A stretch of DNA of 64,000 nt, from positions 1 to 64,000 of the forward strand of contig CANRLC010000001.1 in the NCBI GenBank assembly GCA_947631405.1, in the 5' to 3' direction. The notes beneath the pieces were generated by a model. It ran no database searches. It was not told the DNA's origin and saw only the letters and a list, made by a program, of their open reading frames with translations. A program made the position numbers and the translations under genes. Source of the DNA: an uncultured Clostridia bacterium. GTDB lineage: Bacteria > Bacillota > Clostridia > Christensenellales > Aristaeellaceae. Below are positions 1-64,000 of this stretch, in pieces (position 1 is the stretch's first letter; every line of letters starts with the position of its first letter).

Positions 1-59
1 GTTGGGGCTACCGCCCCAAACCCTGTCTGGGGACATTGTCCCCAGACCCCATCCTGTGA
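1..59 (+). repeat. Hairpin repeat family, copy 1 (cut by window edge)
   Basis: This copy contains two consecutive perfect hairpins. The first has stem TTGGGGC and loop TACC (2-19); the second has a 10-bp stem GTCTGGGGAC and loop ATT (25-47). The sequence is identical to 6511-6564 apart from one base near the end. The left part of the element lies outside the window. It stops about 25 bases short of the stop codon of the VanW gene, so it lies just 3' of that gene and antisense to it. Confidence 0.85.
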
Positions 60-85
60 TATAAAGATTCTAGCTGAAAAAAGTA

Positions 86-1213
86 TCAGCCCTCGACCGT
101 CGTCTCTTCCGCCTCCGGCGTCCACGCGCCCTTGCGGATGCAGATGCACAGCGAGCCGTTCTGCGCGGTGCAGTCGATGGTGATGGGGAAGTCGAAGTCG
201 TTGCGGAAGATCAGGTTCAGTTCGCCGCGCCCGACCGCCGCGTCCACGCCGTGCGGCGCGTAGCTCGCGCCGCCGGGGCCGTGCGGCCTGCGGTGGACGA
301 TGGTCATCCCCTGCGGCAGCTGAAGCAGCACGTTGTAGAGCGTCGTGGACACCTGACAGGTGCCGCCGCCGTAGCCTGCGACGGTGCCGCCGTCGATCAG
401 CACGGGAGAGGGCAGATACCCGCGCGCGCGGGTGTACGGCCCGGCGGTGGTGTTGAAGTTGACCTCCTCGCCGGGCTGGTACGTCTTGCCGATGTACTGG
501 CAGCCCAGTCGGATATTTTCCATGCGGCCGATGTTGAGTTCCGTGTGCGTGACGGCATAAAAGGTTGTAAAGGCCGCGAGGATGTCGCCGTCCCGCGCGT
601 AATCGACCGTGGGCGACACGGGCGTCAGCTCGGTCAGATCGCCCAGATACATGTAGCCGACCTGCCGCCTGTAGGGCACGACCGCCCAGCCGTCCTCGAT
701 CAGCCAGAAGCTCAGCCGCGTGCCCGCGGGGTAAGCGGCGATCTCGTCGGCTGAGGCGCTGGGGGAGACGCGCAGGGAGGTGTCCGCGCTCGTCACGGCG
801 GTGAAGGCGTTGGGCACCACGCCGTAGGCGGGCGTGTCGGGCGAGAGCGGCGTGATCTCATCGACGTTGTGGCGGCCCAGATAGTAGACGCCCTTCTCGT
901 CGTCCCAGCAGTAGAGCCAGTACTGGTCAAAGCCGAAAATCTGAATCTCGTCGCGCGCGTCGACCGCGCCGACGGCCTCGCTGTTCGCGTCCGGCTGGCT
1001 GCGCATGCGCATGCTGATCTTCGCCCGGCCGACGTAGAGGATGGCCGGTTTGCCGCTCGCGTCAGCCGTGGCGATTGCTTCCGGATAGAGGATGCCGTAG
1101 CCGACGTCGCTCGGCTTGGTAGCGGCGAAGGCCCCTGCGGGCAGCAGCGCGGCGGACAGCGCCAGCGCCAACGCGCGGCAGAGGAGGGATTGATGACGGA
1201 ACGCTTTTTGCAC
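86..1213 (-). CDS. Exported VanW-domain protein with SH3-like repeats
   Basis: The protein has 375 residues from the GTG at 1213. An N-terminal signal peptide (hydrophobic ALALALSAALLPAGAFA) is followed by two SH3-like stretches (about residues 60-200) and a C-terminal VanW domain with the motif GGGTCQVSTTLYNVLL. VanW proteins occur in some vancomycin-resistance clusters, but most are chromosomal cell-surface proteins of unknown activity; the combination with SH3-like repeats suggests a wall-associated role. I chose the GTG because GGGAGG lies six bases before it and it begins a clean signal peptide. An in-frame ATG at 1246 adds 11 residues but has no visible ribosome site and lies very close to the predicted transcription start. 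No van resistance genes are nearby. Confidence 0.85.
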   Translation of the reverse strand: MQKAFRHQSLLCRALALALSAALLPAGAFAATKPSDVGYGILYPEAIATADASGKPAILYVGRAKISMRMRSQPDANSEAVGAVDARDEIQIFGFDQYWLYCWDDEKGVYYLGRHNVDEITPLSPDTPAYGVVPNAFTAVTSADTSLRVSPSASADEIAAYPAGTRLSFWLIEDGWAVVPYRRQVGYMYLGDLTELTPVSPTVDYARDGDILAAFTTFYAVTHTELNIGRMENIRLGCQYIGKTYQPGEEVNFNTTAGPYTRARGYLPSPVLIDGGTVAGYGGGTCQVSTTLYNVLLQLPQGMTIVHRRPHGPGGASYAPHGVDAAVGRGELNLIFRNDFDFPITIDCTAQNGSLCICIRKGAWTPEAEETTVEG

Positions 1214-1265
1214 GGGACGCCTCCCAAATATGCTATAGACAAGCATGGACTGGATGAACTGCCTT

Positions 1266-1294
1266 ATTATACCGCGAAACGGGGCGCAAGGCAA
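1266..1294 (-). promoter_or_regulatory. Sigma-A-type promoter of the VanW gene
   Basis: On the minus strand, TTGCCT (1289-1294) is separated by 17 bases from a perfect TATAAT (1266-1271). The predicted transcript would start near 1258, about 45 bases before the chosen GTG. Confidence 0.7.
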
Positions 1295-1332
1295 GCGGCA
1301 ATACGGCATACTTTGTGCGGGAGGCGAAGGAT

Positions 1333-1830
1333 ATGGCAAGCGCATGGATTCTCAAAACCGCGCGCGGCGAGCGCGCGGGCTTCGTGCAGCAGGCGGCATC
1401 GACGCTGCGCGCAAAGGCGCGCATGGACGGCGAGGGCGAGGCGAGCCTCGTCTGGGGAGACGGGGACGGCGAGATCGGGAAGGCGGCGCTGCCGCTGGAC
1501 GGGTTGGAGCGCGCGTTCCCCACGGCGGCGGGGCGTCCGCCCGACTACGCCTACGTCGCGCGGGACGGCAGGCTGCTGCTCTGCTCGGGCGAGCGGGCCG
1601 AAGTCGCGTTCCGGGAAACCGAGGCGCGTGAGCGGGAACGCCGGGCGCAGAGCAGGCCGCCGCAGAGGCGGGAGAGCGCTTCCCCCGAACCGCCGCGTCG
1701 GGAAGCGCAGGCGCAGCCGCCAAAGCGCCGGGAGGCCGCGCCTCCGGGCGCGATGCCGGAGCGCAGGTGGCCGCCGCCCCCGGCGTGGCCGAAGGCGCGT
1801 TACGTCTCCGGCCGCTGGACGGGCGGCTGA
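1333..1830 (+). CDS. Hypothetical protein, Arg/Pro-rich C-terminal half
   Basis: The product has 165 residues and I do not recognise it. The ATG at 1333 follows a GGAGG (1319-1323) at good spacing; a GTG at 1315 is also in frame. Residues 1-95 look like a small folded domain (starts MASAWILKTARGERAGF, later YAYVARDGRLLLCSGERAEV). The remainder is low complexity, rich in Arg, Pro, Glu and Ala, and ends WPPPPAWPKARYVSGRWTGG. No signal peptide or membrane segment is visible. The gene is divergent from the VanW gene and its 3' end overlaps the next, convergent gene by 31 bases. The good ribosome site and a conserved-looking tail argue for a real gene. Confidence 0.6.
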   Translation: MASAWILKTARGERAGFVQQAASTLRAKARMDGEGEASLVWGDGDGEIGKAALPLDGLERAFPTAAGRPPDYAYVARDGRLLLCSGERAEVAFRETEARERERRAQSRPPQRRESASPEPPRREAQAQPPKRREAAPPGAMPERRWPPPPAWPKARYVSGRWTGG

Positions 1831-2192
1831 AGCGGCGGATTGCGCCGCGCGGCCGGGGCGTCCAGAAAGGATGCGCTGCGCGCGGCGGCGTTGTGCCGCG
1901 CGGCGATGTCGGAGATGTAGTGCGTGCGCCGGGCGGGAAGCGTGCTCGCGCGAACGCGCGGTTCCGGGATCACCGGAGGCTCCGGCACGGCCTGCGGCAC
2001 AGGCACGGCCTGCGGCTCCGGCGCGGAGGCGGGTTCGGCCGCGCCCCGGCGCGCGGGCGCGGCCTCCTGCGCCGGGACGTCCTGCGCGGCGGACTGCGCG
2101 ACGCTGAACAGATCGTATGCGTTGGCGATCCGGGTGACGGCTTTGGGGATGCTCGCGCGCAAAAGCGCATACGGAGAGACGGATTCCAGCAT
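1800..2192 (-). CDS. Hypothetical protein, Ala/Pro-rich
   Basis: The product has 130 residues and belongs to no family I recognise. The ATG at 2192 is preceded by AAAGGAG with about nine bases spacing, which decides for this strand over overlapping plus-strand frames. The N-terminus (MLESVSPYALLRASIPKAVT) may form an amphipathic helix. The middle is a low-complexity Ala/Pro/Glu linker, and the C-terminal third (RTHYISDIAARHNAAARSASF) could be a second helix. The last 31 bases overlap the convergent gene ending at 1830. No signal peptide or membrane segment is visible. Confidence 0.55.
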   Translation of the reverse strand: MLESVSPYALLRASIPKAVTRIANAYDLFSVAQSAAQDVPAQEAAPARRGAAEPASAPEPQAVPVPQAVPEPPVIPEPRVRASTLPARRTHYISDIAARHNAAARSASFLDAPAARRNPPLQPPVQRPET

Positions 2193-2320
2193 GTTTGAAG
2201 GCTCCTTTCAGGTCGCGGCGTCCGGGCGGCAAGCGCCCGCCCGAGAAACATATTACGCGCGCGCAGCCCGGTCGACACGGGGAAAACGCGCGAAAATTCC
2301 AGCTTTTCTCCAAAATGGGA

Positions 2321-2349
2321 TTGAGAAAATCGGAAAAATCTTGTATAAT
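2321..2349 (+). promoter_or_regulatory. Sigma-A-type promoter of the beta-propeller gene
   Basis: TTGAGA (2321-2326), a 17-base spacer, and a perfect TATAAT (2344-2349) lie in a locally AT-rich stretch about 35 bases before the GTG start of the next gene. Confidence 0.85.
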
Positions 2350-2385
2350 CACTTTATACTATGCTCAAAGTGAGGTGTACACACG

Positions 2386-4740
2386 GTGGACGAACAGATG
2401 AACGAAAGCTCCCAGCCGCCTCGCCGCAGGCGCGCCGCAGCGCAGGAAAAGGCGCTGGAGGAGATCGCGAAGCTTGAGCAGGAGGAATCCGCCTCCGTTA
2501 CGAAAGCGCAAACGCGGACCCCGTCGCCCGCGCAGGAACGTCCCGCCGTCAATCCGCAGACTTGGCAAGAGGACATGGAGAGCGAGGATTATCGCCACCA
2601 CCATTCCGGCCGCCGTCGCCGCCGCAGCAATTCCGGCTGCCTTGTGGCCGTGATCGTGCTGCTGCTCGCGCTGCTGGCCGTGCTCGTGCTCGGCTGGGTG
2701 ATCTTCCCCGAGCAGCGCGAGGCGCTGATGAACGGCGTCAACCCGCTCTCGCTCCCGCAGAGCACGACGCCCGCGCCGGTTCCCGTTCAGTGGGCGACCG
2801 AGGCCCCGCAGGACGCGTGGAACGCGTTCGGTGCGACCGACGCGCCGCTTGCGACCGAGACGCCCGCAGGCGCTTTGATCTTTGGCGCGTCCACGCCGCT
2901 CCCGCAGCAGGCGCCCACGGCGGAGCCTTCCCAGAGCGCGAGCGCCGTCTATCTGCCCGGCGGGGCCGGCGTCGCCACGGCGGAGCCGCTTCCGACGCCC
3001 ACGCCTACGCCGACGTCCACCCCGACACCGACCCCGACGCCGACGCCGTCTCCGACGCCCACGCCGACGCCCACCCCGACGCCGACGCCCGTGCCGACAC
3101 CGACCCCGACGCCCACGCCGACGCCGACGCCCACCCCGACGCCGACGCCCACGCCGACCCCGTCTCCGACCCCGACCCCGTCGCCCACGCCCAGCCCGAC
3201 GCCGTACATCGCGTCCAAGGCGAGCGCCGCTGAGGGCGCCGAGGCTTCGGCGCTGATCGCAAGCAGCTTTGCCGTGACGGGCGGCGCGCAGCAGGAGAGC
3301 CTCACGCAGGACGTCTCCATGGGCGATCCGGATGTCTACGCCCGCGAGGACGGCGTGCTCACCTTCCGCGGCGGCCCGCTGCGCCAGAATGCGGCCTACG
3401 GCACGGTGAATGTGGAAAGCGCGCAGCTCGCCGTGCTGCGCGGCGTGCGCACGACGATGCTGGGCACCAAGACCGGCTTTGGCTACGGCTCGCAGCCCGT
3501 GATCGTCAAGTGGTATTCCAACATCCGCGAGATGATGGATCTCTCCGACGCCGCGCGCGCGACGACCGCCCTCAAGGAGGTTATTTTCCCGTCGGACGAC
3601 GGACGCATCTACTTCTTCAACCTCGACGACCAGACCTACACGCGCGACCCGATCGACGTGGGCCTGCCGATGGGCGTCGCGGCGAGCGTCAACCCCTACG
3701 GCTACCCGCTGCTCTACGTCGGCCAGAAGGACAACGCGGCGCTCGATTACGAGGGCGTCATGGGCATGCGCGTCTACAACCTCGTCGATCGCACGCTGGC
3801 GGCGTTCAGCACGGGATTTGACGAGAACGCGACGAACGCGGCCTCCGGCGCGATCTCCGGCGCGGCGCTGGTGGAGTCCGGCTCCGACACGCTGATCTAC
3901 GGCTCCGACAACGGCCTGCTCTACACCGTCAAGATGAACACCAAGATGGATCTGGATGCGGGGACGGTCTCCGTCTCCCCGGAGAGCGCGGCCTACGGCT
4001 ACGCCTCCGCGACGCGCGGCGACCCGAAGGGCATCCCGTCGAGCGTGGCCGCCTACGGCGATTACGCCTTCTTCGGCGACCGCGCGGGCATCATCCAGTG
4101 CGTCGATATGAAGACCATGCAGCCCGTCTGGGCCTTCGACATGGGCGACACCGTGCTCGCCAACGTCTCCCTCGAGGTCGGCGAGGACGGAGAGGTCGCG
4201 CTCTACGCGGGCGACGTCATCGAGCAGAGCGGGCGCAGCGGCCCGGTGCGGCTGGTCAAGCTCGACGCCATGACCGGCGAGCTGCTCTGGGAGTATCAGG
4301 GCCAGCTCCGCGGCAAGTTCAATTCCAAGAGCGCCAAGGCCGGAACCTACGCGGGCCTGATGGCCTCGCCGCTGGTGGGTCAGGGCGACATCGACGATCT
4401 GGTGATCTTCAACCTCAACAACATCGACGAGGACGGCAAGGATTCTTCCTTCTACTCGGTGGTGGTGGCGCTGGATAAGCAGACCGGCGAGGAGGTCTGG
4501 AGGCAGCCGCTCTACGTCAACTCCGAATCCTCTCCGATCGCGCTCTACGAGCCGACGGGCAAGAGCTATCTGGTCATGGGCGACGACAACGGCACCCTGC
4601 GCCTGATGGACGGCTTCACCGGAAGCACGATCAGCACTGTGGAGCTGGGGTCGCCGATCAAGGGTTCGCCCGCGGCATACGGCAATCAGATCGTCGTGGG
4701 CACGACGGGCGGCTTGGTGTACTTCGTCGAGCTGCAATAA
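2386..4740 (+). CDS. Membrane-anchored PQQ-like beta-propeller protein with Thr-Pro linker
   Basis: The product has 784 residues from a GTG at 2386, with GAGG ten bases upstream; an ATG four codons later is the alternative. Residues 1-80 are charged and cytoplasmic, 85-107 form one transmembrane helix, 110-200 are Pro/Thr/Ala-rich, 203-275 are an almost pure Thr-Pro linker, and about 315-784 look like a PQQ/WD40-like beta-propeller with repeated blocks of the type [16 protein letters not shown] and EVWRQPLYV. The layout suggests an extracytoplasmic propeller held away from the membrane by a rigid spacer that may cross the wall. Its ligand or partner is unknown. The gene has its own promoter and a hairpin after it. 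Confidence 0.85.
2992..3210 (+). repeat. Thr-Pro coding repeat
   Basis: An imperfect hexanucleotide repeat (ACGCCG / ACGCCC / ACCCCG units) encodes about 70 residues of Thr-Pro dipeptides, with occasional Ser-Pro and one Val-Pro, inside the beta-propeller protein. Third codon positions are mixed, so the repeat is much cleaner in protein than in DNA. Confidence 0.9.
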
Positions 4741-4750
4741 CCAAACGCGC

Positions 4751-4780
4751 GCCGCCGCAGGGTTCCTGCGGCGGCCGCTT
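4751..4780 (+). terminator. Hairpin after the beta-propeller gene
   Basis: A perfect 11-bp stem GCCGCCGCAGG with loop GTT (4751-4775) is followed by only a short T stretch. It is a plausible but weak intrinsic terminator before glpK. Confidence 0.55.
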
Positions 4781-4814
4781 TATCCCCGCGCTGCGGCGCA
4801 AAGGAGGTCTTCTT

Positions 4815-6314
4815 ATGCGCTACGTCGTCGCGCTCGATCAGGGCACGACCAGCTCCCGCGCCGTTCTCTTTGACGAGCAGGCGCGCGTGGTGGCGATGAA
4901 GAGCCACGAGTTCGCGCAGATCTATCCAAAACCCGGCTGGGTCGAGCACGACCCGGCGGCCATTCTCGGCACGCAGCTCGACGCGCTGCGCGAGGTGGTC
5001 GCCATCTCCGGCGTGTCGGTTGCGGACATCGCGGCGATCGGCATCACCAACCAGCGCGAGACGACGCTGCTCTGGGATCGCAAGACGGGCCAGCCCGTGT
5101 ATAACGCGATTGTCTGGCAGTGCCGCCGCACCGCGCCGCTGGTGCGCCGCCTGTGCGAGGAGGGGCTGGAAGCACACATCCGCGAGACGACGGGCCTCGT
5201 GCCGGACGCGTACTTTTCCGGCACCAAGCTCTGCTGGCTGCTGGACACGCTGGGCCTTCGCGAGCGCGCCGAGCGCGGCGAACTGTGCTTTGGCACGGTG
5301 GACAGCTTCCTCGCGTATCACCTGATCGCCGAGCGCCCGCACGTCACCGACGCGACCAACGCCAGCCGCACGATGCTCTACGACATCCACAAGGGCGATT
5401 GGGACGACGAGCTGCTGCGCGCGCTGCGCATCCCGCGCGCGCTGCTGCCGCGCGTGGTGGATACCAGCGGCGTGATCGGCATGCTCGACCCGCAGATCCT
5501 CGGCCGCGCGATTCCCGTGGCGGCGCTGGCGGGCGACCAGCACAGCGCGCTCTTCGGGCAGGGCTGCTTTGAGCCGGGCATGATGAAGAACACCTACGGC
5601 ACGGGCTGCTTCCTGCTCATGAACGCGGGCGATGCGCCCGTGCGCAGCCAGAGCGGCCTCATCTCCACCGTCGCGTGGCGGCTGGGCGGGCGCACGACCT
5701 ACGCGCTGGAGGGCAGCGTGTTCGTCGGCGGCGCGGTCGTGCAGTGGCTGCGCGACGAGATGAAGCTGATCTCGCGCGCGTCGGAGACGGAGGCCATCGC
5801 GCGTTCCATCCCGGACAGCGGCGGCGTCTATGTCGTGCCGACGTTCACGGGGCTGGGCGCGCCGTACTGGGATATGGACAGCCGCGGCGCGATTCTGGGG
5901 CTTACGCGCGGTTCGGGGCGCGCGCAGATCGTCCGCGCCGCGCTGGAATCGATCGCCTATCAGTCCGCCGACCTCGTGCGCGCGATGAGCGCGGACTGCG
6001 GCAGGCCGCTCGTGGAATTGCGCGTGGACGGCGGCGCGAGCGCAAACGGGTTTTTGATGCAGTTCCAGTCCGACCTGCTCGGCTGCGACGTCGTGCGGCC
6101 CGCCGTCATCGAGACGACGGCGCTGGGCGCGGCGCTGCTGGCCGGGCTGGCCGTGGGCGTGTGGGAGAGCGTGGACGAGCTGCGGCGCATCTGGCGCATG
6201 GATGCGCGCTTCTCCCCGAGCATGGACGAGGCCGCGCGGGGGCGCGCCCTGCGCGGCTGGCGGCGCGCGGTGGAGCGCAGCATGCGTTGGGCGGAGGAGG
6301 AGCCGCAGGGCTGA
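4815..6314 (+). CDS. glpK: Glycerol kinase
   Basis: The product has 499 residues, the usual length. It phosphorylates glycerol with ATP to sn-glycerol 3-phosphate in the cytoplasm. The FGGY-family N-terminal phosphate-binding motif DQGTTSSR (8-15), the [10 protein letters not shown] glycerol-site motif (near 79) and the C-terminal [13 protein letters not shown] block are all present. The ATG follows AAAGGAGG. In many Firmicutes a His in a HFYG motif before AGDQ is phosphorylated by HPr; here the stretch before [11 protein letters not shown] reads [11 protein letters not shown] and I see no such His, so that activation route seems absent. There is no glpF or glpD beside it. A hairpin repeat copy lies downstream. 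Confidence 0.95.
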
Positions 6315-6420
6315 GGGCAATACGGCAAAACCCAGACTGCAAGAAACAGACTGCCGGTCTTAAAAGCGGTTTGAGACGCGCGGTCTGCGGAAGGGAAACG
6401 GCGGTTCGGGCGTCATACAA

Positions 6421-6580
6421 TTCTCAAATCAAATCATGTTCATGGTGAACCCGCCCGGGATCGCTTCGCTTCCGGGCTACTATTTGAAATCGCTTCGCGA
6501 TTTGGGATACGTTGGGGCTACCGCCCCAAACCCTGTCTGGGGACATTGTCCCCAGACCCCATCTTGTGTTTCGCACCAAA
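6421..6580 (+). repeat. Hairpin repeat family, copy 2 (most complete)
   Basis: Five hairpins occur in series: H1 GCCCGG...CCGGGC (6453-6477); H2 AAATCGC-TTC-GCGATTT (6487-6503); H3 TTGGGGC-TACC-GCCCCAA (6512-6529); H4 with a 10-bp stem and loop ATT (6535-6557); H5 GTGT-TTC-GCAC (6566-6576). The left boundary ATTCTCAAATCAAAT is shared with copy 3. All stems except the H5 wobble are perfect. No open frame with a ribosome site lies inside. The family is REP-like in form; no transposase of the kind that mobilises such repeats is in the window. Confidence 0.85.
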
Positions 6581-6596
6581 ATAAGTATCGCTATTC

Positions 6597-6639
6597 AAAA
6601 TTGCAGCTCACACTTTGCGGGCCGCAATTTTTATTTTTT
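6597..6639 (+). terminator. Terminator-like inverted repeat
   Basis: AAAATTGC (6597-6604) pairs with GCAATTTT (6624-6631) and is followed by TATTTTTT. The loop is long at 19 bases, so the call is tentative; it could terminate transcripts coming from glpK. Confidence 0.4.
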
Positions 6640-6746
6640 CCCGCGCGGTGAAATTTTCCCGCGCGGCTTTCGTCTTACATAGTGAAGCTACAAAAGCGCG
6701 TCCGCCCGCAAGGGCGGCTCAAACAGGACAAAGAGGAGGCGATTGA

Positions 6747-9272
6747 ATGAAAAGAGGTTTGGCCTGCGCGCTCGCGCTGCTGGCGGCCCTGCTGCCGCTG
6801 TGTGGCGCATGCGCCGCGGAGGAGGCGCAAAGCGTGCGGATGCTGGCCGAAGTAGGCTATGACGGCGTCTTCCCGCTGGGAAGCTGGACGCCCGTCGAGG
6901 TCGAGATCACCGCCGGCACGGACATGGATGCCCTGCTCGGCGTGCAGGTGATCGTGGAGGACGACCGCTACGACGTCGTGGAGACGCCCGTTTCGCTCGA
7001 GGCGGGGAAGACGCAGCGCGTCCGCCTGAGCGTGCAGCCGCTGCTCGAGCAGCGGCGCTTCCCGATCGCGCTCACGGACGCCGACGGGCGGCAGATCGCC
7101 GCGACGGTCGCTGCGCCCGTGCGGCTGCTCTCCAGCGACGCCGCGCTGATCGGCGTGCTGGGCGATCCCACGGGCGAGCTGGCGCAGGCGATGCGCGTGA
7201 CGGCGGGGCGCGACGCGCTCGACCGGGGCGACGCGATGGAGACCGTCTCTCTGACTGCGGAGAATTTCCCGCAGCAGGAGCGCGAACTGGCCGCGTTCGG
7301 CATGCTGGTCGCAGACGGCTTCAGCATGAGCGACCTGAGCGAGGCGCAGCAGGCGCTCGTGGTGCGCTGGCTGAAGGACGGCGGCGTCCTGCTCGCGGGC
7401 GAAGGGGAGCGGCAGTCCATTGACTGGGTCGCATCCCACACGGGCGTGAGCGCCCCGCAGGCCGGAGAAGGCGCGCTGGAAGCGGTTCGCGCCTACGCGG
7501 GATTGGCAAGCGAGGAGACGCTGCCGCAGGAGACGGCGGCCGAAAAAGCGCCGCCTGCCGCCGCGCCGCCCGGGGACGCGCTGGCGTTTGACGCGGCGAG
7601 CGGCGCGGCGTGCTTGACGGGCCTAGCCGTCGGCGAGGGCTACGCGCTGTGCGCGGGCTTTTCGCTCAGCGCGCCGCAGGCGCTCAGCGCCGCCGGGGAC
7701 GAGGCGCTCTGGCAGCGCGTCTTGCTTGAGGCCGCGCCGGAGGTCTACGAGCGGATGACGCGCACCTATAGCCGCGGCAACTGGCGCTTTTCCGAATCGC
7801 TGACGGGCATGCTGCATGTGAGCGAGGGCGTGAGCATCCTGCCCGCCGTGCTGCTGCTGGCGGCGTATGTGCCGCTGGCCGGCGTCGCGCTGTTCGCGCT
7901 GTGCAAGCGGCGCGACAGGAGCCGTGCGCTCTGGGCGCTCATCCCGCTGTGCGCCGTCGTCTGTGCGGTGCTGGTGGCGGCGCTGGGCGCTGCGCTGGGG
8001 CTTGACCGCCCGGCCGAGGCGTCGCTCACCCTCGCTCAGTACGACGCGGACGGGCTGCTGGGCGTGGAGGAGCACGCGAGCGTCGCCTATCCCACCGGCA
8101 CGCGCGCGCGCCTGACCGCCTCAAACGGCGCGCGCATCGAGCGCGGAACCGGCAGGTATTTCCACGACTGGGAGACGCCCGAAAGCGAGGACGAGATGAC
8201 GCTTCGCGACCGCGTGTATGTCTCCGGCGAGGCGGGCATCGAGCTTGCGGCGGTCGCGCCGTGGTATGAGCAAAAGCTGGTCGTGGCGGATGTCGGCGCG
8301 CCGCAGGGTGCGATTGCCGCCACCGCGTGGATGGAGGAGGACGGACTGCACGCGCGCGTGACAAACGGCACCGACGCGCCGCTCGCCGACGGCGTGCTGC
8401 TGACGGAGCTGGGCTACGCGCAGGTGGGCGATCTCGCGCCGGGCGAGACGGCGGAGGCGTTCATCGCGCTGTCCGAGGACACGCCGCTTCGCGAAAACGG
8501 GCGCGAGCGCATCTTGCCGGAAACGCTGCTGCACCGCGCGCGGTACTTTTCCGATGTGATCGACGCGATCGTCAACCCGGAGCGCGAGGCGCAGGATGAC
8601 TTTGACGCGAGCGCCCTGCCGCGGCAGGAAGCCTACGCGCGAAACGTGCTCGCGGCGGAACTGTATGCGGCGGCGGGCGATTCGACGAGCTTTGTCGACG
8701 ACCGGGTCGATTGCCTGTTCGCCGCGCGCTGCGACGCGCTGCCGCTCACGCCCCTGCAGCTGGACGGCGAGACCATCTCGCGCACGGCACACCGGGGCGT
8801 CGTCACCGCGCGGGCGGCGTTTGAGCGCGTGGGCCGCACGGGCGTCTTCTACGACCCGGAGGGCGCGCATCCGCCCCGGCGCGCCGAGACGGACGGCGAC
8901 GGCGCGCCGCAAATGGGCGAGCCGCTCGAGTCGGACTACTACGTCGCCTTTGAGGATGAGATCACGCTGGGCTTTGACCTGAGCACGCTGGGAGAGGACG
9001 AGCCGACCCTCGTGCGCCTGCTGAATCTGAGCAGCGCAAAGGAGGCTTTGGACGCCTCACTCTCGATCTACGACCACGAGGCGGGCCGCTTTGTGGAGGC
9101 GGCGCAGGCGTGGCAGATCGATCTCACGGGCGACGCGCTGCGCCGCGCGCTGGGCGAGGAGGGGCAGATCTTCCTGCGCTACTCGTGCCCGGGCGAAACG
9201 TGCGATCTGTCGATTCCGTCCATCATCGTAAAGGGCGTCGCAAAGACGCAGAAGGGAGGCGGCGCGCTATGA
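6747..9272 (+). CDS. Large exported membrane protein of an ABC-2 locus
   Basis: The product has 841 residues. A signal peptide (LACALALLAALLPLCGACA) is followed by a beta-rich extracytoplasmic domain (30-125), a GATase-like fold region (about 130-300: LIGVLGDPTG, DGFSMSDLSEAQQALVVRWL, GGVLLAGEGE), two transmembrane helices (about 361-383 and 393-413), and a second large extracytoplasmic domain (420-840). No catalytic Cys is visible in the GATase-like part, so it is probably structural. The gene overlaps the ABC ATPase by four bases (ATGA) and is followed by an ABC-2 permease, so it probably acts with that transporter. The arrangement recalls gliding/export-type loci in which a similar protein accompanies ABC-2 genes, but substrate and function are unknown. 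The start follows GAGGAGG. Confidence 0.75.
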   Translation: MKRGLACALALLAALLPLCGACAAEEAQSVRMLAEVGYDGVFPLGSWTPVEVEITAGTDMDALLGVQVIVEDDRYDVVETPVSLEAGKTQRVRLSVQPLLEQRRFPIALTDADGRQIAATVAAPVRLLSSDAALIGVLGDPTGELAQAMRVTAGRDALDRGDAMETVSLTAENFPQQERELAAFGMLVADGFSMSDLSEAQQALVVRWLKDGGVLLAGEGERQSIDWVASHTGVSAPQAGEGALEAVRAYAGLASEETLPQETAAEKAPPAAAPPGDALAFDAASGAACLTGLAVGEGYALCAGFSLSAPQALSAAGDEALWQRVLLEAAPEVYERMTRTYSRGNWRFSESLTGMLHVSEGVSILPAVLLLAAYVPLAGVALFALCKRRDRSRALWALIPLCAVVCAVLVAALGAALGLDRPAEASLTLAQYDADGLLGVEEHASVAYPTGTRARLTASNGARIERGTGRYFHDWETPESEDEMTLRDRVYVSGEAGIELAAVAPWYEQKLVVADVGAPQGAIAATAWMEEDGLHARVTNGTDAPLADGVLLTELGYAQVGDLAPGETAEAFIALSEDTPLRENGRERILPETLLHRARYFSDVIDAIVNPEREAQDDFDASALPRQEAYARNVLAAELYAAAGDSTSFVDDRVDCLFAARCDALPLTPLQLDGETISRTAHRGVVTARAAFERVGRTGVFYDPEGAHPPRRAETDGDGAPQMGEPLESDYYVAFEDEITLGFDLSTLGEDEPTLVRLLNLSSAKEALDASLSIYDHEAGRFVEAAQAWQIDLTGDALRRALGEEGQIFLRYSCPGETCDLSIPSIIVKGVAKTQKGGGAL

Positions 9273-10216
9273 TCTGTTGCCAAAACCTGCAAAAGCGCTA
9301 TGGGCGCACGCGCGCACTGGACGGCCTAGACCTGCGCGTGTCGCCGGGCGAGCTGCATGGGTTCATCGGCCCCAACGGCGCGGGCAAGACCACGGCGATG
9401 AAGATCCTCGCCACGCTGACGAGGCCGACGGCGGGGCTGGCGCTGGTGGACGGCGTGAACGTCTGCGAGCAGCCGCAGCGCGCCCGGCGGCTCATCGGCT
9501 ACATGCCGGACTTCTTCGGCGTGTACGATAACCTGAAGGCGTGGGAATACCTCGATCTCTACGCGGGATGCGCAGGGCTGTCCGGCGCGCAGCGGCGCGC
9601 GCGCATCGGCGAGCTGCTCGAACTCACCGGCCTGACCGACCAGCGCGAGGCGATGGTGGACGGCCTCTCGCGCGGGATGAAGCAGCGCCTGTGCCTCGCG
9701 CGCGCGATGCTGCACGACCCAAAGCTGCTCCTGCTCGACGAACCGGCCTCGGGCATGGATCCGCGCGCCCGCGCGCAGATGCGGGACATCCTGCGCGAGA
9801 TCGCCCGCATGGGCAAGACGGTGCTCATCTCCTCGCACATTCTGCCGGAGCTTTCGGAGCTGTGCGACGCGATGACCATCTTGGAGCGGGGCCGCGCGGT
9901 CTTCTCCGGCTCGGCGCAGGAGATGCGGCGCAAGCTGGACGGCGATTCGGCGCTGATCGTGCGCTTTGCGCCTGGGATGGACGAGGAGACGGCCGCGCGC
10001 GCAAGGGAGCGCATCGAGGCGGCGTGCGGCGCTCGCGCCCAAGAGGGCGAGGGAGAGTGGCGCGTGAGCGCGCCGGGGGACGACGCGCGCGACGCGGCGC
10101 TGCTGGGCGAGCTGATTTCGCTCGGCGCGCGCGTGTGCGAGTTCAAACGGCAGCAAGCCACGCTGGAGACGGTCTTTATGGAGGTGACGCGCGATGAAAC
10201 GCAACCCGATCTTTGA
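9269..10216 (+). CDS. ABC transporter ATP-binding protein (ABC-2 type)
   Basis: The product has 315 residues from the ATG at 9269, which overlaps the previous stop as ATGA and has GGGAGG upstream. Walker A GPNGAGKTT, signature LSRGMKQRL, Walker B LLLLDEPASGMDP and switch-histidine SSHILPEL are all present. The family powers ABC-2 exporters, with two copies binding the membrane partner encoded next. The C-terminal 90 residues are a typical accessory domain. The next gene begins inside its last codons (23-base overlap), so the two are translationally coupled. Confidence 0.92.
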   Translation: MICCQNLQKRYGRTRALDGLDLRVSPGELHGFIGPNGAGKTTAMKILATLTRPTAGLALVDGVNVCEQPQRARRLIGYMPDFFGVYDNLKAWEYLDLYAGCAGLSGAQRRARIGELLELTGLTDQREAMVDGLSRGMKQRLCLARAMLHDPKLLLLDEPASGMDPRARAQMRDILREIARMGKTVLISSHILPELSELCDAMTILERGRAVFSGSAQEMRRKLDGDSALIVRFAPGMDEETAARARERIEAACGARAQEGEGEWRVSAPGDDARDAALLGELISLGARVCEFKRQQATLETVFMEVTRDETQPDL

Positions 10217-11111
10217 GTCCGCCGCGCGCAGGCGCATGCGCACGGCCAAGACCGCCGTCATCCTGACGGCGTACCTGCTCTCGCTCCTGTGCTTTTGCGT
10301 GAGCCAGCTCACGCGCTTCTTTGGAGGGGGCGTCACGGTCGCGGCGATGCGGCAGGGAATGGAGACCTATATCTGGATGACGGCGCTGCAATTTCTGCTG
10401 ATCGTGCTGGTCGCCCCGGCACTGAGCGCGGGGAGCATCGCGGGCGAGCGGGAGCGGCAGACGTTCGATCTGCTGCTGGTGACGGGCGTCGGCGCGCGCC
10501 GCATCGTGCTGGGCAAGCTGCTGGAGGACTTTTCCTTTCTGGCGCTGCTCATCGTCTCCGGCGCGCCCATCCTCGCGCTCACGCTGCTGACGGGCGGCGT
10601 CACGGCCGTACACCTGCTGACCACGCTGGGCGCGCTGTTGTTGCTCGCGCTGGCGGCGCTGGCGGTGGGGCAGCTCGCCTCGGCGCTGTTTTCCCGCACG
10701 CTGACGGCGATCATCGCCGCGTATCTGGCCGTGTTTGCGATCGGCGCGGGAAGCTGGGCGCTGGCCCTGCGCGGGCCGCTCGCCGCCGCCTACACCGGGG
10801 AGCAGCTTGCCGCCCTCTCGCGCGAAGGCGCGGGCGCGGCGCTTGCCGGCCTTCCGCCGACGATCTACTTTAATCCAGCCGTCGCGCTGGTCGCGCTGCT
10901 GGCGAGCCAGACGGGCATCCTGCGCCGCACCCTGCGCGAGACGCTGCGCCTGCAGGACATTTCCACCGCGTTTGCCGCGGCGGGATACGGCCGGGTGGCG
11001 CTCTGTTCACTGGCCGCCATCGCCGCCGCGACCCTCGCGCTCATCGCGCTGACCGTGCTGATTTTGCACCTGCAGACGGGCGGCAAACATCGCGGGCATC
11101 CAAAGGCATAA
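10194..11111 (+). CDS. ABC-2 type permease
   Basis: The product has 305 residues with about six transmembrane helices. After a short cytoplasmic Arg-rich N-terminus comes TAVILTAYLLSLLCF, and the family-typical SAGSIAGERERQTFDLLLVT coupling motif lies near residue 80. The start has GGAGGTG upstream and lies within the end of the ATPase gene. It is the membrane half of the exporter with the ATPase before it. The substrate cannot be deduced. A strong terminator follows. Confidence 0.9.
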   Translation: MKRNPIFESAARRRMRTAKTAVILTAYLLSLLCFCVSQLTRFFGGGVTVAAMRQGMETYIWMTALQFLLIVLVAPALSAGSIAGERERQTFDLLLVTGVGARRIVLGKLLEDFSFLALLIVSGAPILALTLLTGGVTAVHLLTTLGALLLLALAALAVGQLASALFSRTLTAIIAAYLAVFAIGAGSWALALRGPLAAAYTGEQLAALSREGAGAALAGLPPTIYFNPAVALVALLASQTGILRRTLRETLRLQDISTAFAAAGYGRVALCSLAAIAAATLALIALTVLILHLQTGGKHRGHPKA

Positions 11112-11128
11112 TTTGAAAACCCTCATCG

Positions 11129-11155
11129 CGGGCGGCGCTTTGCCGCCCGTTTTCT
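11129..11155 (+). terminator. Terminator of the ABC-2 operon
   Basis: The 8-bp stem CGGGCGGC/GCCGCCCG with a five-base loop is followed by TTTTC, 18 bases after the permease stop. Confidence 0.8.
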
Positions 11156-11197
11156 GCATGGGAAGGAATCCGGAAACGAACACACGCTCAAAAGCTC

Positions 11198-11500
11198 TTC
11201 CGAGATGGAAGCGGCACTGCCGCCGCCGCGGCCTCGTGCGCAAAAGAAGGACATCCCAGAAAAGCCCTTCGGAGATGGAAGCGGCCACCGGCCGCCGTGG
11301 CCTCGCGCGCAAAAGAAGGATATCCCAGAAAAGCCCTTCGGAGATGGAAGCGGCCACCGGCTGCCGCGGCCTCGTGCGCAAAAGAAGGACAGCCCAGAAA
11401 AGAACTTCGGAGATGGAAGCGGTACCGCCACGGCCTCGTGCGCAAAAGAAGAACGCCCCCAAAAACTTCTTCGGAGGTGGAAGCGGCACTGCCGCCGCTG
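11198..11500. repeat. Tandem repeat, about 4.5 units of 64-70 bp
   Basis: The block GAGATGGAAGCGG recurs at 11202, 11272, 11341 and 11410, and as GAGGTGGAAGCGG at 11474, giving periods of 70, 69, 69 and 64 bases. Each full unit runs: cttcggagatggaagcgg, a variable 10-16 base GC-rich segment, ggcctcgtgcgcaaaagaag, then acatcccagaaaag or close variants. Units two and three are the most alike. The period of 69 keeps translation in frame on both strands, but no ribosome site is present, so I treat it as non-coding. Confidence 0.85.
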
Positions 11501-11514
11501 GGTAAAGTGTGTAC

Positions 11515-11543
11515 TTGACAGTCGCCGGGGTTGGCGATACAAT
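11515..11543 (+). promoter_or_regulatory. Sigma-A promoter of ilvE
   Basis: A perfect TTGACA (11515-11520), a 17-base spacer and TACAAT (11538-11543) directly follow the tandem repeat and lie about 75 bases before the ilvE start. Confidence 0.88.
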
Positions 11544-11620
11544 GTTAGCGTTACGATTTTAATGCGATCCGGCGCGAACGCTGTCGATTCGCGCGAGTTG
11601 CGCGAGCAGGAGGCAAGACC

Positions 11621-12691
11621 ATGTACGACATTCCCGTGACGCTGACGAGCGCCCCCAAGCCCAAGCCGCAGGACGAGAGCAAGCTCGGCTTTGGCCAGAT
11701 CTTCACCGACCACATGTTCATCATGGATTACGCGCTGGGCCGCGGCTGGTTCGACGCGCGCGTGGTTCCCTACGGCCCCTTTACGATGGATCCGGCCTGC
11801 ACGGTGCTGCACTACGCGCAGGAGATCTTCGAGGGCATGAAGTGCTACCGCCGCAAGGACGGCGGCTTGCAGCTCTTCAGGCCGCGCGATAACTTTGCGC
11901 GCATGAACCGCTCCGCCGTGCGCATGGGCATGCCCGAGATCGACATCGAAGAGGCGATGGCCGGGCTGACCGCGCTGCTGCGCGCGGACGCCGACTGGGT
12001 GCCGTCCGCGCCGGGCACGTCGCTGTACATCCGTCCCACGATGATCGCGACCGACGTGATGCTGGGCGTCCACGCCTCGCACACCTATCGCTTCTACATC
12101 ATCTGCTCGCCGTCCGGCGCGTACTACGCCAAGGGTCTGGCGCCCGTGGGCATCTACGTCGAGCCGGAGCTGGTGCGCGCGGTGCGCGGCGGCGTCGGCT
12201 TCACCAAGACGGGCGGCAACTACGCGGCGTCCATCCTCGCGGGCGCGATCGCCGAGGAGAAGGGCTACGAGCAGGTGCTCTGGCTGGACGGCAAGGAGAA
12301 CCGCTACATTGAAGAGGTCGGCTCCATGAACATGTTCTTCAAGTTCAAGGACGCGCTGATCACCCCGCCGCTGCTCGGCTCCATCTTGGGCGGCATCACG
12401 CGCGACTCGATCATCAAGCTCGCCCGCAGCATGGGCGTGAACGTCGAGGAGCGCCGCCTGACCGTGCAGGACGTCTTCGACGCCTCGGAGTCCGGCGATC
12501 TGGAGGAGGCCTTCGGCTCCGGCACCGCCGCCGTGGTCTCGCCCGTGGGCCGTCTGTGCTGGAAGGATCGCGAGATCGAGATCTCCGGCGGCAAGATCGG
12601 CGCGCTCACCCAGAAGCTCTACGACACGCTGACCGGCATCCAGTACGGCGAGCGCGAAGACCCCTTCGGCTGGGTCGTCCGCCTCGACTGA
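11621..12691 (+). CDS. ilvE: Branched-chain amino acid aminotransferase
   Basis: The product has 356 residues, a fold-type IV PLP enzyme of the longer (eukaryotic-like, BCAT II) subgroup. It exchanges the amino group between glutamate and branched-chain 2-oxo acids, the last step of Leu, Ile and Val synthesis. The PLP-binding Lys is expected at K196 in FTKTGGNYAAS. Other family blocks are HYAQEIFEGMKCYRR near 64-78 and YIEEVGSMNMFF near 230. The gene stands alone under a strong promoter, with no ilv or leu neighbours. The short leader shows no T-box or leader-peptide attenuator. Confidence 0.93.
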   Translation: MYDIPVTLTSAPKPKPQDESKLGFGQIFTDHMFIMDYALGRGWFDARVVPYGPFTMDPACTVLHYAQEIFEGMKCYRRKDGGLQLFRPRDNFARMNRSAVRMGMPEIDIEEAMAGLTALLRADADWVPSAPGTSLYIRPTMIATDVMLGVHASHTYRFYIICSPSGAYYAKGLAPVGIYVEPELVRAVRGGVGFTKTGGNYAASILAGAIAEEKGYEQVLWLDGKENRYIEEVGSMNMFFKFKDALITPPLLGSILGGITRDSIIKLARSMGVNVEERRLTVQDVFDASESGDLEEAFGSGTAAVVSPVGRLCWKDREIEISGGKIGALTQKLYDTLTGIQYGEREDPFGWVVRLD

Positions 12692-12720
12692 CGCACCGCG
12701 AAGCACAAAAGACAAATGCG

Positions 12721-12755
12721 GCAAGTGGCACCCAACGCGTTCGGGTGCCATTTGC
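12721..12755. terminator. Long inverted repeat after ilvE
   Basis: A 13-bp stem GCAAGTGGCACCC (12721-12733) pairs with 12743-12755 with a single G-T pair and a nine-base loop. No T tract follows, so termination is uncertain. A second perfect 7-bp hairpin, TGCGAAC-CCG-GTTCGCA (12798-12814), lies before the next gene. Confidence 0.5.
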
Positions 12756-12849
12756 GCATGCGGGGGAGGTTTCCATTTCCGGCAGGGAAAGCCATTTTGC
12801 GAACCCGGTTCGCAGGTTCATTTCGGCGCAAGCCGCTAGGGGGAAGGGT

Positions 12850-13887
12850 ATGTTCAGGCAGGAAGAGGTGTTCGTCGGCGGCTGGCATGAGATGACGCTG
12901 GAGGCCATGCAGCGGCGCAGGTTCGAGCAGAGCGTGGCGCAGCTGCCGCCGCTGGGCGCGGGCAGGCTGGAGGCGCTCTCTCCGGCGGCGTTTGAGCGCA
13001 AGCTGGAGCAGTGCTGGCAGGACGTGCCGCGCAAGCCCATGCGCGCCCAGCAGATCGCCGAGGTGTGGCGCAGCGTGCTGGCGACCATCTGCGCGCAGGC
13101 GGACTGCCTGTCCCGCGAGGAACACGAGCTGGTCGAGCGCGCGCTCGTGCTGGGCGGCAGCGCGCAGATCGAGGACGCCGTGGAATTGGAGGCCGCAAGG
13201 GCGCTCTCGCTGCGGCTGTGGGCGAGCGTGGGGCTGGTCTCCGGCAAGCCGTATATCGAGCTGGAAGCGCCCGTCGTGCGGCCCGTGGCGCAGGCGTTCG
13301 CGCGCGCCGAGCACGAGCGCGTGCGCAGGCGTCTCTCCGCCTTCCACGACGCGCTCGCCGGGATGCTCTACCGCGTCGGCGCGATGGACGACCGCCAGCC
13401 CCAGCAGCTCTTGCTGCACGAGGTGCTGGGTAGCGGGCGGAACGACGAGCTGCTCATGCAGCTCTCCCGGCGCTGCCTGTGGGCCAGCTACGACTGCGTG
13501 GATTACAGCGGCGGCGTGCTGCTGCTGCATCCGGCGCTCGCCGACCCGCGCAGGCTCCTCGCCTCCGGGCGGCGCGGCGCGGGCCTGCTCGCCTCGCCGT
13601 TGGCGCAGCCGCACCCGGCGCTCGACATCCTGCCGGAGGAGATCCCGCTGCAGCGCGATCTGGAGCGCGCCATCGACGGCGCGCTGCGCGAGGGACGCCA
13701 AGCCCCGGAGGTCGCGCGCTCGCTGCGCTTTTTGTGCAAGCAGGGCGCGCCACTTGGCGCGCTTGAAGAGGTGCTGCAAAGCTCTCTGATCGTCTACGTC
13801 AACGCGGCGATGCGCAGCGCGCTCGCCAATCTGTACTACATGACGCCCAAGTGGATCGAGTGCGCGGAGCGTTCCGCGCTGCAATAG
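12850..13887 (+). CDS. Hypothetical protein (345 aa)
   Basis: I do not recognise this protein. The start chosen is the ATG at 12850 (MFRQEEVFVGGWHEMTLEAM), preceded by a purine-rich GGGGGAAGGG; the frame is open further upstream but that stretch overlaps ilvE. It is soluble and rich in Arg, Leu, Ala and Glu, with likely all-helical structure and no signal peptide or clear motif. Features that may help searches are RRCLWASYDCVDYSGGVLLL near the middle and YVNAAMRSALANLYYMTPKW at the C-terminus. It ends eight bases before the pseudouridine synthase gene and shares its ribosome-site region, so the two are probably co-transcribed. Confidence 0.7.
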   Translation: MFRQEEVFVGGWHEMTLEAMQRRRFEQSVAQLPPLGAGRLEALSPAAFERKLEQCWQDVPRKPMRAQQIAEVWRSVLATICAQADCLSREEHELVERALVLGGSAQIEDAVELEAARALSLRLWASVGLVSGKPYIELEAPVVRPVAQAFARAEHERVRRRLSAFHDALAGMLYRVGAMDDRQPQQLLLHEVLGSGRNDELLMQLSRRCLWASYDCVDYSGGVLLLHPALADPRRLLASGRRGAGLLASPLAQPHPALDILPEEIPLQRDLERAIDGALREGRQAPEVARSLRFLCKQGAPLGALEEVLQSSLIVYVNAAMRSALANLYYMTPKWIECAERSALQ

Positions 13888-13895
13888 GAGGAAGC

Positions 13896-14786
13896 ATGCG
13901 AGCGGTTGTGCCGCCGGAGATGGACGGACAGAGCGTGCGGCAGGCGGTCGAGCGCCTGGCCGAGGGCGTGCCGCGCTGGGCGGTGCGTCAGGCGCTGAGG
14001 GAAAAGCAGGCGCGCCTTGACGGCGTGCGCGTAGGCGGCGAGGCGCGCGTGTGCGCCGGGCAGGAGCTGCGCGTCTACTTCCCCAAGGAGGCGCTTTCGC
14101 CGCGCGCGCCGGGGGAGATCGACGTCGTCTACGAGGACGCGCATGTGCTGCTCGTCGCCAAGCCGCAGGGCCTGCCCGCGCAGGACGAGGGCGACCCCGC
14201 GCGCGGCGATACGGCGCTCACGCGCGCCCGCGTACACATATCGCGCTCGGGCGGAAAAACAGACCATGTTCTGCTTTGCCACCGGCTGGACGTACAGACC
14301 GGAGGTCTGCTTTTGCTCGCCAAGGATGAGGCGGCCTACGAGGCCGCTTTGCGCGCGTTTGAGGCGCGCGCGGTGCGAAAGCGCTACCAGTGCCTCGTCA
14401 AGGGCTGCCCGGCGCTGGCGCGCGCGACGCTGCGCGCGTACCTGCGCAAGGACGAGGAGCTGTCCCGCGTGAGCGTCACCGATGCGCCTAAGCCCGGCGC
14501 ACGCGAGATCGTAACGGCCTACGAGGTGATGGAGGCGGGCGAGGAGCGCTCGCGGCTGGCGGTCGACCTGATCACCGGGCGCACGCATCAAATCCGCGCG
14601 CATCTGGCCCACATCGGCCATCCCGTGCTGGGCGACGACAAATACGGCGATCGAGCGCTCAATCGCCGCCTCGGGCTGCGCCGCCAGCAGCTCTGGTCGT
14701 GGCTGATGACGTTTGATATTCCCGATCAAAGCGATGCGCTGGCCTATCTGAACGGGCGTGTCTTTGAAGCGCCCTGCCCGTTCTAG
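13896..14786 (+). CDS. RluC/RluD-family pseudouridine synthase
   Basis: The product has 296 residues from the ATG at 13896, behind a perfect AGGAGG. It isomerises specific uridines to pseudouridine in rRNA or another structured RNA. An S4-like N-terminal region (1-65) is followed by the catalytic domain with HRLDVQTGGLLLLAK, whose Asp is the catalytic residue, and the RTHQIRAHLAHIGHPVLGDDKYG block. It is distinct from the second family member at 62.6 kb. The target site cannot be assigned from sequence alone. A hairpin (14773-14796) spans its stop codon. Confidence 0.9.
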   Translation: MRAVVPPEMDGQSVRQAVERLAEGVPRWAVRQALREKQARLDGVRVGGEARVCAGQELRVYFPKEALSPRAPGEIDVVYEDAHVLLVAKPQGLPAQDEGDPARGDTALTRARVHISRSGGKTDHVLLCHRLDVQTGGLLLLAKDEAAYEAALRAFEARAVRKRYQCLVKGCPALARATLRAYLRKDEELSRVSVTDAPKPGAREIVTAYEVMEAGEERSRLAVDLITGRTHQIRAHLAHIGHPVLGDDKYGDRALNRRLGLRRQQLWSWLMTFDIPDQSDALAYLNGRVFEAPCPF

Positions 14787-14877
14787 CGCGGGCAGGCAGG
14801 AAATCGCGCGCGCGCGGCGAATGTATGTTCCTGTGCGCGTTTTTGGAAGCGCTGGAAACGGGAGGGCGGCGAGGGCG

Positions 14878-15741
14878 ATGGAACGCGTCGGGCTGATCGC
14901 ACTGGATATGGACGGCACGCTGCTCTTGAGCGACCACAGGACGGTGCCGGAGCGCAACGCGCGCGCCATCCGCGAGGCCTGCGCGCAGGGCGTATGCGTG
15001 GCGATCAGCACGGGCCGGATGCTCGAGGACGCGAGCGACTTTTGCCTGCGCCTCGATCTGCCCTGCATGATCATCGCGGCCAACGGCGCGCGCGTGAGCG
15101 ACGCCCCGCTGCCGCAGGGCTGCGTCATCCGCCGCTGCGCGCTCGCGCCGGGCGACGCCCTCCGGGCGATCGACCTGCTCAGGCCCTTCGGGCTGATCCT
15201 CAACGCCTTTGAGGATGGGCGCGTCTCGACGCTGCGGGAGACCGCGCCCGGCTGGACGTATCATCTGGTCAAGCGCGGCCTGATCCGCGCCGATTACGGC
15301 GAAGAGGCGATTTGCGCCGCCGCGCAGCGCGGGATCATGAAGCTGTTCGCGGTGTCCGGCGGTTTTGCGGGCGACGAGGGCGACGCGCGCATCCCCGAGG
15401 CGCTGGCGCTGCTGCGGTGCGAGCTGCCGGGGCTGGAGATCACCAGCTCCGCGCCGGGCAACGTCGAGGTGATGCCGGGCGACGCGGGCAAGGGCGCGGC
15501 GCTGGCCGCGCTGGCGGCGCATTGCGGCCTGCCGCGCGAGGCGGTGATGGCCGTGGGCGACGCGCAAAACGACATGAGCATGCTGCGCTACGCGTTTCAC
15601 AGCGTGGCGATGGGCAACGCGACGGCGGAGGTCAAGGCCGCTTGCCGCTATGAGACCGATACGAACGACGAGTGCGGCGTGGGCAAGATCATCGAACGGG
15701 TGCTCATGGCCCGCACTGAAAGCCGGGCGGCGGGACGTTGA
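14878..15741 (+). CDS. Cof-type HAD-superfamily phosphatase
   Basis: The product has 287 residues from the ATG at 14878, which directly precedes the family N-terminus (MERVGLIALDMDGTLL). HAD motif I is DMDGT (nucleophile and acid Asp), motif II is ISTGR, a motif III Lys lies near GDAGKGAAL, and motif IV is GDAQNDMSML. Cof-type enzymes hydrolyse sugar phosphates, FMN and related small phosphates; the specific substrate is unknown. A GGGAGG lies upstream. It is followed 21 bases later by the O-antigen-ligase-like gene. Confidence 0.88.
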   Translation: MERVGLIALDMDGTLLLSDHRTVPERNARAIREACAQGVCVAISTGRMLEDASDFCLRLDLPCMIIAANGARVSDAPLPQGCVIRRCALAPGDALRAIDLLRPFGLILNAFEDGRVSTLRETAPGWTYHLVKRGLIRADYGEEAICAAAQRGIMKLFAVSGGFAGDEGDARIPEALALLRCELPGLEITSSAPGNVEVMPGDAGKGAALAALAAHCGLPREAVMAVGDAQNDMSMLRYAFHSVAMGNATAEVKAACRYETDTNDECGVGKIIERVLMARTESRAAGR

Positions 15742-15762
15742 CGCCGCCGGAGGGGAGAAGCG

Positions 15763-17337
15763 ATGAACGGAAACGGTCGCAGGGCCGCGATCGCCGGACG
15801 GATATGCGCCGCCGCGGCAATCGCTTGCGCCGCGTTTATGCTCGCGGTACTGCCGCTGCTTTTTCACGACGCGCTCTTTGACATCAACCGCTTTAAGGTG
15901 GCGGCGGTGCGTGCCGTCGTTCCGCCGCTCTGCGTCCTCGCGCTGCTCGCGCGGCTGGCGCAGGGCGTCAGGCCAAGGCTCGACGCGGGCGTGCGGCGCA
16001 TCGCCGCGCCGTGCGCTTTGACGCTGCTCTTCGCGCTCGCCTGCGTCGCCTCCGGCGCGATGGCCGGTTTCGAGCACGCCGTGCTCTACGGCGACGAGGG
16101 GCGCTACGCGGGGCTGCTGTTCATGCTCTGCTGCTGCGCGGCGTTCCTGTTGATCGCGCTGGCTCTGCCGGGGGGACGCATACACGGCGCGCTGTGCCTC
16201 GCCATCTGCGCGTGCGGCGCGCTCTGCGGCGCGCTGGGCGCCGTCAACACGGCGGGCTACGACCCGCTCGGCTTCTATGCGCGCATCCAGTCGGGGCAGG
16301 AGCGCATCTTCGTCTCGACGATCGGCCATGTGGACTTCTTCGGCACCTACCTGCTGATGCCGTTTGCGCTCTGCGGCGGGCTGTGCCTGTTTACAAAGCG
16401 CCGCGGCGTGCGCGCGCTGTGCGCCGTCTTCGTGCTGGTGATGGAGATGGGCCTCTCCTCGGCGCACACCGACAGCGCCGTGATGGGCGAGAGCCTCGCC
16501 TGCTTCGCGCTGCTCATGCTCAGCGGCGGCAGCCTGCGGCGGATGGCGGGCGCGCTCTCGCTGTGGGGCTGCGGCTTCATCGGGCACGTCTGCGCGTATA
16601 CGCTCGCGCAGCGCAGCGCGTATCATCCCGTCTACGACGGCGTGCCGCTCCTGTTTTCCGGAAAGCTTTCGCTTGCCTGCGCGGCGCTGCTGTTCGCGCT
16701 GGCGCTGCTCTGCCTGCTGCTTGACCGGCGCGGCGCGCGCGCGCCGGGGCAGAGGCGGCTGTTTCGCGTCTGCGCGGCGCTGTTCCTCGCGGCGCTTCTC
16801 CTGCTGCTTACGGCGATCTTCGTCTTCACGGTCGTCCTCCCGGACGCGCCCATCGGCTCGGCGGCGGGCATGCTGCGCTTTAACGACGCGTGGGGATCCC
16901 TGCGCGGGTTCGCCTATATCCGCGCGATGCGCGCCTATGCGGACTACACGCCGCTGCAAAAGCTCTTTGGCCGGGGCATGGAGCTGACCCGCCGCATCCT
17001 CACGCCGTATGTGGATCGGCCCGCGCTGCTGCATGTCAATGTCTTCAACGACACCCACTGCCTGATCTTGCAGCTGCTGCTCACCTGCGGCCTGTTGGGC
17101 GTGGGCGCGTATCTCGGGCTTTACGCCGCGATGCTCGCGCTGCTCGCGCGCGGGGCGAAGGAGGATCCCGCGCTCTGCGGCGCGTTCGCGGTGGTCTTCA
17201 GCTACATGGTCACGATCGCGATCAACGTCACGCAGCCCATCCTCGTCGCCAGCTTTCTGTCCTTCTGCGCGCTCGCCGCGGCGCGCATGCGCCATCTCGC
17301 CGCCCTGCCCGGCCGGCAGGAGGAGGCCGTCCTATGA
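15763..17337 (+). CDS. O-antigen ligase-like membrane protein
   Basis: The product has 524 residues with at least 10 hydrophobic helices and a large extracytoplasmic loop near residues 370-420, the layout of the Wzy/WaaL O-antigen polymerase-ligase family. A family-typical stretch is STIGHVDFFGTYLLMPFAL (about 186-204). In Gram-positive bacteria such proteins link or polymerise undecaprenyl-linked surface glycans. No other glycan genes adjoin it; it overlaps mrfA by four bases (ATGA), an unexpected pairing that probably reflects operon packing only. Confidence 0.78.
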   Translation: MNGNGRRAAIAGRICAAAAIACAAFMLAVLPLLFHDALFDINRFKVAAVRAVVPPLCVLALLARLAQGVRPRLDAGVRRIAAPCALTLLFALACVASGAMAGFEHAVLYGDEGRYAGLLFMLCCCAAFLLIALALPGGRIHGALCLAICACGALCGALGAVNTAGYDPLGFYARIQSGQERIFVSTIGHVDFFGTYLLMPFALCGGLCLFTKRRGVRALCAVFVLVMEMGLSSAHTDSAVMGESLACFALLMLSGGSLRRMAGALSLWGCGFIGHVCAYTLAQRSAYHPVYDGVPLLFSGKLSLACAALLFALALLCLLLDRRGARAPGQRRLFRVCAALFLAALLLLLTAIFVFTVVLPDAPIGSAAGMLRFNDAWGSLRGFAYIRAMRAYADYTPLQKLFGRGMELTRRILTPYVDRPALLHVNVFNDTHCLILQLLLTCGLLGVGAYLGLYAAMLALLARGAKEDPALCGAFAVVFSYMVTIAINVTQPILVASFLSFCALAAARMRHLAALPGRQEEAVL

Positions 17338-19604
17338 ATTTGCCCCAGCTGATCGACCGCCTTCACCGCACGCCCTCCTTCATGGAGAACGTCACCAACT
17401 GGCAGGTCATCCCCCCGCGCGAGGCCGAATACGCGCCCTTCCCGGACGACCTCGACCCGCGCGTCGCGCCGGTGCTGTCCGCGCGCGGCATCTCGCGGCT
17501 GTACAGCCACCAGCGCCGCGCGTTCGATCTGGCGCGGGAGGGGAAGGATCTGTGCGTGGTGACGCCCACGGCCTCGGGCAAGACGCTGTGCTACAACCTG
17601 CCCGTGCTCAACGCCATCCTCCGCAACCCCGACGCCCGCGCGCTCTACCTGTTCCCGACGAAGGCGCTCTCCGCCGATCAGGTGTCCGAGCTTTACGAGC
17701 TGATCGAGGCGATGGGCGTGGACGTGAAGACCTACACCTACGACGGCGACACGCCCGCCGCCGCCCGCAGGCAGGTGCGTCAGGCCGGGCATATCGTGGT
17801 CACCAACCCGGATATGCTTCACTCCGGCATCCTGCCGCACCACACGAAGTGGGTCAAGCTCTTTGAAAACCTGCGCTACGTCGTCATCGACGAGATCCAC
17901 GCCTATCGCGGCGTGTTCGGCTCCAACCTCGCCAACGTGCTCAGGCGCCTTGATCGCCTTTGCCGCTTCTACGGCTCCCATCCGCAGTTCATCTGCTGCT
18001 CGGCGACCATCGCCAACCCCGGCGAGCTGGCGCAGACGCTGATCGGCCGCCCGGTCGAATTGATCGACCACAGCGGCGCGGCCAGCGGGGAAAAGCACGT
18101 CGTCTTCTACAATCCGCCGGTGGTCAACCGGCAGCTCGGCGTGCGCAAGTCGGCCCTGCAGGAGACGCTCTCCATCGCCTCCATGCTCGTGGACAACGAC
18201 ATTCCGACCATCGTCTTTGGCAAGTCCCGCCTGACGGTCGAGGTGCTCACGCGCCACCTGAAGGAGCGCGTGCGCGATCCGCTGGGCAACGCCGGGCGCG
18301 TGCGCGGCTACCGCGGCGGCTATCTGCCCACGCTGCGCCGGGAGATTGAGCGCGGGCTGCGCCGGGGCGACATCCGCGCCGTGGTCTCCACGAACGCGCT
18401 GGAGCTGGGCATCGACATCGGCCAGCTCGACGCCTGCGTGATGTGCGGCTACCCCGGCACCATCGCCAGCACATGGCAGGAGGCCGGCCGCGCCGGCCGG
18501 CGCAAGAACACCGCGCTCACGGTCGTGGTCGCCACGTCCTCGGCGCTCGATCAGTACATCGTCACGCATCCGGACTACTTCTTCGGCCGCTCGCCTGAAA
18601 ACGCGCTGGTACACCCCGACAACCTCTATGTGCTGATGAACCACGTCAAGTGCGCCGCCTACGAGCTGCCCTTCGAGCAGGGCGAATCGTTTGCAAAGGG
18701 CGTCTCCACCGGGGAGATGCTCGAGTATCTGGCGGAGGAAAACATCCTGCATCTGGCCGACGGCCGCTACCACTGGATGGCCGAGGAGTTCCCGGCGGCC
18801 GATCTGTCGCTGCGCTCGGTGACCAGCGAAAACTTCCTCATCATCGACATCACGCGCCCGGAGCACCGCGTCGTGATCGGCGAGATGGATCGCTACACCG
18901 TGCCGATGCTGCTGCACGAGCACGCGATCTACATGCACGAGGGCCAACAGTATCAGGTGGAAAAGCTCGACTTCACCGAGAAGAAGGCGTATGTGCGCAG
19001 CGTGGACGTCGATTACTACACCGATGCGGATCTCAACACCAGCATCAAGGTGATCGACGTGCTCAAGGAGCAGCCGTTTGCCGGCGGGCAGCTCGCCTTC
19101 GGCGAGGTCGTGGTCACATGGCTGGTGACGATGTTCAAGAAGTTCAAGCTCGACACGCAGGAGACGCTCGGCTTCGGCCCGGTCGATCTGCCGGAGCTGG
19201 AGATGCCGACCAACGCCTGCTGGTGGGCCATGGGCGAGGAGGTCACGGGCGGGCTGACCATGGACGATCTGCAAGGCGGGATGCTCGGCGTTGCGAACGC
19301 GCTGCGCCAGATTCTGCCGCTGTACCTCATGTGCTCGCCCGGCGATCTGTGCGTGCAGTATCGCGTGCGCGACCCGTTCACGCGCCTGCCGACGATCATC
19401 GTCTTCGACAACTACGCGGGCGGCATCGGCCTGAGCGAGCGGGTGTACGGCATGCGCTCGGTGATCTTCGAGGATGTGGCCGAGCTGATCGCCCGCTGCG
19501 GCTGCGAGGCGGGCTGCCCCTCGTGCGTCGGCCCGAGGGCCGAGGTGGGGGAAAACGGCAAGAAGACCGCGCTGCTGCTCGCCGAAAGGCTGGCTAAACA
19601 ATGA
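17334..19604 (+). CDS. mrfA: DEAD/DEAH helicase, MrfA (YprA) family
   Basis: The product has 756 residues. The ATG at 17334 overlaps the upstream stop as ATGA and gives the family N-terminus. It is a superfamily 2 helicase with Walker A TPTASGKT (77-84), DEIH in YVVIDEIHAYRGVFG, the SAT motif CCSATIANP, QEAGRAGRR motif VI, and a C-terminal four-Cys zinc cluster CGCEAGCPSCVGP. In Bacillus subtilis MrfA and the exonuclease MrfB repair mitomycin C damage independently of UvrABC. Here the next gene is an MrfB homologue, overlapping by four bases, so the pair is conserved. Confidence 0.92.
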   Translation: MNLPQLIDRLHRTPSFMENVTNWQVIPPREAEYAPFPDDLDPRVAPVLSARGISRLYSHQRRAFDLAREGKDLCVVTPTASGKTLCYNLPVLNAILRNPDARALYLFPTKALSADQVSELYELIEAMGVDVKTYTYDGDTPAAARRQVRQAGHIVVTNPDMLHSGILPHHTKWVKLFENLRYVVIDEIHAYRGVFGSNLANVLRRLDRLCRFYGSHPQFICCSATIANPGELAQTLIGRPVELIDHSGAASGEKHVVFYNPPVVNRQLGVRKSALQETLSIASMLVDNDIPTIVFGKSRLTVEVLTRHLKERVRDPLGNAGRVRGYRGGYLPTLRREIERGLRRGDIRAVVSTNALELGIDIGQLDACVMCGYPGTIASTWQEAGRAGRRKNTALTVVVATSSALDQYIVTHPDYFFGRSPENALVHPDNLYVLMNHVKCAAYELPFEQGESFAKGVSTGEMLEYLAEENILHLADGRYHWMAEEFPAADLSLRSVTSENFLIIDITRPEHRVVIGEMDRYTVPMLLHEHAIYMHEGQQYQVEKLDFTEKKAYVRSVDVDYYTDADLNTSIKVIDVLKEQPFAGGQLAFGEVVVTWLVTMFKKFKLDTQETLGFGPVDLPELEMPTNACWWAMGEEVTGGLTMDDLQGGMLGVANALRQILPLYLMCSPGDLCVQYRVRDPFTRLPTIIVFDNYAGGIGLSERVYGMRSVIFEDVAELIARCGCEAGCPSCVGPRAEVGENGKKTALLLAERLAKQ

Positions 19605-20773
19605 GGAGCCTGCGCGAGCGGCTGCAAGCCGTGGCGAGCCAGAGCGCGCCCGCGCGGGAGACAAGGCCCGCGCGCGCGGAGCCGTTCTTCTGCCGGGAGC
19701 GGACGGTAGAATTGTCCCTGCTGCGCGGCGTGGAGGAGACGACACTTAACGATGTGCGCGCGTGCGACCCGCTCTTTGCGGGCGACCGCTGGAATCCCCA
19801 AAGGCTGCTGTTTCTGGACACGGAGACGACGGGCCTCTCCGGCGGCGCGGGCACGATCGCCTTCGAGATCGGCGTGGGCTTTCTGACGGACGAGGGCATG
19901 GTCATCCGCCAATACGTCATGCGCGACTACGGCGAGGAGGCCGCGATGCTGCGGGAGATCGCCTCCCTGCTCTCGCGCAGCGAGGCGCTGGTGACCTTCA
20001 ACGGCAAGAGCTTCGACATCCCGCTGCTGGAATCGAGGATGATCATGCAGCGCATCCGCGTGCCGGTCTCGCAGATGCCGCACCTCGATCTGCTGCACGC
20101 GTGCAGGCGCGTCTACAAGCTGCGGCTGGGCCGCTGCAACCTGACGGCGCTGGAGGCGGCGGTGCTGGGCAAGGCGCGGGACGACGATCTGCCTGGCTCG
20201 CAGGCGCCGCAGCGCTACTTCGATTATTTGAAAAGCGGCGAGTTTGCGCTATTGGAGGACGTGCTGCGCCACAACTTTGAGGACGTGCAGAGCCTCGCCG
20301 AGCTGACGGGGGAGCTTTGCCGGGCCTATCGCGAGCCGCAGAGGCTTTCGCATCCGCAGGATCTCTACGGCGTCGGGCGGACGCTGCTGCGCGGCGGGCA
20401 GACGGAGCGAGCGAGGCGATGCCTGCGCATCGTGGGGTGCAGCACGCTCGCCCCGCAGGCGCACCGCGTGCTGGCGGACAGCTACAAGCGCGGCCGCGAG
20501 TGGCCGCAGGTGATCGAAACCTGCGAGCAGATGATCGCCGCGGGCGAGGGCGGCGTGTGGCCCTACGAGGAGCTGGCGAAATACTACGAGCACGTCGCGC
20601 GCGATCTGCCCGCGGCGCTGCGCTGCGCAAGCGGCGCGCTGGCGTTTTCACTCAACGCCGCGCCGCTGCGGGGAGAGGATCCGCAGCAGACGCAAAGGCT
20701 GACGCGGCGTATCCGCCGCATCAAGGGAAAGCTCGCCGCAGAGCGGGCGGACAGGAAGGAGCAAACGACATGA
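19601..20773 (+). CDS. mrfB: DEDD exonuclease with TPR-like tail, MrfB (YprB) family
   Basis: The product has 390 residues. The RNase H-like exonuclease domain (about 60-240) shows FLDTETTGLSG (first two acidic residues), TFNGKSFDIPLLESR, and HNFEDVQSLAEL for the last acidic residue. Residues 260-390 are helical repeats of TPR type. In B. subtilis MrfB acts with MrfA in mitomycin C lesion repair, and this coupled gene order supports the same role. Start and stop overlap both neighbours by four bases. Confidence 0.9.
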   Translation: MRSLRERLQAVASQSAPARETRPARAEPFFCRERTVELSLLRGVEETTLNDVRACDPLFAGDRWNPQRLLFLDTETTGLSGGAGTIAFEIGVGFLTDEGMVIRQYVMRDYGEEAAMLREIASLLSRSEALVTFNGKSFDIPLLESRMIMQRIRVPVSQMPHLDLLHACRRVYKLRLGRCNLTALEAAVLGKARDDDLPGSQAPQRYFDYLKSGEFALLEDVLRHNFEDVQSLAELTGELCRAYREPQRLSHPQDLYGVGRTLLRGGQTERARRCLRIVGCSTLAPQAHRVLADSYKRGREWPQVIETCEQMIAAGEGGVWPYEELAKYYEHVARDLPAALRCASGALAFSLNAAPLRGEDPQQTQRLTRRIRRIKGKLAAERADRKEQTT

Positions 20774-21465
20774 GCTTCACGGGCAATCTGCTGGGCAATC
20801 AGGCGCTGGCCGCGCACAGCAAGGGCGAGCACGACAAGGCGATCGCGCTCTACGACGAGGGCTACAAAAAGGGCATGGACAAGGCGCGCATGCTCAAGAG
20901 CTACAGCGTGCTGCTGATCCGCTTTGGCCGCTTTGACGACGCGCTGGAGGTGCTCAAAAAGCTGGAGCGCACGCCGGGCGTCACGCCCAAGGATACGGCG
21001 TCCATGCACATCAACTACGCGATCATCCTCTGGAAGAAGGGGCACATCGACCGCGCGATCGAGATCTTGGAGGACGACTTCAGGCGCGTGAAGACCGGGA
21101 CGATGTACAGCGTGATTGGCTATCTCAAGATCGAGAAGGGCGACGCGCAGGCGGCGCTGGAGTTCAATCAGGCGGCGCTCGAATACGACGACGAGGATCC
21201 GGTGCTGCTGGATAACCTCGCCCAGACGTACTATCGCCTGCTGGGCGACAAGCAGACCGCCAAGGGCTACTTCGACAAGGCGTATGCCATCAAGGCCGAC
21301 GCCATCGATACCAACTATTTCTTGGCGCTCTACGACATCGACGCGGGCGATTACGCCTCCGCGCGGGGGCATCTGGAGACCGCGCGCGCGGGCTTCACCT
21401 CGCCGCTCAACTACGCCAGCCCGGAGCGCATTGAGGAAAAGCTGCGCGAGATCGAGGGAAAGTGA
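20770..21465 (+). CDS. TPR-repeat protein
   Basis: The product has 231 residues from the ATG at 20770 (AAGGAG upstream), overlapping mrfB by four bases. About five tetratricopeptide-like helical pairs are visible, for example KGEHDKAIALYDEGYKKG, RFGRFDDALEVLKKL, KKGHIDRAIEILEDD and KGDAQAALEFNQAALEYDD. There is no signal peptide or catalytic motif. It is the last gene of the long plus-strand run and may be a scaffold; a link to MrfAB is suggested only by the coupling. Confidence 0.82.
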   Translation: MSFTGNLLGNQALAAHSKGEHDKAIALYDEGYKKGMDKARMLKSYSVLLIRFGRFDDALEVLKKLERTPGVTPKDTASMHINYAIILWKKGHIDRAIEILEDDFRRVKTGTMYSVIGYLKIEKGDAQAALEFNQAALEYDDEDPVLLDNLAQTYYRLLGDKQTAKGYFDKAYAIKADAIDTNYFLALYDIDAGDYASARGHLETARAGFTSPLNYASPERIEEKLREIEGK

Positions 21466-21521
21466 CAAGGCGCGGCGCTTCCATCTGTTTTTCAATGGGA
21501 CGGTAAAACGGCATAGGATCG

Positions 21522-21557
21522 CAAGGCGGGGTTCAAGCGGCCCCGCCTTGTTTTTTT
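21522..21557 (+). terminator. Strong terminator of the mrfAB/TPR operon
   Basis: The perfect 10-bp stem CAAGGCGGGG/CCCCGCCTTG is followed by seven T. The T tract overlaps the stop codon of the convergent PBP gene. Confidence 0.93.
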
Positions 21558-23925
21558 ATTCTCCGGCGCTTGACAGCGCGGGGATGAGGCTGCGCAGACC
21601 GGAGAGCAGCCCGCCGCCGGGAACGCCGACGCTCGAGACGCGCGCGAGCTGCACGGCCTGCTCGCCCTCCAGCCAGACGCCCTGCTGGAGCAGCTCCTCG
21701 TGGATGGGGATGACCCGATAGGTGTAGAGCACGCCGGGAAGCGCGCTGGTGTCGCGGTAGCTGAGCGCCTCGCCGCCGGAGGCGAGCAGTTCAGTGAGGA
21801 TGACCGACTCGCCGACCGCGTCGCGCTGGATGCGGTAGCGCGCGGAGGACGTCGCCCTGAAGTGAAGCTCCGGGAAGCCGCTCGCGTCGTGCGCGACGTA
21901 GAAGGAGGACGGCGCGGACGGCGCCTCCCAGATGTCGCTGACGGCGTAGGGCCGGTTGGAGGCGAGGAAGACCTCGCTCATCCGGTATTCGCTGGGCGTC
22001 GAATCGCCCGCGAGCATCACCGAGCCGCGCGAGGTCAGCGCGCGCCTGTCCAGGCTCAGCCACACGAGGCCGTCCGGCTGGGTGAACTCCGGCTTGTCCC
22101 GCTCGGCGTAGGCCTGCTTAAAGAACGCAGCCGCGACCGAGGCCGTGTTTCGCCCGCCCGTGATGCCGCTGGGGATGCGGTGGCGCGCGTCGCTCTGGTC
22201 AAAGCCCATCCAGACCGTCACGGCGATCTCGGGGTTGTAGGCCGCCATCCAGATGTCGCGGTTGCCGCCGGACATGTCCACCGTGCCCGTCTTGCCCGCA
22301 ACGGGCGTGTTCGCCGAGAGCATGCGCGTGCCCGTGCCGTTTGAGACGACGGACTGCAGCAACGAGGTCATGAGAAAAGCGTTCTGCTCGGAGATCACCC
22401 GACGCCCCTGCGCCTCGCGCTCGTAGAGCGTGTCGCCGTCCGCGGAGACGATCTTCTCCACGCAGTGCGGCTCGTAATAGGTGCCGCCGTTGGCGAAGGG
22501 AACGTAGGCCGCCGCCAGCTCCACGGGCGTCACGCCGTAGGTCATGGAGCCGAGCGCCAGCGACAGGTTGTGGTCGCTGTCCTCGGTCGGGATGCCCATG
22601 CGCGTCAGGTATTCGACGCCCGTCTCGATGCCGATCTCGTCCAGCAGCCGCACGGCGGGCGTGTTGAGCGAATTGCGCAGCGCCGTGCGCATCGTCACGC
22701 GGCCGTAGTAACGGTCGCCCGAGTTGCGCGGCGTGTAGCCGCCGAAGCTCGTCTTTTCATCCAGCAGCACGGACGCCGTCGTGTAGCCCAATTCCAGCGC
22801 CGGGCCGTACACCGCCAAGGGCTTGAGCGCCGAGCCGGGCTGGCGGCGCATCTGTGTGGCGCGGTTGAGGCCGCGCTGTACGGCATAATCCCGCCCGCCG
22901 ATCATCGCCAGCACCGCGCCCGTGCGCACGTCGAGCGCCGCCATCGCGCTCTGCATCGGCGTGCCGTCCGACGCGTCGGCGGGGAAGTAGCTCTTGTCCG
23001 CGTAGAGCGCATCGCAGATCGCTTGCAATTCGGGGCGATACGCCGTGTACACCGCGTAGCCGCCCTCGATTACCTCGTCCGCGGTGACGCCCAGCAGCCG
23101 CCCGGCCTCGCGCAGCACCTCGTCCGCATACCAGCTCCTGCTGCGCTCCTCCTCCCGCGCCGCGAGCACCCATACGCTCTGTGAGACCGCCTCCTCGTAG
23201 GCGGTCTCGTCGATCATGCCGCCCTCCAGCATGGTCTTGAGCACATATTCCCGCCGCGCGCGGTTGCTGTCGGGGCTGATGTGCGGCGCGTAGGCCGAGG
23301 GCGCCTTGATCGTCGCCGCAAGGCAGGCGCTCTGCGCGAGGGAGAGTTCGCTCGCGTCGATGCCGAAATACGCCTGCGCCGCCGCCTGCAGCCCGTAAGC
23401 GCCGCGGCCGAAGTAGACGGTGTTCAGGTACATCTCCAGAATCTCGTCCTTGCTGTAGCGCGCCTCGATCTGCAGGGCGATGGCCATCTCCTCCAGCTTA
23501 CGGCGGACGGTCTTCTCCGACGAGAGGTGCGTCAGCTTGGCGAGCTGCTGGGTGATCGTGCTCGCGCCCTCGGCGAACGTGCCGCTTTTCAGGTTGCTGC
23601 GCAGCGCGCCGAAGATGCGGTACACGTCGATGCCGCCGTGCTGGTAAAAGCGCATGTCCTCCGCCGCGAGGAACGCCTGCCGGGTGAGCGGCGGAACGTC
23701 GGAGAGCGGGATGACGGTGCGGTCTTCCGCGCCGCGCAGCTCGGCCATCACCGCCTGATCGGCGTCGTAGAGGCGGGTCGTCTGGGCCAGACCGGTCAGC
23801 CTCTGCGGGTCAAGCCGCCGCCAGTGCGGCACGTCCAGCGCGAGGACGAGCGCTACGGCCGCCGCCAGCAGCGCAACACCCACCGCGCAAAGGATCGCGA
23901 CGACGCGCTTTTTACGCTTGCTCAT
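21556..23925 (-). CDS. Class A penicillin-binding protein (PBP1A type)
   Basis: The product has 789 residues from the ATG at 23925; GGAGG lies 12 bases upstream, which is long, so the start is moderately sure. A Lys/Arg-rich N-terminus and one transmembrane helix are followed by a GT51 glycosyltransferase domain (EDMRFYQHGGID with the catalytic Glu; STITQQLAKL) and a transpeptidase domain with SALK (PGSALKPLAVYG, nucleophile Ser), SLN and KTGT. A C-terminal region of about 90 residues looks like a fibronectin type III-type module. It polymerises and cross-links peptidoglycan outside the membrane. It is divergent from the spoIIA operon. Confidence 0.92.
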   Translation of the reverse strand: MSKRKKRVVAILCAVGVALLAAAVALVLALDVPHWRRLDPQRLTGLAQTTRLYDADQAVMAELRGAEDRTVIPLSDVPPLTRQAFLAAEDMRFYQHGGIDVYRIFGALRSNLKSGTFAEGASTITQQLAKLTHLSSEKTVRRKLEEMAIALQIEARYSKDEILEMYLNTVYFGRGAYGLQAAAQAYFGIDASELSLAQSACLAATIKAPSAYAPHISPDSNRARREYVLKTMLEGGMIDETAYEEAVSQSVWVLAAREEERSRSWYADEVLREAGRLLGVTADEVIEGGYAVYTAYRPELQAICDALYADKSYFPADASDGTPMQSAMAALDVRTGAVLAMIGGRDYAVQRGLNRATQMRRQPGSALKPLAVYGPALELGYTTASVLLDEKTSFGGYTPRNSGDRYYGRVTMRTALRNSLNTPAVRLLDEIGIETGVEYLTRMGIPTEDSDHNLSLALGSMTYGVTPVELAAAYVPFANGGTYYEPHCVEKIVSADGDTLYEREAQGRRVISEQNAFLMTSLLQSVVSNGTGTRMLSANTPVAGKTGTVDMSGGNRDIWMAAYNPEIAVTVWMGFDQSDARHRIPSGITGGRNTASVAAAFFKQAYAERDKPEFTQPDGLVWLSLDRRALTSRGSVMLAGDSTPSEYRMSEVFLASNRPYAVSDIWEAPSAPSSFYVAHDASGFPELHFRATSSARYRIQRDAVGESVILTELLASGGEALSYRDTSALPGVLYTYRVIPIHEELLQQGVWLEGEQAVQLARVSSVGVPGGGLLSGLRSLIPALSSAGE

Positions 23926-24062
23926 CGACAGCACCCGCCTCCAAAACGCCTTTTGTCGTATCAGTGCCCCAAACGCGGGCAAATATGCGCGCGGCCGGGC
24001 ATGTTTTCGCGCGCGCGCGCATAGAGTAGCGTGAAGGCGTAACGGACGCGGGAGGGACGAGC

Positions 24063-24407
24063 ATGGGCGCGAAAAGCGACGTGGAGACGAAAAGATGGCG
24101 GCGGCAGGGGGACACGCTGACCGTGTATCTGGCGGGGGAGATCGACCACTGTCAGGCGGAGCGGCTGCGCGAGGAGATCGAGGAACGGCTGCGCGACGCG
24201 TCTGTGCGCTGCCTGCGGCTTGATTTTTCGCGCGTGAGCTTCATGGACAGCTCCGGCATCGGGATGATTATCGGCCGCTACAAGACGATGACCGCGCGCG
24301 GCGGGCGCGTGACCGCCTGCGCCTTGAAGCCGCCGGTGGACAGGCTCTTTCGCATGGGCGGGCTGCACAAGATCATAGCCATCGAGGAGGAGCGATGCGG
24401 CGCATGA
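24063..24407 (+). CDS. spoIIAA: Anti-sigma F factor antagonist SpoIIAA
   Basis: The product has 114 residues and a STAS domain. The motif FMDSSGIGMIIGRYK contains the serine pair; the second (S64) matches the residue phosphorylated by SpoIIAB in B. subtilis. Unphosphorylated SpoIIAA binds SpoIIAB and frees sigma F in the forespore. It is the first gene of an operon with four-base overlaps. I found no convincing sigma-H or sigma-F promoter in the 137 bases upstream. Confidence 0.93.
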   Translation: MGAKSDVETKRWRRQGDTLTVYLAGEIDHCQAERLREEIEERLRDASVRCLRLDFSRVSFMDSSGIGMIIGRYKTMTARGGRVTACALKPPVDRLFRMGGLHKIIAIEEERCGA

Positions 24408-24844
24408 ACAACCACATGGAATTGACCTTCCCCGCGATCGCGCCGAACGAGGCGTTCGCGCGGATGGCGATCAGCGCGTTTCTGGTGAGCGCCGACCCGC
24501 CCGTGAGCATCGTGGCCGAGGTGCGCACGGCGGTCAGCGAGGCCGTGACCAACGCCGTGGTGCATGCCTATCAGGGCGCGCCGGAGGGGGCCGTCACGAT
24601 GCGGGCGGCGCTTGGCGGCGGTCTGCTGCGCGTGGAGATCGAGGACGCGGGCTGCGGCATCGAGGACGTGCCGCGCGCGATGGAACCGCTCTTTACCACG
24701 CGGCCCGACGAGGAGCGCACGGGGCTGGGCTTTTCGCTGATGCAGTCCTTCATGGACGCGGTACGCGTGACCTCGCGGCCCGGTCGCGGCACGCGCGTGG
24801 CGATGGAAAAGCGGCTGGACGCCCCCGCGCGGGAGGCGACGTGA
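24404..24844 (+). CDS. spoIIAB: Anti-sigma F factor / serine kinase SpoIIAB
   Basis: From the ATG at 24404 the product has 146 residues, equal to the B. subtilis protein, and begins MNNHMELTFPA, close to the known N-terminus; an ATG three codons earlier is better placed for the GAGGAGGAG site, so the exact start is open. GHKL-type ATP-binding boxes are SEAVTNAVVHAY, DAGCGI and ERTGLGFSLM. It binds and inhibits sigma F and phosphorylates SpoIIAA. Confidence 0.94.
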   Translation: MNNHMELTFPAIAPNEAFARMAISAFLVSADPPVSIVAEVRTAVSEAVTNAVVHAYQGAPEGAVTMRAALGGGLLRVEIEDAGCGIEDVPRAMEPLFTTRPDEERTGLGFSLMQSFMDAVRVTSRPGRGTRVAMEKRLDAPAREAT

Positions 24845-25521
24845 GGGACGCTCCCTCCGCCGCGCATGACGAAGGGGCGGCGCTCGCCCTGCGCGCGCGA
24901 AAAGGCGATGGGGAAGCGAAGGAGGCGCTGCTGCGCACGCACGGCGCGCTGCTGCGTTCTCTCTCGCGCAGGCTGACGGGCGGCACGGTGAGCGAGGAGC
25001 TGGTGCAGGCGGGGGCCGTCGGGCTGCTGCGCGCCGCGGAGCGCTACGACCCGGCGCAGGGCGCGCGCTTTTCGACCTACGCGCTGCCGTGGGCGCTGGG
25101 CGAGATGCGAAGGGCCTTGCGCCGCGCGCTCGACGAGACCGGCGCCTACGCGCGCAGGCGGCAGATCGCGCGGCAGGAGGAGGCGCTTCGCGCGGCGCTG
25201 GGCCGCTCGCCGAGCTTTCGCGAGCTGGCGGACGCCTGCCGCCTGCCGGACTGGCTGCTGGTGCGGGCGCTCTCCCGCGCCCAGCCGATGGAGGAGGCGC
25301 AGCGCGGCGGGGAACTGCCCGCCGCGGAGATCGACCTGCGCGCCCTCGACCTGCGTCTGGCGCTTTCTAGTCTGGATGCAGACGCGCGGCGCATCATCCT
25401 GCTGCGCTACTTCAGGGACATGACCCAGCAGGAGACGGCGCGCCTGCTGGGCAAGAGTCAGGCGCAGGTCTCCCGAATAGAGCGGCGCGCGCTCGACCTG
25501 CTGCGCGAACGCCTGCGCTAG
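24841..25521 (+). CDS. sigF: Sporulation sigma factor F
   Basis: The product has 226 residues from a GTG overlapping the spoIIAB stop (GTGA). Region 2 is seen in LVQAGAVGLLRAAERYDP and FSTYALPWALGEMRRAL; region 3 lies near GRSPSFRELADACRL; region 4 helix-turn-helix is MTQQETARLLGKSQAQVSRI. Position after spoIIAA-spoIIAB makes it sigma F rather than sigma G or B. It directs early forespore transcription. The Arg/Ala-rich sequence reflects the high GC content. It overlaps the convergent YlbJ-like gene by four bases. Confidence 0.93.
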   Translation: MRDAPSAAHDEGAALALRARKGDGEAKEALLRTHGALLRSLSRRLTGGTVSEELVQAGAVGLLRAAERYDPAQGARFSTYALPWALGEMRRALRRALDETGAYARRRQIARQEEALRAALGRSPSFRELADACRLPDWLLVRALSRAQPMEEAQRGGELPAAEIDLRALDLRLALSSLDADARRIILLRYFRDMTQQETARLLGKSQAQVSRIERRALDLLRERLR

Positions 25522-26369
25522 GGGAACAGGCGAAGCAGGCACTCCATCGCCGCGGCGGAGGCGGCGGCGCGCGCGAGCGCGAGCAGGAGAAGGTCTAAAA
25601 AGCGCACGCCCAAGGGCCGCAAAAACAGCAGATTTTGCACGAGAATGGACGCGCCCGTCGCCCCGCAGGCGGCGCTCAACAGCAGCGCACGCGCATGCGC
25701 GGAAAACGGGGCGAGCGCAAGCGCCCTCGCGCCGCCCGCGATCTCGACGGCGGCGTGCAGCGCGGCGGCGGCGCGCTCGTCCATGCCGGGGAGCAGCGCG
25801 CGCGCGACGGCGGTCAATACGCTGAAAAACACGATGCAACCGCCGACGCTCAAAATCGCCTGCACGCTGTCGGCGATGGGATCGCGCGCGGCGGCGAGCG
25901 GCGCGGCGGCTTGCGGCCCCGTGTCCATCCGGGCGCAGACGACGCGCGCGAGGGCGAAAGCGACAAACGCGCCAAAGAGGTGCGAGGCGAGCAGCAGGCG
26001 GCAAAGGCGCGCGTCCCCCGTGAAGCCGCGCAGCGTGCTCAAAAGGAACATGGGGCTGAGCGTGCCGCACAGCGCCGCGAGCGGCAGCGCCTGCGCGCGG
26101 GTCATCCCCTCGCGCTGCGCGCAGGCGGAAAGCCCCGCCGCGCCGGAGGGCGATCCTCCGATCATCCCCAGCGCCGCGGCGATCGCCCGCGCCGGAAGCC
26201 GCCGGGAGGACAGCCGCATGCCGAGCGCCCGGCAGAGCACCATGTAGGGGAAGAGGCTCGGCACGACGTCCAACCCCCAGACGCGGACGGCCTCGCGTGC
26301 GGCCTGCGCCGCCTGTTCGGGCAGCGCGAGCAGCGCCGCAATCAAAAGCGCGCAAACGGCGGCGATCAT
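25518..26369 (-). CDS. YlbJ/nucleoside-recognition-type membrane protein
   Basis: The product has 283 residues from the ATG at 26369 (GGAGG seven bases upstream). It has about seven hydrophobic helices with the gate-type signatures VVPSLFPYMVLCRALG and MIGGSPSGAAGLSA, which match the sporulation membrane protein YlbJ and its relatives. It is shorter than Bacillus YlbJ (about 400 residues), so it may be a compact homologue of unknown function. Its position against the spoIIA operon fits a sporulation role but does not prove it. Confidence 0.65.
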   Translation of the reverse strand: MIAAVCALLIAALLALPEQAAQAAREAVRVWGLDVVPSLFPYMVLCRALGMRLSSRRLPARAIAAALGMIGGSPSGAAGLSACAQREGMTRAQALPLAALCGTLSPMFLLSTLRGFTGDARLCRLLLASHLFGAFVAFALARVVCARMDTGPQAAAPLAAARDPIADSVQAILSVGGCIVFFSVLTAVARALLPGMDERAAAALHAAVEIAGGARALALAPFSAHARALLLSAACGATGASILVQNLLFLRPLGVRFLDLLLLALARAAASAAAMECLLRLFP

Positions 26370-26504
26370 CGGCATCCCTCCATGGGCCGCGCCCTGCGGC
26401 TCTTTCAAGGCTATATGCCGCCGGCAGCCGGGCGATGCGGGGCGGCAAAGGCCGCAAAACATCGGCATTTTTCGCAAAAAGCGCATTTTTTTCCATTCGC
26501 ACGG

Positions 26505-26534
26505 TTGCGCATCCGCGAGCGCGCGTGGTATAAT
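26505..26534 (+). promoter_or_regulatory. Promoter of the yebC-like gene
   Basis: TTGCGC (26505-26510), an 18-base spacer and a perfect TATAAT (26529-26534) lie 40 bases before the start codon. Confidence 0.75.
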
Positions 26535-26574
26535 GGTGAGCGCGTAATGCAATAGCGAACCGGGAGGTTTTATT

Positions 26575-27321
26575 ATGTCCGGGCATTCCAAGTGGGCCAA
26601 TATCAAGCACAAGAAGGGCAAGGCCGACGCCGAGCGCGGCAAGGTCTTTACCAAGATCGGCCGCGAGATCGCCATCGCCGTGCGCGACGGCGGCGCCGAT
26701 CCGAACGTCAACGGCAAGCTGCGCGACGTCATCGCCAAGGCGAAGGCGAGCAACATGCCCAACGAGAACATCAAGCGCTCGATCGCCAAGGCGGCGGGCG
26801 AGGGCGGCAACGTCAATTATGAGGAGATCACCTACGAGGGCTACGCGCCCGGTGGCATGGCCGTGATCGTCACCACCGTCACGGACAACCGCAACCGCAC
26901 CGCGTCCGACATCCGTCACATCTTCGACAAGAACGGCGGCTCGCTGGGCACCAACGGCTGCGTCTCCTACATGTTCGACAACGTGGGCCTGATCGTCATC
27001 GAGCGCAAGCCCGGCATGGACGAGGACGAGGTCATGATGGCCGCGCTCGACGCGGGCGCGTCGGACATCGAGGCGCTGGAGGACAGCTTCGAGATCACCA
27101 CCGAGGTGGGCGATTTTTCGAGCGTGCGCGAGAACCTCGAAAAGGCGGGCTATACGTTCCTGAGCGCGGAGCTGACGATGATCCCGCAGACGACCAATCC
27201 CATCACCGACCCCGAGACCGTGCAGAAGATCCAGAAGATGCTGGAGATGCTCGACGATCTGGACGACGTGCAGGACGTCTACCACAACGGCGAGCTGCCG
27301 GAGGAGGAAGAGGAGGAGTGA
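26575..27321 (+). CDS. YebC/PmpR/TACO1 family protein
   Basis: The product has 248 residues, the usual length, with the family N-terminus SGHSKWANIKHKKGKAD and the central RNRTASDIRHIFDKNGG block. Members are described as DNA-binding regulators and, more recently, as ribosome-associated factors helping translation of proline-rich stretches. The latter role would fit a genome encoding long Thr-Pro and Pro-rich proteins, though this is inference. The C-terminus ends in a run of Glu. It is a single-gene unit with its own promoter and terminator. Confidence 0.93.
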   Translation: MSGHSKWANIKHKKGKADAERGKVFTKIGREIAIAVRDGGADPNVNGKLRDVIAKAKASNMPNENIKRSIAKAAGEGGNVNYEEITYEGYAPGGMAVIVTTVTDNRNRTASDIRHIFDKNGGSLGTNGCVSYMFDNVGLIVIERKPGMDEDEVMMAALDAGASDIEALEDSFEITTEVGDFSSVRENLEKAGYTFLSAELTMIPQTTNPITDPETVQKIQKMLEMLDDLDDVQDVYHNGELPEEEEEE

Positions 27322-27331
27322 TCCTCCCGCT

Positions 27332-27355
27332 ATGGCCGCCCGACCGGGCGGCTTT
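27332..27355 (+). terminator. Terminator of the yebC-like gene
   Basis: The stem GCCGCCC/GGGCGGC with loop GACC is followed by six T, ten bases after the stop. Confidence 0.92.
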
Positions 27356-27378
27356 TTTCGCGCGGCTGCGCGCGGATA

Positions 27379-27407
27379 TTGACATTTTCCCCCGAATATG
27401 AAAGAAT
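27379..27407 (+). promoter_or_regulatory. Promoter of the glycosyltransferase-rsmA unit
   Basis: A perfect TTGACA (27379-27384), a 17-base spacer and AAGAAT (27402-27407) lie 32 bases before the start. Confidence 0.7.
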
Positions 27408-27439
27408 AGAGGCAGCAAAACGCAAGTGGGAGGCCGACG

Positions 27440-28393
27440 ATGAACCGCACCGTGACGCTGATCGTGCCCTGCTATAACGAGGAGGAATCTCTGCCCATCT
27501 TCTACGACGCCGTGTGCGAGGTCGCGAGGGGGCTGCCGCAGGTGGATTTTACCTTTCTGCTGGTCAACGACGGCTCGAAGGACGGCACGCTGGGCGTCAT
27601 GCGCGCGCTCGCCGCGAAGGACGAGCGGGTCAAATACCTGTCCTTCTCGCGCAACTTCGGCAAGGAGGCCGCGATGTACGCCGGGCTGTGCAACGCTAAG
27701 GGGGAGTACGTCGCCGTGATGGACGCGGACATGCAGGATCCGCCGTCGCTGCTGCCTCAGATGATCGAGGCGCTCGACACCGGAGAGTATGACAGCGTCG
27801 CCACACGGCGCGTGACGCGCGCGGGCGAGCCGAAGCTGCGCTCGTTTTTCGCGCGGCGGTTCTACCGCATCATCAACCGCATCTCCGACGCCGACGTCGT
27901 GGACGGCGCGCGGGATTTCCGCCTGATGCGCCGCGAAATGGTGCAGGCCATCGTGGAGATGGGCGAATACAACCGCTTTTCCAAGGGCATCTTCGGCTGG
28001 ATCGGCTTCCGCACGAAGTGGCTGCCCTACGAGAATGTGGAGCGCGTCGCGGGCGAGACGAAGTGGAGCTTCTTCAAGCTGTTCAAGTATTCGATCGACG
28101 GCATCATCAATTTCTCGCAGGCGCCGCTGTCGGTCGCCTCGTGGATGGGCATCCTGCTGACGTTCGTCGCGTTTCTGATGGTCGTCTTCGTCGTCGTCCG
28201 GCGGCTGCTCTTCGGCGACCCGGTCGCGGGCTGGGCGTCCACGATCTGCGTCATCCTGTTCATCGGCGGCATCCAGCTGCTGTGCATGGGCATCATGGGG
28301 CAGTATCTGGCCAAGACCTACATGGAGGTCAAGGGCAGGCCGCACTACATCGTCGCCGAGAGCAACGACCCGGACGTCAAGCGGGTGCGTTGA
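27440..28393 (+). CDS. GT2 glycosyltransferase, GtrB/DPM1-like
   Basis: The product has 317 residues. The GT-A domain shows VPCYNEEESLP, VNDGSKDGT, FSRNFGKEAAMYAG and the metal-binding DAD within MDADMQDPP. Two C-terminal transmembrane helices (about 232-255 and 266-290) follow. Such enzymes transfer a sugar from a nucleotide to undecaprenyl phosphate, giving a lipid-linked donor for glycan decoration outside the cell. The sugar is unknown. It forms a unit with rsmA downstream. Confidence 0.9.
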   Translation: MNRTVTLIVPCYNEEESLPIFYDAVCEVARGLPQVDFTFLLVNDGSKDGTLGVMRALAAKDERVKYLSFSRNFGKEAAMYAGLCNAKGEYVAVMDADMQDPPSLLPQMIEALDTGEYDSVATRRVTRAGEPKLRSFFARRFYRIINRISDADVVDGARDFRLMRREMVQAIVEMGEYNRFSKGIFGWIGFRTKWLPYENVERVAGETKWSFFKLFKYSIDGIINFSQAPLSVASWMGILLTFVAFLMVVFVVVRRLLFGDPVAGWASTICVILFIGGIQLLCMGIMGQYLAKTYMEVKGRPHYIVAESNDPDVKRVR

Positions 28394-28403
28394 GACAGAG
28401 CCG

Positions 28404-28427
28404 GGGCGGATGCGATCGCATCCGCCC
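28404..28427. terminator. 24-bp perfect palindrome between glycosyltransferase and rsmA
   Basis: GGGCGGATGCGA followed directly by its exact complement forms a palindrome without a loop, then ATGATTTTC. It may be an inefficient terminator or a protein-binding site; the next ribosome site is ten bases on. Confidence 0.5.
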
Positions 28428-28449
28428 ATGATTTTCGGAGGGAAGCGCA

Positions 28450-29283
28450 TTGAAACAGAGACGGCAGGGCTTTGCCCACAAGCATAGCCTCGGGCAGAAT
28501 TTCATCGAGGACGAGGCGCTGCTGGAGCGCCTGTGCGAGCTGGCGCTCGTGGGCGGGGAGGACTGCATGCTGGAGATTGGCGCGGGTTTCGGCGCGCTGA
28601 CAAAGCCGCTCGCAAGGCGCGCAAAAAGCGTGCTCACGCTGGAGATCGACCGCGCGCTGCTGCCCATCCTAAACGTCGCGCTGGAAGGGTCGCCGAACGC
28701 GCGCGTCGTCTGCTGCGACGCGCTGCGCGCCGACCTCGCCGCGCTCTGCGCCGAGGCGTTCGGCGCAGACGCGCCGCTGCGCGTGGCGGCCAACCTGCCG
28801 TATTACATCACCACGGAGCTGATCTCCAAGCTCGTGCGCGAGCTGCCGCAGGCGAAGTCCATCGCCGTGATGGTGCAGCGCGAGGTCGGGGACAAGCTGC
28901 TCAGCGGCCCCGGCGAGGACGGCTACGGCCCGCTGACGCTGCTGTGCCGCTACCGCTACGACGTGCGCCGCGCGCTGGACGTTCCGGCGGCCTGCTTTAC
29001 GCCGCCGCCGAAGGTCGATTCGAGCTTCATGGTGCTGGAGCGGCGCGAGCACCCCGAGACGCCCGTGCGGGACGAGGCGCTGCTGCTGCGCCTGCTGCGC
29101 GGGGCGTTTAGGATGCGCCGCAAGACGCTCGCCAACAATCTGGCCGCCTGCTTTTCGCTCGACAGGGCGGACGCGCTGCGCGCGATGGAGGCGGCGGGCA
29201 TCGGCGCGCAGGCGAGGGCGGAGGAATTGACCCTCGCGCAGTTCGCGGCGCTCTCGGACGCGCTTGGCGACGCGCTGGGCTGA
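28450..29283 (+). CDS. rsmA: 16S rRNA dimethyladenosine transferase
   Basis: The product has 277 residues with a TTG start at 28450 behind GGAGGGAAG. It dimethylates two adjacent adenines in the 3' terminal hairpin of 16S rRNA using SAM. Motifs are HSLGQNFIED at the N-terminus, the SAM site LEIGAGFGALT, and the catalytic NLPYYITT. The C-terminal small helical domain is present (RRKTLANNLAACF). The sequence is typical of KsgA/RsmA rather than an Erm resistance methylase. Confidence 0.93.
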   Translation: MKQRRQGFAHKHSLGQNFIEDEALLERLCELALVGGEDCMLEIGAGFGALTKPLARRAKSVLTLEIDRALLPILNVALEGSPNARVVCCDALRADLAALCAEAFGADAPLRVAANLPYYITTELISKLVRELPQAKSIAVMVQREVGDKLLSGPGEDGYGPLTLLCRYRYDVRRALDVPAACFTPPPKVDSSFMVLERREHPETPVRDEALLLRLLRGAFRMRRKTLANNLAACFSLDRADALRAMEAAGIGAQARAEELTLAQFAALSDALGDALG

Positions 29284-29303
29284 GGAAAGCAGAAATCCTT
29301 TAT

Positions 29304-29321
29304 TTTCAACACATATTGAAA
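29304..29321. promoter_or_regulatory. Small inverted repeat, possible operator
   Basis: TTTCAA (29304-29309) and TTGAAA (29316-29321), separated by six bases, lie in an AT-rich leader 125 bases before the XRE regulator gene. It could be an autoregulatory site. Confidence 0.3.
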
Positions 29322-29353
29322 TCAGTTTACAGAAAACAGCAAGAAAATTCCCC

Positions 29354-29390
29354 AACCCGTGGTTGAATCTTCCCAATTCAACCATGGGTT
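29354..29390. repeat. 15-bp stem inverted repeat before the XRE gene
   Basis: AACCCGTGGTTGAAT (29354-29368) pairs with 29376-29390 with one G-T pair; the loop is CTTCCCA. No T tract follows on the plus strand, so it is either an operator or an RNA structure in the leader of the XRE gene. Confidence 0.6.
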
Positions 29391-29445
29391 CGTGTGAAAA
29401 ACATAGGGTTAGGCGTATCATTCAAGGCGAAGGGAGGGGAAACTG

Positions 29446-30267
29446 ATGAATCAGACGGAGATTGGAAAATTCATTGCCAAATGCCGCAAAGAGAAAAAGC
29501 TGACGCAAGCGCAGCTGGCGGAAAAACTGAACATTACGGACAGGGCGGTATCCAAATGGGAAACAGGCAAAAGCATGCCCGATTCATCGATCATGTTAGC
29601 GCTTTGCGAAATATTGGGAATCACGGTAAACGAGTTGCTAAGCGGAGAAAAGATGGACATGGAAAGCTTTGAAAAAAGGGCGGATGAAAATTTGATTGCT
29701 TTGAAAAGGAAAGACGAAAATAACTTGACAAAGAATGTGATGATTTCAATTTTGTTTTCAGCGACACTTTTGATCGGGATGACGGTATGCCTTATCTGCG
29801 ATATGGCGTTATCCGGTCATTTGACGTGGTCGCTGATCCCGGTCAGTTCTATCGTCTTTGCATGGGTCATCTCTTTCCCAAGCATTGTATTGGGGAAGAG
29901 AGGGGTTGTCGTAAGCCTAATATCATTAAGCATTTTTGTCATTCCCTATTTGTTTTTGTTAAGCTGTTTAATCAGAGCGAAAGAAGTATTCTCGGTTGGC
30001 GCAGCCGTGGCGGGTGCTTCCATCGTTTTCGTATGGATCATCGCCGCTATGTTTTACCGCATTGGAAAAACAAGGAAATTCATCGCTTTAGGCGCCACTT
30101 TTTTGCTGGCAATCCCATTCGTGATCGTTGTCAATGTCATACTATCTCAAATGATAGGGGCGCCTGTTTTTGACATATGGGATGTGCTGTCTATCTTTAC
30201 ATTGCTGATGCTTGCATCCGTTTCATTTGTTTGTGACTATGCCAAGAAAAAGGGCTTGATGAAGTAA
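29446..30267 (+). CDS. XRE-family regulator with membrane domain
   Basis: The product has 273 residues. The N-terminal helix-turn-helix (about 5-60: IAKCRKEKKLTQAQLAEKLN, then ITDRAVSKWETGKSMPDSS) is followed by a charged linker and about six transmembrane helices (from residue 98 to the end). Regulators of this form are thought to sense membrane or ligand state and often control an adjacent transporter, but here no partner gene adjoins. It is clearly AT-rich and uses A/T-ending codons, unlike its neighbours, which points to recent transfer. The ATG follows AAGGGAGGGGAAACTG. Confidence 0.85.
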   Translation: MNQTEIGKFIAKCRKEKKLTQAQLAEKLNITDRAVSKWETGKSMPDSSIMLALCEILGITVNELLSGEKMDMESFEKRADENLIALKRKDENNLTKNVMISILFSATLLIGMTVCLICDMALSGHLTWSLIPVSSIVFAWVISFPSIVLGKRGVVVSLISLSIFVIPYLFLLSCLIRAKEVFSVGAAVAGASIVFVWIIAAMFYRIGKTRKFIALGATFLLAIPFVIVVNVILSQMIGAPVFDIWDVLSIFTLLMLASVSFVCDYAKKKGLMK

Positions 30268-30368
30268 TCGCAGGACGCGGTCGAACGCTCCGCGCAGTAG
30301 CGCGATCTCGCTGCAGGAAGCTTTGATCTGCCGTGAAAGGCCTTGAGGATTTGACAAGACAGAAAGAA

Positions 30369-30394
30369 GGCCGCCCTCCCGACGGAGAGCGGCC
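30369..30394 (-). terminator. Distal terminator for pckA
   Basis: GGCCGC (30369-30374) pairs with GCGGCC (30389-30394), with further inner pairing. On the minus strand it is followed by TTCTTTCTG. It closely resembles the hairpin at 30530-30555, including the CAGGGGCCG entry sequence. Confidence 0.65.
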
Positions 30395-30412
30395 CCTGCA
30401 TGTTAAAGAAGC

Positions 30413-30443
30413 CTTTTCTCTCCCCCCGGAGGGGGGAGAAAAG
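30413..30443. terminator. Hairpin with C6/G6 stem
   Basis: CTTTTCTCTCCCCCC (30413-30427) pairs with GGGGGGAGAAAAG (30431-30443) apart from a two-base bulge. A six-T run begins nine bases later. It may terminate the XRE transcript. Confidence 0.55.
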
Positions 30444-30529
30444 ACAACCCTGTTTTTTCAATGATTGCTTGTTTTTTTGAATCGAATCAAAATGGATTTT
30501 GATATAGGACAGGTCTTTCAACAAACTGA

Positions 30530-30555
30530 GGCCGCCCTCCGAGCGGAGGACGGCC
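30530..30555 (-). terminator. Proximal terminator for pckA
   Basis: The stem GGCCG-CCTCC/GGAGG-CGGCC with one mismatch lies 17 bases after the pckA stop (minus strand). The downstream T content is modest (TCAGTTTGTTG). Confidence 0.65.
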
Positions 30556-30571
30556 CCTGTATGTGTTGCGA

Positions 30572-32179
30572 TCAGTCGAGCTTCGGGCCGGCGGCCACGA
30601 GCGCTTTGCCCGCCGCGTTGCCGGTGTACTTGACAAAGTTCTTAATGAAGCGCCCGGCGAGATCCTTCGCCTTGTTCTCCCAGACGGAGACGTCGGCGTA
30701 GGTGTCGCGCGGGTCGAGCACCTTGCTGTCCACGCCCGGCAGCTCGGTCGGCACCTCGAAATCGAAGTAGGGGATCTTCTTGGTCGGCGCGTTCAGGATG
30801 GAGCCGTTCAGGATGGCGTCGATGATGCCGCGCGTATCCTTGATGGAGATGCGCTTGCCGGTGCCGTTCCAGCCGGTGTTGACCAGATACGCCTTCGCGC
30901 CGGACTGATTCATCTTCTTGACCAGCTCCTGCGCATACTTGGTCGGATGCAGCTCGAGGAACGGCTGGCCGAAGCAGGCGGAGAAGGTCGGAGTCGGCTC
31001 GGTGACACCGCGCTCGGTGCCCGCCAGCTTGGCGGTGAAGCCGGAGAGGAAGTAATACTGCATCTGCTCGGGCGTCAGGATGGACACCGGCGGCAGCACG
31101 CCGAACGCGTCGGCGGAGAGGAAGATGACGTTCTTGGCGGCAGGGGCGGCGGACACCGGACGCACGATCTTCTCGATGTGGTTGATCGGGTAGGAGACGC
31201 GGGTGTTCTCGGTGACGCTCTTGTCGCAGAAGTCGATCTTGCCGTCCTTGTCGAGGGTCACGTTCTCAAGCAGGGCGTCGCGGCGGATGGCGTTGTAGAT
31301 GTCCGGCTCGGAGTCCTTGTCCAGATTGATGACCTTCGCGTAGCAGCCGCCCTCGAAGTTGAACACGCCCTGATCGTCCCAGCCGTGCTCGTCGTCGCCG
31401 ACCAGCAGGCGCTTGGGATCGGCGGACAGCGTGGTCTTGCCGGTGCCGGAGAGGCCGAAGAACAGCGCGGTGTTCTTGCCGTCCATATCGGTGTTGGCGG
31501 AGCAGTGCATCGAGGCGATGCCCTGCAGCGGCAGGTAGTAGTTCATCATCGAGAACATGCCCTTCTTCATCTCACCGCCGTACCAGGTGTTGAGGATGAC
31601 CTGCTCGCGGGAGGAGATGTTGAAGACGATCGCGGTCTCGGAGTGGAGGCCCAGCTCCTTGTAGTTCTCGACCTTGGCCTTGGAGGCGGTGTACACGACG
31701 AAGTCCGGCTCAAAGTTCGCCAGCTCTTCCTCGGTCGGCTTGATGAACATGTTCGTCACGAAGTGCGCCTGCCAGGCGACCTCCATGATGAAGCGGATGG
31801 CCATGCGCGTGTCGTGGTTGGCGCCGCAGAAGGCGTCCACGACGAACAGGCGCTTGCCGGAAAGCTCCTTCTGAGCGATGGCCTTGACGGCCTTCCACGT
31901 CTCCTCGGAGGCGGGATGGTTGTCGTTCTTGAACTCGTCGGATGTCCACCAGATGGTGTCCTTGGAGTTCTCGTCCATGACGATGAACTTGTCGGCGGGA
32001 GAGCGGCCCGTGTAAACGCCCGTCATGACGTTCACCGCGCCCAGCTCGGACACCTGCCCCTTGTCGTAGCCGGTGAGGGAGGGGTCGGTCTCCTCCTTGT
32101 AGAGGAGGTCGTAGGACGGGTTGTAGACGATCTCCGTCACGCCCGTGATGCCATACCTGGTCAGATCGATCTTTGCCAT
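30572..32179 (-). CDS. pckA: ATP-dependent phosphoenolpyruvate carboxykinase
   Basis: The product has 535 residues from the ATG at 32179 (AAGAGG seven bases upstream). It interconverts oxaloacetate plus ATP with phosphoenolpyruvate, CO2 and ADP. Diagnostic are the P-loop GLSGTGKTT (242-250) and the metal-binding [18 protein letters not shown] just after it, plus [11 protein letters not shown] near the N-terminus. It is ATP-type, not GTP-type. In anaerobes it often runs towards oxaloacetate, feeding the fumarate branch; a class I fumarase is encoded 13 kb away. It has its own promoter and is divergent from the atp operon. Confidence 0.96.
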
Positions 32180-32275
32180 GATAAACCTCTTTTCTGTGGT
32201 TCTGTGGACGACAGACGCGCCTTCGTTGCCCGCCTGTGCCAGCATTGGGCGCAAGCCCGATTTTCTGGCATTTTC

Positions 32276-32304
32276 ATGATACACTAACGGGGCGGCAAAG
32301 TCAA
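32276..32304 (-). promoter_or_regulatory. Sigma-A promoter of pckA
   Basis: On the minus strand, TTGACT (32299-32304), a 17-base spacer and TATCAT (32276-32281) lie about 97 bases before the pckA start. Confidence 0.82.
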
Positions 32305-32317
32305 GACGCGGCGCGTC
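32305..32317. promoter_or_regulatory. Palindrome beside the pckA -35 box
   Basis: GACGCG-G-CGCGTC lies directly upstream of the pckA -35 box. The position suits an activator or repressor site. The regulator is unknown. Confidence 0.35.
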
Positions 32318-32327
32318 AAAACATTCA

Positions 32328-32370
32328 CAATTTCACCGGAGAAATTGCGCGCTCCAAAGTTTTCGCAATT
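32328..32370. promoter_or_regulatory. Overlapping inverted repeats between pckA and atp promoters
   Basis: CAATTTC/GAAATTG (32328-32334 and 32341-32347) overlaps a second pair, AATTGCG/CGCAATT (32343-32349 and 32364-32370). The element AAATTGCGCG recurs at 32408-32417, just after the atp -10 box. This pattern suggests binding sites but is unproven. Confidence 0.3.
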
Positions 32371-32372
32371 CC

Positions 32373-32402
32373 TTGACCGGGGCGCGGGGCGCGTGCTATA
32401 AT
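32373..32402 (+). promoter_or_regulatory. Promoter of the ATP synthase operon
   Basis: TTGACC (32373-32378), an 18-base spacer and a perfect TATAAT (32397-32402) lie 42 bases before atpI. Confidence 0.82.
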
Positions 32403-32443
32403 AAACCAAATTGCGCGATCATGGGGAACGGGAGGCGCCGGGC

Positions 32444-32842
32444 ATGGCATGGGAGCGGCCGCAAAAGACCATCGTGCGGGAGACGCGGCGCATCGCGATC
32501 GGCGTGGCGGCGCTGCTTGCCGTGATGCTGATCGTCTATGCGCTGCTGGGGAAATTCACCTTCGGCGTGGCGCTGGGCGCGCTCATGGGCAGCGCATACG
32601 GCGTATTCAACTTCTTCATGCTGGGCATGACCATCCAGCGCGCGGGGAAGGAGACGGACGAGGCGGCGGCGCGCGCGCGCGTTCGCTCCTCGTACAGCCT
32701 GCGCATGCTGGGCGCGGTGGCCGTGGCGGTGATCGCCTTCGCGCTGCCGTTTGCCGAGGGGCTGCCCTGCGTGATCGCGCTGCTCTTTCCGCGGCTGACC
32801 ATTCTGGCGCTTCAGCTCACGGGGCAGATCAAGGACGAATGA
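32444..32842 (+). CDS. atpI: ATP synthase subunit I (AtpI-like)
   Basis: The product has 132 residues from the ATG at 32444 (GGGAGG upstream). Four hydrophobic helices occur in two pairs (about 18-38, 40-62, 85-102 and 105-122), as in the AtpI family that heads many atp operons and assists c-ring assembly. Sequence conservation in this family is low, and assignment rests on topology and position directly before atpB. Confidence 0.8.
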   Translation: MAWERPQKTIVRETRRIAIGVAALLAVMLIVYALLGKFTFGVALGALMGSAYGVFNFFMLGMTIQRAGKETDEAAARARVRSSYSLRMLGAVAVAVIAFALPFAEGLPCVIALLFPRLTILALQLTGQIKDE

Positions 32843-32872
32843 CCCGCGTTTGAGAAAGTGGGATGACGAGCG

Positions 32873-33631
32873 ATGGACATCGACGTTACAGGCGCAAGGA
32901 TACTGATCTCCAAGCCCGAGTGGGGCGGCTTCATGCTCACCGAGACCGTCGTGGTCACCTGGTGCGTGATGGCCGTCCTCATTGGCGTTTGTTTCGTGCT
33001 CACGCGGAATTTGCAGGTACACCCGCAGACCAAGCGGCAGGTGATCGCCGAGCAGCTCGTGGGCGCGATTCAAAATCTCGTGCGCACGACGATGGGCGAA
33101 CGGTTCCTTTCCACTTGGTATGTGCCGTTCATCGGCGCGCTCTTCGCGCTCTCCGCCGGGTGCAGCCTCTCGAGCATGGTCGGCGCTTACGCGCCCACCA
33201 GCGACCTGTCCACGGTGCTGGGCTGGGCGCTGCTCGTCTTCGTGCTCATCACTTTCAACAAGCTGCGCTCCAACGGCCCGCTGGGCTACCTCAAGAGCTA
33301 CACCGAGCCGATCCCGATCATGACGCCCTTCAACATCATCGGCGAGATCGCCACGCCCGTGTCGATGGCGTTCCGTCACTTCGGCAACATCGCCAGCGGC
33401 AGCGTCATCACGGCGCTGATCTACGGCGGCCTGTCGGCGCTCTCCGGCATGGTGCTGGGCCTGCTGCCCGGCGCGCTGGGCGACGCGCTCTCCCATATCC
33501 CGATCTTCGCGGCAGGCATCCCGGCGGTGCTCTCGCTCTACTTCGACCTATTCTCCAGCTTCCTGCAGGCGTTCATCTTCTGCATGCTGACGATGGTCTA
33601 CGTCTCCGACGCCGCGGGCGGCGCGGAGTAA
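32873..33631 (+). CDS. atpB: F0F1 ATP synthase subunit a
   Basis: The product has 252 residues. It is the stator channel subunit with five to six helices. The essential Arg is R168 in SMAFRHFGN; the following helix and the C-terminal LQAFIFCMLTMVYVSDA are typical. It forms the two half-channels and faces the c-ring encoded next. Confidence 0.95.
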   Translation: MDIDVTGARILISKPEWGGFMLTETVVVTWCVMAVLIGVCFVLTRNLQVHPQTKRQVIAEQLVGAIQNLVRTTMGERFLSTWYVPFIGALFALSAGCSLSSMVGAYAPTSDLSTVLGWALLVFVLITFNKLRSNGPLGYLKSYTEPIPIMTPFNIIGEIATPVSMAFRHFGNIASGSVITALIYGGLSALSGMVLGLLPGALGDALSHIPIFAAGIPAVLSLYFDLFSSFLQAFIFCMLTMVYVSDAAGGAE

Positions 33632-33664
33632 CACGATGTCTGCGCGCCTCGGCGCGTTGCATAG

Positions 33665-33964
<300 letters not shown>

Positions 33965-33997
33965 TTCTAAAGCCGCCTGTGGAAAGGGGAAACTTCT

Positions 33998-34501
33998 ATG
34001 GAAGTGCAAGCGTTTATCTCCATCGCGCCGTGGACGATGATCTTTCAGATCATCAATCTGCTGATCCTGATGGTCGCCTTCAAAAAGCTGCTCTTTAAGC
34101 CGGTCTGCGCCATTCTGGAAAAGCGCAAGGCCGAGATCGAGGGGCACTATCAGCAGGCGGAGGAGGCCGAACGGTCTGCGCGCACGCTGCAAAAGACCTA
34201 TGAGGAGCGCATGGCCGGCGCCCGCGAGGAAGCCGACCGCGTCATCCGCACCGCAACGGAGAGCGCCAACGCGATGTCCGCCGGGATCGTGGACGACGCG
34301 CGCGCGCAGGCGGAGCAGATCCGCCGCCGCGCCGAGACCGAGATCGAGCTGGAGCGCCGCAAGGCGTTCGACGAGGTCAAGGGCGAGCTTTCCGGCATCG
34401 CGCTGGATATCGCCCAGCAGGTCATCGAGCGCGAGGTCGATCCCAAGGACCATGAAGCGTTCATCGACGACTTCATCAAGAACGTGGGTGAGGCTTCGTG
34501 A
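33998..34501 (+). CDS. atpF: F0F1 ATP synthase subunit b
   Basis: The product has 167 residues: one N-terminal membrane helix (about 12-32), then a long charged coiled coil to the end. It is the peripheral stalk linking subunit a to F1. It overlaps atpH by four bases (GTGA). Only one b-type gene is present. Confidence 0.95.
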   Translation: MEVQAFISIAPWTMIFQIINLLILMVAFKKLLFKPVCAILEKRKAEIEGHYQQAEEAERSARTLQKTYEERMAGAREEADRVIRTATESANAMSAGIVDDARAQAEQIRRRAETEIELERRKAFDEVKGELSGIALDIAQQVIEREVDPKDHEAFIDDFIKNVGEAS

Positions 34502-35034
34502 CCGAGCTGGCCAAGGTCTACGGCGACGCGCTCTACGCGCTCGCGCAGGAGGAAGGTCTGGAGGACGCGCTGCAGGAGGAGCTTTCCGGCGTGTGTACCC
34601 TGCTCGCGGACGACCCGGCTTATGTGCGCCTGATGAACGCCCGCTCCGTGCCCAAGGTGGAGCGCCTCGCGCTGCTTGACGAGGCGTTTTCCGGCCGCGT
34701 GAACGGGTTTCTTCTGAATTTCATGAAGCTGCTCTGCGAGCGCGGCGCGTTCGATCAGCTTCCCGGCTGCCGCGACCGCTTCGGCGCGGCCTACGACGAG
34801 GCGCACGGCATCCTTCCTGCGACGGCGGTCACCGCCTCGCCGATGAGCAAAGCGCAGCGGGAGCGCCTGATCGCGGCGCTGCAAAAGCGCACGGGCAAGA
34901 CGATCCGCCTCACCGAGCGCGTGGACGCCTCGCTGGGCGGCGGCGTGCGATTGCACATGCAGGGCAAGACCTACGACAACACCGTCGCCTCCCGCATGGC
35001 GAGGCTGCGCCGCGCGCTGAGCGCGCAGTCCTGA
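34498..35034 (+). CDS. atpH: F0F1 ATP synthase subunit delta
   Basis: The product has 178 residues from a GTG start. The N-terminal helical domain begins AKVYGDALYALAQEEG; the C-terminal part holds the typical RVDASLGGGVRLHMQGKTYD. It caps the F1 head and binds the b stalk. Confidence 0.94.
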   Translation: MTELAKVYGDALYALAQEEGLEDALQEELSGVCTLLADDPAYVRLMNARSVPKVERLALLDEAFSGRVNGFLLNFMKLLCERGAFDQLPGCRDRFGAAYDEAHGILPATAVTASPMSKAQRERLIAALQKRTGKTIRLTERVDASLGGGVRLHMQGKTYDNTVASRMARLRRALSAQS

Positions 35035-35061
35035 ACCTATTGATCAGAAAGCGGTGAACCT

Positions 35062-36573
<1,512 letters not shown>

Positions 36574-36608
36574 AGCGGGGCGATCAAGCGATAAAGGAAG
36601 GGTGATCT

Positions 36609-37463
36609 ATGGCAGGCGCTTCGATGAAGGACATCAAGCTGCGCATTAAGAGCGTGGAAAGCACCATGCAGATCACGAAGGCGATGGAGCTGGTGGCGTC
36701 CTCCAAGCTGCGGCGCGCCAAGGAGCGGCAGGAGCGGCTCCGGCCGTACTTCACGGGGCTGAAGGCCACGCTCGATCAGATCGAGTGTGCGACCAACGAT
36801 TTTTCCTCGCCCTACCAGCAGGAGCGCGAGGTTCGCAAGCGCCTGCTGATCGTCATCGCGGGCGACCGCGGGCTGGCCGGCGGCTACAACGCCAACATCT
36901 TCAAGGCGGCCTCGGCGCTGTGCGAGGACGGCGCGCCCGCGTGCGTGCTGCCCATCGGCAAGCGCGCGGTGGAGTTCTTCACCCGCAAGGGCTACGAGGT
37001 GCTCTCGGGCGAGTTCGCCGAGGCGGCGGACGTCTCCATCCCGGACTGCTTCACCATCGGTAAGATGGTCGCCAAGGGATTCGTCGAGCGGCAGTACGAC
37101 GAGGTGACGATCGTCTACACGCGCTTCGTCTCCATGCTCACGCAGACGCCCGACACCGTGCGCCTGCTGCCGCTGGAATCGGCGGAGCTGCAGAGGGAAA
37201 CGGGCGTTCGCCCGCTCGTCCTCTACGAGCCGAGTCCGGCCGCCGTCTACGACGCGATCGTGCCCAACTATCTCGCGGGCATGCTCTACGGCGCGATGTG
37301 CGAATCGGTCGCCAGCGAGCTGGGCGCGCGGCGCACGGCGATGGACGCGGCCAGCAAGAACGCCGCCGAGATGATCGACGACCTGAGCCTGCGCTACAAC
37401 CGCGCGCGGCAGGGCGCGATCACGCAGGAGATCACCGAGATCGTCGCAGGCGCGGAGCATTGA
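36609..37463 (+). CDS. atpG: F0F1 ATP synthase subunit gamma
   Basis: The product has 284 residues. The conserved N-terminal helix (IKSVESTMQITKAMELVASSK) and C-terminal helix (YNRARQGAITQEITEIVAG) form the rotating coiled coil; the middle is the globular domain. It is the central stalk that transmits rotation to the beta subunits. The ATG has AAGGAAGGG upstream; an ATG five codons later is possible. Confidence 0.96.
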   Translation: MAGASMKDIKLRIKSVESTMQITKAMELVASSKLRRAKERQERLRPYFTGLKATLDQIECATNDFSSPYQQEREVRKRLLIVIAGDRGLAGGYNANIFKAASALCEDGAPACVLPIGKRAVEFFTRKGYEVLSGEFAEAADVSIPDCFTIGKMVAKGFVERQYDEVTIVYTRFVSMLTQTPDTVRLLPLESAELQRETGVRPLVLYEPSPAAVYDAIVPNYLAGMLYGAMCESVASELGARRTAMDAASKNAAEMIDDLSLRYNRARQGAITQEITEIVAGAEH

Positions 37464-39292
<1,829 letters not shown>

Positions 39293-39320
39293 TCGGCAAA
39301 ACAGGGAATCCGACAAAAAC

Positions 39321-39367
39321 GACCGTTGGCTTTCACCGGGGAACCGGCGGGCCAACGGTCGGTTTTT
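39321..39367 (+). terminator. Terminator of the ATP synthase operon
   Basis: The perfect 10-bp stem GACCGTTGGC/GCCAACGGTC with an inner CCGG-GGAA-CCGG pairing is followed by GGTTTTTAT. Confidence 0.92.
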
Positions 39368-39397
39368 ATAATGCTTTTCTCAGATAAAACCATCATA

Positions 39398-39585
39398 TGG
39401 TGCGAAGCACAGGATGGGGTCTGGGGCGGTAGCCCCAACGCATCCCAAATCGCGAAGCGATTGAAAAAGGTAGCCCGGAAGCGAAGCGATCCCGGGCGGG
39501 TTGGTCATGAAAAGTTGCGGTATCTGGCCTTTGCTTGCGCAATATAACCCATGACAGAATGGCTCGATCATTTGATTTGAGAATA
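39398..39585 (-). repeat. Hairpin repeat family, copy 3 (inverted, H4 missing)
   Basis: Read on the minus strand it carries the same left boundary ATTCTCAAATCAAAT, an extra module of about 65 bases absent from copy 2, then H1 (39473-39497), H2 (39448-39462), H3 (39422-39437) and H5 (39400-39410). H4 is absent: the sequence joins the two CCCCA direct repeats that flank it in copy 2, a 26-base difference. The spacer sequences between hairpins are closely similar to copy 2. Confidence 0.85.
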
Positions 39586-39625
39586 GTTAAAGGGGTTTGC
39601 AATGCCCGGGTAAACGGGCCGTTGG

Positions 39626-39946
39626 CTATGATTTCTTTTTCGGCTTTGGCTCCGGCAGTTCCTCGACCATGGCGTCAAATAGACCTGTCAAAAACGCTTT
39701 ATTGTCAACCTCGTCCACCAGCAGCATCTCTTTCGCTCCCTCGTAGGGGGATTCATACGAAGCGGTTGGCATATAGCGGACGGCTGCTTTGGTGGGCTTT
39801 ACAAGCAGCCGGTCATCATAAATACCGCCGACGATCTTGCCGCGGTAATAGAGGATGAATTCGCCCATCATCGCCCGATAGGTGATTCCGTCCAGTTCGG
39901 ATAACTGCTCTAGAATAAAATCCAAATACCCTTTGCTCGACGCCAT
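39626..39946 (-). CDS. TfoX/Sxy N-terminal domain protein
   Basis: The product has 106 residues with a GAGGTGG ribosome site. The sequence (YLDFILEQLSELDGITYRAM, GEFILYYRGKIVGGIYDDRL) fits the TfoX N-terminal domain alone. In gamma-proteobacteria TfoX/Sxy regulates competence; stand-alone versions in Firmicutes have no known function. It ends in a basic KPKKKS tail. GC content is lower than in the surrounding operons. Repeat copy 3 lies directly downstream. Confidence 0.85.
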   Translation of the reverse strand: MASSKGYLDFILEQLSELDGITYRAMMGEFILYYRGKIVGGIYDDRLLVKPTKAAVRYMPTASYESPYEGAKEMLLVDEVDNKAFLTGLFDAMVEELPEPKPKKKS

Positions 39947-40028
39947 GATTCCACCTCAAATACCGTTTTGACGAACAGCCGCCTTCCCGAAAGCATTCGG
40001 TTCAGGCAGACGCGCGGAAAACAGAAAG

Positions 40029-40514
40029 TCAAAAGATTATTTCATAGTGGATTCTTTGGCCTGCGATCTCGGGACAGATCGTCTCCTCGCTGCGCTCCAC
40101 GAACTGGAATCCCGCGCTTTCATAGGTGCGTTGCGCGGGCAGCAGGCGTTCGTTCGTCCAAACAACGATCTTTTTTGCGCCCTGCGCTTTGATGCGCCTG
40201 ACCGCCTCCTGCATCTGCGCTTTTCCGTAGCCGTTCCCCTTGTGCTTCGTCGCAATGCAATTGTGGCCGATCTCCGCAAACTCGGGCAGGTGCGTCGGAT
40301 TCCATGAAACAAAGCCGATGGGTTCGCCGCCCAGAACGGTCATAAAGCCGCTGTAATCGGCGATGACGGGATGGTCGTAAAAGAAATCGTCAAACTCCTG
40401 CCACTGGCTTTGCCAGTAGGGTTCAAACCGCGGCTCAAAGGAGTAGCCGTCCTTCAGTAGAGCGGCCAATGTGCCGCGAGGGAATTCGGTGATTCTTCGG
40501 TATTCAAGTTGCAT
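40029..40514 (-). CDS. GNAT-family N-acetyltransferase
   Basis: The product has 161 residues from the ATG at 40514 (AAGGAG six bases upstream). The acetyl-CoA-binding stretch NCIATKHKGNGYGKAQMQEA matches GNAT motif A, followed by KKIVVWTNERLLPAQRTYESAGF (motif B region; split here as VVWTNERLLPAQRTYESAGF). It transfers an acetyl group to an unidentified small molecule or protein. Together with the TfoX-like gene it forms a lower-GC patch between repeat copies 3 and 4. Confidence 0.85.
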   Translation of the reverse strand: MQLEYRRITEFPRGTLAALLKDGYSFEPRFEPYWQSQWQEFDDFFYDHPVIADYSGFMTVLGGEPIGFVSWNPTHLPEFAEIGHNCIATKHKGNGYGKAQMQEAVRRIKAQGAKKIVVWTNERLLPAQRTYESAGFQFVERSEETICPEIAGQRIHYEIIF

Positions 40515-40567
40515 GGGAACTCCTTTGAGAAGAACAGGTCGATTGTCCGAGAAGGCCGCAGTCCGCG

Positions 40568-40581
40568 CAGTTTGCAAACTG
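40568..40581. promoter_or_regulatory. 14-bp perfect palindrome upstream of the GNAT gene
   Basis: CAGTTTG and its exact complement CAAACTG are joined without a spacer, 54 bases before the GNAT start. It may be an operator for the GNAT transcript. Confidence 0.35.
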
Positions 40582-40593
40582 GTTTTCGGTGAG

Positions 40594-40714
40594 CGACGCC
40601 CGGGATCGCGAGACGCTGCGCGTCCACTTCCGGGCTATGTTTTCTTGTTTTGGGGAACGCCGGGGCTGCCGCTCCAGACCCTGCCCGAGGGATTTCATCC
40701 CTCGGACTCCCATC
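40594..40714 (+). repeat. Hairpin repeat family, copy 4 (diverged)
   Basis: Recognisable elements are CCCGGGATCGC...CTTCCGGGCTA (H1, with an inner GACGC-TGC-GCGTC), a TTTTGGGG.ACG.CGGGGCTGCCGCTCC segment (weakened H3; positions 40649-40674) and a H4 stem CCGAGGGAT-TTC-ATCCCTCGG (40685-40705). H4 differs from copies 1 and 2 in several paired bases but is still fully paired. The copy runs into the recX stop codon (minus strand). Confidence 0.7.
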
Positions 40715-41369
40715 AGAGGTTTGCGCGGGCTTCCTCGCGGATGCGCGCGAGAGCTTCCTTGGCGAGCGTGTAGTCAAAGCCGCGCCGGGCCAGCGCGGCG
40801 AGCAGCTTGCGCCGGTCGTCCGGGCTTTCGAGGTCGCGCCCGCGCGCGGCCTTTCTCGCGGCGAGGAGCGCGGCGTCGCGCCTTGCGTCGCCGTCCAGCG
40901 CGTCCATCGCGCCGTCGATCTCCTCGCTTGCGACGCCGCGCCTGCGCAGCTCCATGCGGATGCGCCGCTCGCCCAGCCCGCGCGCGGAGCGGGAAGAGGC
41001 GAAGCGCGCGGCGAAGTCCGCGTCGTTGAGATACCCCGCCTCCGCGAGGCGCGAGAGCGCGCGATCGACGGCGAAATCCGGGTAGGCGCTTCTTTCCAGC
41101 GCCGCGCGCAGCTCGCCCTCCGTGCGCTCGCGCACGGACAGCAGCGACACGGCGCGCTCCAGCGCGAAGGCGGGCGCGCGCTTTTCCATGAACGCGTCGA
41201 ACGCCGCCCGGTCAAACGGCGCGCCGCCGCGATAGGGGCGCTCCCGCAGCATCGCGCGGGGCATCGCGATGGTCTCGCCCGTGGAGAGCGTGAGCAGTGC
41301 GCGGCCATGGTCGCGCCGCACGCTCGCGAGCGTCAGCGGCGCGCCGGACGCGGACGCCGCGGGGTTCAC
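40713..41369 (-). CDS. recX: RecX family regulatory protein
   Basis: The product has 218 residues from a GTG at 41369 that overlaps the lgt stop (GTGA); translation is probably coupled, as no ribosome site is visible. Tandem three-helix repeats are seen, with the family pattern LSVRERTEGELRAALERSAY, LAEAGYLNDADFAARFASSR and GLGERRIRMELRRRGV. RecX binds RecA and limits its filament activity. recA is not in the window. The stop lies against repeat copy 4. Confidence 0.85.
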   Translation of the reverse strand: MNPAASASGAPLTLASVRRDHGRALLTLSTGETIAMPRAMLRERPYRGGAPFDRAAFDAFMEKRAPAFALERAVSLLSVRERTEGELRAALERSAYPDFAVDRALSRLAEAGYLNDADFAARFASSRSARGLGERRIRMELRRRGVASEEIDGAMDALDGDARRDAALLAARKAARGRDLESPDDRRKLLAALARRGFDYTLAKEALARIREEARANL

Positions 41370-42517
41370 GCGCGGTCGGACGCGCGCGACGCGTCCGGGC
41401 AGAGGGGGTAGCACAGCAGCCAGCCGCAGAGGATGAGCTGAATCATCGCCACGCACTGGCGCAGGGTGACGTAATAGGTGTTGTCCGCGTTGGCGCGGCC
41501 CACGCCGCCGATGAGCAGGGCGACGATCAGCAGCGCGTCCGCGCAGAGCGGGGCCGCCGTGCGCGGGTCGAAGCGGCCGCTGTCCATCGTCCACAGGGCG
41601 ACGATCAGCGCCTGCGAGGCGATCAGCAAGGCGAGGCTGATCTGCGACCAGAAGAAGAGCGAGCTATACGCGCCGCGCTCAAACTCGCCCAGAAACGTCG
41701 TGAGCAGGCAGAGCGCCGCGCTGATCACGGGCGCGACCGTCACCGCGCTGATGCGGTCGCGGATGCGCAGGAAGAAGTAGATCACCACGCCGAACGCGGC
41801 CAGCGCGGAGAGCACCTGCGAGATGCGCACAAACTCGCTGATGAACGTCAGGCTGTCGTTGCGCAATCCCTCGATGACGGTGCGCCCGGCGCAGTAGAGC
41901 AGCAGATACCAGCAGAACGTATCGCCCGTTTTGCGGCTATGCCGGCGCACGCAGAGCAGCAGCGCGAAGACGAGCAGATCCCAGCAGAACTCATAGAAGA
42001 AGGTGGCCATGTGCCAGTACCACACGTCGCCGATGGGGATCTCGACGGCGAAGGGGAAGAACTGTAGCGGCTCCTCGTAGACGCGCAGGCCGTAGGCCTC
42101 CATGTTGATGTAATTGCCCCAGCGGCCGATGGCCTGCCCCAAGGCGAGCGCGGGCGCGACGACGTCGAGCAGCGCGAGCGTCGGCAGGCCGTGCTTGCGC
42201 GAGACGAGCCGCGCCGCGATCAGCCCGCCGATCACGCCGCCGTAGATGGCCAGCCCGCCCTCGCGGATGTTGAAGATCGAGGCCCAGTCCTCGCTGTAAT
42301 TGTTGAAGCGGAAGACGACGTAGTAGAGCCGGGCAAAGAGGATGCCCAGCGGGATGGCGTAGATCAGAAAATCGACCATCGTGTCCTGCGGGAAGCCCTG
42401 ACGGCGCGCCTCGCGCGTACACAGGAGCAACCCGATCACGATAGCGAAGACGATGAGGATGGCGTACCAGCTGATGCCGAGGAAGGCAACGCGGTCGATC
42501 ATGGGTCTGCTGAGCAT
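41366..42517 (-). CDS. lgt: Prolipoprotein diacylglyceryl transferase with C-terminal extension
   Basis: The product has 383 residues; the usual length is about 260-300. It transfers diacylglyceryl from phosphatidylglycerol to the lipobox Cys of prolipoproteins. The Lgt signature GQAIGRWGNYINMEAYG, the REGGLAIYGGVIGG block and the late GRTVIEGLRNDSL are present. After the core (to about residue 255) a further 125 residues contain about four extra hydrophobic helices of unknown function. The ATG follows TAGGAGG. It is the upstream partner of recX; the matching signal peptidase gene lspA is at 62.2 kb. Confidence 0.92.
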   Translation of the reverse strand: MLSRPMIDRVAFLGISWYAILIVFAIVIGLLLCTREARRQGFPQDTMVDFLIYAIPLGILFARLYYVVFRFNNYSEDWASIFNIREGGLAIYGGVIGGLIAARLVSRKHGLPTLALLDVVAPALALGQAIGRWGNYINMEAYGLRVYEEPLQFFPFAVEIPIGDVWYWHMATFFYEFCWDLLVFALLLCVRRHSRKTGDTFCWYLLLYCAGRTVIEGLRNDSLTFISEFVRISQVLSALAAFGVVIYFFLRIRDRISAVTVAPVISAALCLLTTFLGEFERGAYSSLFFWSQISLALLIASQALIVALWTMDSGRFDPRTAAPLCADALLIVALLIGGVGRANADNTYYVTLRQCVAMIQLILCGWLLCYPLCPDASRASDRA

Positions 42518-42585
42518 GGGAACCTCCTAAAAGAATCGGAAAAGGTTCGGGAAAGGATCAGGAAAGGATCGAGATAGAGCGCGGG

Positions 42586-43338
42586 TCAGCCGCTTTCGCG
42601 CGCGTCCGCGGCGCAGCGGAGCAGCGGCAGGCTCACGCGGTATTTGGCGTAGCGTCGGCCCGCCTTATCGCGGAACGCGCCGCGGGAATCGGGCACCATG
42701 ACGGTCGCCGTCTTGCCGACGTAGGTGAGCAGACCGCGGACGGTTTTGCCCTCCATCTCAAAGAGGACGGCAGAACCGACCGAAAGTCCGTTTTGCGCGG
42801 CGGCGTCGCGGCGGGTGGGGAGGGAGTGACGCGTGCCCGTGTGGCCGAACAGACCGCGCGCCAGCGATAAAAAGCGCGCCGAGTGGCCGGTGGAGCCGAA
42901 GAGCGCCGTCTCCGCCGCGTGGCACAGCTCGTGCTCGAAGACCACCAGAAAAGCCTCCTGCGGCGTGGCGACGGACAATCCGTTCAGCAGAAACGGCCCC
43001 TGATCCAGCCGGTAGAGAAAGTCGGTGGACATGCGGATCTCCGCGCTGCGCAGGCGCTCTCTCGCGCTGCGGGCGTAGATGAACTTGCCGGCGGAGCTGG
43101 TCAGCCGGGAGGAGAGCGTCACCCGCAGCGTCCCATAGGCGCGCGAGAGGAAGCCGCGAAAGAACAGCTCGTCGTAGAGCCGGAGCATGCGCGCGGGCGT
43201 GTCCTCGAGCAGCCTGCCCGCGGGCAGGCTGGCAAAGCCGCCGTCGCGCGTACACAGGGCGGTGAGGATCATCGCGCGGCGCTTCCTCGCGTCCTCCGGC
43301 GGCAGTGGGCAGGCGAAGGGCCATTCCGCCGCGCTCAC
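42586..43338 (-). CDS. SprT-like zinc metalloprotease domain protein
   Basis: The product has 250 residues from a GTG overlapping the upstream stop (GTGA). It contains HELCH (136-140) with a further His in GHSARF (H152), the zinc-site layout of SprT/Spartan-like domains. A C-terminal domain (about 180-250: GSAVLFEMEGKTVRGLLTYV) looks like a small beta-barrel. Spartan proteases cut DNA-protein crosslinks; bacterial relatives are little studied. Coupling to a LexA/S24-like regulator suggests, but does not show, a stress role. Confidence 0.78.
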   Translation of the reverse strand: MSAAEWPFACPLPPEDARKRRAMILTALCTRDGGFASLPAGRLLEDTPARMLRLYDELFFRGFLSRAYGTLRVTLSSRLTSSAGKFIYARSARERLRSAEIRMSTDFLYRLDQGPFLLNGLSVATPQEAFLVVFEHELCHAAETALFGSTGHSARFLSLARGLFGHTGTRHSLPTRRDAAAQNGLSVGSAVLFEMEGKTVRGLLTYVGKTATVMVPDSRGAFRDKAGRRYAKYRVSLPLLRCAADARESG

Positions 43339-44066
43339 AGGGCGATCTCCACGCGCACCGCGCGCCCGACCAGCTTGATCTCGCTGATGTGCAGCGCCTC
43401 CGCGTCCAGATCGCGGTCGCCGCTCTGCAGCAGGATGCGCGAGTCGCCCAGCAGCTTCACGCGCCGCAGGCAGCGGTGCGCGCCGTATTCCACCAGCATG
43501 ATCGCGCCGTCCACCGGCAGGTTTTGCGGCACGACCAGCACCAGATCGCCCTTCTCGATGCGCATCGCGCGCATGGAGTCGTCCGGCGCGAGGAAGTAGA
43601 CGACGCGGTCGGGCTTCGCGCCCTCGATCTTGCCGTCCTGTATGGGCAGCATGCGCCGGGCGACCTGAATCCAGCCCGCGTTCATCACGGGCACGGGTTG
43701 CAGCACGCTGCTGAGCGCGTCCAGCCAGATGCCGCTCTGCTCCTCGGCGCTGCGGGGCTTTGGCGCGGGCGCGGCCGGGGCCTGCGCGGGCGCGGCGGGC
43801 TTTTCTTCCTTTTGCGGCGATTGCGGCGCGAGCGTGGTCAGATCGACCGTCGCGGCGATCTCGTCGAGGGAATACTCCGCCTCGTTTCGGCTGCCCGCGC
43901 CCAGCGTGCGCAGGATGCGCCGCGCCTCGTCGTCGCGGATGATGCGGCGGCCCTCTTCAACGTCCTTCAAATAGCCCTCGGAGACGCCGCACTTGCGCGC
44001 CACCTGCTTGCGCGTCAGCTTCTGCCGCGAGCGCTCCAAGAGGAGCAGGTCACCTAATCGGCTCAT
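43335..44066 (-). CDS. XRE helix-turn-helix protein with S24/LexA-like C-terminal domain
   Basis: The product has 243 residues, AGGAGG eight bases before the start. An N-terminal XRE domain (1-60: RQKLTRKQVARKCGVSEGYL) is followed by an Ala/Pro linker (80-108) and a C-terminal domain with the S24 pattern PDDSMRAMRIEKGDLVLV (Ser S164) and RCLRRVKLL (Lys K204). The Ser/Lys pair is in the positions of the LexA/CI self-cleavage dyad, but the canonical Ala-Gly cleavage site cannot be assigned with confidence. It overlaps the permease gene upstream by 17 bases and the SprT-like gene by four. Confidence 0.8.
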   Translation of the reverse strand: MSRLGDLLLLERSRQKLTRKQVARKCGVSEGYLKDVEEGRRIIRDDEARRILRTLGAGSRNEAEYSLDEIAATVDLTTLAPQSPQKEEKPAAPAQAPAAPAPKPRSAEEQSGIWLDALSSVLQPVPVMNAGWIQVARRMLPIQDGKIEGAKPDRVVYFLAPDDSMRAMRIEKGDLVLVVPQNLPVDGAIMLVEYGAHRCLRRVKLLGDSRILLQSGDRDLDAEALHISEIKLVGRAVRVEIAL

Positions 44067-45255
44067 CGGTTTGATCCTCCTGTTTCGGTTTGGTCGTGTC
44101 GCCGGAAGAGGCGCTCGCGCCGTCCAGACGCTTGCGCGTGGCCTCGCCCAGCATCGTGTAGATCACGCTCGTCACCGGTACGGCGAGCAGCATGCCCGCC
44201 AGCCCGAAGATGCCGCCGCCCGCGGTGACCACCATCAGCACCCACATGGACGGCAGATTGATCGACGTGGAGACGACGCGCGGGTAGATGAGGTTCGTCT
44301 CGATCTGCTGGAGCACGAGGATGAACACCACGAACCAGATCGCCTGCGGCGGGCTTTCGATCAGCACGAGGAACGCGCCGACCACGCAGGAGATGATCGC
44401 GCCGTAGATCGGGATGAGCGCGCAGAAGAGCATGATGACCGAGATCACCAGCGCGTAGGGGAAGCGCAGAATGAGCATGCCGATAAAGCACAGCCCGCCG
44501 AGGATGCCCGCCTCGGCGAACTGGATGGTGACGTAGGAGAAGAACGTCCTGTGCGCCATCGAGGCGACGCGAAGCGCCTCGTCGCAGAAGAAGCGGGGCA
44601 AAAACGCGTAGAGCAGACGGCGGCACTGACGCCCGAGCGTCTCCTTTTGCAGGAGCACATACACGGCGAACACGAAGGCGATGAGGACGTCCGTCACCTG
44701 CCCGAAGAGCGAGGACACCCGCGAGACGACCGCGCCCATCGCCAGCCCGGCGTTGCGCTGCACCCATGCGATAAAGCCGGAGGCCATCTCGCTGACGTCT
44801 GGGATGTAGGGCGCGATATTCTGCTGAAGATCGGGGTATTTGGCCAGCCACGCGCGCAGGTCGGCGATTCCCTTCTGCGCGGCGGGCATCAGCCGCGTGA
44901 CGGAGTTGGCCAGCGAGGAGACGGTATCCACCAGCTGCGGCACGACGATGACGATCAGCAGCGACAAGAGCAGCGCCATCAGCAGCAGCGCCAGCGCGAG
45001 GCTCACCGGGCGGCGCGGGCCGTCGGCGAGGAGCGGCTTTCCCTTGACCTTGCGCGAGAGCAGATGATCGAACAGGCGCATCGGCACGCTGAGCACGAAC
45101 GCGAAGCACGCGCCGACGATGAAGGGCATCACCGCGGAGAGCGCGCCGGAAAGCCACGCCATGATGGGCGAAAAATGCTGCACGCAAACCGTCAGCAGCG
45201 CCGCGAAGGCGACGAGCGCCAGAAAAAACCGCCGGGTCTTGGGCGAGAGCTGCAT
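44050..45255 (-). CDS. AI-2E family transporter (PerM/TqsA type)
   Basis: The product has 401 residues from the ATG at 45255 (AGGAGG six bases upstream). It has about eight helices with the family layout: two N-terminal pairs, a long soluble middle (150-230), then FAEAGILGGLCFIGMLILRF and ALIPIYGAIISCVVGAFLVL. Family members export various small solutes or ions; the AI-2 name applies to few. It is first in a minus-strand set whose genes overlap each other, ending with the SprT-like gene. Confidence 0.87.
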   Translation of the reverse strand: MQLSPKTRRFFLALVAFAALLTVCVQHFSPIMAWLSGALSAVMPFIVGACFAFVLSVPMRLFDHLLSRKVKGKPLLADGPRRPVSLALALLLMALLLSLLIVIVVPQLVDTVSSLANSVTRLMPAAQKGIADLRAWLAKYPDLQQNIAPYIPDVSEMASGFIAWVQRNAGLAMGAVVSRVSSLFGQVTDVLIAFVFAVYVLLQKETLGRQCRRLLYAFLPRFFCDEALRVASMAHRTFFSYVTIQFAEAGILGGLCFIGMLILRFPYALVISVIMLFCALIPIYGAIISCVVGAFLVLIESPPQAIWFVVFILVLQQIETNLIYPRVVSTSINLPSMWVLMVVTAGGGIFGLAGMLLAVPVTSVIYTMLGEATRKRLDGASASSGDTTKPKQEDQTDEPIR

Positions 45256-45300
45256 AAAGACCTCCTGCGTAAAGCGGGCGAGCGCCCGCGCGTTTTCTCT

Positions 45301-45306
45301 ATTATA
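45301..45306 (-). promoter_or_regulatory. Possible -10 box for the AI-2E operon
   Basis: There is a perfect TATAAT on the minus strand 46 bases before the start. The -35 region is poor, so this is a tentative call. Confidence 0.45.
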
Positions 45307-45382
45307 CCCTCTTTTAAGCAAAAAGGAAACAGCGACTTTTCCAAATCCTTGGAATGTTCGACATGTGGGCGAATATTCGAGC

Positions 45383-45411
45383 TTGAAAAGACGCGAAAAA
45401 TGCGATATAGT
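45383..45411 (+). promoter_or_regulatory. Promoter of the fumarase genes
   Basis: TTGAAA (45383-45388), a 17-base spacer and TATAGT (45406-45411) lie 43 bases before the start. Confidence 0.82.
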
Positions 45412-45453
45412 AGTAACAGTGGCGTTCATCCGCCGCGCGGGAGGAGGAAGGGC

Positions 45454-46293
45454 ATGCGCGAAATCGACGTGGCCCTCGTCGAGGAGGCGATCCGCTCGCT
45501 GTTTCTGCGCGCCTGCCGCGAGGTCGGGCCGGATGTGCTCGCCTGCCTGCGCCGCGCGCACGAGCGCGAGGAATCGCCCTTTGGGCGCGAGGCGCTGCGG
45601 CAGATCCTCGAAAACGACCGCATCGCCGCCGAGCGCGGCATGCCGCTTTGCCAGGATACGGGCATGGCCGTCGTGTTCCTCGACGTGGGGCAGGACGTCC
45701 ACTTTACGGGCGGCGACGTGGGCGAGGCGATCGACCGCGGCGTGTACAGGGCCTACCGCGACGGATGCTTCCGCGCGAGCGTGCTCGATCCCATCACGCG
45801 GGAAAACACGCGGGACAACACGCCCGCCGTCGTCCACACGCGCATCGTGCCGGGCGATCGGGTGACGCTGACCGCCGCGCCCAAGGGCTTTGGCTCGGAA
45901 AACATGTCCCGGCTGTTCATGCTCACGCCGTCGCAGGGCGTGCAGGGCGTGATGGAGGCCGTCGTGGAGACGGTGCGTCTGGCGGGCGGCAACCCTTGCC
46001 CGCCGGTGGTCGTCGGCGTGGGCGTCGGCGGCACCGCCGAGCGCGCGATGGAGCTGGCCAAGCGCAGCCTGCTGCGCGATTGCGGCGAGCCTTCGCAGGA
46101 CGAGGCGCTCGCGCGCATGGAGCGCGAACTGCTTCGGCGCATCAACGCGCTGGGCATCGGGCCGCAAGGCCTCGGCGGGCGCGTCACCGCGCTGGCCGTC
46201 CACATCCTCAAGGAACCCACCCACATCGCGGGGCTGCCCGTCGCCGTCAACATGCAGTGCCACGCTGCGCGCCACGCGAGCGCCGTGCTGTGA
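45454..46293 (+). CDS. fumA: Class I fumarate hydratase, alpha subunit
   Basis: The product has 279 residues from the ATG at 45454 (GGAGGAAGG upstream). It is the [4Fe-4S] half of an oxygen-sensitive two-subunit hydro-lyase interconverting fumarate and malate (the family also includes tartrate dehydratase). Candidate cluster cysteines lie in GMPLCQDTGMAVVF, GGNPCPPVVV and VNMQCHAARH. The beta gene follows 56 bases later. Confidence 0.9.
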   Translation: MREIDVALVEEAIRSLFLRACREVGPDVLACLRRAHEREESPFGREALRQILENDRIAAERGMPLCQDTGMAVVFLDVGQDVHFTGGDVGEAIDRGVYRAYRDGCFRASVLDPITRENTRDNTPAVVHTRIVPGDRVTLTAAPKGFGSENMSRLFMLTPSQGVQGVMEAVVETVRLAGGNPCPPVVVGVGVGGTAERAMELAKRSLLRDCGEPSQDEALARMERELLRRINALGIGPQGLGGRVTALAVHILKEPTHIAGLPVAVNMQCHAARHASAVL

Positions 46294-46349
46294 GGGCGGA
46301 GCGCGCTCCCGAAGAACGATAGAGCAAACGGATAAAAGGAGGCACGCCC

Positions 46350-46904
46350 TTGCCCACGCACGTCAGCGCGCCGCTATCGCGCGAGCAGGCCTTAGCGCTG
46401 CGCGCGGGGGAGACGGTGCTGCTCAGCGGCACGATCTTCACCGCGCGGGACGCCGCGCACAAGCGCCTTTGCGCGCTGCTGGACGCGGGCGAGCCGCTGC
46501 CCATCCCGCTGGACGGGCAGGTCGTCTACTACGCGGGGCCGTGCCCGGCGCTGCCGGGCGACCCGATCGGCGCGTGCGGCCCGACGACGAGCAGCCGCAT
46601 GGACGCCTACGCGCCGCGCCTGCTGGAAAGGGGCCTGCGCGGCATGATCGGCAAGGGGCCGCGCGGCGAGGCGGTGCGAGAGGCGATCGCGCGCTTTGGC
46701 GGCGTGTACTTTGCCGCCACCGGCGGCGCAGGCGCGCTGATCGCCGGATGCGTCAAAGAGGCGCGCGTCGTTGCCTTTCCCGAGCTGGGCGCGGAGGCGA
46801 TCCGCGCGCTGCGTGTGGAAAAGCTGCCGCTGATCGTCGCGGTGGACGCCGCGGGCGGCGACCTGTACGCCGCAGGCCCGGCGGCCTACGCGGCGGCGCC
46901 CTGA
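46350..46904 (+). CDS. fumB: Class I fumarate hydratase, beta subunit
   Basis: The product has 184 residues with a TTG start seven bases after AAAGGAGG. Family blocks are LLSGTIFTARDAAHKRL, YYAGPCPALPGDPIGACGPT and SSRMDAYAPRLLERGLRGMI. It supplies the second half of the active site. Tartrate dehydratase cannot be excluded, but the general metabolic setting favours fumarase. Confidence 0.9.
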   Translation: MPTHVSAPLSREQALALRAGETVLLSGTIFTARDAAHKRLCALLDAGEPLPIPLDGQVVYYAGPCPALPGDPIGACGPTTSSRMDAYAPRLLERGLRGMIGKGPRGEAVREAIARFGGVYFAATGGAGALIAGCVKEARVVAFPELGAEAIRALRVEKLPLIVAVDAAGGDLYAAGPAAYAAAP

Positions 46905-46994
46905 CGCGAAAGATTTCCATCGGCCGCGCTTTTCCGGCAGGAATCGCATGTTCGGTGTGGAACTATAAAACTGTTTGGGAAGCGGAGGACGAGC

Positions 46995-47810
46995 ATGCAG
47001 GAGATCGTCGTGCGGGACTGGGACGAGCTGCAAAAGGCCGTCTTCGACGACGTCTGGGACGAAAAGATCCAGCGCTATCGCGACAACCGCATCTACCGGG
47101 GCATGTCCGACAGCGCATGGGGGCTGGAGCCGACGCTCAACCGCGTCTGCGGCCACAACCTCGCGCTGGAATCGCAGGTCTTCCGCAGCTTCCGCAAATA
47201 CGGCTACGCCGAGCTGGCCGGGTATTCCGGCTTCTGGCAGCTGCTCCCGGTGGCGCAGCACCACGGCCTGCCCACGCGATTGCTGGACTGGACGTATTCC
47301 CCGCTGGTCGCCGCGCATTTCGCCACGGAGGACACCTCGCTCTACGATCGCGACGGCGTGATCTGGTGTCTGGACGTGACGGACTTTCACCCGTTTTTGC
47401 CCGAGATGCTCGCGGACAAGCTCCGCCGCAGCGACAGCAACATCTTCACCATCGGCATGCTGGAAAAGCGCGTGCCCAGCTTTGAGGCGATGCGGGAACT
47501 GTCGCCCTCGCCCTACGCGATCTTCTTCGAGCCGTCGTCTCTGATCGACCGCATCGCGAATCAGTACGCGCTCTTCTCGGTGGTCTCCGATCCGGCGGTC
47601 ACGCTGGAGACGATCATCCAGGAGCGGAATATCCCGTGCAGGCGCATCATCATCCCGCGCGAGGTCAAGCTGGAGATCCGCGACAAGCTCGATTACATCA
47701 ACATCTCCGAGCGGATGATCTATCCGGGTCTGGACGGCGTGTGCCGCTGGATCACGCGCCGCTACTCGGCGCTCGGCCCGATCTACAACGGGCATAAGAA
47801 CAGGGATTAG
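46995..47810 (+). CDS. FRG-domain protein
   Basis: The product has 271 residues. The FRG domain is visible in RIYRGMSDSAWGLEPTLNR and WQLLPVAQHHGLPTRLLDWT, continuing with SPLVAAHFA. The domain is widespread, often in defence-related or mobile regions, and its biochemical role is not settled. No partner gene is adjacent: fumarase lies upstream and an ABC importer downstream. The ATG follows GCGGAGGAC; a TATAAA (46966-46971) may be a weak -10 box. Confidence 0.82.
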   Translation: MQEIVVRDWDELQKAVFDDVWDEKIQRYRDNRIYRGMSDSAWGLEPTLNRVCGHNLALESQVFRSFRKYGYAELAGYSGFWQLLPVAQHHGLPTRLLDWTYSPLVAAHFATEDTSLYDRDGVIWCLDVTDFHPFLPEMLADKLRRSDSNIFTIGMLEKRVPSFEAMRELSPSPYAIFFEPSSLIDRIANQYALFSVVSDPAVTLETIIQERNIPCRRIIIPREVKLEIRDKLDYINISERMIYPGLDGVCRWITRRYSALGPIYNGHKNRD

Positions 47811-47862
47811 GCGCATTGGGCGCTTAACCAATACAACCCGACCAAACAGGAGGGAACTGAGG

Positions 47863-49239
47863 ATGAACAAGAAGACTGTTACCATCGTGGTGGCTGTCAT
47901 CGTGGCGCTGCTCGTCGCTTTCGGCGTGTATTCGCTCGTGAAGCCGAAGAGCGCGCCGGAACCGGTTGCGACCGAGGCTCCGGCCGCAACCGAGGCTCCG
48001 GCGGAGACCGAGGCCCCGGCTGCGACGGAAGCGCCCGCCGAGGAGACCGCGTCCGCAAGGACGAAGGTGGTTCTCTGGCATACCTTCACCGACGCGCAGC
48101 AGGAAGCGCTGGATACCTTCGCCGCTGAGTTCAACGCCAGCCAGAGCGATTATGAGGTCGTCGTGGAGTCGCAGACGCTCACCGGCTTCACCGACAGCGT
48201 CTACATGGCGGTCGCCAACGGACAAGGCCCGAACATGATCATCAACTATGCTTCCGAGGCCGCCCGCTATGTGCCGGACAATCTTGTCCTCGATCTCGCG
48301 CCGTACATCAACGATCCCGAGATCGGCATGGCCGACATCTATGACTCCCTGCCCGAGGCCATCAAGACCGAGACCGTCGGCTTTGTGGATGGCGGCCTGC
48401 ACGCGCTGCCGGCCGTGACCACCGGCCCGATCCTCTTCGTCAACAAGACGATCTTTGACGAGCTGGGCCTCAACGTGCCCACCACTTGGGAGGAGCTGGC
48501 CGAGGTCTCCAAGACCATCTACGAGGCCAAGGGCATCCCGGGCTTCGCGGCCGATTCCAAGATCGACCTGCTCCAGTCCCTGTTCATGCAGACCGGCGCG
48601 GGCTACATCGACCTGCAGAACAAGAAGGTGCTCTTCGACACCGAGGACTGCATCAAGTGGCTCGACTGGTACGGCCAGAACATTCAGGCCGGCTACTTCA
48701 AGCACATGCCCGAGACCGGCGACTACATCTCCGGCGACTTTAACGCCGGCCTCGTCGCCTGCTACCTCGGCTCCTGCGCGGGCTATCCCTACATCGAGCC
48801 GGACGGCTTTGAGTTCATCATGGCTCCGATGCCCGACGCGATCAACACCGCGTGGTATCCGTCTTGGAACCGCGGCATGATCGTCTTCAACAAGACCGAG
48901 GAGGAGAACAAGGGCGCGTACCTGTTCCTCAAGTACTTCTTCACGCCTGAGGTCAACGCCCGCTGGGCCGAGGCCATGAACGCGATCTCGCCCTACGGCA
49001 CCACGCAGGACGTGGAGAGCTACAAGGCGTACATCGAGGGCAGCGATCAGCTTCTGCGCGATTCGCTCAACGCGGTCACCGTCAACCTGTCCGCCGCGGG
49101 CGCGCTGCCGTCCATCACTGGCGCCAGCGAGATCCGCACGTTACTGGACGACGCCGCGACGGCCGTGGCCGGCGGCATGTCCGGCGCGGACGCGATGAAG
49201 ACCCTCGTCGAGGACAGCAACGCCGCGCTCAACCAGTAA
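47863..49239 (+). CDS. ABC importer substrate-binding protein (family 1, UgpB-like)
   Basis: The product has 458 residues. An N-terminal hydrophobic helix (about 5-27) has no lipobox Cys, so the protein seems held by an uncleaved anchor. A spacer of repeated TEAPA-type units (35-62) follows, then the bacterial solute-binding type 1 fold (VVLWHTFTDAQQEALDTFAA onward). Such proteins bind sugars or glycerol phosphates; the neighbouring phosphodiesterase favours a phosphodiester or glycerophosphate ligand. A strong terminator after it should make it more abundant than the downstream subunits. Confidence 0.85.
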   Translation: MNKKTVTIVVAVIVALLVAFGVYSLVKPKSAPEPVATEAPAATEAPAETEAPAATEAPAEETASARTKVVLWHTFTDAQQEALDTFAAEFNASQSDYEVVVESQTLTGFTDSVYMAVANGQGPNMIINYASEAARYVPDNLVLDLAPYINDPEIGMADIYDSLPEAIKTETVGFVDGGLHALPAVTTGPILFVNKTIFDELGLNVPTTWEELAEVSKTIYEAKGIPGFAADSKIDLLQSLFMQTGAGYIDLQNKKVLFDTEDCIKWLDWYGQNIQAGYFKHMPETGDYISGDFNAGLVACYLGSCAGYPYIEPDGFEFIMAPMPDAINTAWYPSWNRGMIVFNKTEEENKGAYLFLKYFFTPEVNARWAEAMNAISPYGTTQDVESYKAYIEGSDQLLRDSLNAVTVNLSAAGALPSITGASEIRTLLDDAATAVAGGMSGADAMKTLVEDSNAALNQ

Positions 49240-49258
49240 CCCATCCCATTTCAGCCTT

Positions 49259-49295
49259 GGGAGGGCTGACAGACCTCTGTCAGCCCTCCCTTTTC
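49259..49295 (+). terminator. Terminator within the importer operon
   Basis: The 15-bp perfect stem GGGAGGGCTGACAGA (49259-49273) pairs with 49276-49290 and is followed by TTTTCT. It lies between the binding-protein gene and the rest of the operon, as is common where partial termination gives excess binding protein. Confidence 0.9.
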
Positions 49296-49322
49296 TAAAA
49301 AGCGAACAAAGCGGAGGAAAAG

Positions 49323-50636
49323 ATGGCCAGACCCAAACTGCTCGTCTTCATGATCGACGCGCTGTGCGAGAGCGACGTCGCCGACATGCGGCGCATGCCG
49401 AACTTCGGCTGGATGCTCTCCGGCGGCGCGCTCGTGCGCGAGGTGCTGCCGGTATACCCGTCGTTCACCTACCCGTGCCACGTCTCCATCATGACGGGCT
49501 GCTACCCGGATAAGCACGGCATCCCGCACAACGAGCAGGTCAAGGCCGGCGTCCACCCCGTGCCGTGGTATACCCGCCGGAGCTACATCAAGAAAAAGCT
49601 CTTTGCCGAATACGCGAAGGAGGCAGGCTACACTACCTGCCTGCTCAACTGGCCCGTATCGGCGGGCGCCGATGTGGACATCAACCTGCCCATGTGCATG
49701 CCCATGCACTACAAGGGGAACAACCCGCGCCAGTTTTACGAGGGCGTCTCCACGCCCGACGCGCTCGAGCGCTATTTCTGGAAGTACGGCTATCTACTGT
49801 GCGGGCTGAACGGCCTCATCAACGGCAGCCTCGACGCCTTCACCGACGCCGTCGCGCCCGACATCATCCGCGACTACGGGCAGCCGGACGTGATGTTCGT
49901 GAAGATGTGCGATCTGGACACGGTGCGCCATCGCCTCGGCGTGCAGAGCGAGACGGCGGTGGAGCAGCTGCAAAAGCACGACTGCGAGCTGGGCGTGCTG
50001 ATGGAGAGCATCCGCCGCTACGGCGACTTTGAGCACACGAACTTTGTGGTGATGGGCGACCACGGGCAGACGGACGTCGCGCGCGTGCTGAACTTCAACC
50101 GCGTCTTTCAGGAGGCGGGCTTACAGGCGCTTGACGAAAATGGAAAGCTCGCGTCGTTTGACGCGTACTGCCACTCCACGGGCGCGTGCGGCTGGATCGA
50201 GCTGCGCGACCCGCAGGACGAGGCGCTGCGCGAGCGCGTCTACCGCCTGCTGATCGAGGCGAAGGAGAGCGGGCGCTATGGCCTTGGCTACGTCTTTACC
50301 CGTGCGGAGGCGAAAGAGCAGCTGCACCTGACCGGCCCGTTCGATTTCATCATCGAGGGGGACGAGCCGGTCTCGTTTTCCTACGATCCAGCCGCGCCGC
50401 TGTTTACCGCCACCGCGCCGGGCGATTACAAGACGGCCCCCGGCACCCACGGCGGCCTGCCGTGGCGCGATCACCGCACGACGTTCTTCGCGCGCGGCCC
50501 GGCTTTCAAACCCGGCGCCGTCGTGGAGCGGGCGTGCCTCGTGGACGAAGCGCCGACGCTGGCCCGCATCCTCGGCTTTGAAATGGAGGACATCGACGGA
50601 AGATGTCTCGGCGAGCTGCTGAACGCGCGCGCCTGA
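49323..50636 (+). CDS. NPP/alkaline-phosphatase superfamily phosphodiesterase
   Basis: The product has 437 residues with no signal peptide. It matches the nucleotide pyrophosphatase/phosphodiesterase branch: metal ligand D12 in FMIDALCE, nucleophile Thr T49 in PSFTYPCH, D199 and H203 in CDLDTVRHRLG, D246-H247 in GDHGQTDV, and a late His in GTHGGLPW. It would hydrolyse a phosphodiester or phosphomonoester in the cytoplasm. It sits between the binding protein and the ATPase of an importer, so its substrate is probably what the importer brings in. The ribosome site is GCGGAGG. Confidence 0.85.
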   Translation: MARPKLLVFMIDALCESDVADMRRMPNFGWMLSGGALVREVLPVYPSFTYPCHVSIMTGCYPDKHGIPHNEQVKAGVHPVPWYTRRSYIKKKLFAEYAKEAGYTTCLLNWPVSAGADVDINLPMCMPMHYKGNNPRQFYEGVSTPDALERYFWKYGYLLCGLNGLINGSLDAFTDAVAPDIIRDYGQPDVMFVKMCDLDTVRHRLGVQSETAVEQLQKHDCELGVLMESIRRYGDFEHTNFVVMGDHGQTDVARVLNFNRVFQEAGLQALDENGKLASFDAYCHSTGACGWIELRDPQDEALRERVYRLLIEAKESGRYGLGYVFTRAEAKEQLHLTGPFDFIIEGDEPVSFSYDPAAPLFTATAPGDYKTAPGTHGGLPWRDHRTTFFARGPAFKPGAVVERACLVDEAPTLARILGFEMEDIDGRCLGELLNARA

Positions 50637-50705
50637 ACCGCAAACGCCAAAAACGGGCGCGCAGTGCCCGCCTGAGCATCAAATGAATAAGGGGAGATTG
50701 GAACT

Positions 50706-51764
50706 ATGCGCGTTGTACTCGACCATATCACCAAGCGCTTTGCGGACGTGACCGCCGTCAGCGATTTCAGCGCGACGCTCAACGACGGCGAGCTGGTCTG
50801 CCTGCTGGGGCCGTCCGGCTGCGGCAAGAGCACGCTGCTGAACATGCTCTCCGGCATCCTGCCCGTGAGCGACGGCAAGATCTTCTTTGACGACGAGGAC
50901 GTGACGATGCTCCCGCCCGAGCAGCGCGGCATCGGCCTCGTGTTCCAGAATTACGCGCTCTATCCGCACATGACCGTGCTGGGCAACATCTGCTTCCCGC
51001 TGGAGACGCAGCACGTGCCCAAAGAGGAGCGCCTCGCGCGCGCCAACGAGATCGCCAAGCTCGTGCATGTGGACATGCTCATGAACCGCAGGCCCGCCGA
51101 GCTTTCCGGCGGCCAGCAGCAGCGCGTGGCGATCGCGCGCGCGCTGGTCAAGAACCCGCGCCTGCTCCTGCTGGACGAGCCGCTCTCCAACCTCGACGCG
51201 CGCCTGCGCCTGGAGATGCGCGAGGAGATCCGCCGCATCCAGCAGCGCACGGGCGTCACGACGATCTTCGTCACGCACGATCAGGAGGAGGCCATGTCCA
51301 TCTCCGACCACATCGTGCTGATGAAGCTGGGCGTCCTCCAGCAGAACGACCTGCCGCAGAACCTGTACAATGAGCCTGCCAATCAGTTCGTGGCGGACTT
51401 CTTGGGCAACCCGCCGATCAACAACCTGCCCGGCACGGTCTCGGGCGGCGCGTTCATCACCGAGGAGGGCGACGGCGTCGTGAAGATGCCGCTCTTTGAG
51501 GGCATCGCCGACGGGCGCAAGGTCAACCTGTCCGTGCGCTCGGAGAGCTTTGTGCTCGACCCGGACGGCCCGCTCGCATGCGAGGTCACGCGCGTCTACC
51601 AGATGGGCAAGGAGGAGATGGCGTACTTCAAGCTCGGCGAGTGCGACTTCCGCGCCTACATCGACGCGGACGAGGGCCTCAAGGTCGGCAACCGCGTCCG
51701 TCTGAACCTCAAGAAGCGCGGCGTGTTCGTGTTTGACCGCGAAACGGGGGAGAGGATCAAATGA
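50706..51764 (+). CDS. ABC importer ATP-binding protein (UgpC/MsmK type)
   Basis: The product has 352 residues: Walker [10 protein letters not shown], signature [15 protein letters not shown], Walker [16 protein letters not shown], and a C-terminal TOBE-like regulatory domain (about 240-350). It is the motor of a carbohydrate/glycerophosphate-type (CUT1) importer with the two permeases encoded next. It overlaps the first permease gene by four bases. Confidence 0.93.
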
Positions 51765-52684
51765 AAAAGGAAAAGCAGAGCGTCGATCGCGAGCTGGTCG
51801 ACCGCAGCTTCTTCTCGCGCGTAGAGCCGTATCTGTATCTGCTCCCGTTCTTCCTCGGGATCGTGGTCTTCACGCTCTACCCGGTCGTCAACGTCGTGCT
51901 GATGTCCTTCAAGGAGGATTACAGCTATCTCTCGCGCAGCTTCACGCAGTGGGGCTTTGGCAATTACCGCATCGTGCTGAGCAACCGCTACTTCGGTCAG
52001 GCCGTCGGCAACACGATCAAGTATGTGCTGCTGGTCGTGCCGATCTCCACCTGCATCGCGGTGGTCGTGGCCTATCTGCTCAACCAAAAGCTGCGCTTTA
52101 ACGCCCTCTTCCAGACGGCCTACTTCCTGCCGATGGTCACGTCGGTCACCGCCGTGGGCCTGTCGTGGAAGCTGATGTATAACCAGAATTTCGGCATCAT
52201 CAACTACCTGCTCTCCTTCTTGGGCATCGACCCTGTCCCGTGGCTGGTCAACGCGTCGTGGAGCCTTCCCGCGCTGGTGATCTTCGGCATCTGGAATATT
52301 TTGCCGTTTACGATCATCCTGCTGCTCAGCGGCCTGCAAAACATCGACCCGCAGTATTACACCGCCGCGCGGGTGGACGGCTCCAAGTCGCTGCGCATCT
52401 TCTTCCGCATCACGGTGCCGCTGCTCGCGCCGACCATCTTCCTGGTGTGCATCGTCAACACGATCTCCAGCTTCAAGGTCTTCTCGGAGCTATATCCGCT
52501 CTTCAGCGGCAAGCCCGGCCCGTTCAACAACATGTACACGGTCGTCTACTACATCCGCAAGGCCATGACCGACCGCAAGTACGCCGTCGCCGCCGCCGCC
52601 GCGATCATCCTGTTCCTGTTCATCTTCGCCTTTACCATGATACAGACCTTCGTGCGCAAGCGGATGGAAAGGAGGGGGCAGTGA
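51761..52684 (+). CDS. ABC importer permease (UgpA-like)
   Basis: The product has 307 residues with six helices. The EAA coupling loop is YYTAARVDGSKSLRIFFRIT, matching the CUT1 permease consensus before a conserved LAPTIF. It is the first of two dissimilar permeases in the importer. It is separated by one base from the second permease gene. Confidence 0.93.
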   Translation: MKKEKQSVDRELVDRSFFSRVEPYLYLLPFFLGIVVFTLYPVVNVVLMSFKEDYSYLSRSFTQWGFGNYRIVLSNRYFGQAVGNTIKYVLLVVPISTCIAVVVAYLLNQKLRFNALFQTAYFLPMVTSVTAVGLSWKLMYNQNFGIINYLLSFLGIDPVPWLVNASWSLPALVIFGIWNILPFTIILLLSGLQNIDPQYYTAARVDGSKSLRIFFRITVPLLAPTIFLVCIVNTISSFKVFSELYPLFSGKPGPFNNMYTVVYYIRKAMTDRKYAVAAAAAIILFLFIFAFTMIQTFVRKRMERRGQ

Positions 52685-52685
52685 G

Positions 52686-53507
52686 ATGGAACGCAAGTTT
52701 TCCAAGTTTCTGATCTACCTCGTTCTGATTCTGGGCGCGATCATCATGCTGCTGCCGTTCTTCTGGATGTTCACCTCCGCCTTCAAGACGACGCAGGAGA
52801 TCAACCGCTTCCCGCCCGACATGTTCCCCAGCCACATCAGCCTGAACAACTTTCAGCGCGCCTTCGCGATGGCGCCCTTCGCCAAGTACTTTGTCAACTC
52901 GGTGATCGTGATGGTCTGCTCGGTCGGCCTGACGACGTTTACGTCCATCCTCGCGGCGTTCGCGTTCTCGCGCCTGCGCTTCCCGGGGCGCAACGCGATC
53001 TTCTCGTCGCTGGTCGCGCTGATGATGATCCCCTTTGAGATGCTCATCATCACCAACTACACGACCATCGTCGATCTGGGCCTGTGGGACACGCTGCCCG
53101 CGCTGATCCTGCCGTTCACCAGCTCGATCTTCTACACCTACATCCTGCGCAACTTCTTCGACTCCGTGTCCGACAGCCTGTACTGGTCTGCCCGCATCGA
53201 CGGCTCCAGCAACTGGCGCTATCTCTGGAAGGTCATGGTGCCGATGGCGCGCCCGTCGCTGACGACGATCATCCTGCTCAACGCGCTGGCCAGCTGGAAT
53301 TCGTTCATGTGGCCCATGTACGTCATCTCCAGCGACGCCAACCGCACGCTCCCTTGGGGCTTGCAGGTCTTCACCACCGAGGCCGGCTCCTATCCGGAGC
53401 TGCTCATGGCGGCCTCCACGGTCGTTGTCGTCCCGGTCATCATCCTGTTCCTGTTCGCGCGCAAGTACATCGTGCGCGGCGTCGCCCGCGGCGGCCTGAA
53501 GGGCTGA
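52686..53507 (+). CDS. ABC importer permease (UgpE-like)
   Basis: The product has 273 residues with six helices and the EAA loop SLYWSARIDGSSNWRYLWKV followed by VPMARP. The early LLPFFWMFTSAFKTTQEI is typical of the second CUT1 permease. The ribosome site overlaps the end of the first permease gene (GGAGGGGGC). Confidence 0.93.
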   Translation: MERKFSKFLIYLVLILGAIIMLLPFFWMFTSAFKTTQEINRFPPDMFPSHISLNNFQRAFAMAPFAKYFVNSVIVMVCSVGLTTFTSILAAFAFSRLRFPGRNAIFSSLVALMMIPFEMLIITNYTTIVDLGLWDTLPALILPFTSSIFYTYILRNFFDSVSDSLYWSARIDGSSNWRYLWKVMVPMARPSLTTIILLNALASWNSFMWPMYVISSDANRTLPWGLQVFTTEAGSYPELLMAASTVVVVPVIILFLFARKYIVRGVARGGLKG

Positions 53508-53534
53508 TCGCGCTCGCGCTTTCCAAACAAGCAA

Positions 53535-53566
53535 CCCGGCTCCGCTTCGCGCGGGGCCGGGCTTTT
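53535..53566 (+). terminator. Terminator of the importer operon
   Basis: The stem CCCGGCTCC/GGGGCCGGG (one G-T pair) is followed by CTTTTG, 27 bases after the stop. Confidence 0.82.
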
Positions 53567-53611
53567 GCGTCCGATTGTCGTGAACAGGGTAGGGCAGGGC
53601 GCACCCGCGCG

Positions 53612-54169
53612 TCAGCGCAGGAAGCGCAGCTTGGGCCGCAGCCGCCGCGCGTAGAGCACCGCGACGGGCAGGATCAGCCGGTCGTAGAGGAGCAGGCTCG
53701 CGCACAGCAGCAGGGCAAAGCCCGCCGTAAGAATCGCGCCCATCTCGCGGAACTCCGCGAGCACCGCGTTCATCCCCAGCACGACGCCCAGCAGCGCGTA
53801 GAGCAGGACGGTGAGCAGCAAAAACAGGCAGACTTTCGCGGCGACGCGCAGCGCCTTGGGCTTCACCCGGTCGAGCGAGAGCTTCACGAGCGGGTAATTG
53901 CCGAAGAACAGGTAAAAGAACGCCGCTTCCTTGTCCGCGTCGAGCATCAGCGCGAGCAGCGCCGCGGCGGCAAACGCCGTAGCGGCGGCCTTCTTGCCGT
54001 ATTCCATCATCACGGGCAGCAGAAGCAGCCCGGCGGCCAGCGGCGCGCAGTACGTCGCGATGGGCAGCCATCCGCCCGCAATCAAAATCGCCACGGACAG
54101 CGCGACGATCACCCCGCAGAAGGCCATCTTCGCGCTCTGCACGCGGCTCGTCTCCCTGCGGCTCGGCAT
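53612..54169 (-). CDS. Small integral membrane protein, unrecognised
   Basis: The product has 185 residues from the ATG at 54169; the ATG at 54190 is ruled out because it lies at or before the predicted transcription start. Five to six hydrophobic helices include MAFCGVIVALSVAILIAGG and TAGFALLLCASLLLYDRLIL, with a conserved-looking YLFFGNYPLVKLSLDR loop. The topology resembles vitamin-transporter S components, and thiT is the next gene on the same strand, but I cannot confirm membership. It has its own promoter. Confidence 0.65.
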   Translation of the reverse strand: MPSRRETSRVQSAKMAFCGVIVALSVAILIAGGWLPIATYCAPLAAGLLLLPVMMEYGKKAAATAFAAAALLALMLDADKEAAFFYLFFGNYPLVKLSLDRVKPKALRVAAKVCLFLLLTVLLYALLGVVLGMNAVLAEFREMGAILTAGFALLLCASLLLYDRLILPVAVLYARRLRPKLRFLR

Positions 54170-54192
54170 TTTTGCGCACCCCCTTTGCATCG

Positions 54193-54221
54193 ATTATAGC
54201 ACGCCGCCACATGCAGCGCAA
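54193..54221 (-). promoter_or_regulatory. Promoter of the small membrane protein gene
   Basis: On the minus strand, TTGCGC (54216-54221), 17 bases and a perfect TATAAT (54193-54198). Confidence 0.8.
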
Positions 54222-54251
54222 CAAAAGCCGGGCGGCGGTCAGCCGTCCGGC
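54222..54251 (-). terminator. Terminator of thiT
   Basis: On the minus strand the stem GCCGG-A-CGGC/GCCG-C-CCGGC (54227-54251) is followed by TTTTG, 20 bases after the thiT stop. It overlaps the -35 region of the next gene. Confidence 0.75.
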
Positions 54252-54270
54252 GGGGATTCGCGACGATGCG

Positions 54271-54894
54271 TCACGCCTCGAGCGCGAGCGTCTTGGCGAG
54301 CTTGCGCACCTGCGGGATGCAGGCGAGCACGATGCAGATGATCGCCTCGGGGATGAGGTAGGTGCCGTTGTAAACGGCGGAATAGACGAGCACGTTTTGG
54401 TCGCCCGCGCCGTCAGCCCAGAAGAAGATGCCCGTCAGGAACGCGCACAGGAAGCGCAGAAACACGCCCAGCACGATGCCGGCGATGATGCCCCACTTGT
54501 CCGGCAGCTTCTTGGCGACGCCCGCGAAGCCCAGCATCGCGAAGGCGAGCGGGTAGTCGAGCAGGAACTGCATCGGGTGTACGAACCAGCCGCCCTGCAC
54601 GAATTGCAGCAGCCCGTAGGCGAAGCCCATGATGACGCCCGGGCCGACGCCGTAGGCGTAGGCGAACATCAGCAGCGGCAGCATCGACGCCGGGGTGATG
54701 GAGCCGCCCTGCGGCATCTCGTAGAGCTTGATGAAGGAGAGGACGGTCGAGAGCGCCATGCACAGGGCGGCGTTGGCGATCATGCGCGCGGACCAGCGCT
54801 TGCGATCCCAGGTCATCGTGAAGAGCACGAAGCCCAGAATCGCCAGCCCGACGATGATCGCCGATGTCGTGACGTTGGCAAACTCGGAGAACAT
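54271..54894 (-). CDS. thiT: Thiamine ECF transporter S component
   Basis: The product has 207 residues from the ATG at 54894 (AAAGGGG upstream). Six helices are present, with the ThiT-typical LYEMPQGGSITPASMLPLLM and YAYGVGPGVIMGFAYGLLQF blocks. It binds thiamine and works with a shared EcfA/EcfT module, which is not in this window. The TPP riboswitch and terminator directly upstream confirm a thiamine role. Confidence 0.93.
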   Translation of the reverse strand: MFSEFANVTTSAIIVGLAILGFVLFTMTWDRKRWSARMIANAALCMALSTVLSFIKLYEMPQGGSITPASMLPLLMFAYAYGVGPGVIMGFAYGLLQFVQGGWFVHPMQFLLDYPLAFAMLGFAGVAKKLPDKWGIIAGIVLGVFLRFLCAFLTGIFFWADGAGDQNVLVYSAVYNGTYLIPEAIICIVLACIPQVRKLAKTLALEA

Positions 54895-54954
54895 GAGAAA
54901 GACCCCTTTCGTATTTTGTGCAATCTCATGACCCGCGTCGGTCACAGCCAAGCG

Positions 54955-54986
54955 AAAAGGCCGCGGCTCCGTGCGAAGCCGCGGCC
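54955..54986 (-). terminator. Attenuator of the TPP riboswitch
   Basis: On the minus strand the perfect 10-bp stem GGCCGCGGCT/AGCCGCGGCC with an eight-base loop is followed by TTTTCG. It lies between the aptamer and thiT and is the likely expression platform. Confidence 0.9.
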
Positions 54987-55004
54987 CTGCTCAAAACAGG
55001 TTTC

Positions 55005-55095
55005 GTCGCTTCCCTACGGTAGGATTACCTACAACAGGTTCAAAGGGACAGGCCTTTCGGCCATCTCAGCGGTTAAGCGCCCCCAGCGGTACATG
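55005..55095 (-). ncRNA. TPP riboswitch (THI element)
   Basis: On the minus strand the THI box is clear: CTGAGATGG, then CCCTTTGAACCTG, AGGTAATCCT and CGTAGGGAAG, closed by the P1 stem CGCTT (55075-55079) with AAGCG (55007-55011). TPP binding is expected to allow the downstream terminator and lower thiT expression. Confidence 0.95.
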
Positions 55096-55110
55096 AAATT
55101 GTCGGTTGAG

Positions 55111-55139
55111 ATTATAGCAGGCTTTGTTTCGCCTGTCAA
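55111..55139 (-). promoter_or_regulatory. Consensus sigma-A promoter of thiT
   Basis: On the minus strand, a perfect TTGACA (55134-55139), exactly 17 bases and a perfect TATAAT (55111-55116). The transcript would start just before the riboswitch. Confidence 0.95.
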
Positions 55140-55154
55140 CCCCGCGCGGCTTCT

Positions 55155-56123
55155 TTACGCGCGCTCGCCCATCAGCAGGCACATGACGGCCTTTTGCGCG
55201 TGCAGGCGGTTTTCCGCCTCGTCGAAGATCACGCTGTGCGGCCCGTCGATGACGCTCGTGGTGACCTCCTCGCCGCGGTGCGCGGGCAGGCAGTGCAGGA
55301 AGATCGCGTCCGGCTTGGCGATGGAGAGGCAGGCGTCGTTGATCTGATAGACGCCGCCGAACGCCTTGCGCCGCGCCTTGGCCTCTCCCTCCTGTCCCAT
55401 GCTGGCCCACACGTCGGTGTAGAGGACGTCGGCGTCCCTGCACGCCTCCAGCGGGTCGGTGCAGACGGTGACGCGGCTGCCGTGCTCCTGCGCGTTTTGC
55501 ACAGCCCACGCGACGTACTCGGCTTTGGGCTTGTAGCCGTCCGGGCTGGCGACGGCGACGTCGATGCCCAGCTTCGAGCAGCCGATGAGCAGGGAATGCG
55601 CCATGTTGTTGCCGTCGCCGACGAAAGCGAGCTTGAGGCCCTTGAGCGCGCCCTTCTTTTCGTAGACGGTGAGCAGGTCGGCCAGCACCTGACAGGGGTG
55701 GAACTCGTCCGTGAGGCCGTTGATGACGGGGATGCTGCCGTAGCGCGCCAGATCCTCCAGATCGCTCTGCTTGAACGTGCGGATCATGATGCCGTCCACC
55801 ATGCGCGAGAGCACCCGCGCGGTGTCGGCGATCGGCTCACCGCGCCCAAGCTGAATGTCCGACGTGGACAGGAAGAGCGCGCTGCCGCCGAGCTGCGTCG
55901 CGCCGACCTCAAAGGACACGCGCGTGCGCGTGGAGGATTTTGAGAAGATCATCGCAAGCGTCTTGCCCGCAAGCTGCGTCTGGCGCTCGCCGCGCTTCTG
56001 CGCCGCTTTGAGCTTCAGGGCGAGGGAGAGGCACTGATACATCTCGTCCTCCGTCCAGTCCTGCAAGGTGAGCAGATGGCGCTGCGCGAACGGGCGAAGC
56101 GCCGTGTATTCCAATAGATTCAT
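55155..56123 (-). CDS. argF: Ornithine carbamoyltransferase
   Basis: The product has 322 residues, GGAGGG upstream of the ATG. It forms citrulline from ornithine and carbamoyl phosphate. Carbamoyl-phosphate motif SSTRTR (63-68), ornithine-loop DEFHPCQ and HCLPAHRGEEV are present. As no arcA/arcC neighbours are present, a biosynthetic argF role is more likely than catabolic arcB. No terminator is visible before the thiT promoter. Confidence 0.93.
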   Translation of the reverse strand: MNLLEYTALRPFAQRHLLTLQDWTEDEMYQCLSLALKLKAAQKRGERQTQLAGKTLAMIFSKSSTRTRVSFEVGATQLGGSALFLSTSDIQLGRGEPIADTARVLSRMVDGIMIRTFKQSDLEDLARYGSIPVINGLTDEFHPCQVLADLLTVYEKKGALKGLKLAFVGDGNNMAHSLLIGCSKLGIDVAVASPDGYKPKAEYVAWAVQNAQEHGSRVTVCTDPLEACRDADVLYTDVWASMGQEGEAKARRKAFGGVYQINDACLSIAKPDAIFLHCLPAHRGEEVTTSVIDGPHSVIFDEAENRLHAQKAVMCLLMGERA

Positions 56124-56160
56124 ACCGTTTTCCCTCCAAAGCTAACATGGATACGCGAAG

Positions 56161-56190
56161 TAGTATATCACGAAAGCAGCCCCGTCCGCA
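56161..56190 (-). promoter_or_regulatory. Promoter of argF
   Basis: On the minus strand, TTGCGG (56185-56190), 18 bases and TATACT (56161-56166). The -35 box lies within the loop of a 10-bp inverted repeat. Confidence 0.65.
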
Positions 56191-56200
56191 AGGGCTGCTT
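56172..56200. promoter_or_regulatory. Inverted repeat over the argF promoter
   Basis: AAAGCAGCCC (56172-56181) and GGGCTGCTTT (56191-56200) are perfect complements with a nine-base loop. No gene ends nearby that would need a terminator, so a regulator site or a boundary terminator between the divergent genes is possible. Confidence 0.45.
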
Positions 56201-56286
56201 TTGCCCGGCGGCGCGCCCTTTGCGGGAAAGGAGCGCGTTCATTTGGAACAATTTGACGCGAATGGGCAGGAAAATTCGTTTTTCCC

Positions 56287-56315
56287 TTGAAAAAACGCCG
56301 CTTTCGGGGTAAAAT
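56287..56315 (+). promoter_or_regulatory. Promoter of the shikimate kinase gene
   Basis: TTGAAA (56287-56292), 17 bases and TAAAAT (56310-56315), 48 bases before the start. Confidence 0.75.
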
Positions 56316-56363
56316 GAAAGGCGGTTTGTTTGGCTGGCAGGTTATTCCTGCGCGGGAGGAAAC

Positions 56364-56870
56364 ATGGCGAACATCGTGTTGATCGGCATGCCGGGCTGCG
56401 GCAAGAGCACCGTGGGCGTGCTGCTGGCCAAGGCGCTGGGCATGGCGTTTGTGGATACCGACATCGTGCTGCAATCGCGCGAGGGCGCGCTGTTGCAGGC
56501 GCTAATCGAGCGCGACGGCATCGACGCCTTCCTGCAGAAGGAGGAAGAGGCCATCCTGTCGCTTTCCTGCGAGAACGCCGTGATCGCCACGGGCGGCAGC
56601 GCCGTATACGAGGCGCGCGCCATGCACCGCCTGCACGAGACGGGGCGCGTGCTGTATATCGCGCTGCCGTATGAGGAGATTGAGCGGCGGCTCTCCAACC
56701 TCGCCACGCGCGGCGTCACGCTGCGCCCCGGGCAGACGCTTCGCGCCCTCTACGAGGAGCGCGTGCCGCTCTACGAGGCGCAGGCGGACGCCGTGCTGAA
56801 CGCCGGCGGCCTGACCATTGAGGAGACGCTGGCGGGCCTTGTCGCGCTCTCGCGCGGCGAGCGTTCATAA
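56364..56870 (+). CDS. aroK: Shikimate kinase
   Basis: The product has 168 residues: P-loop GMPGCGKST (8-16), the shikimate-binding DTD at VDTDIVLQ, FLQKEEEAIL, and the ATGGSAVY motif. It phosphorylates shikimate in aromatic amino acid synthesis. The gene stands away from other aro genes and is first in a plus-strand run with the THUMP protein, HlyD-like protein and division cluster. Confidence 0.87.
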   Translation: MANIVLIGMPGCGKSTVGVLLAKALGMAFVDTDIVLQSREGALLQALIERDGIDAFLQKEEEAILSLSCENAVIATGGSAVYEARAMHRLHETGRVLYIALPYEEIERRLSNLATRGVTLRPGQTLRALYEERVPLYEAQADAVLNAGGLTIEETLAGLVALSRGERS

Positions 56871-56891
56871 GAAATGGCTCGAGGAAGACCG

Positions 56892-57869
56892 ATGAAGAAG
56901 ACGTATTTTTCGACCTTTGCGCCGGGGCTGGAAAAGCCCATCGACGCGATGCTGCGCAAGGAGGGCGGCGTGGCGGTGGAGCGCGTGCTGCCCGGCGCGG
57001 CGCTCTACCGCAGCGTGCGCGAGCCGTCGCTTCCCTACGCGAGGCAGACGTTCCTCGTCCTCTTTGAGATGAAGCCCGTCAAGAGCGTGGACGACGCCCT
57101 GCGCCGCCTGATGGAGACGGGCGGCTGGCTCGACCGCTTCCCCTACGAGGAGACGCAGGGCAAGCGCTTTCGCATCGTGACGGCGATGGGCGATCAGCTC
57201 GTGGCGGCGAACATGCGGCAGGTGGACAGGCTCGAGCGCGCGATCTGCGATCAGACGGGCATGCACACCCAGCGCGAGCGCCCCGACGTGGAGCTGTGGG
57301 TGCTGTGCAGGCCGGAGGCGTCGTACTTCCTCTGGCGCATCGGCAAGCGGCCCATAGCGCGGCAGGAGGGCGCGCTGCGCCCGGACGTCTGCGCGGTCGC
57401 GGCCTTTCTGGCGGACTGCGGCGCGAAGGAGGCGGCCGTGCTCGGCTGCACGGGCGCGTCGCTGCCGCAGGCGCTTCGCCAGAGCGGCGCGCGCACGACT
57501 TGCGTCTGCCCGGACGGGGAGAGCGCCGCGCGCGTGTCTCGCCGCGGGGACGGCCTGCGGGTGATCGAAGCGCCCAGCGGGCATACCGGCCTGCTGGAGG
57601 CGAGCCAGAACGCGGTTCTGCTGCCGCTTGCGCCGTCGCTCGCGCGCAGCGAGGAGAGCGACGCGCTCCTTCGCGGCGCGCTGCACGAGGCGTCGCGCAT
57701 CCTGCGCGAGCGGGGGAGGCTGGTGGTCGTCGGGCCGACGGCGGCGGCCGCGGGCGTGCTGCGCCGCGCGGCGGATTTTGCCGAGCTTGCGCGCTACGCG
57801 CTCACCCTCAGCGGCCAGCCGTGCGCGATCTGGCTGCTTCAAAAGGCCGAGGGCGGCGAGGGCGCTTAG
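56892..57869 (+). CDS. THUMP-type RNA methyltransferase-like protein
   Basis: The product has 325 residues from the ATG at 56892 (GAGGAAG upstream; an in-frame ATG at 56874 lacks a site). The N-terminal part (YFSTFAPGLEKPIDAMLRKE ... RERPDVELWVLCRPEASYF) fits a ferredoxin-like plus THUMP RNA-binding unit; the C-terminal half (LRPDVCAVAAFLADCGAKEA) resembles a SAM-methyltransferase fold. I see no DPPY/NPPY catalytic motif, so activity is uncertain. It could be an inactive relative of the Trm14/RlmL group. Confidence 0.65.
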   Translation: MKKTYFSTFAPGLEKPIDAMLRKEGGVAVERVLPGAALYRSVREPSLPYARQTFLVLFEMKPVKSVDDALRRLMETGGWLDRFPYEETQGKRFRIVTAMGDQLVAANMRQVDRLERAICDQTGMHTQRERPDVELWVLCRPEASYFLWRIGKRPIARQEGALRPDVCAVAAFLADCGAKEAAVLGCTGASLPQALRQSGARTTCVCPDGESAARVSRRGDGLRVIEAPSGHTGLLEASQNAVLLPLAPSLARSEESDALLRGALHEASRILRERGRLVVVGPTAAAAGVLRRAADFAELARYALTLSGQPCAIWLLQKAEGGEGA

Positions 57870-57929
57870 GCGCGCCGTCCGCTCCATCGCAAATCGCCGA
57901 ACGGGATCGCTTTCAGGGGTATAGGTGAA

Positions 57930-59177
57930 ATGAGTCAACAGAGGGATCGCGCGTCCGCCGGGCGCAAGGGAAAGAAGGGCAAAAAGCGCACGCCGCTCGC
58001 GCTGCGCCTGCTGCCGCTTCTGCTCGTGCTCGCGCTGGTGGGCGTCGCCGTGTGGCAGCTTCGCGGTTCGCTATTGCGCAATAGCACCACGGCCATCGCG
58101 CGGGGCAACGCGCTGGGCAATTCCTATTCCGGCACGCTGGTCATCGCGCGGGACGAAAAGCTCGTGGAGCGCGAAAACACCACCAGCATCGACTTTATCG
58201 CCGAGGAGGGCAGCCATGTGACGCGCTCCAGCGTCATCTGCAAGGTGTACTCGTCCGGCTTTAACCAGACGGAGATCAACCGCCTGAACGGCTATCGCGA
58301 GGAGATTCAGGCGTATCACGTCAATCAGGTGTTCAGCACCTATGTGGACGCCGCGCTCGACAGCCAGAATGAGGACATCGCCTCGCTCAGTCAGCAGGTG
58401 CGCACGCTCGTGCAGGGAAAGGGCGTGGGCAGCCTGTCCAATCTGGAGAGGCAGCTGGAGAGCGCGCTGGAATCGCGCAAAAACTATCTGCGCCAGAAGT
58501 ATCCCGACGATCAGACGCTGTCGGAGCTGTACAAGGTCGAAAACGACCAGCTCAAAAAGATCGAGAGCTGGACGACGACCTACACCGCGAGCGAGGATTG
58601 CCTCGTGAGCTTTTACACCGACGGCTACGAGACGATGGTCAATTCAAACACCTATTCCACGCTGACGCCCGCCGACGTGCGCAGCGTCATCCGGGGCGAC
58701 GCGCCGGAGCAGAGCGCGGTATCGCGCGGCAGCGACCCGATCTACCGGACGATCTCCGAGGATGTGTGGTTCGGCCTGTTCCTCTGTCAGGACAGGGAGT
58801 GGAACCCGGTCGTCGGCCAGCGCTACACGATGCAGCTCGACGGCTTTGACAGCTATGTGATCGAGGGCGAGGTCGAGTCCTTCACGCGCATCGGCGGCGA
58901 TCTGCTGCTGCGCATGCGCATCGATTCGAGCGTGGAACCGGTGCTCAACATCCGCGCGTGCGGCGCGACGGTGGGCGATTTCATCTCCGTGCTCTCGGTG
59001 CCGCGCAGCGCGCTCTACACCTACGACAACCAGATCGGCGTCGTCGTGCTCGACGGCGGCGTGCAGACGTTTGTCGGCGTGACGGTCGTCTCCTATCAGG
59101 ACGAGGACACCGCCTTCGTGCGGCCCACGCTCAGCGGCTCGCCGCTGGAGGACGGCAAGACCGTGATGCTCTTTTGA
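57930..59177 (+). CDS. HlyD-like membrane adaptor protein
   Basis: The product has 415 residues: a basic N-terminus, one transmembrane helix (about 24-44), a half-lipoyl-like stretch (TLVIARDEKLVERENTTSID), a helical region (100-215) and a second lipoyl/beta-barrel region (285-415). This is the layout of HlyD-type periplasmic adaptors. Similar proteins precede yggS-sepF in Clostridia, hinting at a cell-envelope or division role. No transporter partner adjoins. Confidence 0.75.
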   Translation: MSQQRDRASAGRKGKKGKKRTPLALRLLPLLLVLALVGVAVWQLRGSLLRNSTTAIARGNALGNSYSGTLVIARDEKLVERENTTSIDFIAEEGSHVTRSSVICKVYSSGFNQTEINRLNGYREEIQAYHVNQVFSTYVDAALDSQNEDIASLSQQVRTLVQGKGVGSLSNLERQLESALESRKNYLRQKYPDDQTLSELYKVENDQLKKIESWTTTYTASEDCLVSFYTDGYETMVNSNTYSTLTPADVRSVIRGDAPEQSAVSRGSDPIYRTISEDVWFGLFLCQDREWNPVVGQRYTMQLDGFDSYVIEGEVESFTRIGGDLLLRMRIDSSVEPVLNIRACGATVGDFISVLSVPRSALYTYDNQIGVVVLDGGVQTFVGVTVVSYQDEDTAFVRPTLSGSPLEDGKTVMLF

Positions 59178-59188
59178 CGGAGGCCGCG

Positions 59189-59881
59189 ATGAAGCAGAGG
59201 ATCGACGACATCCGCGCGCGGCTGCGCGAGGCGGCGCTGGAGCGCTGGGGATGCGCGCCGGAGATCATGGCCGTCAGCAAGACGGTCGAGGCCGCGCGCG
59301 TCAACGAGGCGCTCGCGTGCGGCGTGACGCGGCTGGGCGAAAACCGCGCGCAGGAATTGATCGCCAAGCTGCCAGAGCTGAACGCCGCGTTTCAAATTGA
59401 TTACATTGGAAGGTTGCAAATCAACAAGGTTAAAGCTATAATAGACAAGGTCGCGCAGATTCAGTCGCTCGACCGCGACGAGCTTTTGCAGGAGATCGAC
59501 CGGCGCGCGGGGCAGCGCGGCCTGCGCATGCCGGTGCTGGTGCAGGTCAACATCGGGCGCGAGGCGCAAAAGGGCGGCGTCGATCCGCAGGAGACGATCG
59601 CCTTCGTCCGCCGTGCGGCGGCTATGCCCCATCTTCGCGTGCGCGGCCTGATGGCTGTGATGCCGCAAACCAAGGATGAGGAAGTCCTGCGGCCGCTCTT
59701 TCGCCGGATGCGCGCCCTCTTTGAGGCGCTGCAGCAAGAGGCGATCGACGGCGCGCAGATCGAGGAACTGTCGATGGGCATGTCCGGCGACTACGAGCTG
59801 GCCGCGCAGGAGGGCGCGACGCTCGTGCGCATCGGCAGCGCGATATTCGGTTCGCGTCCGACTTCGGCGCAGCCGCATTAG
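59189..59881 (+). CDS. YggS/PLPBP-family PLP-binding protein
   Basis: The product has 230 residues from the ATG at 59189 (GGAGG upstream). It has an alanine-racemase-like barrel with the PLP Lys K31 in MAVSKTVEA and IGRLQINKVK, GENRAQEL and LSMGMSGDYELA. The family controls vitamin B6 and amino acid balance without a known catalytic reaction. In many Gram-positive bacteria it lies beside sepF (ylmE position), as here. A strong promoter-like sequence lies inside the gene. Confidence 0.92.
   Translation: MKQRIDDIRARLREAALERWGCAPEIMAVSKTVEAARVNEALACGVTRLGENRAQELIAKLPELNAAFQIDYIGRLQINKVKAIIDKVAQIQSLDRDELLQEIDRRAGQRGLRMPVLVQVNIGREAQKGGVDPQETIAFVRRAAAMPHLRVRGLMAVMPQTKDEEVLRPLFRRMRALFEALQQEAIDGAQIEELSMGMSGDYELAAQEGATLVRIGSAIFGSRPTSAQPH
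59414..59442 (+). promoter_or_regulatory. Internal promoter in the yggS-like gene
   Basis: TTGCAA (59414-59419), 17 bases and a perfect TATAAT (59437-59442) sit in a locally AT-rich patch of a GC-rich gene. It could give sepF, ylmH and divIVA transcription independent of the upstream genes. Confidence 0.6.
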
Positions 59882-59901
59882 TCTCAAGGGGGAAGACAGT
59901 C

Positions 59902-60462
59902 ATGAGCTTTTTGACGGAGCTGACGCGCAAACTCGGCTTCACCGCCGCCGACGAGCAGGCCGAGGAGCTGGAGGAGGGCGAATACGCCGAGGAGGAAGAG
60001 GAGGAGGAGGTCGCGGACGAGCGCCCCTCTTTCCGCATCCCCAATCCGTTCCGCTCGCGCGCGCAGGAGAGCTACCCGCAGGGCGAGGAGGACGTAGAGC
60101 CGGACGCGCCCGCGCAGCCGCGCACGTCCCGCCGGGGAAACGTCATCCACGATTCGCGCATGGAGGCCCGCGCGCAGGCCGCGGCCGCGTACACGCACCG
60201 CGAGCGCATCGTAAACGTGCGCCAGATAGAGGAGTGCCGCGAGATCATCAACTACCTGCTGCAAGGCGAGAGCGTGCTGCTCAATCTGGAAAACATCGAC
60301 CCCAAGGACTGCGGGCGCGTGGTCGATCTGCTCAGCGGCGCGGCGTTCGCACTGCAGGGGCGGATGCTCAAGGTGGCGCACCTGTCCTACCTGCTCGCGC
60401 CGGAGAACGTGGAGATCGTCGAGAGCGACGCCTACGCCGCAGGGCGCGCGCGCTACCGCTGA
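59902..60462 (+). CDS. sepF: Cell division protein SepF
   Basis: The product has 186 residues: an N-terminal amphipathic membrane-binding segment (MSFLTELTRKLGF), an acidic and disordered linker (20-85), and the SepF domain (about 98-180: IVNVRQIEECREIINYLLQG, SVLLNLENID, VVDLLSGAAFALQG). It anchors and bundles FtsZ. A GGGGG site precedes the start. It lies between yggS and ylmH as in many Firmicutes. Confidence 0.93.
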   Translation: MSFLTELTRKLGFTAADEQAEELEEGEYAEEEEEEEVADERPSFRIPNPFRSRAQESYPQGEEDVEPDAPAQPRTSRRGNVIHDSRMEARAQAAAAYTHRERIVNVRQIEECREIINYLLQGESVLLNLENIDPKDCGRVVDLLSGAAFALQGRMLKVAHLSYLLAPENVEIVESDAYAAGRARYR

Positions 60463-60465
60463 GCG

Positions 60466-61206
60466 ATGGCCGAGGACGAGACCCTCGCGCTGGAGAGCGC
60501 GGCGCGCCTCGCCGCGCAGAAGGGGCTGCGGCGCTTTTCGCGCTTTCTGGATCCCGCGCAGGCGGTCGAGGCGCAGCGCATCGCCCGCTCGTGCGGGGCG
60601 GAAGTCGCCCTTTGGGGCGGCTATGAGCGCGCCGAGCGCGCCGTCGCCTGCTTTTATCCCGCGGGGGACGAGCCGCAAAGCGAGGATTTCCCCGTCGTCT
60701 GCCTGTCTTCCGCCTATCCCGCTCGCTTTTGTTCGCTTTCCCACCGCGATCTTCTGGGCGCTTTTATGGCTTTGGGCTTGACAAGATCGTGCGTTGGCGA
60801 TATGATAATCAAGGATGAGCGTGTCCTGCTGTTTGCCTTGCGCGAAACGGCTCCGCTGATCGAGCGGGAATTGACGAGCGCGGGCAGAGCGACGCTCCGC
60901 TTTACGGCGCTTTGCGAGACCCCGCCCATTCCGGAGCCTGAAGGCGACACGTTTTCAGCGGTCGTCAGCTCCCTGCGGCTGGATGCCGTGCTCGCCGCCG
61001 CATACCGCCTGTCGCGTGCGGAGGCCGCGGAGCGCATCCGCGCCGGGCTGGTCAAGCTCGACCACCTGCCCTGCGAGCGCGTGGACGCGCAGGTCGCCGA
61101 GGGCGCGCTGCTCTCCCTTCGCGGGAGCGGGCGCGTGCGGCTGACGCAGCTTCGCGGGATGACCAAAAAACAGCGTATCGGCGTCACATTTTTCCGGTAC
61201 GAGTGA
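60466..61206 (+). CDS. ylmH: YlmH-type S4 RNA-binding protein
   Basis: The product has 246 residues. The N-terminal half is the YlmH-specific domain (RRFSRFLDPAQAVEAQRIAR, FCSLSHRDLLGAFMALGLTR); the C-terminal S4 domain spans about 170-240 (SSLRLDAVLAAAYRLSRAEA). YlmH binds RNA and has been linked to rescue of stalled ribosomes in B. subtilis. It follows sepF by three bases. An internal promoter lies at 60778-60806. Confidence 0.9.
   Translation: MAEDETLALESAARLAAQKGLRRFSRFLDPAQAVEAQRIARSCGAEVALWGGYERAERAVACFYPAGDEPQSEDFPVVCLSSAYPARFCSLSHRDLLGAFMALGLTRSCVGDMIIKDERVLLFALRETAPLIERELTSAGRATLRFTALCETPPIPEPEGDTFSAVVSSLRLDAVLAAAYRLSRAEAAERIRAGLVKLDHLPCERVDAQVAEGALLSLRGSGRVRLTQLRGMTKKQRIGVTFFRYE
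60778..60806 (+). promoter_or_regulatory. Internal promoter in ylmH for divIVA
   Basis: A perfect TTGACA (60778-60783), exactly 17 bases and TATGAT (60801-60806) lie within the coding sequence of ylmH, 430 bases before divIVA. Confidence 0.65.
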
Positions 61207-61235
61207 TAAAACCAACGATTGAAAGGAGCTTTCCC

Positions 61236-61745
61236 ATGGCCATCACACTGGACACGATCGTCAACAAGGTCTTTAAGGTCGTCAAGAACGGGTACGATAA
61301 CAATGAGGTCGAGGCCTTCCTCGACGAGATCCTCGAGGAGATGGAGCGCCGCGAGGCGGAGACCAACCAGCTGAAGGCGCAGGTGGCCCAGCTCACGCAG
61401 GAGCTTGAAGAGGCCCGCGCGGCCGCCGCCGTCGCGCCCGTCGCCGCCGCAGCCGCGCCCCAGCAGGACGACCGCCACGCCGCGGAGAGCTTCGAGCTGG
61501 TGCTGACCAAGGCCAAGAGCGCCTATGAAGAAATCGTCGCCGAGGCCGACCAGCGCGCCGGCGAGATCATCGCCAAGGCCAACGAGGAGGCCGCGACCGT
61601 GCGCACCAAGGCCGAGAGCCAAATCACGGAGCTGACCGCCCGTCTGGCGACGCTGCGCAAGCAGACCGCCGAATACTGCGACACCGTCAAGACCGCGATC
61701 GACAGCCACGCCGCCTCCATCGAGGAGGTTCGCAAGCTGCTCTGA
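61236..61745 (+). CDS. divIVA: DivIVA-domain protein
   Basis: The product has 169 residues from the ATG at 61236 (AAAGGAG upstream). The N-terminal lipid-binding motif is DTIVNKVFKVVKNGYDNNEV with the following VEAFLDEILEEM; two coiled coils (about 30-65 and 85-165) are separated by an Ala/Pro/Val linker. It marks curved membrane at poles and septa and places other proteins. It closes the yggS-sepF-ylmH cluster. Confidence 0.92.
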   Translation: MAITLDTIVNKVFKVVKNGYDNNEVEAFLDEILEEMERREAETNQLKAQVAQLTQELEEARAAAAVAPVAAAAAPQQDDRHAAESFELVLTKAKSAYEEIVAEADQRAGEIIAKANEEAATVRTKAESQITELTARLATLRKQTAEYCDTVKTAIDSHAASIEEVRKLL

Positions 61746-61787
61746 TTCGGGCGCGTTTGCGCACCGCGCGCCGCATCATCGCGCATC

Positions 61788-61811
61788 AAAGCAGGGGAGA
61801 CCCTGCTTTTT
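61788..61811 (+). terminator. Terminator after divIVA
   Basis: The perfect 9-bp stem AAAGCAGGG/CCCTGCTTT with loop GAGA is followed by TT. Confidence 0.8.
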
Positions 61812-61888
61812 GACGCTTTGCCGCGCGCCGTCAGGCTTTTCGGAATAGTTTGCGCGCTCTCCGCCACCCTAGTGCGGGAGGGATGCGC

Positions 61889-62143
61889 ATGCTTTCCGCG
61901 TTAATCGAGCGGCTGGAGCGCGCGACCGAACGGCTGGAGCGCCTTCGCCCGGAGCCGCGCCTTGGCCGCCGCCTGTTGCAAGAGTTCCTTTCCGGGCTGG
62001 CGCGCGGCATCGGCTTTTCGGTCGGCTTCACGATCTTGGGCGCGCTGCTGCTCTATCTGCTGCGCAACATGGCGATGGCGAATCTGCCCGTCATCGGGCG
62101 CTTTATCGCGCAGATCGTGCGCATTGTCGAGCGAAGCTTGTAG
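61889..62143 (+). CDS. DUF5665-like small membrane protein
   Basis: The product has 84 residues from the ATG at 61889, chosen because GGAGGG is about six bases upstream; the ATG at 61883 abuts the site. A charged helical N-terminus (ALIERLERATERLERLR) is followed by one or two hydrophobic segments (GIGFSVGFTILGALLLYLL and IGRFIAQIVRIV). The form fits the small DUF5665 family of unknown function. It stands just before lspA. Confidence 0.65.
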   Translation: MLSALIERLERATERLERLRPEPRLGRRLLQEFLSGLARGIGFSVGFTILGALLLYLLRNMAMANLPVIGRFIAQIVRIVERSL

Positions 62144-62171
62144 CGCCATGGCGCGCAAAAGGGGGCTGCCG

Positions 62172-62618
62172 GTGAAAACGATGCTCTTGGCGGCGGCCGT
62201 CGCCGCGCTCGATCAGGCGATCAAGCGCCTCGTGCGCGCCGCGCCCGCGGGCGCGCTGCTTTGGGACGCCTCGCCCGTGTTCCAGCTCACGCATGTGGAC
62301 AATACCGGGGCGGCGTTCAGCCTCTTTCGCGGGAACCCCGCGCCGCTGGCCGTCGTTTCGCTTCTGCTGCTTTTGCTGCTCATGTGGCTGCTTCGCCGCG
62401 CGCGCCTCACGCGCGGGGCGCGCATTTCGCTCGCGCTGCTTCTGGGCGGCGGGGCGGGCAACCTCATCGACCGCCTGCTCTTTGGGGGCGTGACCGACTA
62501 CGTCCGCCTCGTCTTCATCCGCTTTCCCGTGTTCAATCTGGCGGACGCCGCCGTCACGGCGGGCGTCGCGGCGCTCTTGATGCTGCTGCTCGCGGGCAAG
62601 CTGGAGGAAAGGAAATAG
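62172..62618 (+). CDS. lspA: Lipoprotein signal peptidase
   Basis: The product has 148 residues from a GTG at 62172 with AAAAGGGGG upstream, which gives the family N-terminus (KTMLLAAAVAALDQAIKRL); an ATG at 62148 is the alternative. Four helices are present, with NTGAAFSLFRG, GGGAGNLIDRL (catalytic D100) and FNLADAAV (catalytic D125). It cleaves prolipoprotein signal peptides after Lgt has acted. It is followed six bases later by an rluD-like gene, a common pairing. Confidence 0.92.
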   Translation: MKTMLLAAAVAALDQAIKRLVRAAPAGALLWDASPVFQLTHVDNTGAAFSLFRGNPAPLAVVSLLLLLLLMWLLRRARLTRGARISLALLLGGGAGNLIDRLLFGGVTDYVRLVFIRFPVFNLADAAVTAGVAALLMLLLAGKLEERK

Positions 62619-62624
62619 ACCGCT

Positions 62625-63554
62625 TTGGAACAACGCACACAGCCGGACGCGGAGCGCGTCGTCTCTCGCGTCGCCGGGGAGGAGGACGCGGACAAGCGTC
62701 TGGACGCGTACCTGCGCGAGGTCTCGGGCCTGTCGCGCTCTCGCGTCGCGTCGCTGATTGAGGCGGGCGAAGCCCGCGTGGACGGCGAGGTCGAGCGCAA
62801 GCCGTCCTGCCGCGTGGAGGCCGGGAGGGCGTATGCCCTGACCGTGCCGCAGGCGAAACCCGTCTCCCTCGAGCCGCAGGATCTGCCGCTGACCATCCTC
62901 TATCAGGACGAGGATGTCGCAGTGGTGGACAAGCCCTGCGGCATGGTCGTCCATCCGGCGGCGGGCAATCCCGACGGCACGCTGGTCAACGCGCTGCTCT
63001 ACCATGTGCGCGACCTGTCCGGCATCGGCGGAGAGCTGCGGCCCGGCATCGTCCACCGCCTTGACAAGGACACCTCTGGCCTGCTGCTGATCGCCAAAAA
63101 CGACCGGGCGCACGCCGCGCTCAGCGAGCAGTTCAAGGCCCGCACGATGGAAAAGCACTACCGCGCCGTCGCGCTGGGGCAGATGCCGCAGGACGGCGGT
63201 CTCATCGACGCGCCCATCGCCCGGCATCCGACCGACCGCAAGCGCATGGCGGTCGTCCCCGGCGGCAAGCCCTCCCAGACGGAATGGGCGGTGCTCGAGC
63301 GCCTTCGCGGCGCATGCTATCTGGACGTTCGCCTGCTGACCGGGCGCACCCACCAGATCCGCGTCCACCTGCAATCCGTCGGCCATCCGCTGCTGGGGGA
63401 CGCAATCTACGCGCCGAAGGCGACGCCGCGCGCGCCGCGCCTGATGCTCCACGCGCACACGCTCGCCTTCACGCACCCGGCCACGGGCGAGCGCATGACG
63501 CTTTGCGCGCCGCTGCCGCCGGAGTTTGAGCGCATGCTGCAGGCGCTGCGCTGA
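62625..63554 (+). CDS. rluD: RluD-type 23S rRNA pseudouridine synthase
   Basis: The product has 309 residues with a TTG start at 62625. The N-terminal S4 domain (about 22-75: KRLDAYLREVSGLSRSRVAS) precedes the catalytic domain with VHRLDKDTSGLLLIAK (catalytic Asp) and LLTGRTHQIRVHLQSVGHPL. lspA-rluD linkage is common in Firmicutes. It is better matched to RluD than the paralogue at 13.9 kb, but the target uridines are inferred from the family only. Confidence 0.88.
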   Translation: MEQRTQPDAERVVSRVAGEEDADKRLDAYLREVSGLSRSRVASLIEAGEARVDGEVERKPSCRVEAGRAYALTVPQAKPVSLEPQDLPLTILYQDEDVAVVDKPCGMVVHPAAGNPDGTLVNALLYHVRDLSGIGGELRPGIVHRLDKDTSGLLLIAKNDRAHAALSEQFKARTMEKHYRAVALGQMPQDGGLIDAPIARHPTDRKRMAVVPGGKPSQTEWAVLERLRGACYLDVRLLTGRTHQIRVHLQSVGHPLLGDAIYAPKATPRAPRLMLHAHTLAFTHPATGERMTLCAPLPPEFERMLQALR

Positions 63555-63583
63555 CGCCGCCGTTTCCAAAACATGCCTTTAGG

Positions 63584-63619
63584 CCCTTTCTTCCCGCGAG
63601 GACGGAAGAAGGGGCTTTT
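63584..63619 (+). terminator. Terminator after the rluD-like gene
   Basis: The 12-bp stem GCCCTTTCTTCC/GGAAGAAGGGGC (one T-G pair) is followed by TTTT. Confidence 0.9.
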
Positions 63620-63710
63620 GGATTGGCCGCGCCGCCGCGAATTGCCAGCATGCTTTGGCGCGGCGCGGTGAAGGTTAAGCGCAGGCTCACGGGAAGCGGA
63701 GGGACGGACC

Positions 63711-64000
63711 ATGGTGCGGCTGAGCGCGCTGCGCAATCGGCCTGTGATTTGCGAGGGAAAGCCGCTGGGGCTGCTGCAGAGCGTCAGCCTCGACGACGAT
63801 CAGCGCGGAGTCGAGGCGCTGATCGTCTCCTGCGGCTTTCGCGGCAAGCACGTCGTGCTGGGGCGCGACGTGCTCAGCGTGGCGGACGGCTTCATTCTGG
63901 CCGGGCGGGCGATCAAGTATAAGCGCTCGCTGGAGCGGCCCCTGTGCCGGTTTGCGCGGGACACGACCGGGCTGCTCGCCGGGCGCGTGACCGACTTCGC
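63711..64000 (+). CDS. PRC-barrel domain protein (partial, runs off the window)
   Basis: The frame is open from the ATG at 63711 (GGAGGG upstream) to the window edge, giving at least 96 residues. It begins MVRLSALRNRPVICEGKPLG and contains EALIVSCGFRGKHVVLGRD, which fits a PRC-barrel fold as in small Firmicute proteins of the YlmC/YmxH type and RimM. The C-terminal part is outside the window, so the full architecture is unknown. Confidence 0.7.
   Translation, partial: MVRLSALRNRPVICEGKPLGLLQSVSLDDDQRGVEALIVSCGFRGKHVVLGRDVLSVADGFILAGRAIKYKRSLERPLCRFARDTTGLLAGRVTDF

Follow-up and report, generated by a model that had tools for sequence, protein, structure and literature searches.

Four copies of a hairpin array in the window

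The window analyzed here is a 64-kb stretch of DNA (64,000 nucleotides) at the start of a contig in the draft genome of an uncultured Clostridia bacterium (the host genome). Its main feature, at 6416 to 6588 on the plus strand, is an intergenic series of hairpins set between short terminal repeats. On its left lies CA (6414 to 6415), the presumptive left copy of the target duplication as read from the sequence and the rule of the family, the right counterpart being CG at 6589 to 6590. The left terminal repeat, TACAATTCTCAAATCA (6416 to 6431), aligns with the copy consensus TACTATTCTCAAATCA. It is followed by a small leading hairpin, GTTCATGGTGAAC (6438 to 6450), evident in the sequence and in the DNA fold, and then by H1, GCCCGG..CCGGGC (6453 to 6477), H2, AAATCGCTTCGCGATTT (6487 to 6503), H3, TTGGGGCTACCGCCCCAA (6512 to 6529), and H4, GTCTGGGGACATTGTCCCCAGAC (6535 to 6557), all evident in the sequence and in folds. 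H5, GTGTTTCGCAC (6566 to 6576), is read from the sequence and is weak in folds. The right terminal repeat, AAGTAT (6583 to 6588), is a decayed form of the consensus TTATCTGAGAAAAGTAT. Together with the adjoining CTAC (6477 to 6480), H1 reads on the minus strand as GTAG plus an imperfect palindrome, a REP-like head.

An earlier note on this DNA had described five serial hairpins at 6421 to 6580. By inspection of the sequence all five are present with perfect or near-perfect stems, and the array is real: its folding z-score is −5.5 with RNA and DNA parameters alike, and 0 of 200 dinucleotide shuffles fold as well. The boundaries were too narrow, the terminal repeats placing the copy at 6416 to 6588. 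The element has no match among the Rfam 15 covariance models, nor does the second hairpin element described below; the sole Rfam match is a TPP riboswitch (RF00059, 65 bits) at 54994 to 55094 on the minus strand, outside the element. Within 6200 to 6800, the sole intrinsic terminator site (a stem and then a T-run) is at 6615 to 6627, also outside the element.

The earlier note listed four copies in the window, all between genes. All four exist and all are intergenic, but their extents and hairpin numbers differ from those given. The first (1 to 85, plus strand) is cut by the contig start; by copy alignment, what is left starts shortly before H3 and takes in the right terminal repeat (70 to 86); exactly at its right end is the TGA stop codon (86 to 88) of a VanW-domain gene on the minus strand (86 to 1345). 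The inverted copy at 39371 to 39588 (minus strand) has both terminal repeats, with H4 deleted; it is flanked by an atpC-like gene (38891 to 39292, plus strand) and a TfoX_N-domain gene (39626 to 39946, minus strand). The copy at 40589 to 40712 (plus strand) belongs to a diverged subfamily without H2 and without terminal repeats, carries an extra hairpin nested in H1, and abuts the TGA stop (40713 to 40715) of a recX-like gene on the minus strand. The contig starts within a copy and further copies are found at the ends of contigs, so the assembly is probably interrupted by the repeat. The window holds two other repeats: a unit of ~69 bp in four degenerate tandem copies at 11190 to 11502, intergenic, and a long intragenic run of CCGACGCCCACG-type repeats at 2950 to 3233, apparently a proline/threonine-rich linker.

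The arrays belong to an abundant family with defined ends

The host genome is a 2.28-Mb draft in 68 contigs, estimated to be 94% complete. The sequence read amounted to 0.98 Mb, of which 0.74 Mb (736 kb) was chosen without regard to the repeat and the remainder lay around copies. BLAST identified 148 candidate places in the genome, and the 40 that were scored have 88 to 100% identity. A profile found ~35 copies in the 736-kb repeat-blind sample, which extrapolates to roughly 100 to 120 per genome, and a genome-wide search by end pattern returned 61 right ends and about 75 left ends, compared with 0 to 2 in a reversed control. Overall, the 2.28-Mb genome contains roughly 100 to 150 copies.

Alignment of the copies defines a unit of ~170 to 365 bp comprising the left end TACTATTCTCAAATCA, the hairpin array, the right end TCTGAGAAAAGTAT, and a target-site duplication of 2 to 3 bp. 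The ends form terminal inverted repeats, TACTATTCTCAAATCA / TCTGAGAAAAGTA(T), also written as TACTATTCTCA and TGAGAAAAGTAT. Identical 3-mers flank 18 of 35 end pairs (10,000 permutations give a mean of 6.5 and at most 14), the duplication being so short that its exact length is uncertain. Length varies through an optional stretch of ~55 bp after the left end and through a second hairpin element lodged in the loop of H3. This second element, with core GGGGAACTCGCATAGTCGCGAGC..GCTCGCTCCTTGCGATTCCCC + GCGTTCCGCC.., occurs in some H3 loops, once twice in tandem, and also in other species; examples are L110 (G000:C48:2598-2936), L106 (G000:C60, from 4468), L118 (G000:C42), L149, and L152. It may itself be mobile, preferring hairpin loops. 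One copy, L105 (G000:C41:19197-19468), is interrupted within H1 by an apparent IS3-type insertion sequence that reaches the contig end.

Of 24 other species in the genus, 11 contain relatives of the element, several of them (G018, G020, G011, and G017) with very many candidates. In G010, G018, and G020, the same ends and duplications surround hairpins of other sequence. Other families of the order give almost no BLAST matches, and a covariance model finds further out only generic hairpin relatives without the element ends; the related arrays in other genera are generic tandem GC hairpins with no recognizable ends. Records of phages, plasmids, and viral contigs contain no match to the element; one viral contig has an exact match to its left end.

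Right ends often coincide with stop codons, antisense to the gene

Genes were called with a codon model trained on the host genome, and each right end's three bases were checked against gene stops. They coincide exactly with the neighboring gene's stop codon in 31 of 61 cases, the element being always antisense to that gene, which is left intact; TAA, TGA, and TAG have all been entered. Distances from right end to stop show a spike at 0 (the same 31), then scatter at 4, 7, 8, 12, and on. About half of the copies, the window's main copy at 6416 to 6588 among them, lie elsewhere than stop codons, at other intergenic sites. Of the 55 right ends at TNA sites, 30 are at stops; since 10% of all noncoding TNA sites belong to stop codons, this is far above chance (P = 2e-16).

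These counts bear on the possibility that the element is an ordinary MITE with a T-A target and that the stop pattern is pure survivorship, the stop codon being the safest T-A site left after losses in genes, promoters, and terminators. The distribution of copies fits such a filter: they avoid genes and divergent (promoter) regions, with 0 copies in divergent regions though these are 57 of 455 background regions; they favor convergent regions; and half lie at other intergenic sites. The local background points the other way. Each local empty intergenic region was rebuilt and its allowed sites counted for both orientations; other candidate sites are present in these regions. Antisense stop insertions number 18 of 33 against 3.2 expected (P = 4e-12), whereas sense stop insertions are at chance, with 2 seen and 2.1 expected. 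Between tandem genes, 21 right ends point toward the 3' end of the upstream gene (18 of these lie exactly at its stop) and 6 point the opposite way. A spike at exactly 0 with scatter from 4 bp on is likewise not what survivorship alone leads one to expect. We regard pure survivorship as possible, at clearly under even chances. Because the mirror-image sense insertion, which would be equally harmless and also keeps the stop, stays at chance, we favor a stop preference that would arise at least partly during the choice of insertion site and not through survival alone.

The preference extends beyond the host. In G018, 4 of 12 right ends lie at stops whose genes look convincing, as do 2 of 2 in G010, and G020 has one sense case. 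In loci of other species and genera (L081, L223, and L220), generic tandem GC hairpins of the H3-H4 type lie a few to ~30 bp past stops, without recognizable terminal repeats.

Comparison with relatives provides filled and empty sites. The alanyl-tRNA synthetase C terminus, ..IKAVIGAKPED followed by the stop, is common to the host, G011, G008, G019, G014, and G007. The host gene carries the element at the stop; in G011, G008, G014, and G007 ordinary 3' sequence comes after the stop, and no element is present. In G018, G010, and G019, related arrays lie antisense, close to the alanyl-tRNA synthetase stop. A Prs-like gene is filled in the host and has its native stop, with no element, in 24 of 24 other species.

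Junction letters and a proposed reconstruction of the stop

The letters at the junctions suggest how a stop codon could survive insertion. The right side is nearly always T-N-A, and the first position on the left side is T or C, the C mostly as CTA, that is, TAG. Since the right-end search pattern itself contained the terminal T, this asymmetry is partly by construction; the single stop-type exception to T on the right is C42:9838. At stop insertions with an intact left copy, that copy reads TGA, TAA, or TAG in gene orientation, and three of them have TAG beyond the left end but TAA where the gene stops.

A strict 3-bp TNA duplication was set aside for a 2-bp reading, right ends being nearly always T and left ends T or C. 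The simplest reading of these letters is a duplication of 2 bp (TR) joined to the initial A of the element itself, which would complete a TRA stop; the alternative, which we favor less, is that 3 bp were duplicated and later changed. The junction in gene direction would then be T-R / A-TACTTTTCTC, the stop being split after its second base and restored as TRA by the first base of the element, as judged from the letters of the duplications, chiefly those at TAG sites. There, the terminal base of the element itself seems to turn the stop into TAA.

The hairpins are nearly frozen within the genome and covary between species

Between species, two-sided changes occur at 11 pairs of the stems, and the covariation score is 0.141 compared with 0.084 for shuffles (0 of 500 as high). 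The fraction paired falls by half when the partner is shifted by one base. H2 reads GGCGCTACGCGCC in other copies, the changes being compensatory. Copies in the host genome have nearly invariant hairpins, whereas variation in their linkers and right-end sequence reaches 20 to 50% per site, in a sample limited to copies with GCCCGG at the start of H1. In the sample collected by ends, the hairpins are mostly perfect (0 to 1 change), interrupted, or deleted, whatever the decay of the ends, and they show 0 to 1 changes even in copies whose end repeats carry 2 to 3. This pattern suggests either continuing homogenization of the array or purifying selection on it; either would yield what is seen. The repeat is not confined to the four copies of the window (148 candidate places), lies between genes, and retains its pairing, and on all three points the earlier note's description of a dispersed, paired, intergenic element holds.

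The constancy of the hairpins raises the possibility that the array is an RNA element selected by the host at mRNA 3' ends, a stabilizer or processing site as the earlier note had also proposed, for which the terminal repeats would be merely a vehicle. Near-invariant hairpins in copies with decayed ends, compensatory changes between species, location at gene 3' ends in a fixed orientation, the strength of the hairpins, and similar tandem GC hairpins without these ends behind genes in other genera would all fit such a role. However, one-sided changes of the G-U type are few (9 cells versus 38 two-sided), which fits DNA palindromes or replacement of whole hairpins equally well; function alone requires no distance of exactly zero; and a stabilizer is not needed to explain the copies. 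Judged on sequence comparison, this reading seems to us possible, and slightly less probable than survivorship. Both remain serious rivals of a preference exercised during site choice, because a benefit of the antisense orientation, with its hairpins right behind the stop, could also yield the bias.

The element is probably a MITE and differs from known repeats

In ends, duplication, copy number, and filled versus empty sites, together with its absence of coding capacity, the element works like a MITE and is filed as one, which bears out the earlier suggestion of a nonautonomous mobile repeat. A transposase binding the terminal repeats would presumably move it in trans; we infer this step because no transposase with the element ends was found. 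In the draft host genome, no right/left end pair up to 6 kb apart encloses a transposase, a search that took in many unpaired ends as well, and the sole DDE_Tnp_1 match is without element ends.

Groups of the IS5 family use TNA or short T-A targets and make duplications of 2 to 3 bp. The target type and duplication length of the element are alike; no transposase with the element ends was found here. The bacterial MITEs RUP (pneumococcus), Correia/NEMIS, and ERIC share with it a length of ~100 to 200 bp, terminal inverted repeats, duplication at a T-A step, extragenic location, high copy number, strong stem-loops, and the absence of a transposase of their own (PMC2229807). They are mostly A+T rich, with a stem that joins the two ends, and that source gives no stop-codon rule for them; in contrast, the element described here is a GC-rich series of separate hairpins lying antisense at stops. 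YPAL/RU-2 of Yersinia resembles it in not being A+T rich and in having internal inverted repeats, target duplications, and filled and empty sites (PMC2229807). It differs from YPAL, whose duplications are 3 to 26 bp at dyad-symmetric sites, whose ends lack T-A, and for which that paper reports no stop-codon rule.

The earlier note had called the array REP/BIME-like and proposed a search for a RAYT-like transposase. REP units carry a GT(A/G)G-type head beside an imperfect palindrome. In form, the likeness (PMC2817692) is confined to H1: of 92 instances, 83 carry a G(T/C)AG head (GTAG 59, GCAG 24) on the 5' side of an imperfect palindrome, and this head is not constant in other species. The copies are also extragenic, numerous, and hairpin-based, with species-specific sequence and palindromes that are kept. 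The whole unit departs from it: REP/BIME elements are palindromes without terminal repeats or duplication, and the element has both, with several different hairpins in fixed order. The RAYT search was negative in the draft host genome, where PF01797 (Y1; RAYT/IS200) gave 0 matches while control genomes were positive. RAYT-like genes do occur in two other species of the genus, L237 (G003:C53) and L238 (G020:C97), but these adjoin a different palindrome, of GTAGGGGAGGGGCTCTGCTCCTCCC type. The two genes share one neighbor gene, and the G020 copy has an internal stop; a match in G024 looks like a plain IS200-type protein. Since the RAYT test failed and the unit has ends and a duplication, we do not file the element as REP/BIME, and its spread by a RAYT (Y1) transposase is, for this genome, highly improbable.

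Implications of a repeat that favors stop codons

Collectively, these data make it likely that the feature at 6416 to 6588 is a copy of a MITE whose right end has a preference, in antisense orientation, for the stop codons of neighboring genes, and that this preference stems at least partly from site choice. Neither the element ends nor the insertion at stop codons was part of the earlier note. A stronger form of this reading is that the insertion step itself is directed to stop codons in one orientation, with a cut behind the second base and the stop rebuilt by the element's first base, such that many unrelated protein genes would become safe landing sites. We put this forward tentatively, at about one chance in three. 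Directed insertion would need something that senses the end of translation, for example a linkage to mRNA or the ribosome at gene 3' ends.

Safe-site insertion in bacteria is known at tRNA ends or in single genes, by recognition of a fixed sequence. The nearest kind of case that we met is that of the GInt islands, which overlap the end of one ssb gene at a fixed site (PMC5385486). Among open-licence papers, which do not amount to proof of absence, we found no report of a bacterial repeat inserting at stop codons and no description of a stop-codon target preference for any such repeat.

A small repeat that finds the stops of many unrelated genes in a single orientation cannot be using a long shared sequence. 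Such a pattern would mean either that transposition is coupled to gene ends in some new way or that selection filters insertions with unexpected sharpness. The near-frozen hairpins in copies that have otherwise decayed, in turn, offer a clean natural case in which to ask whether dispersed palindromes are selected or homogenized.
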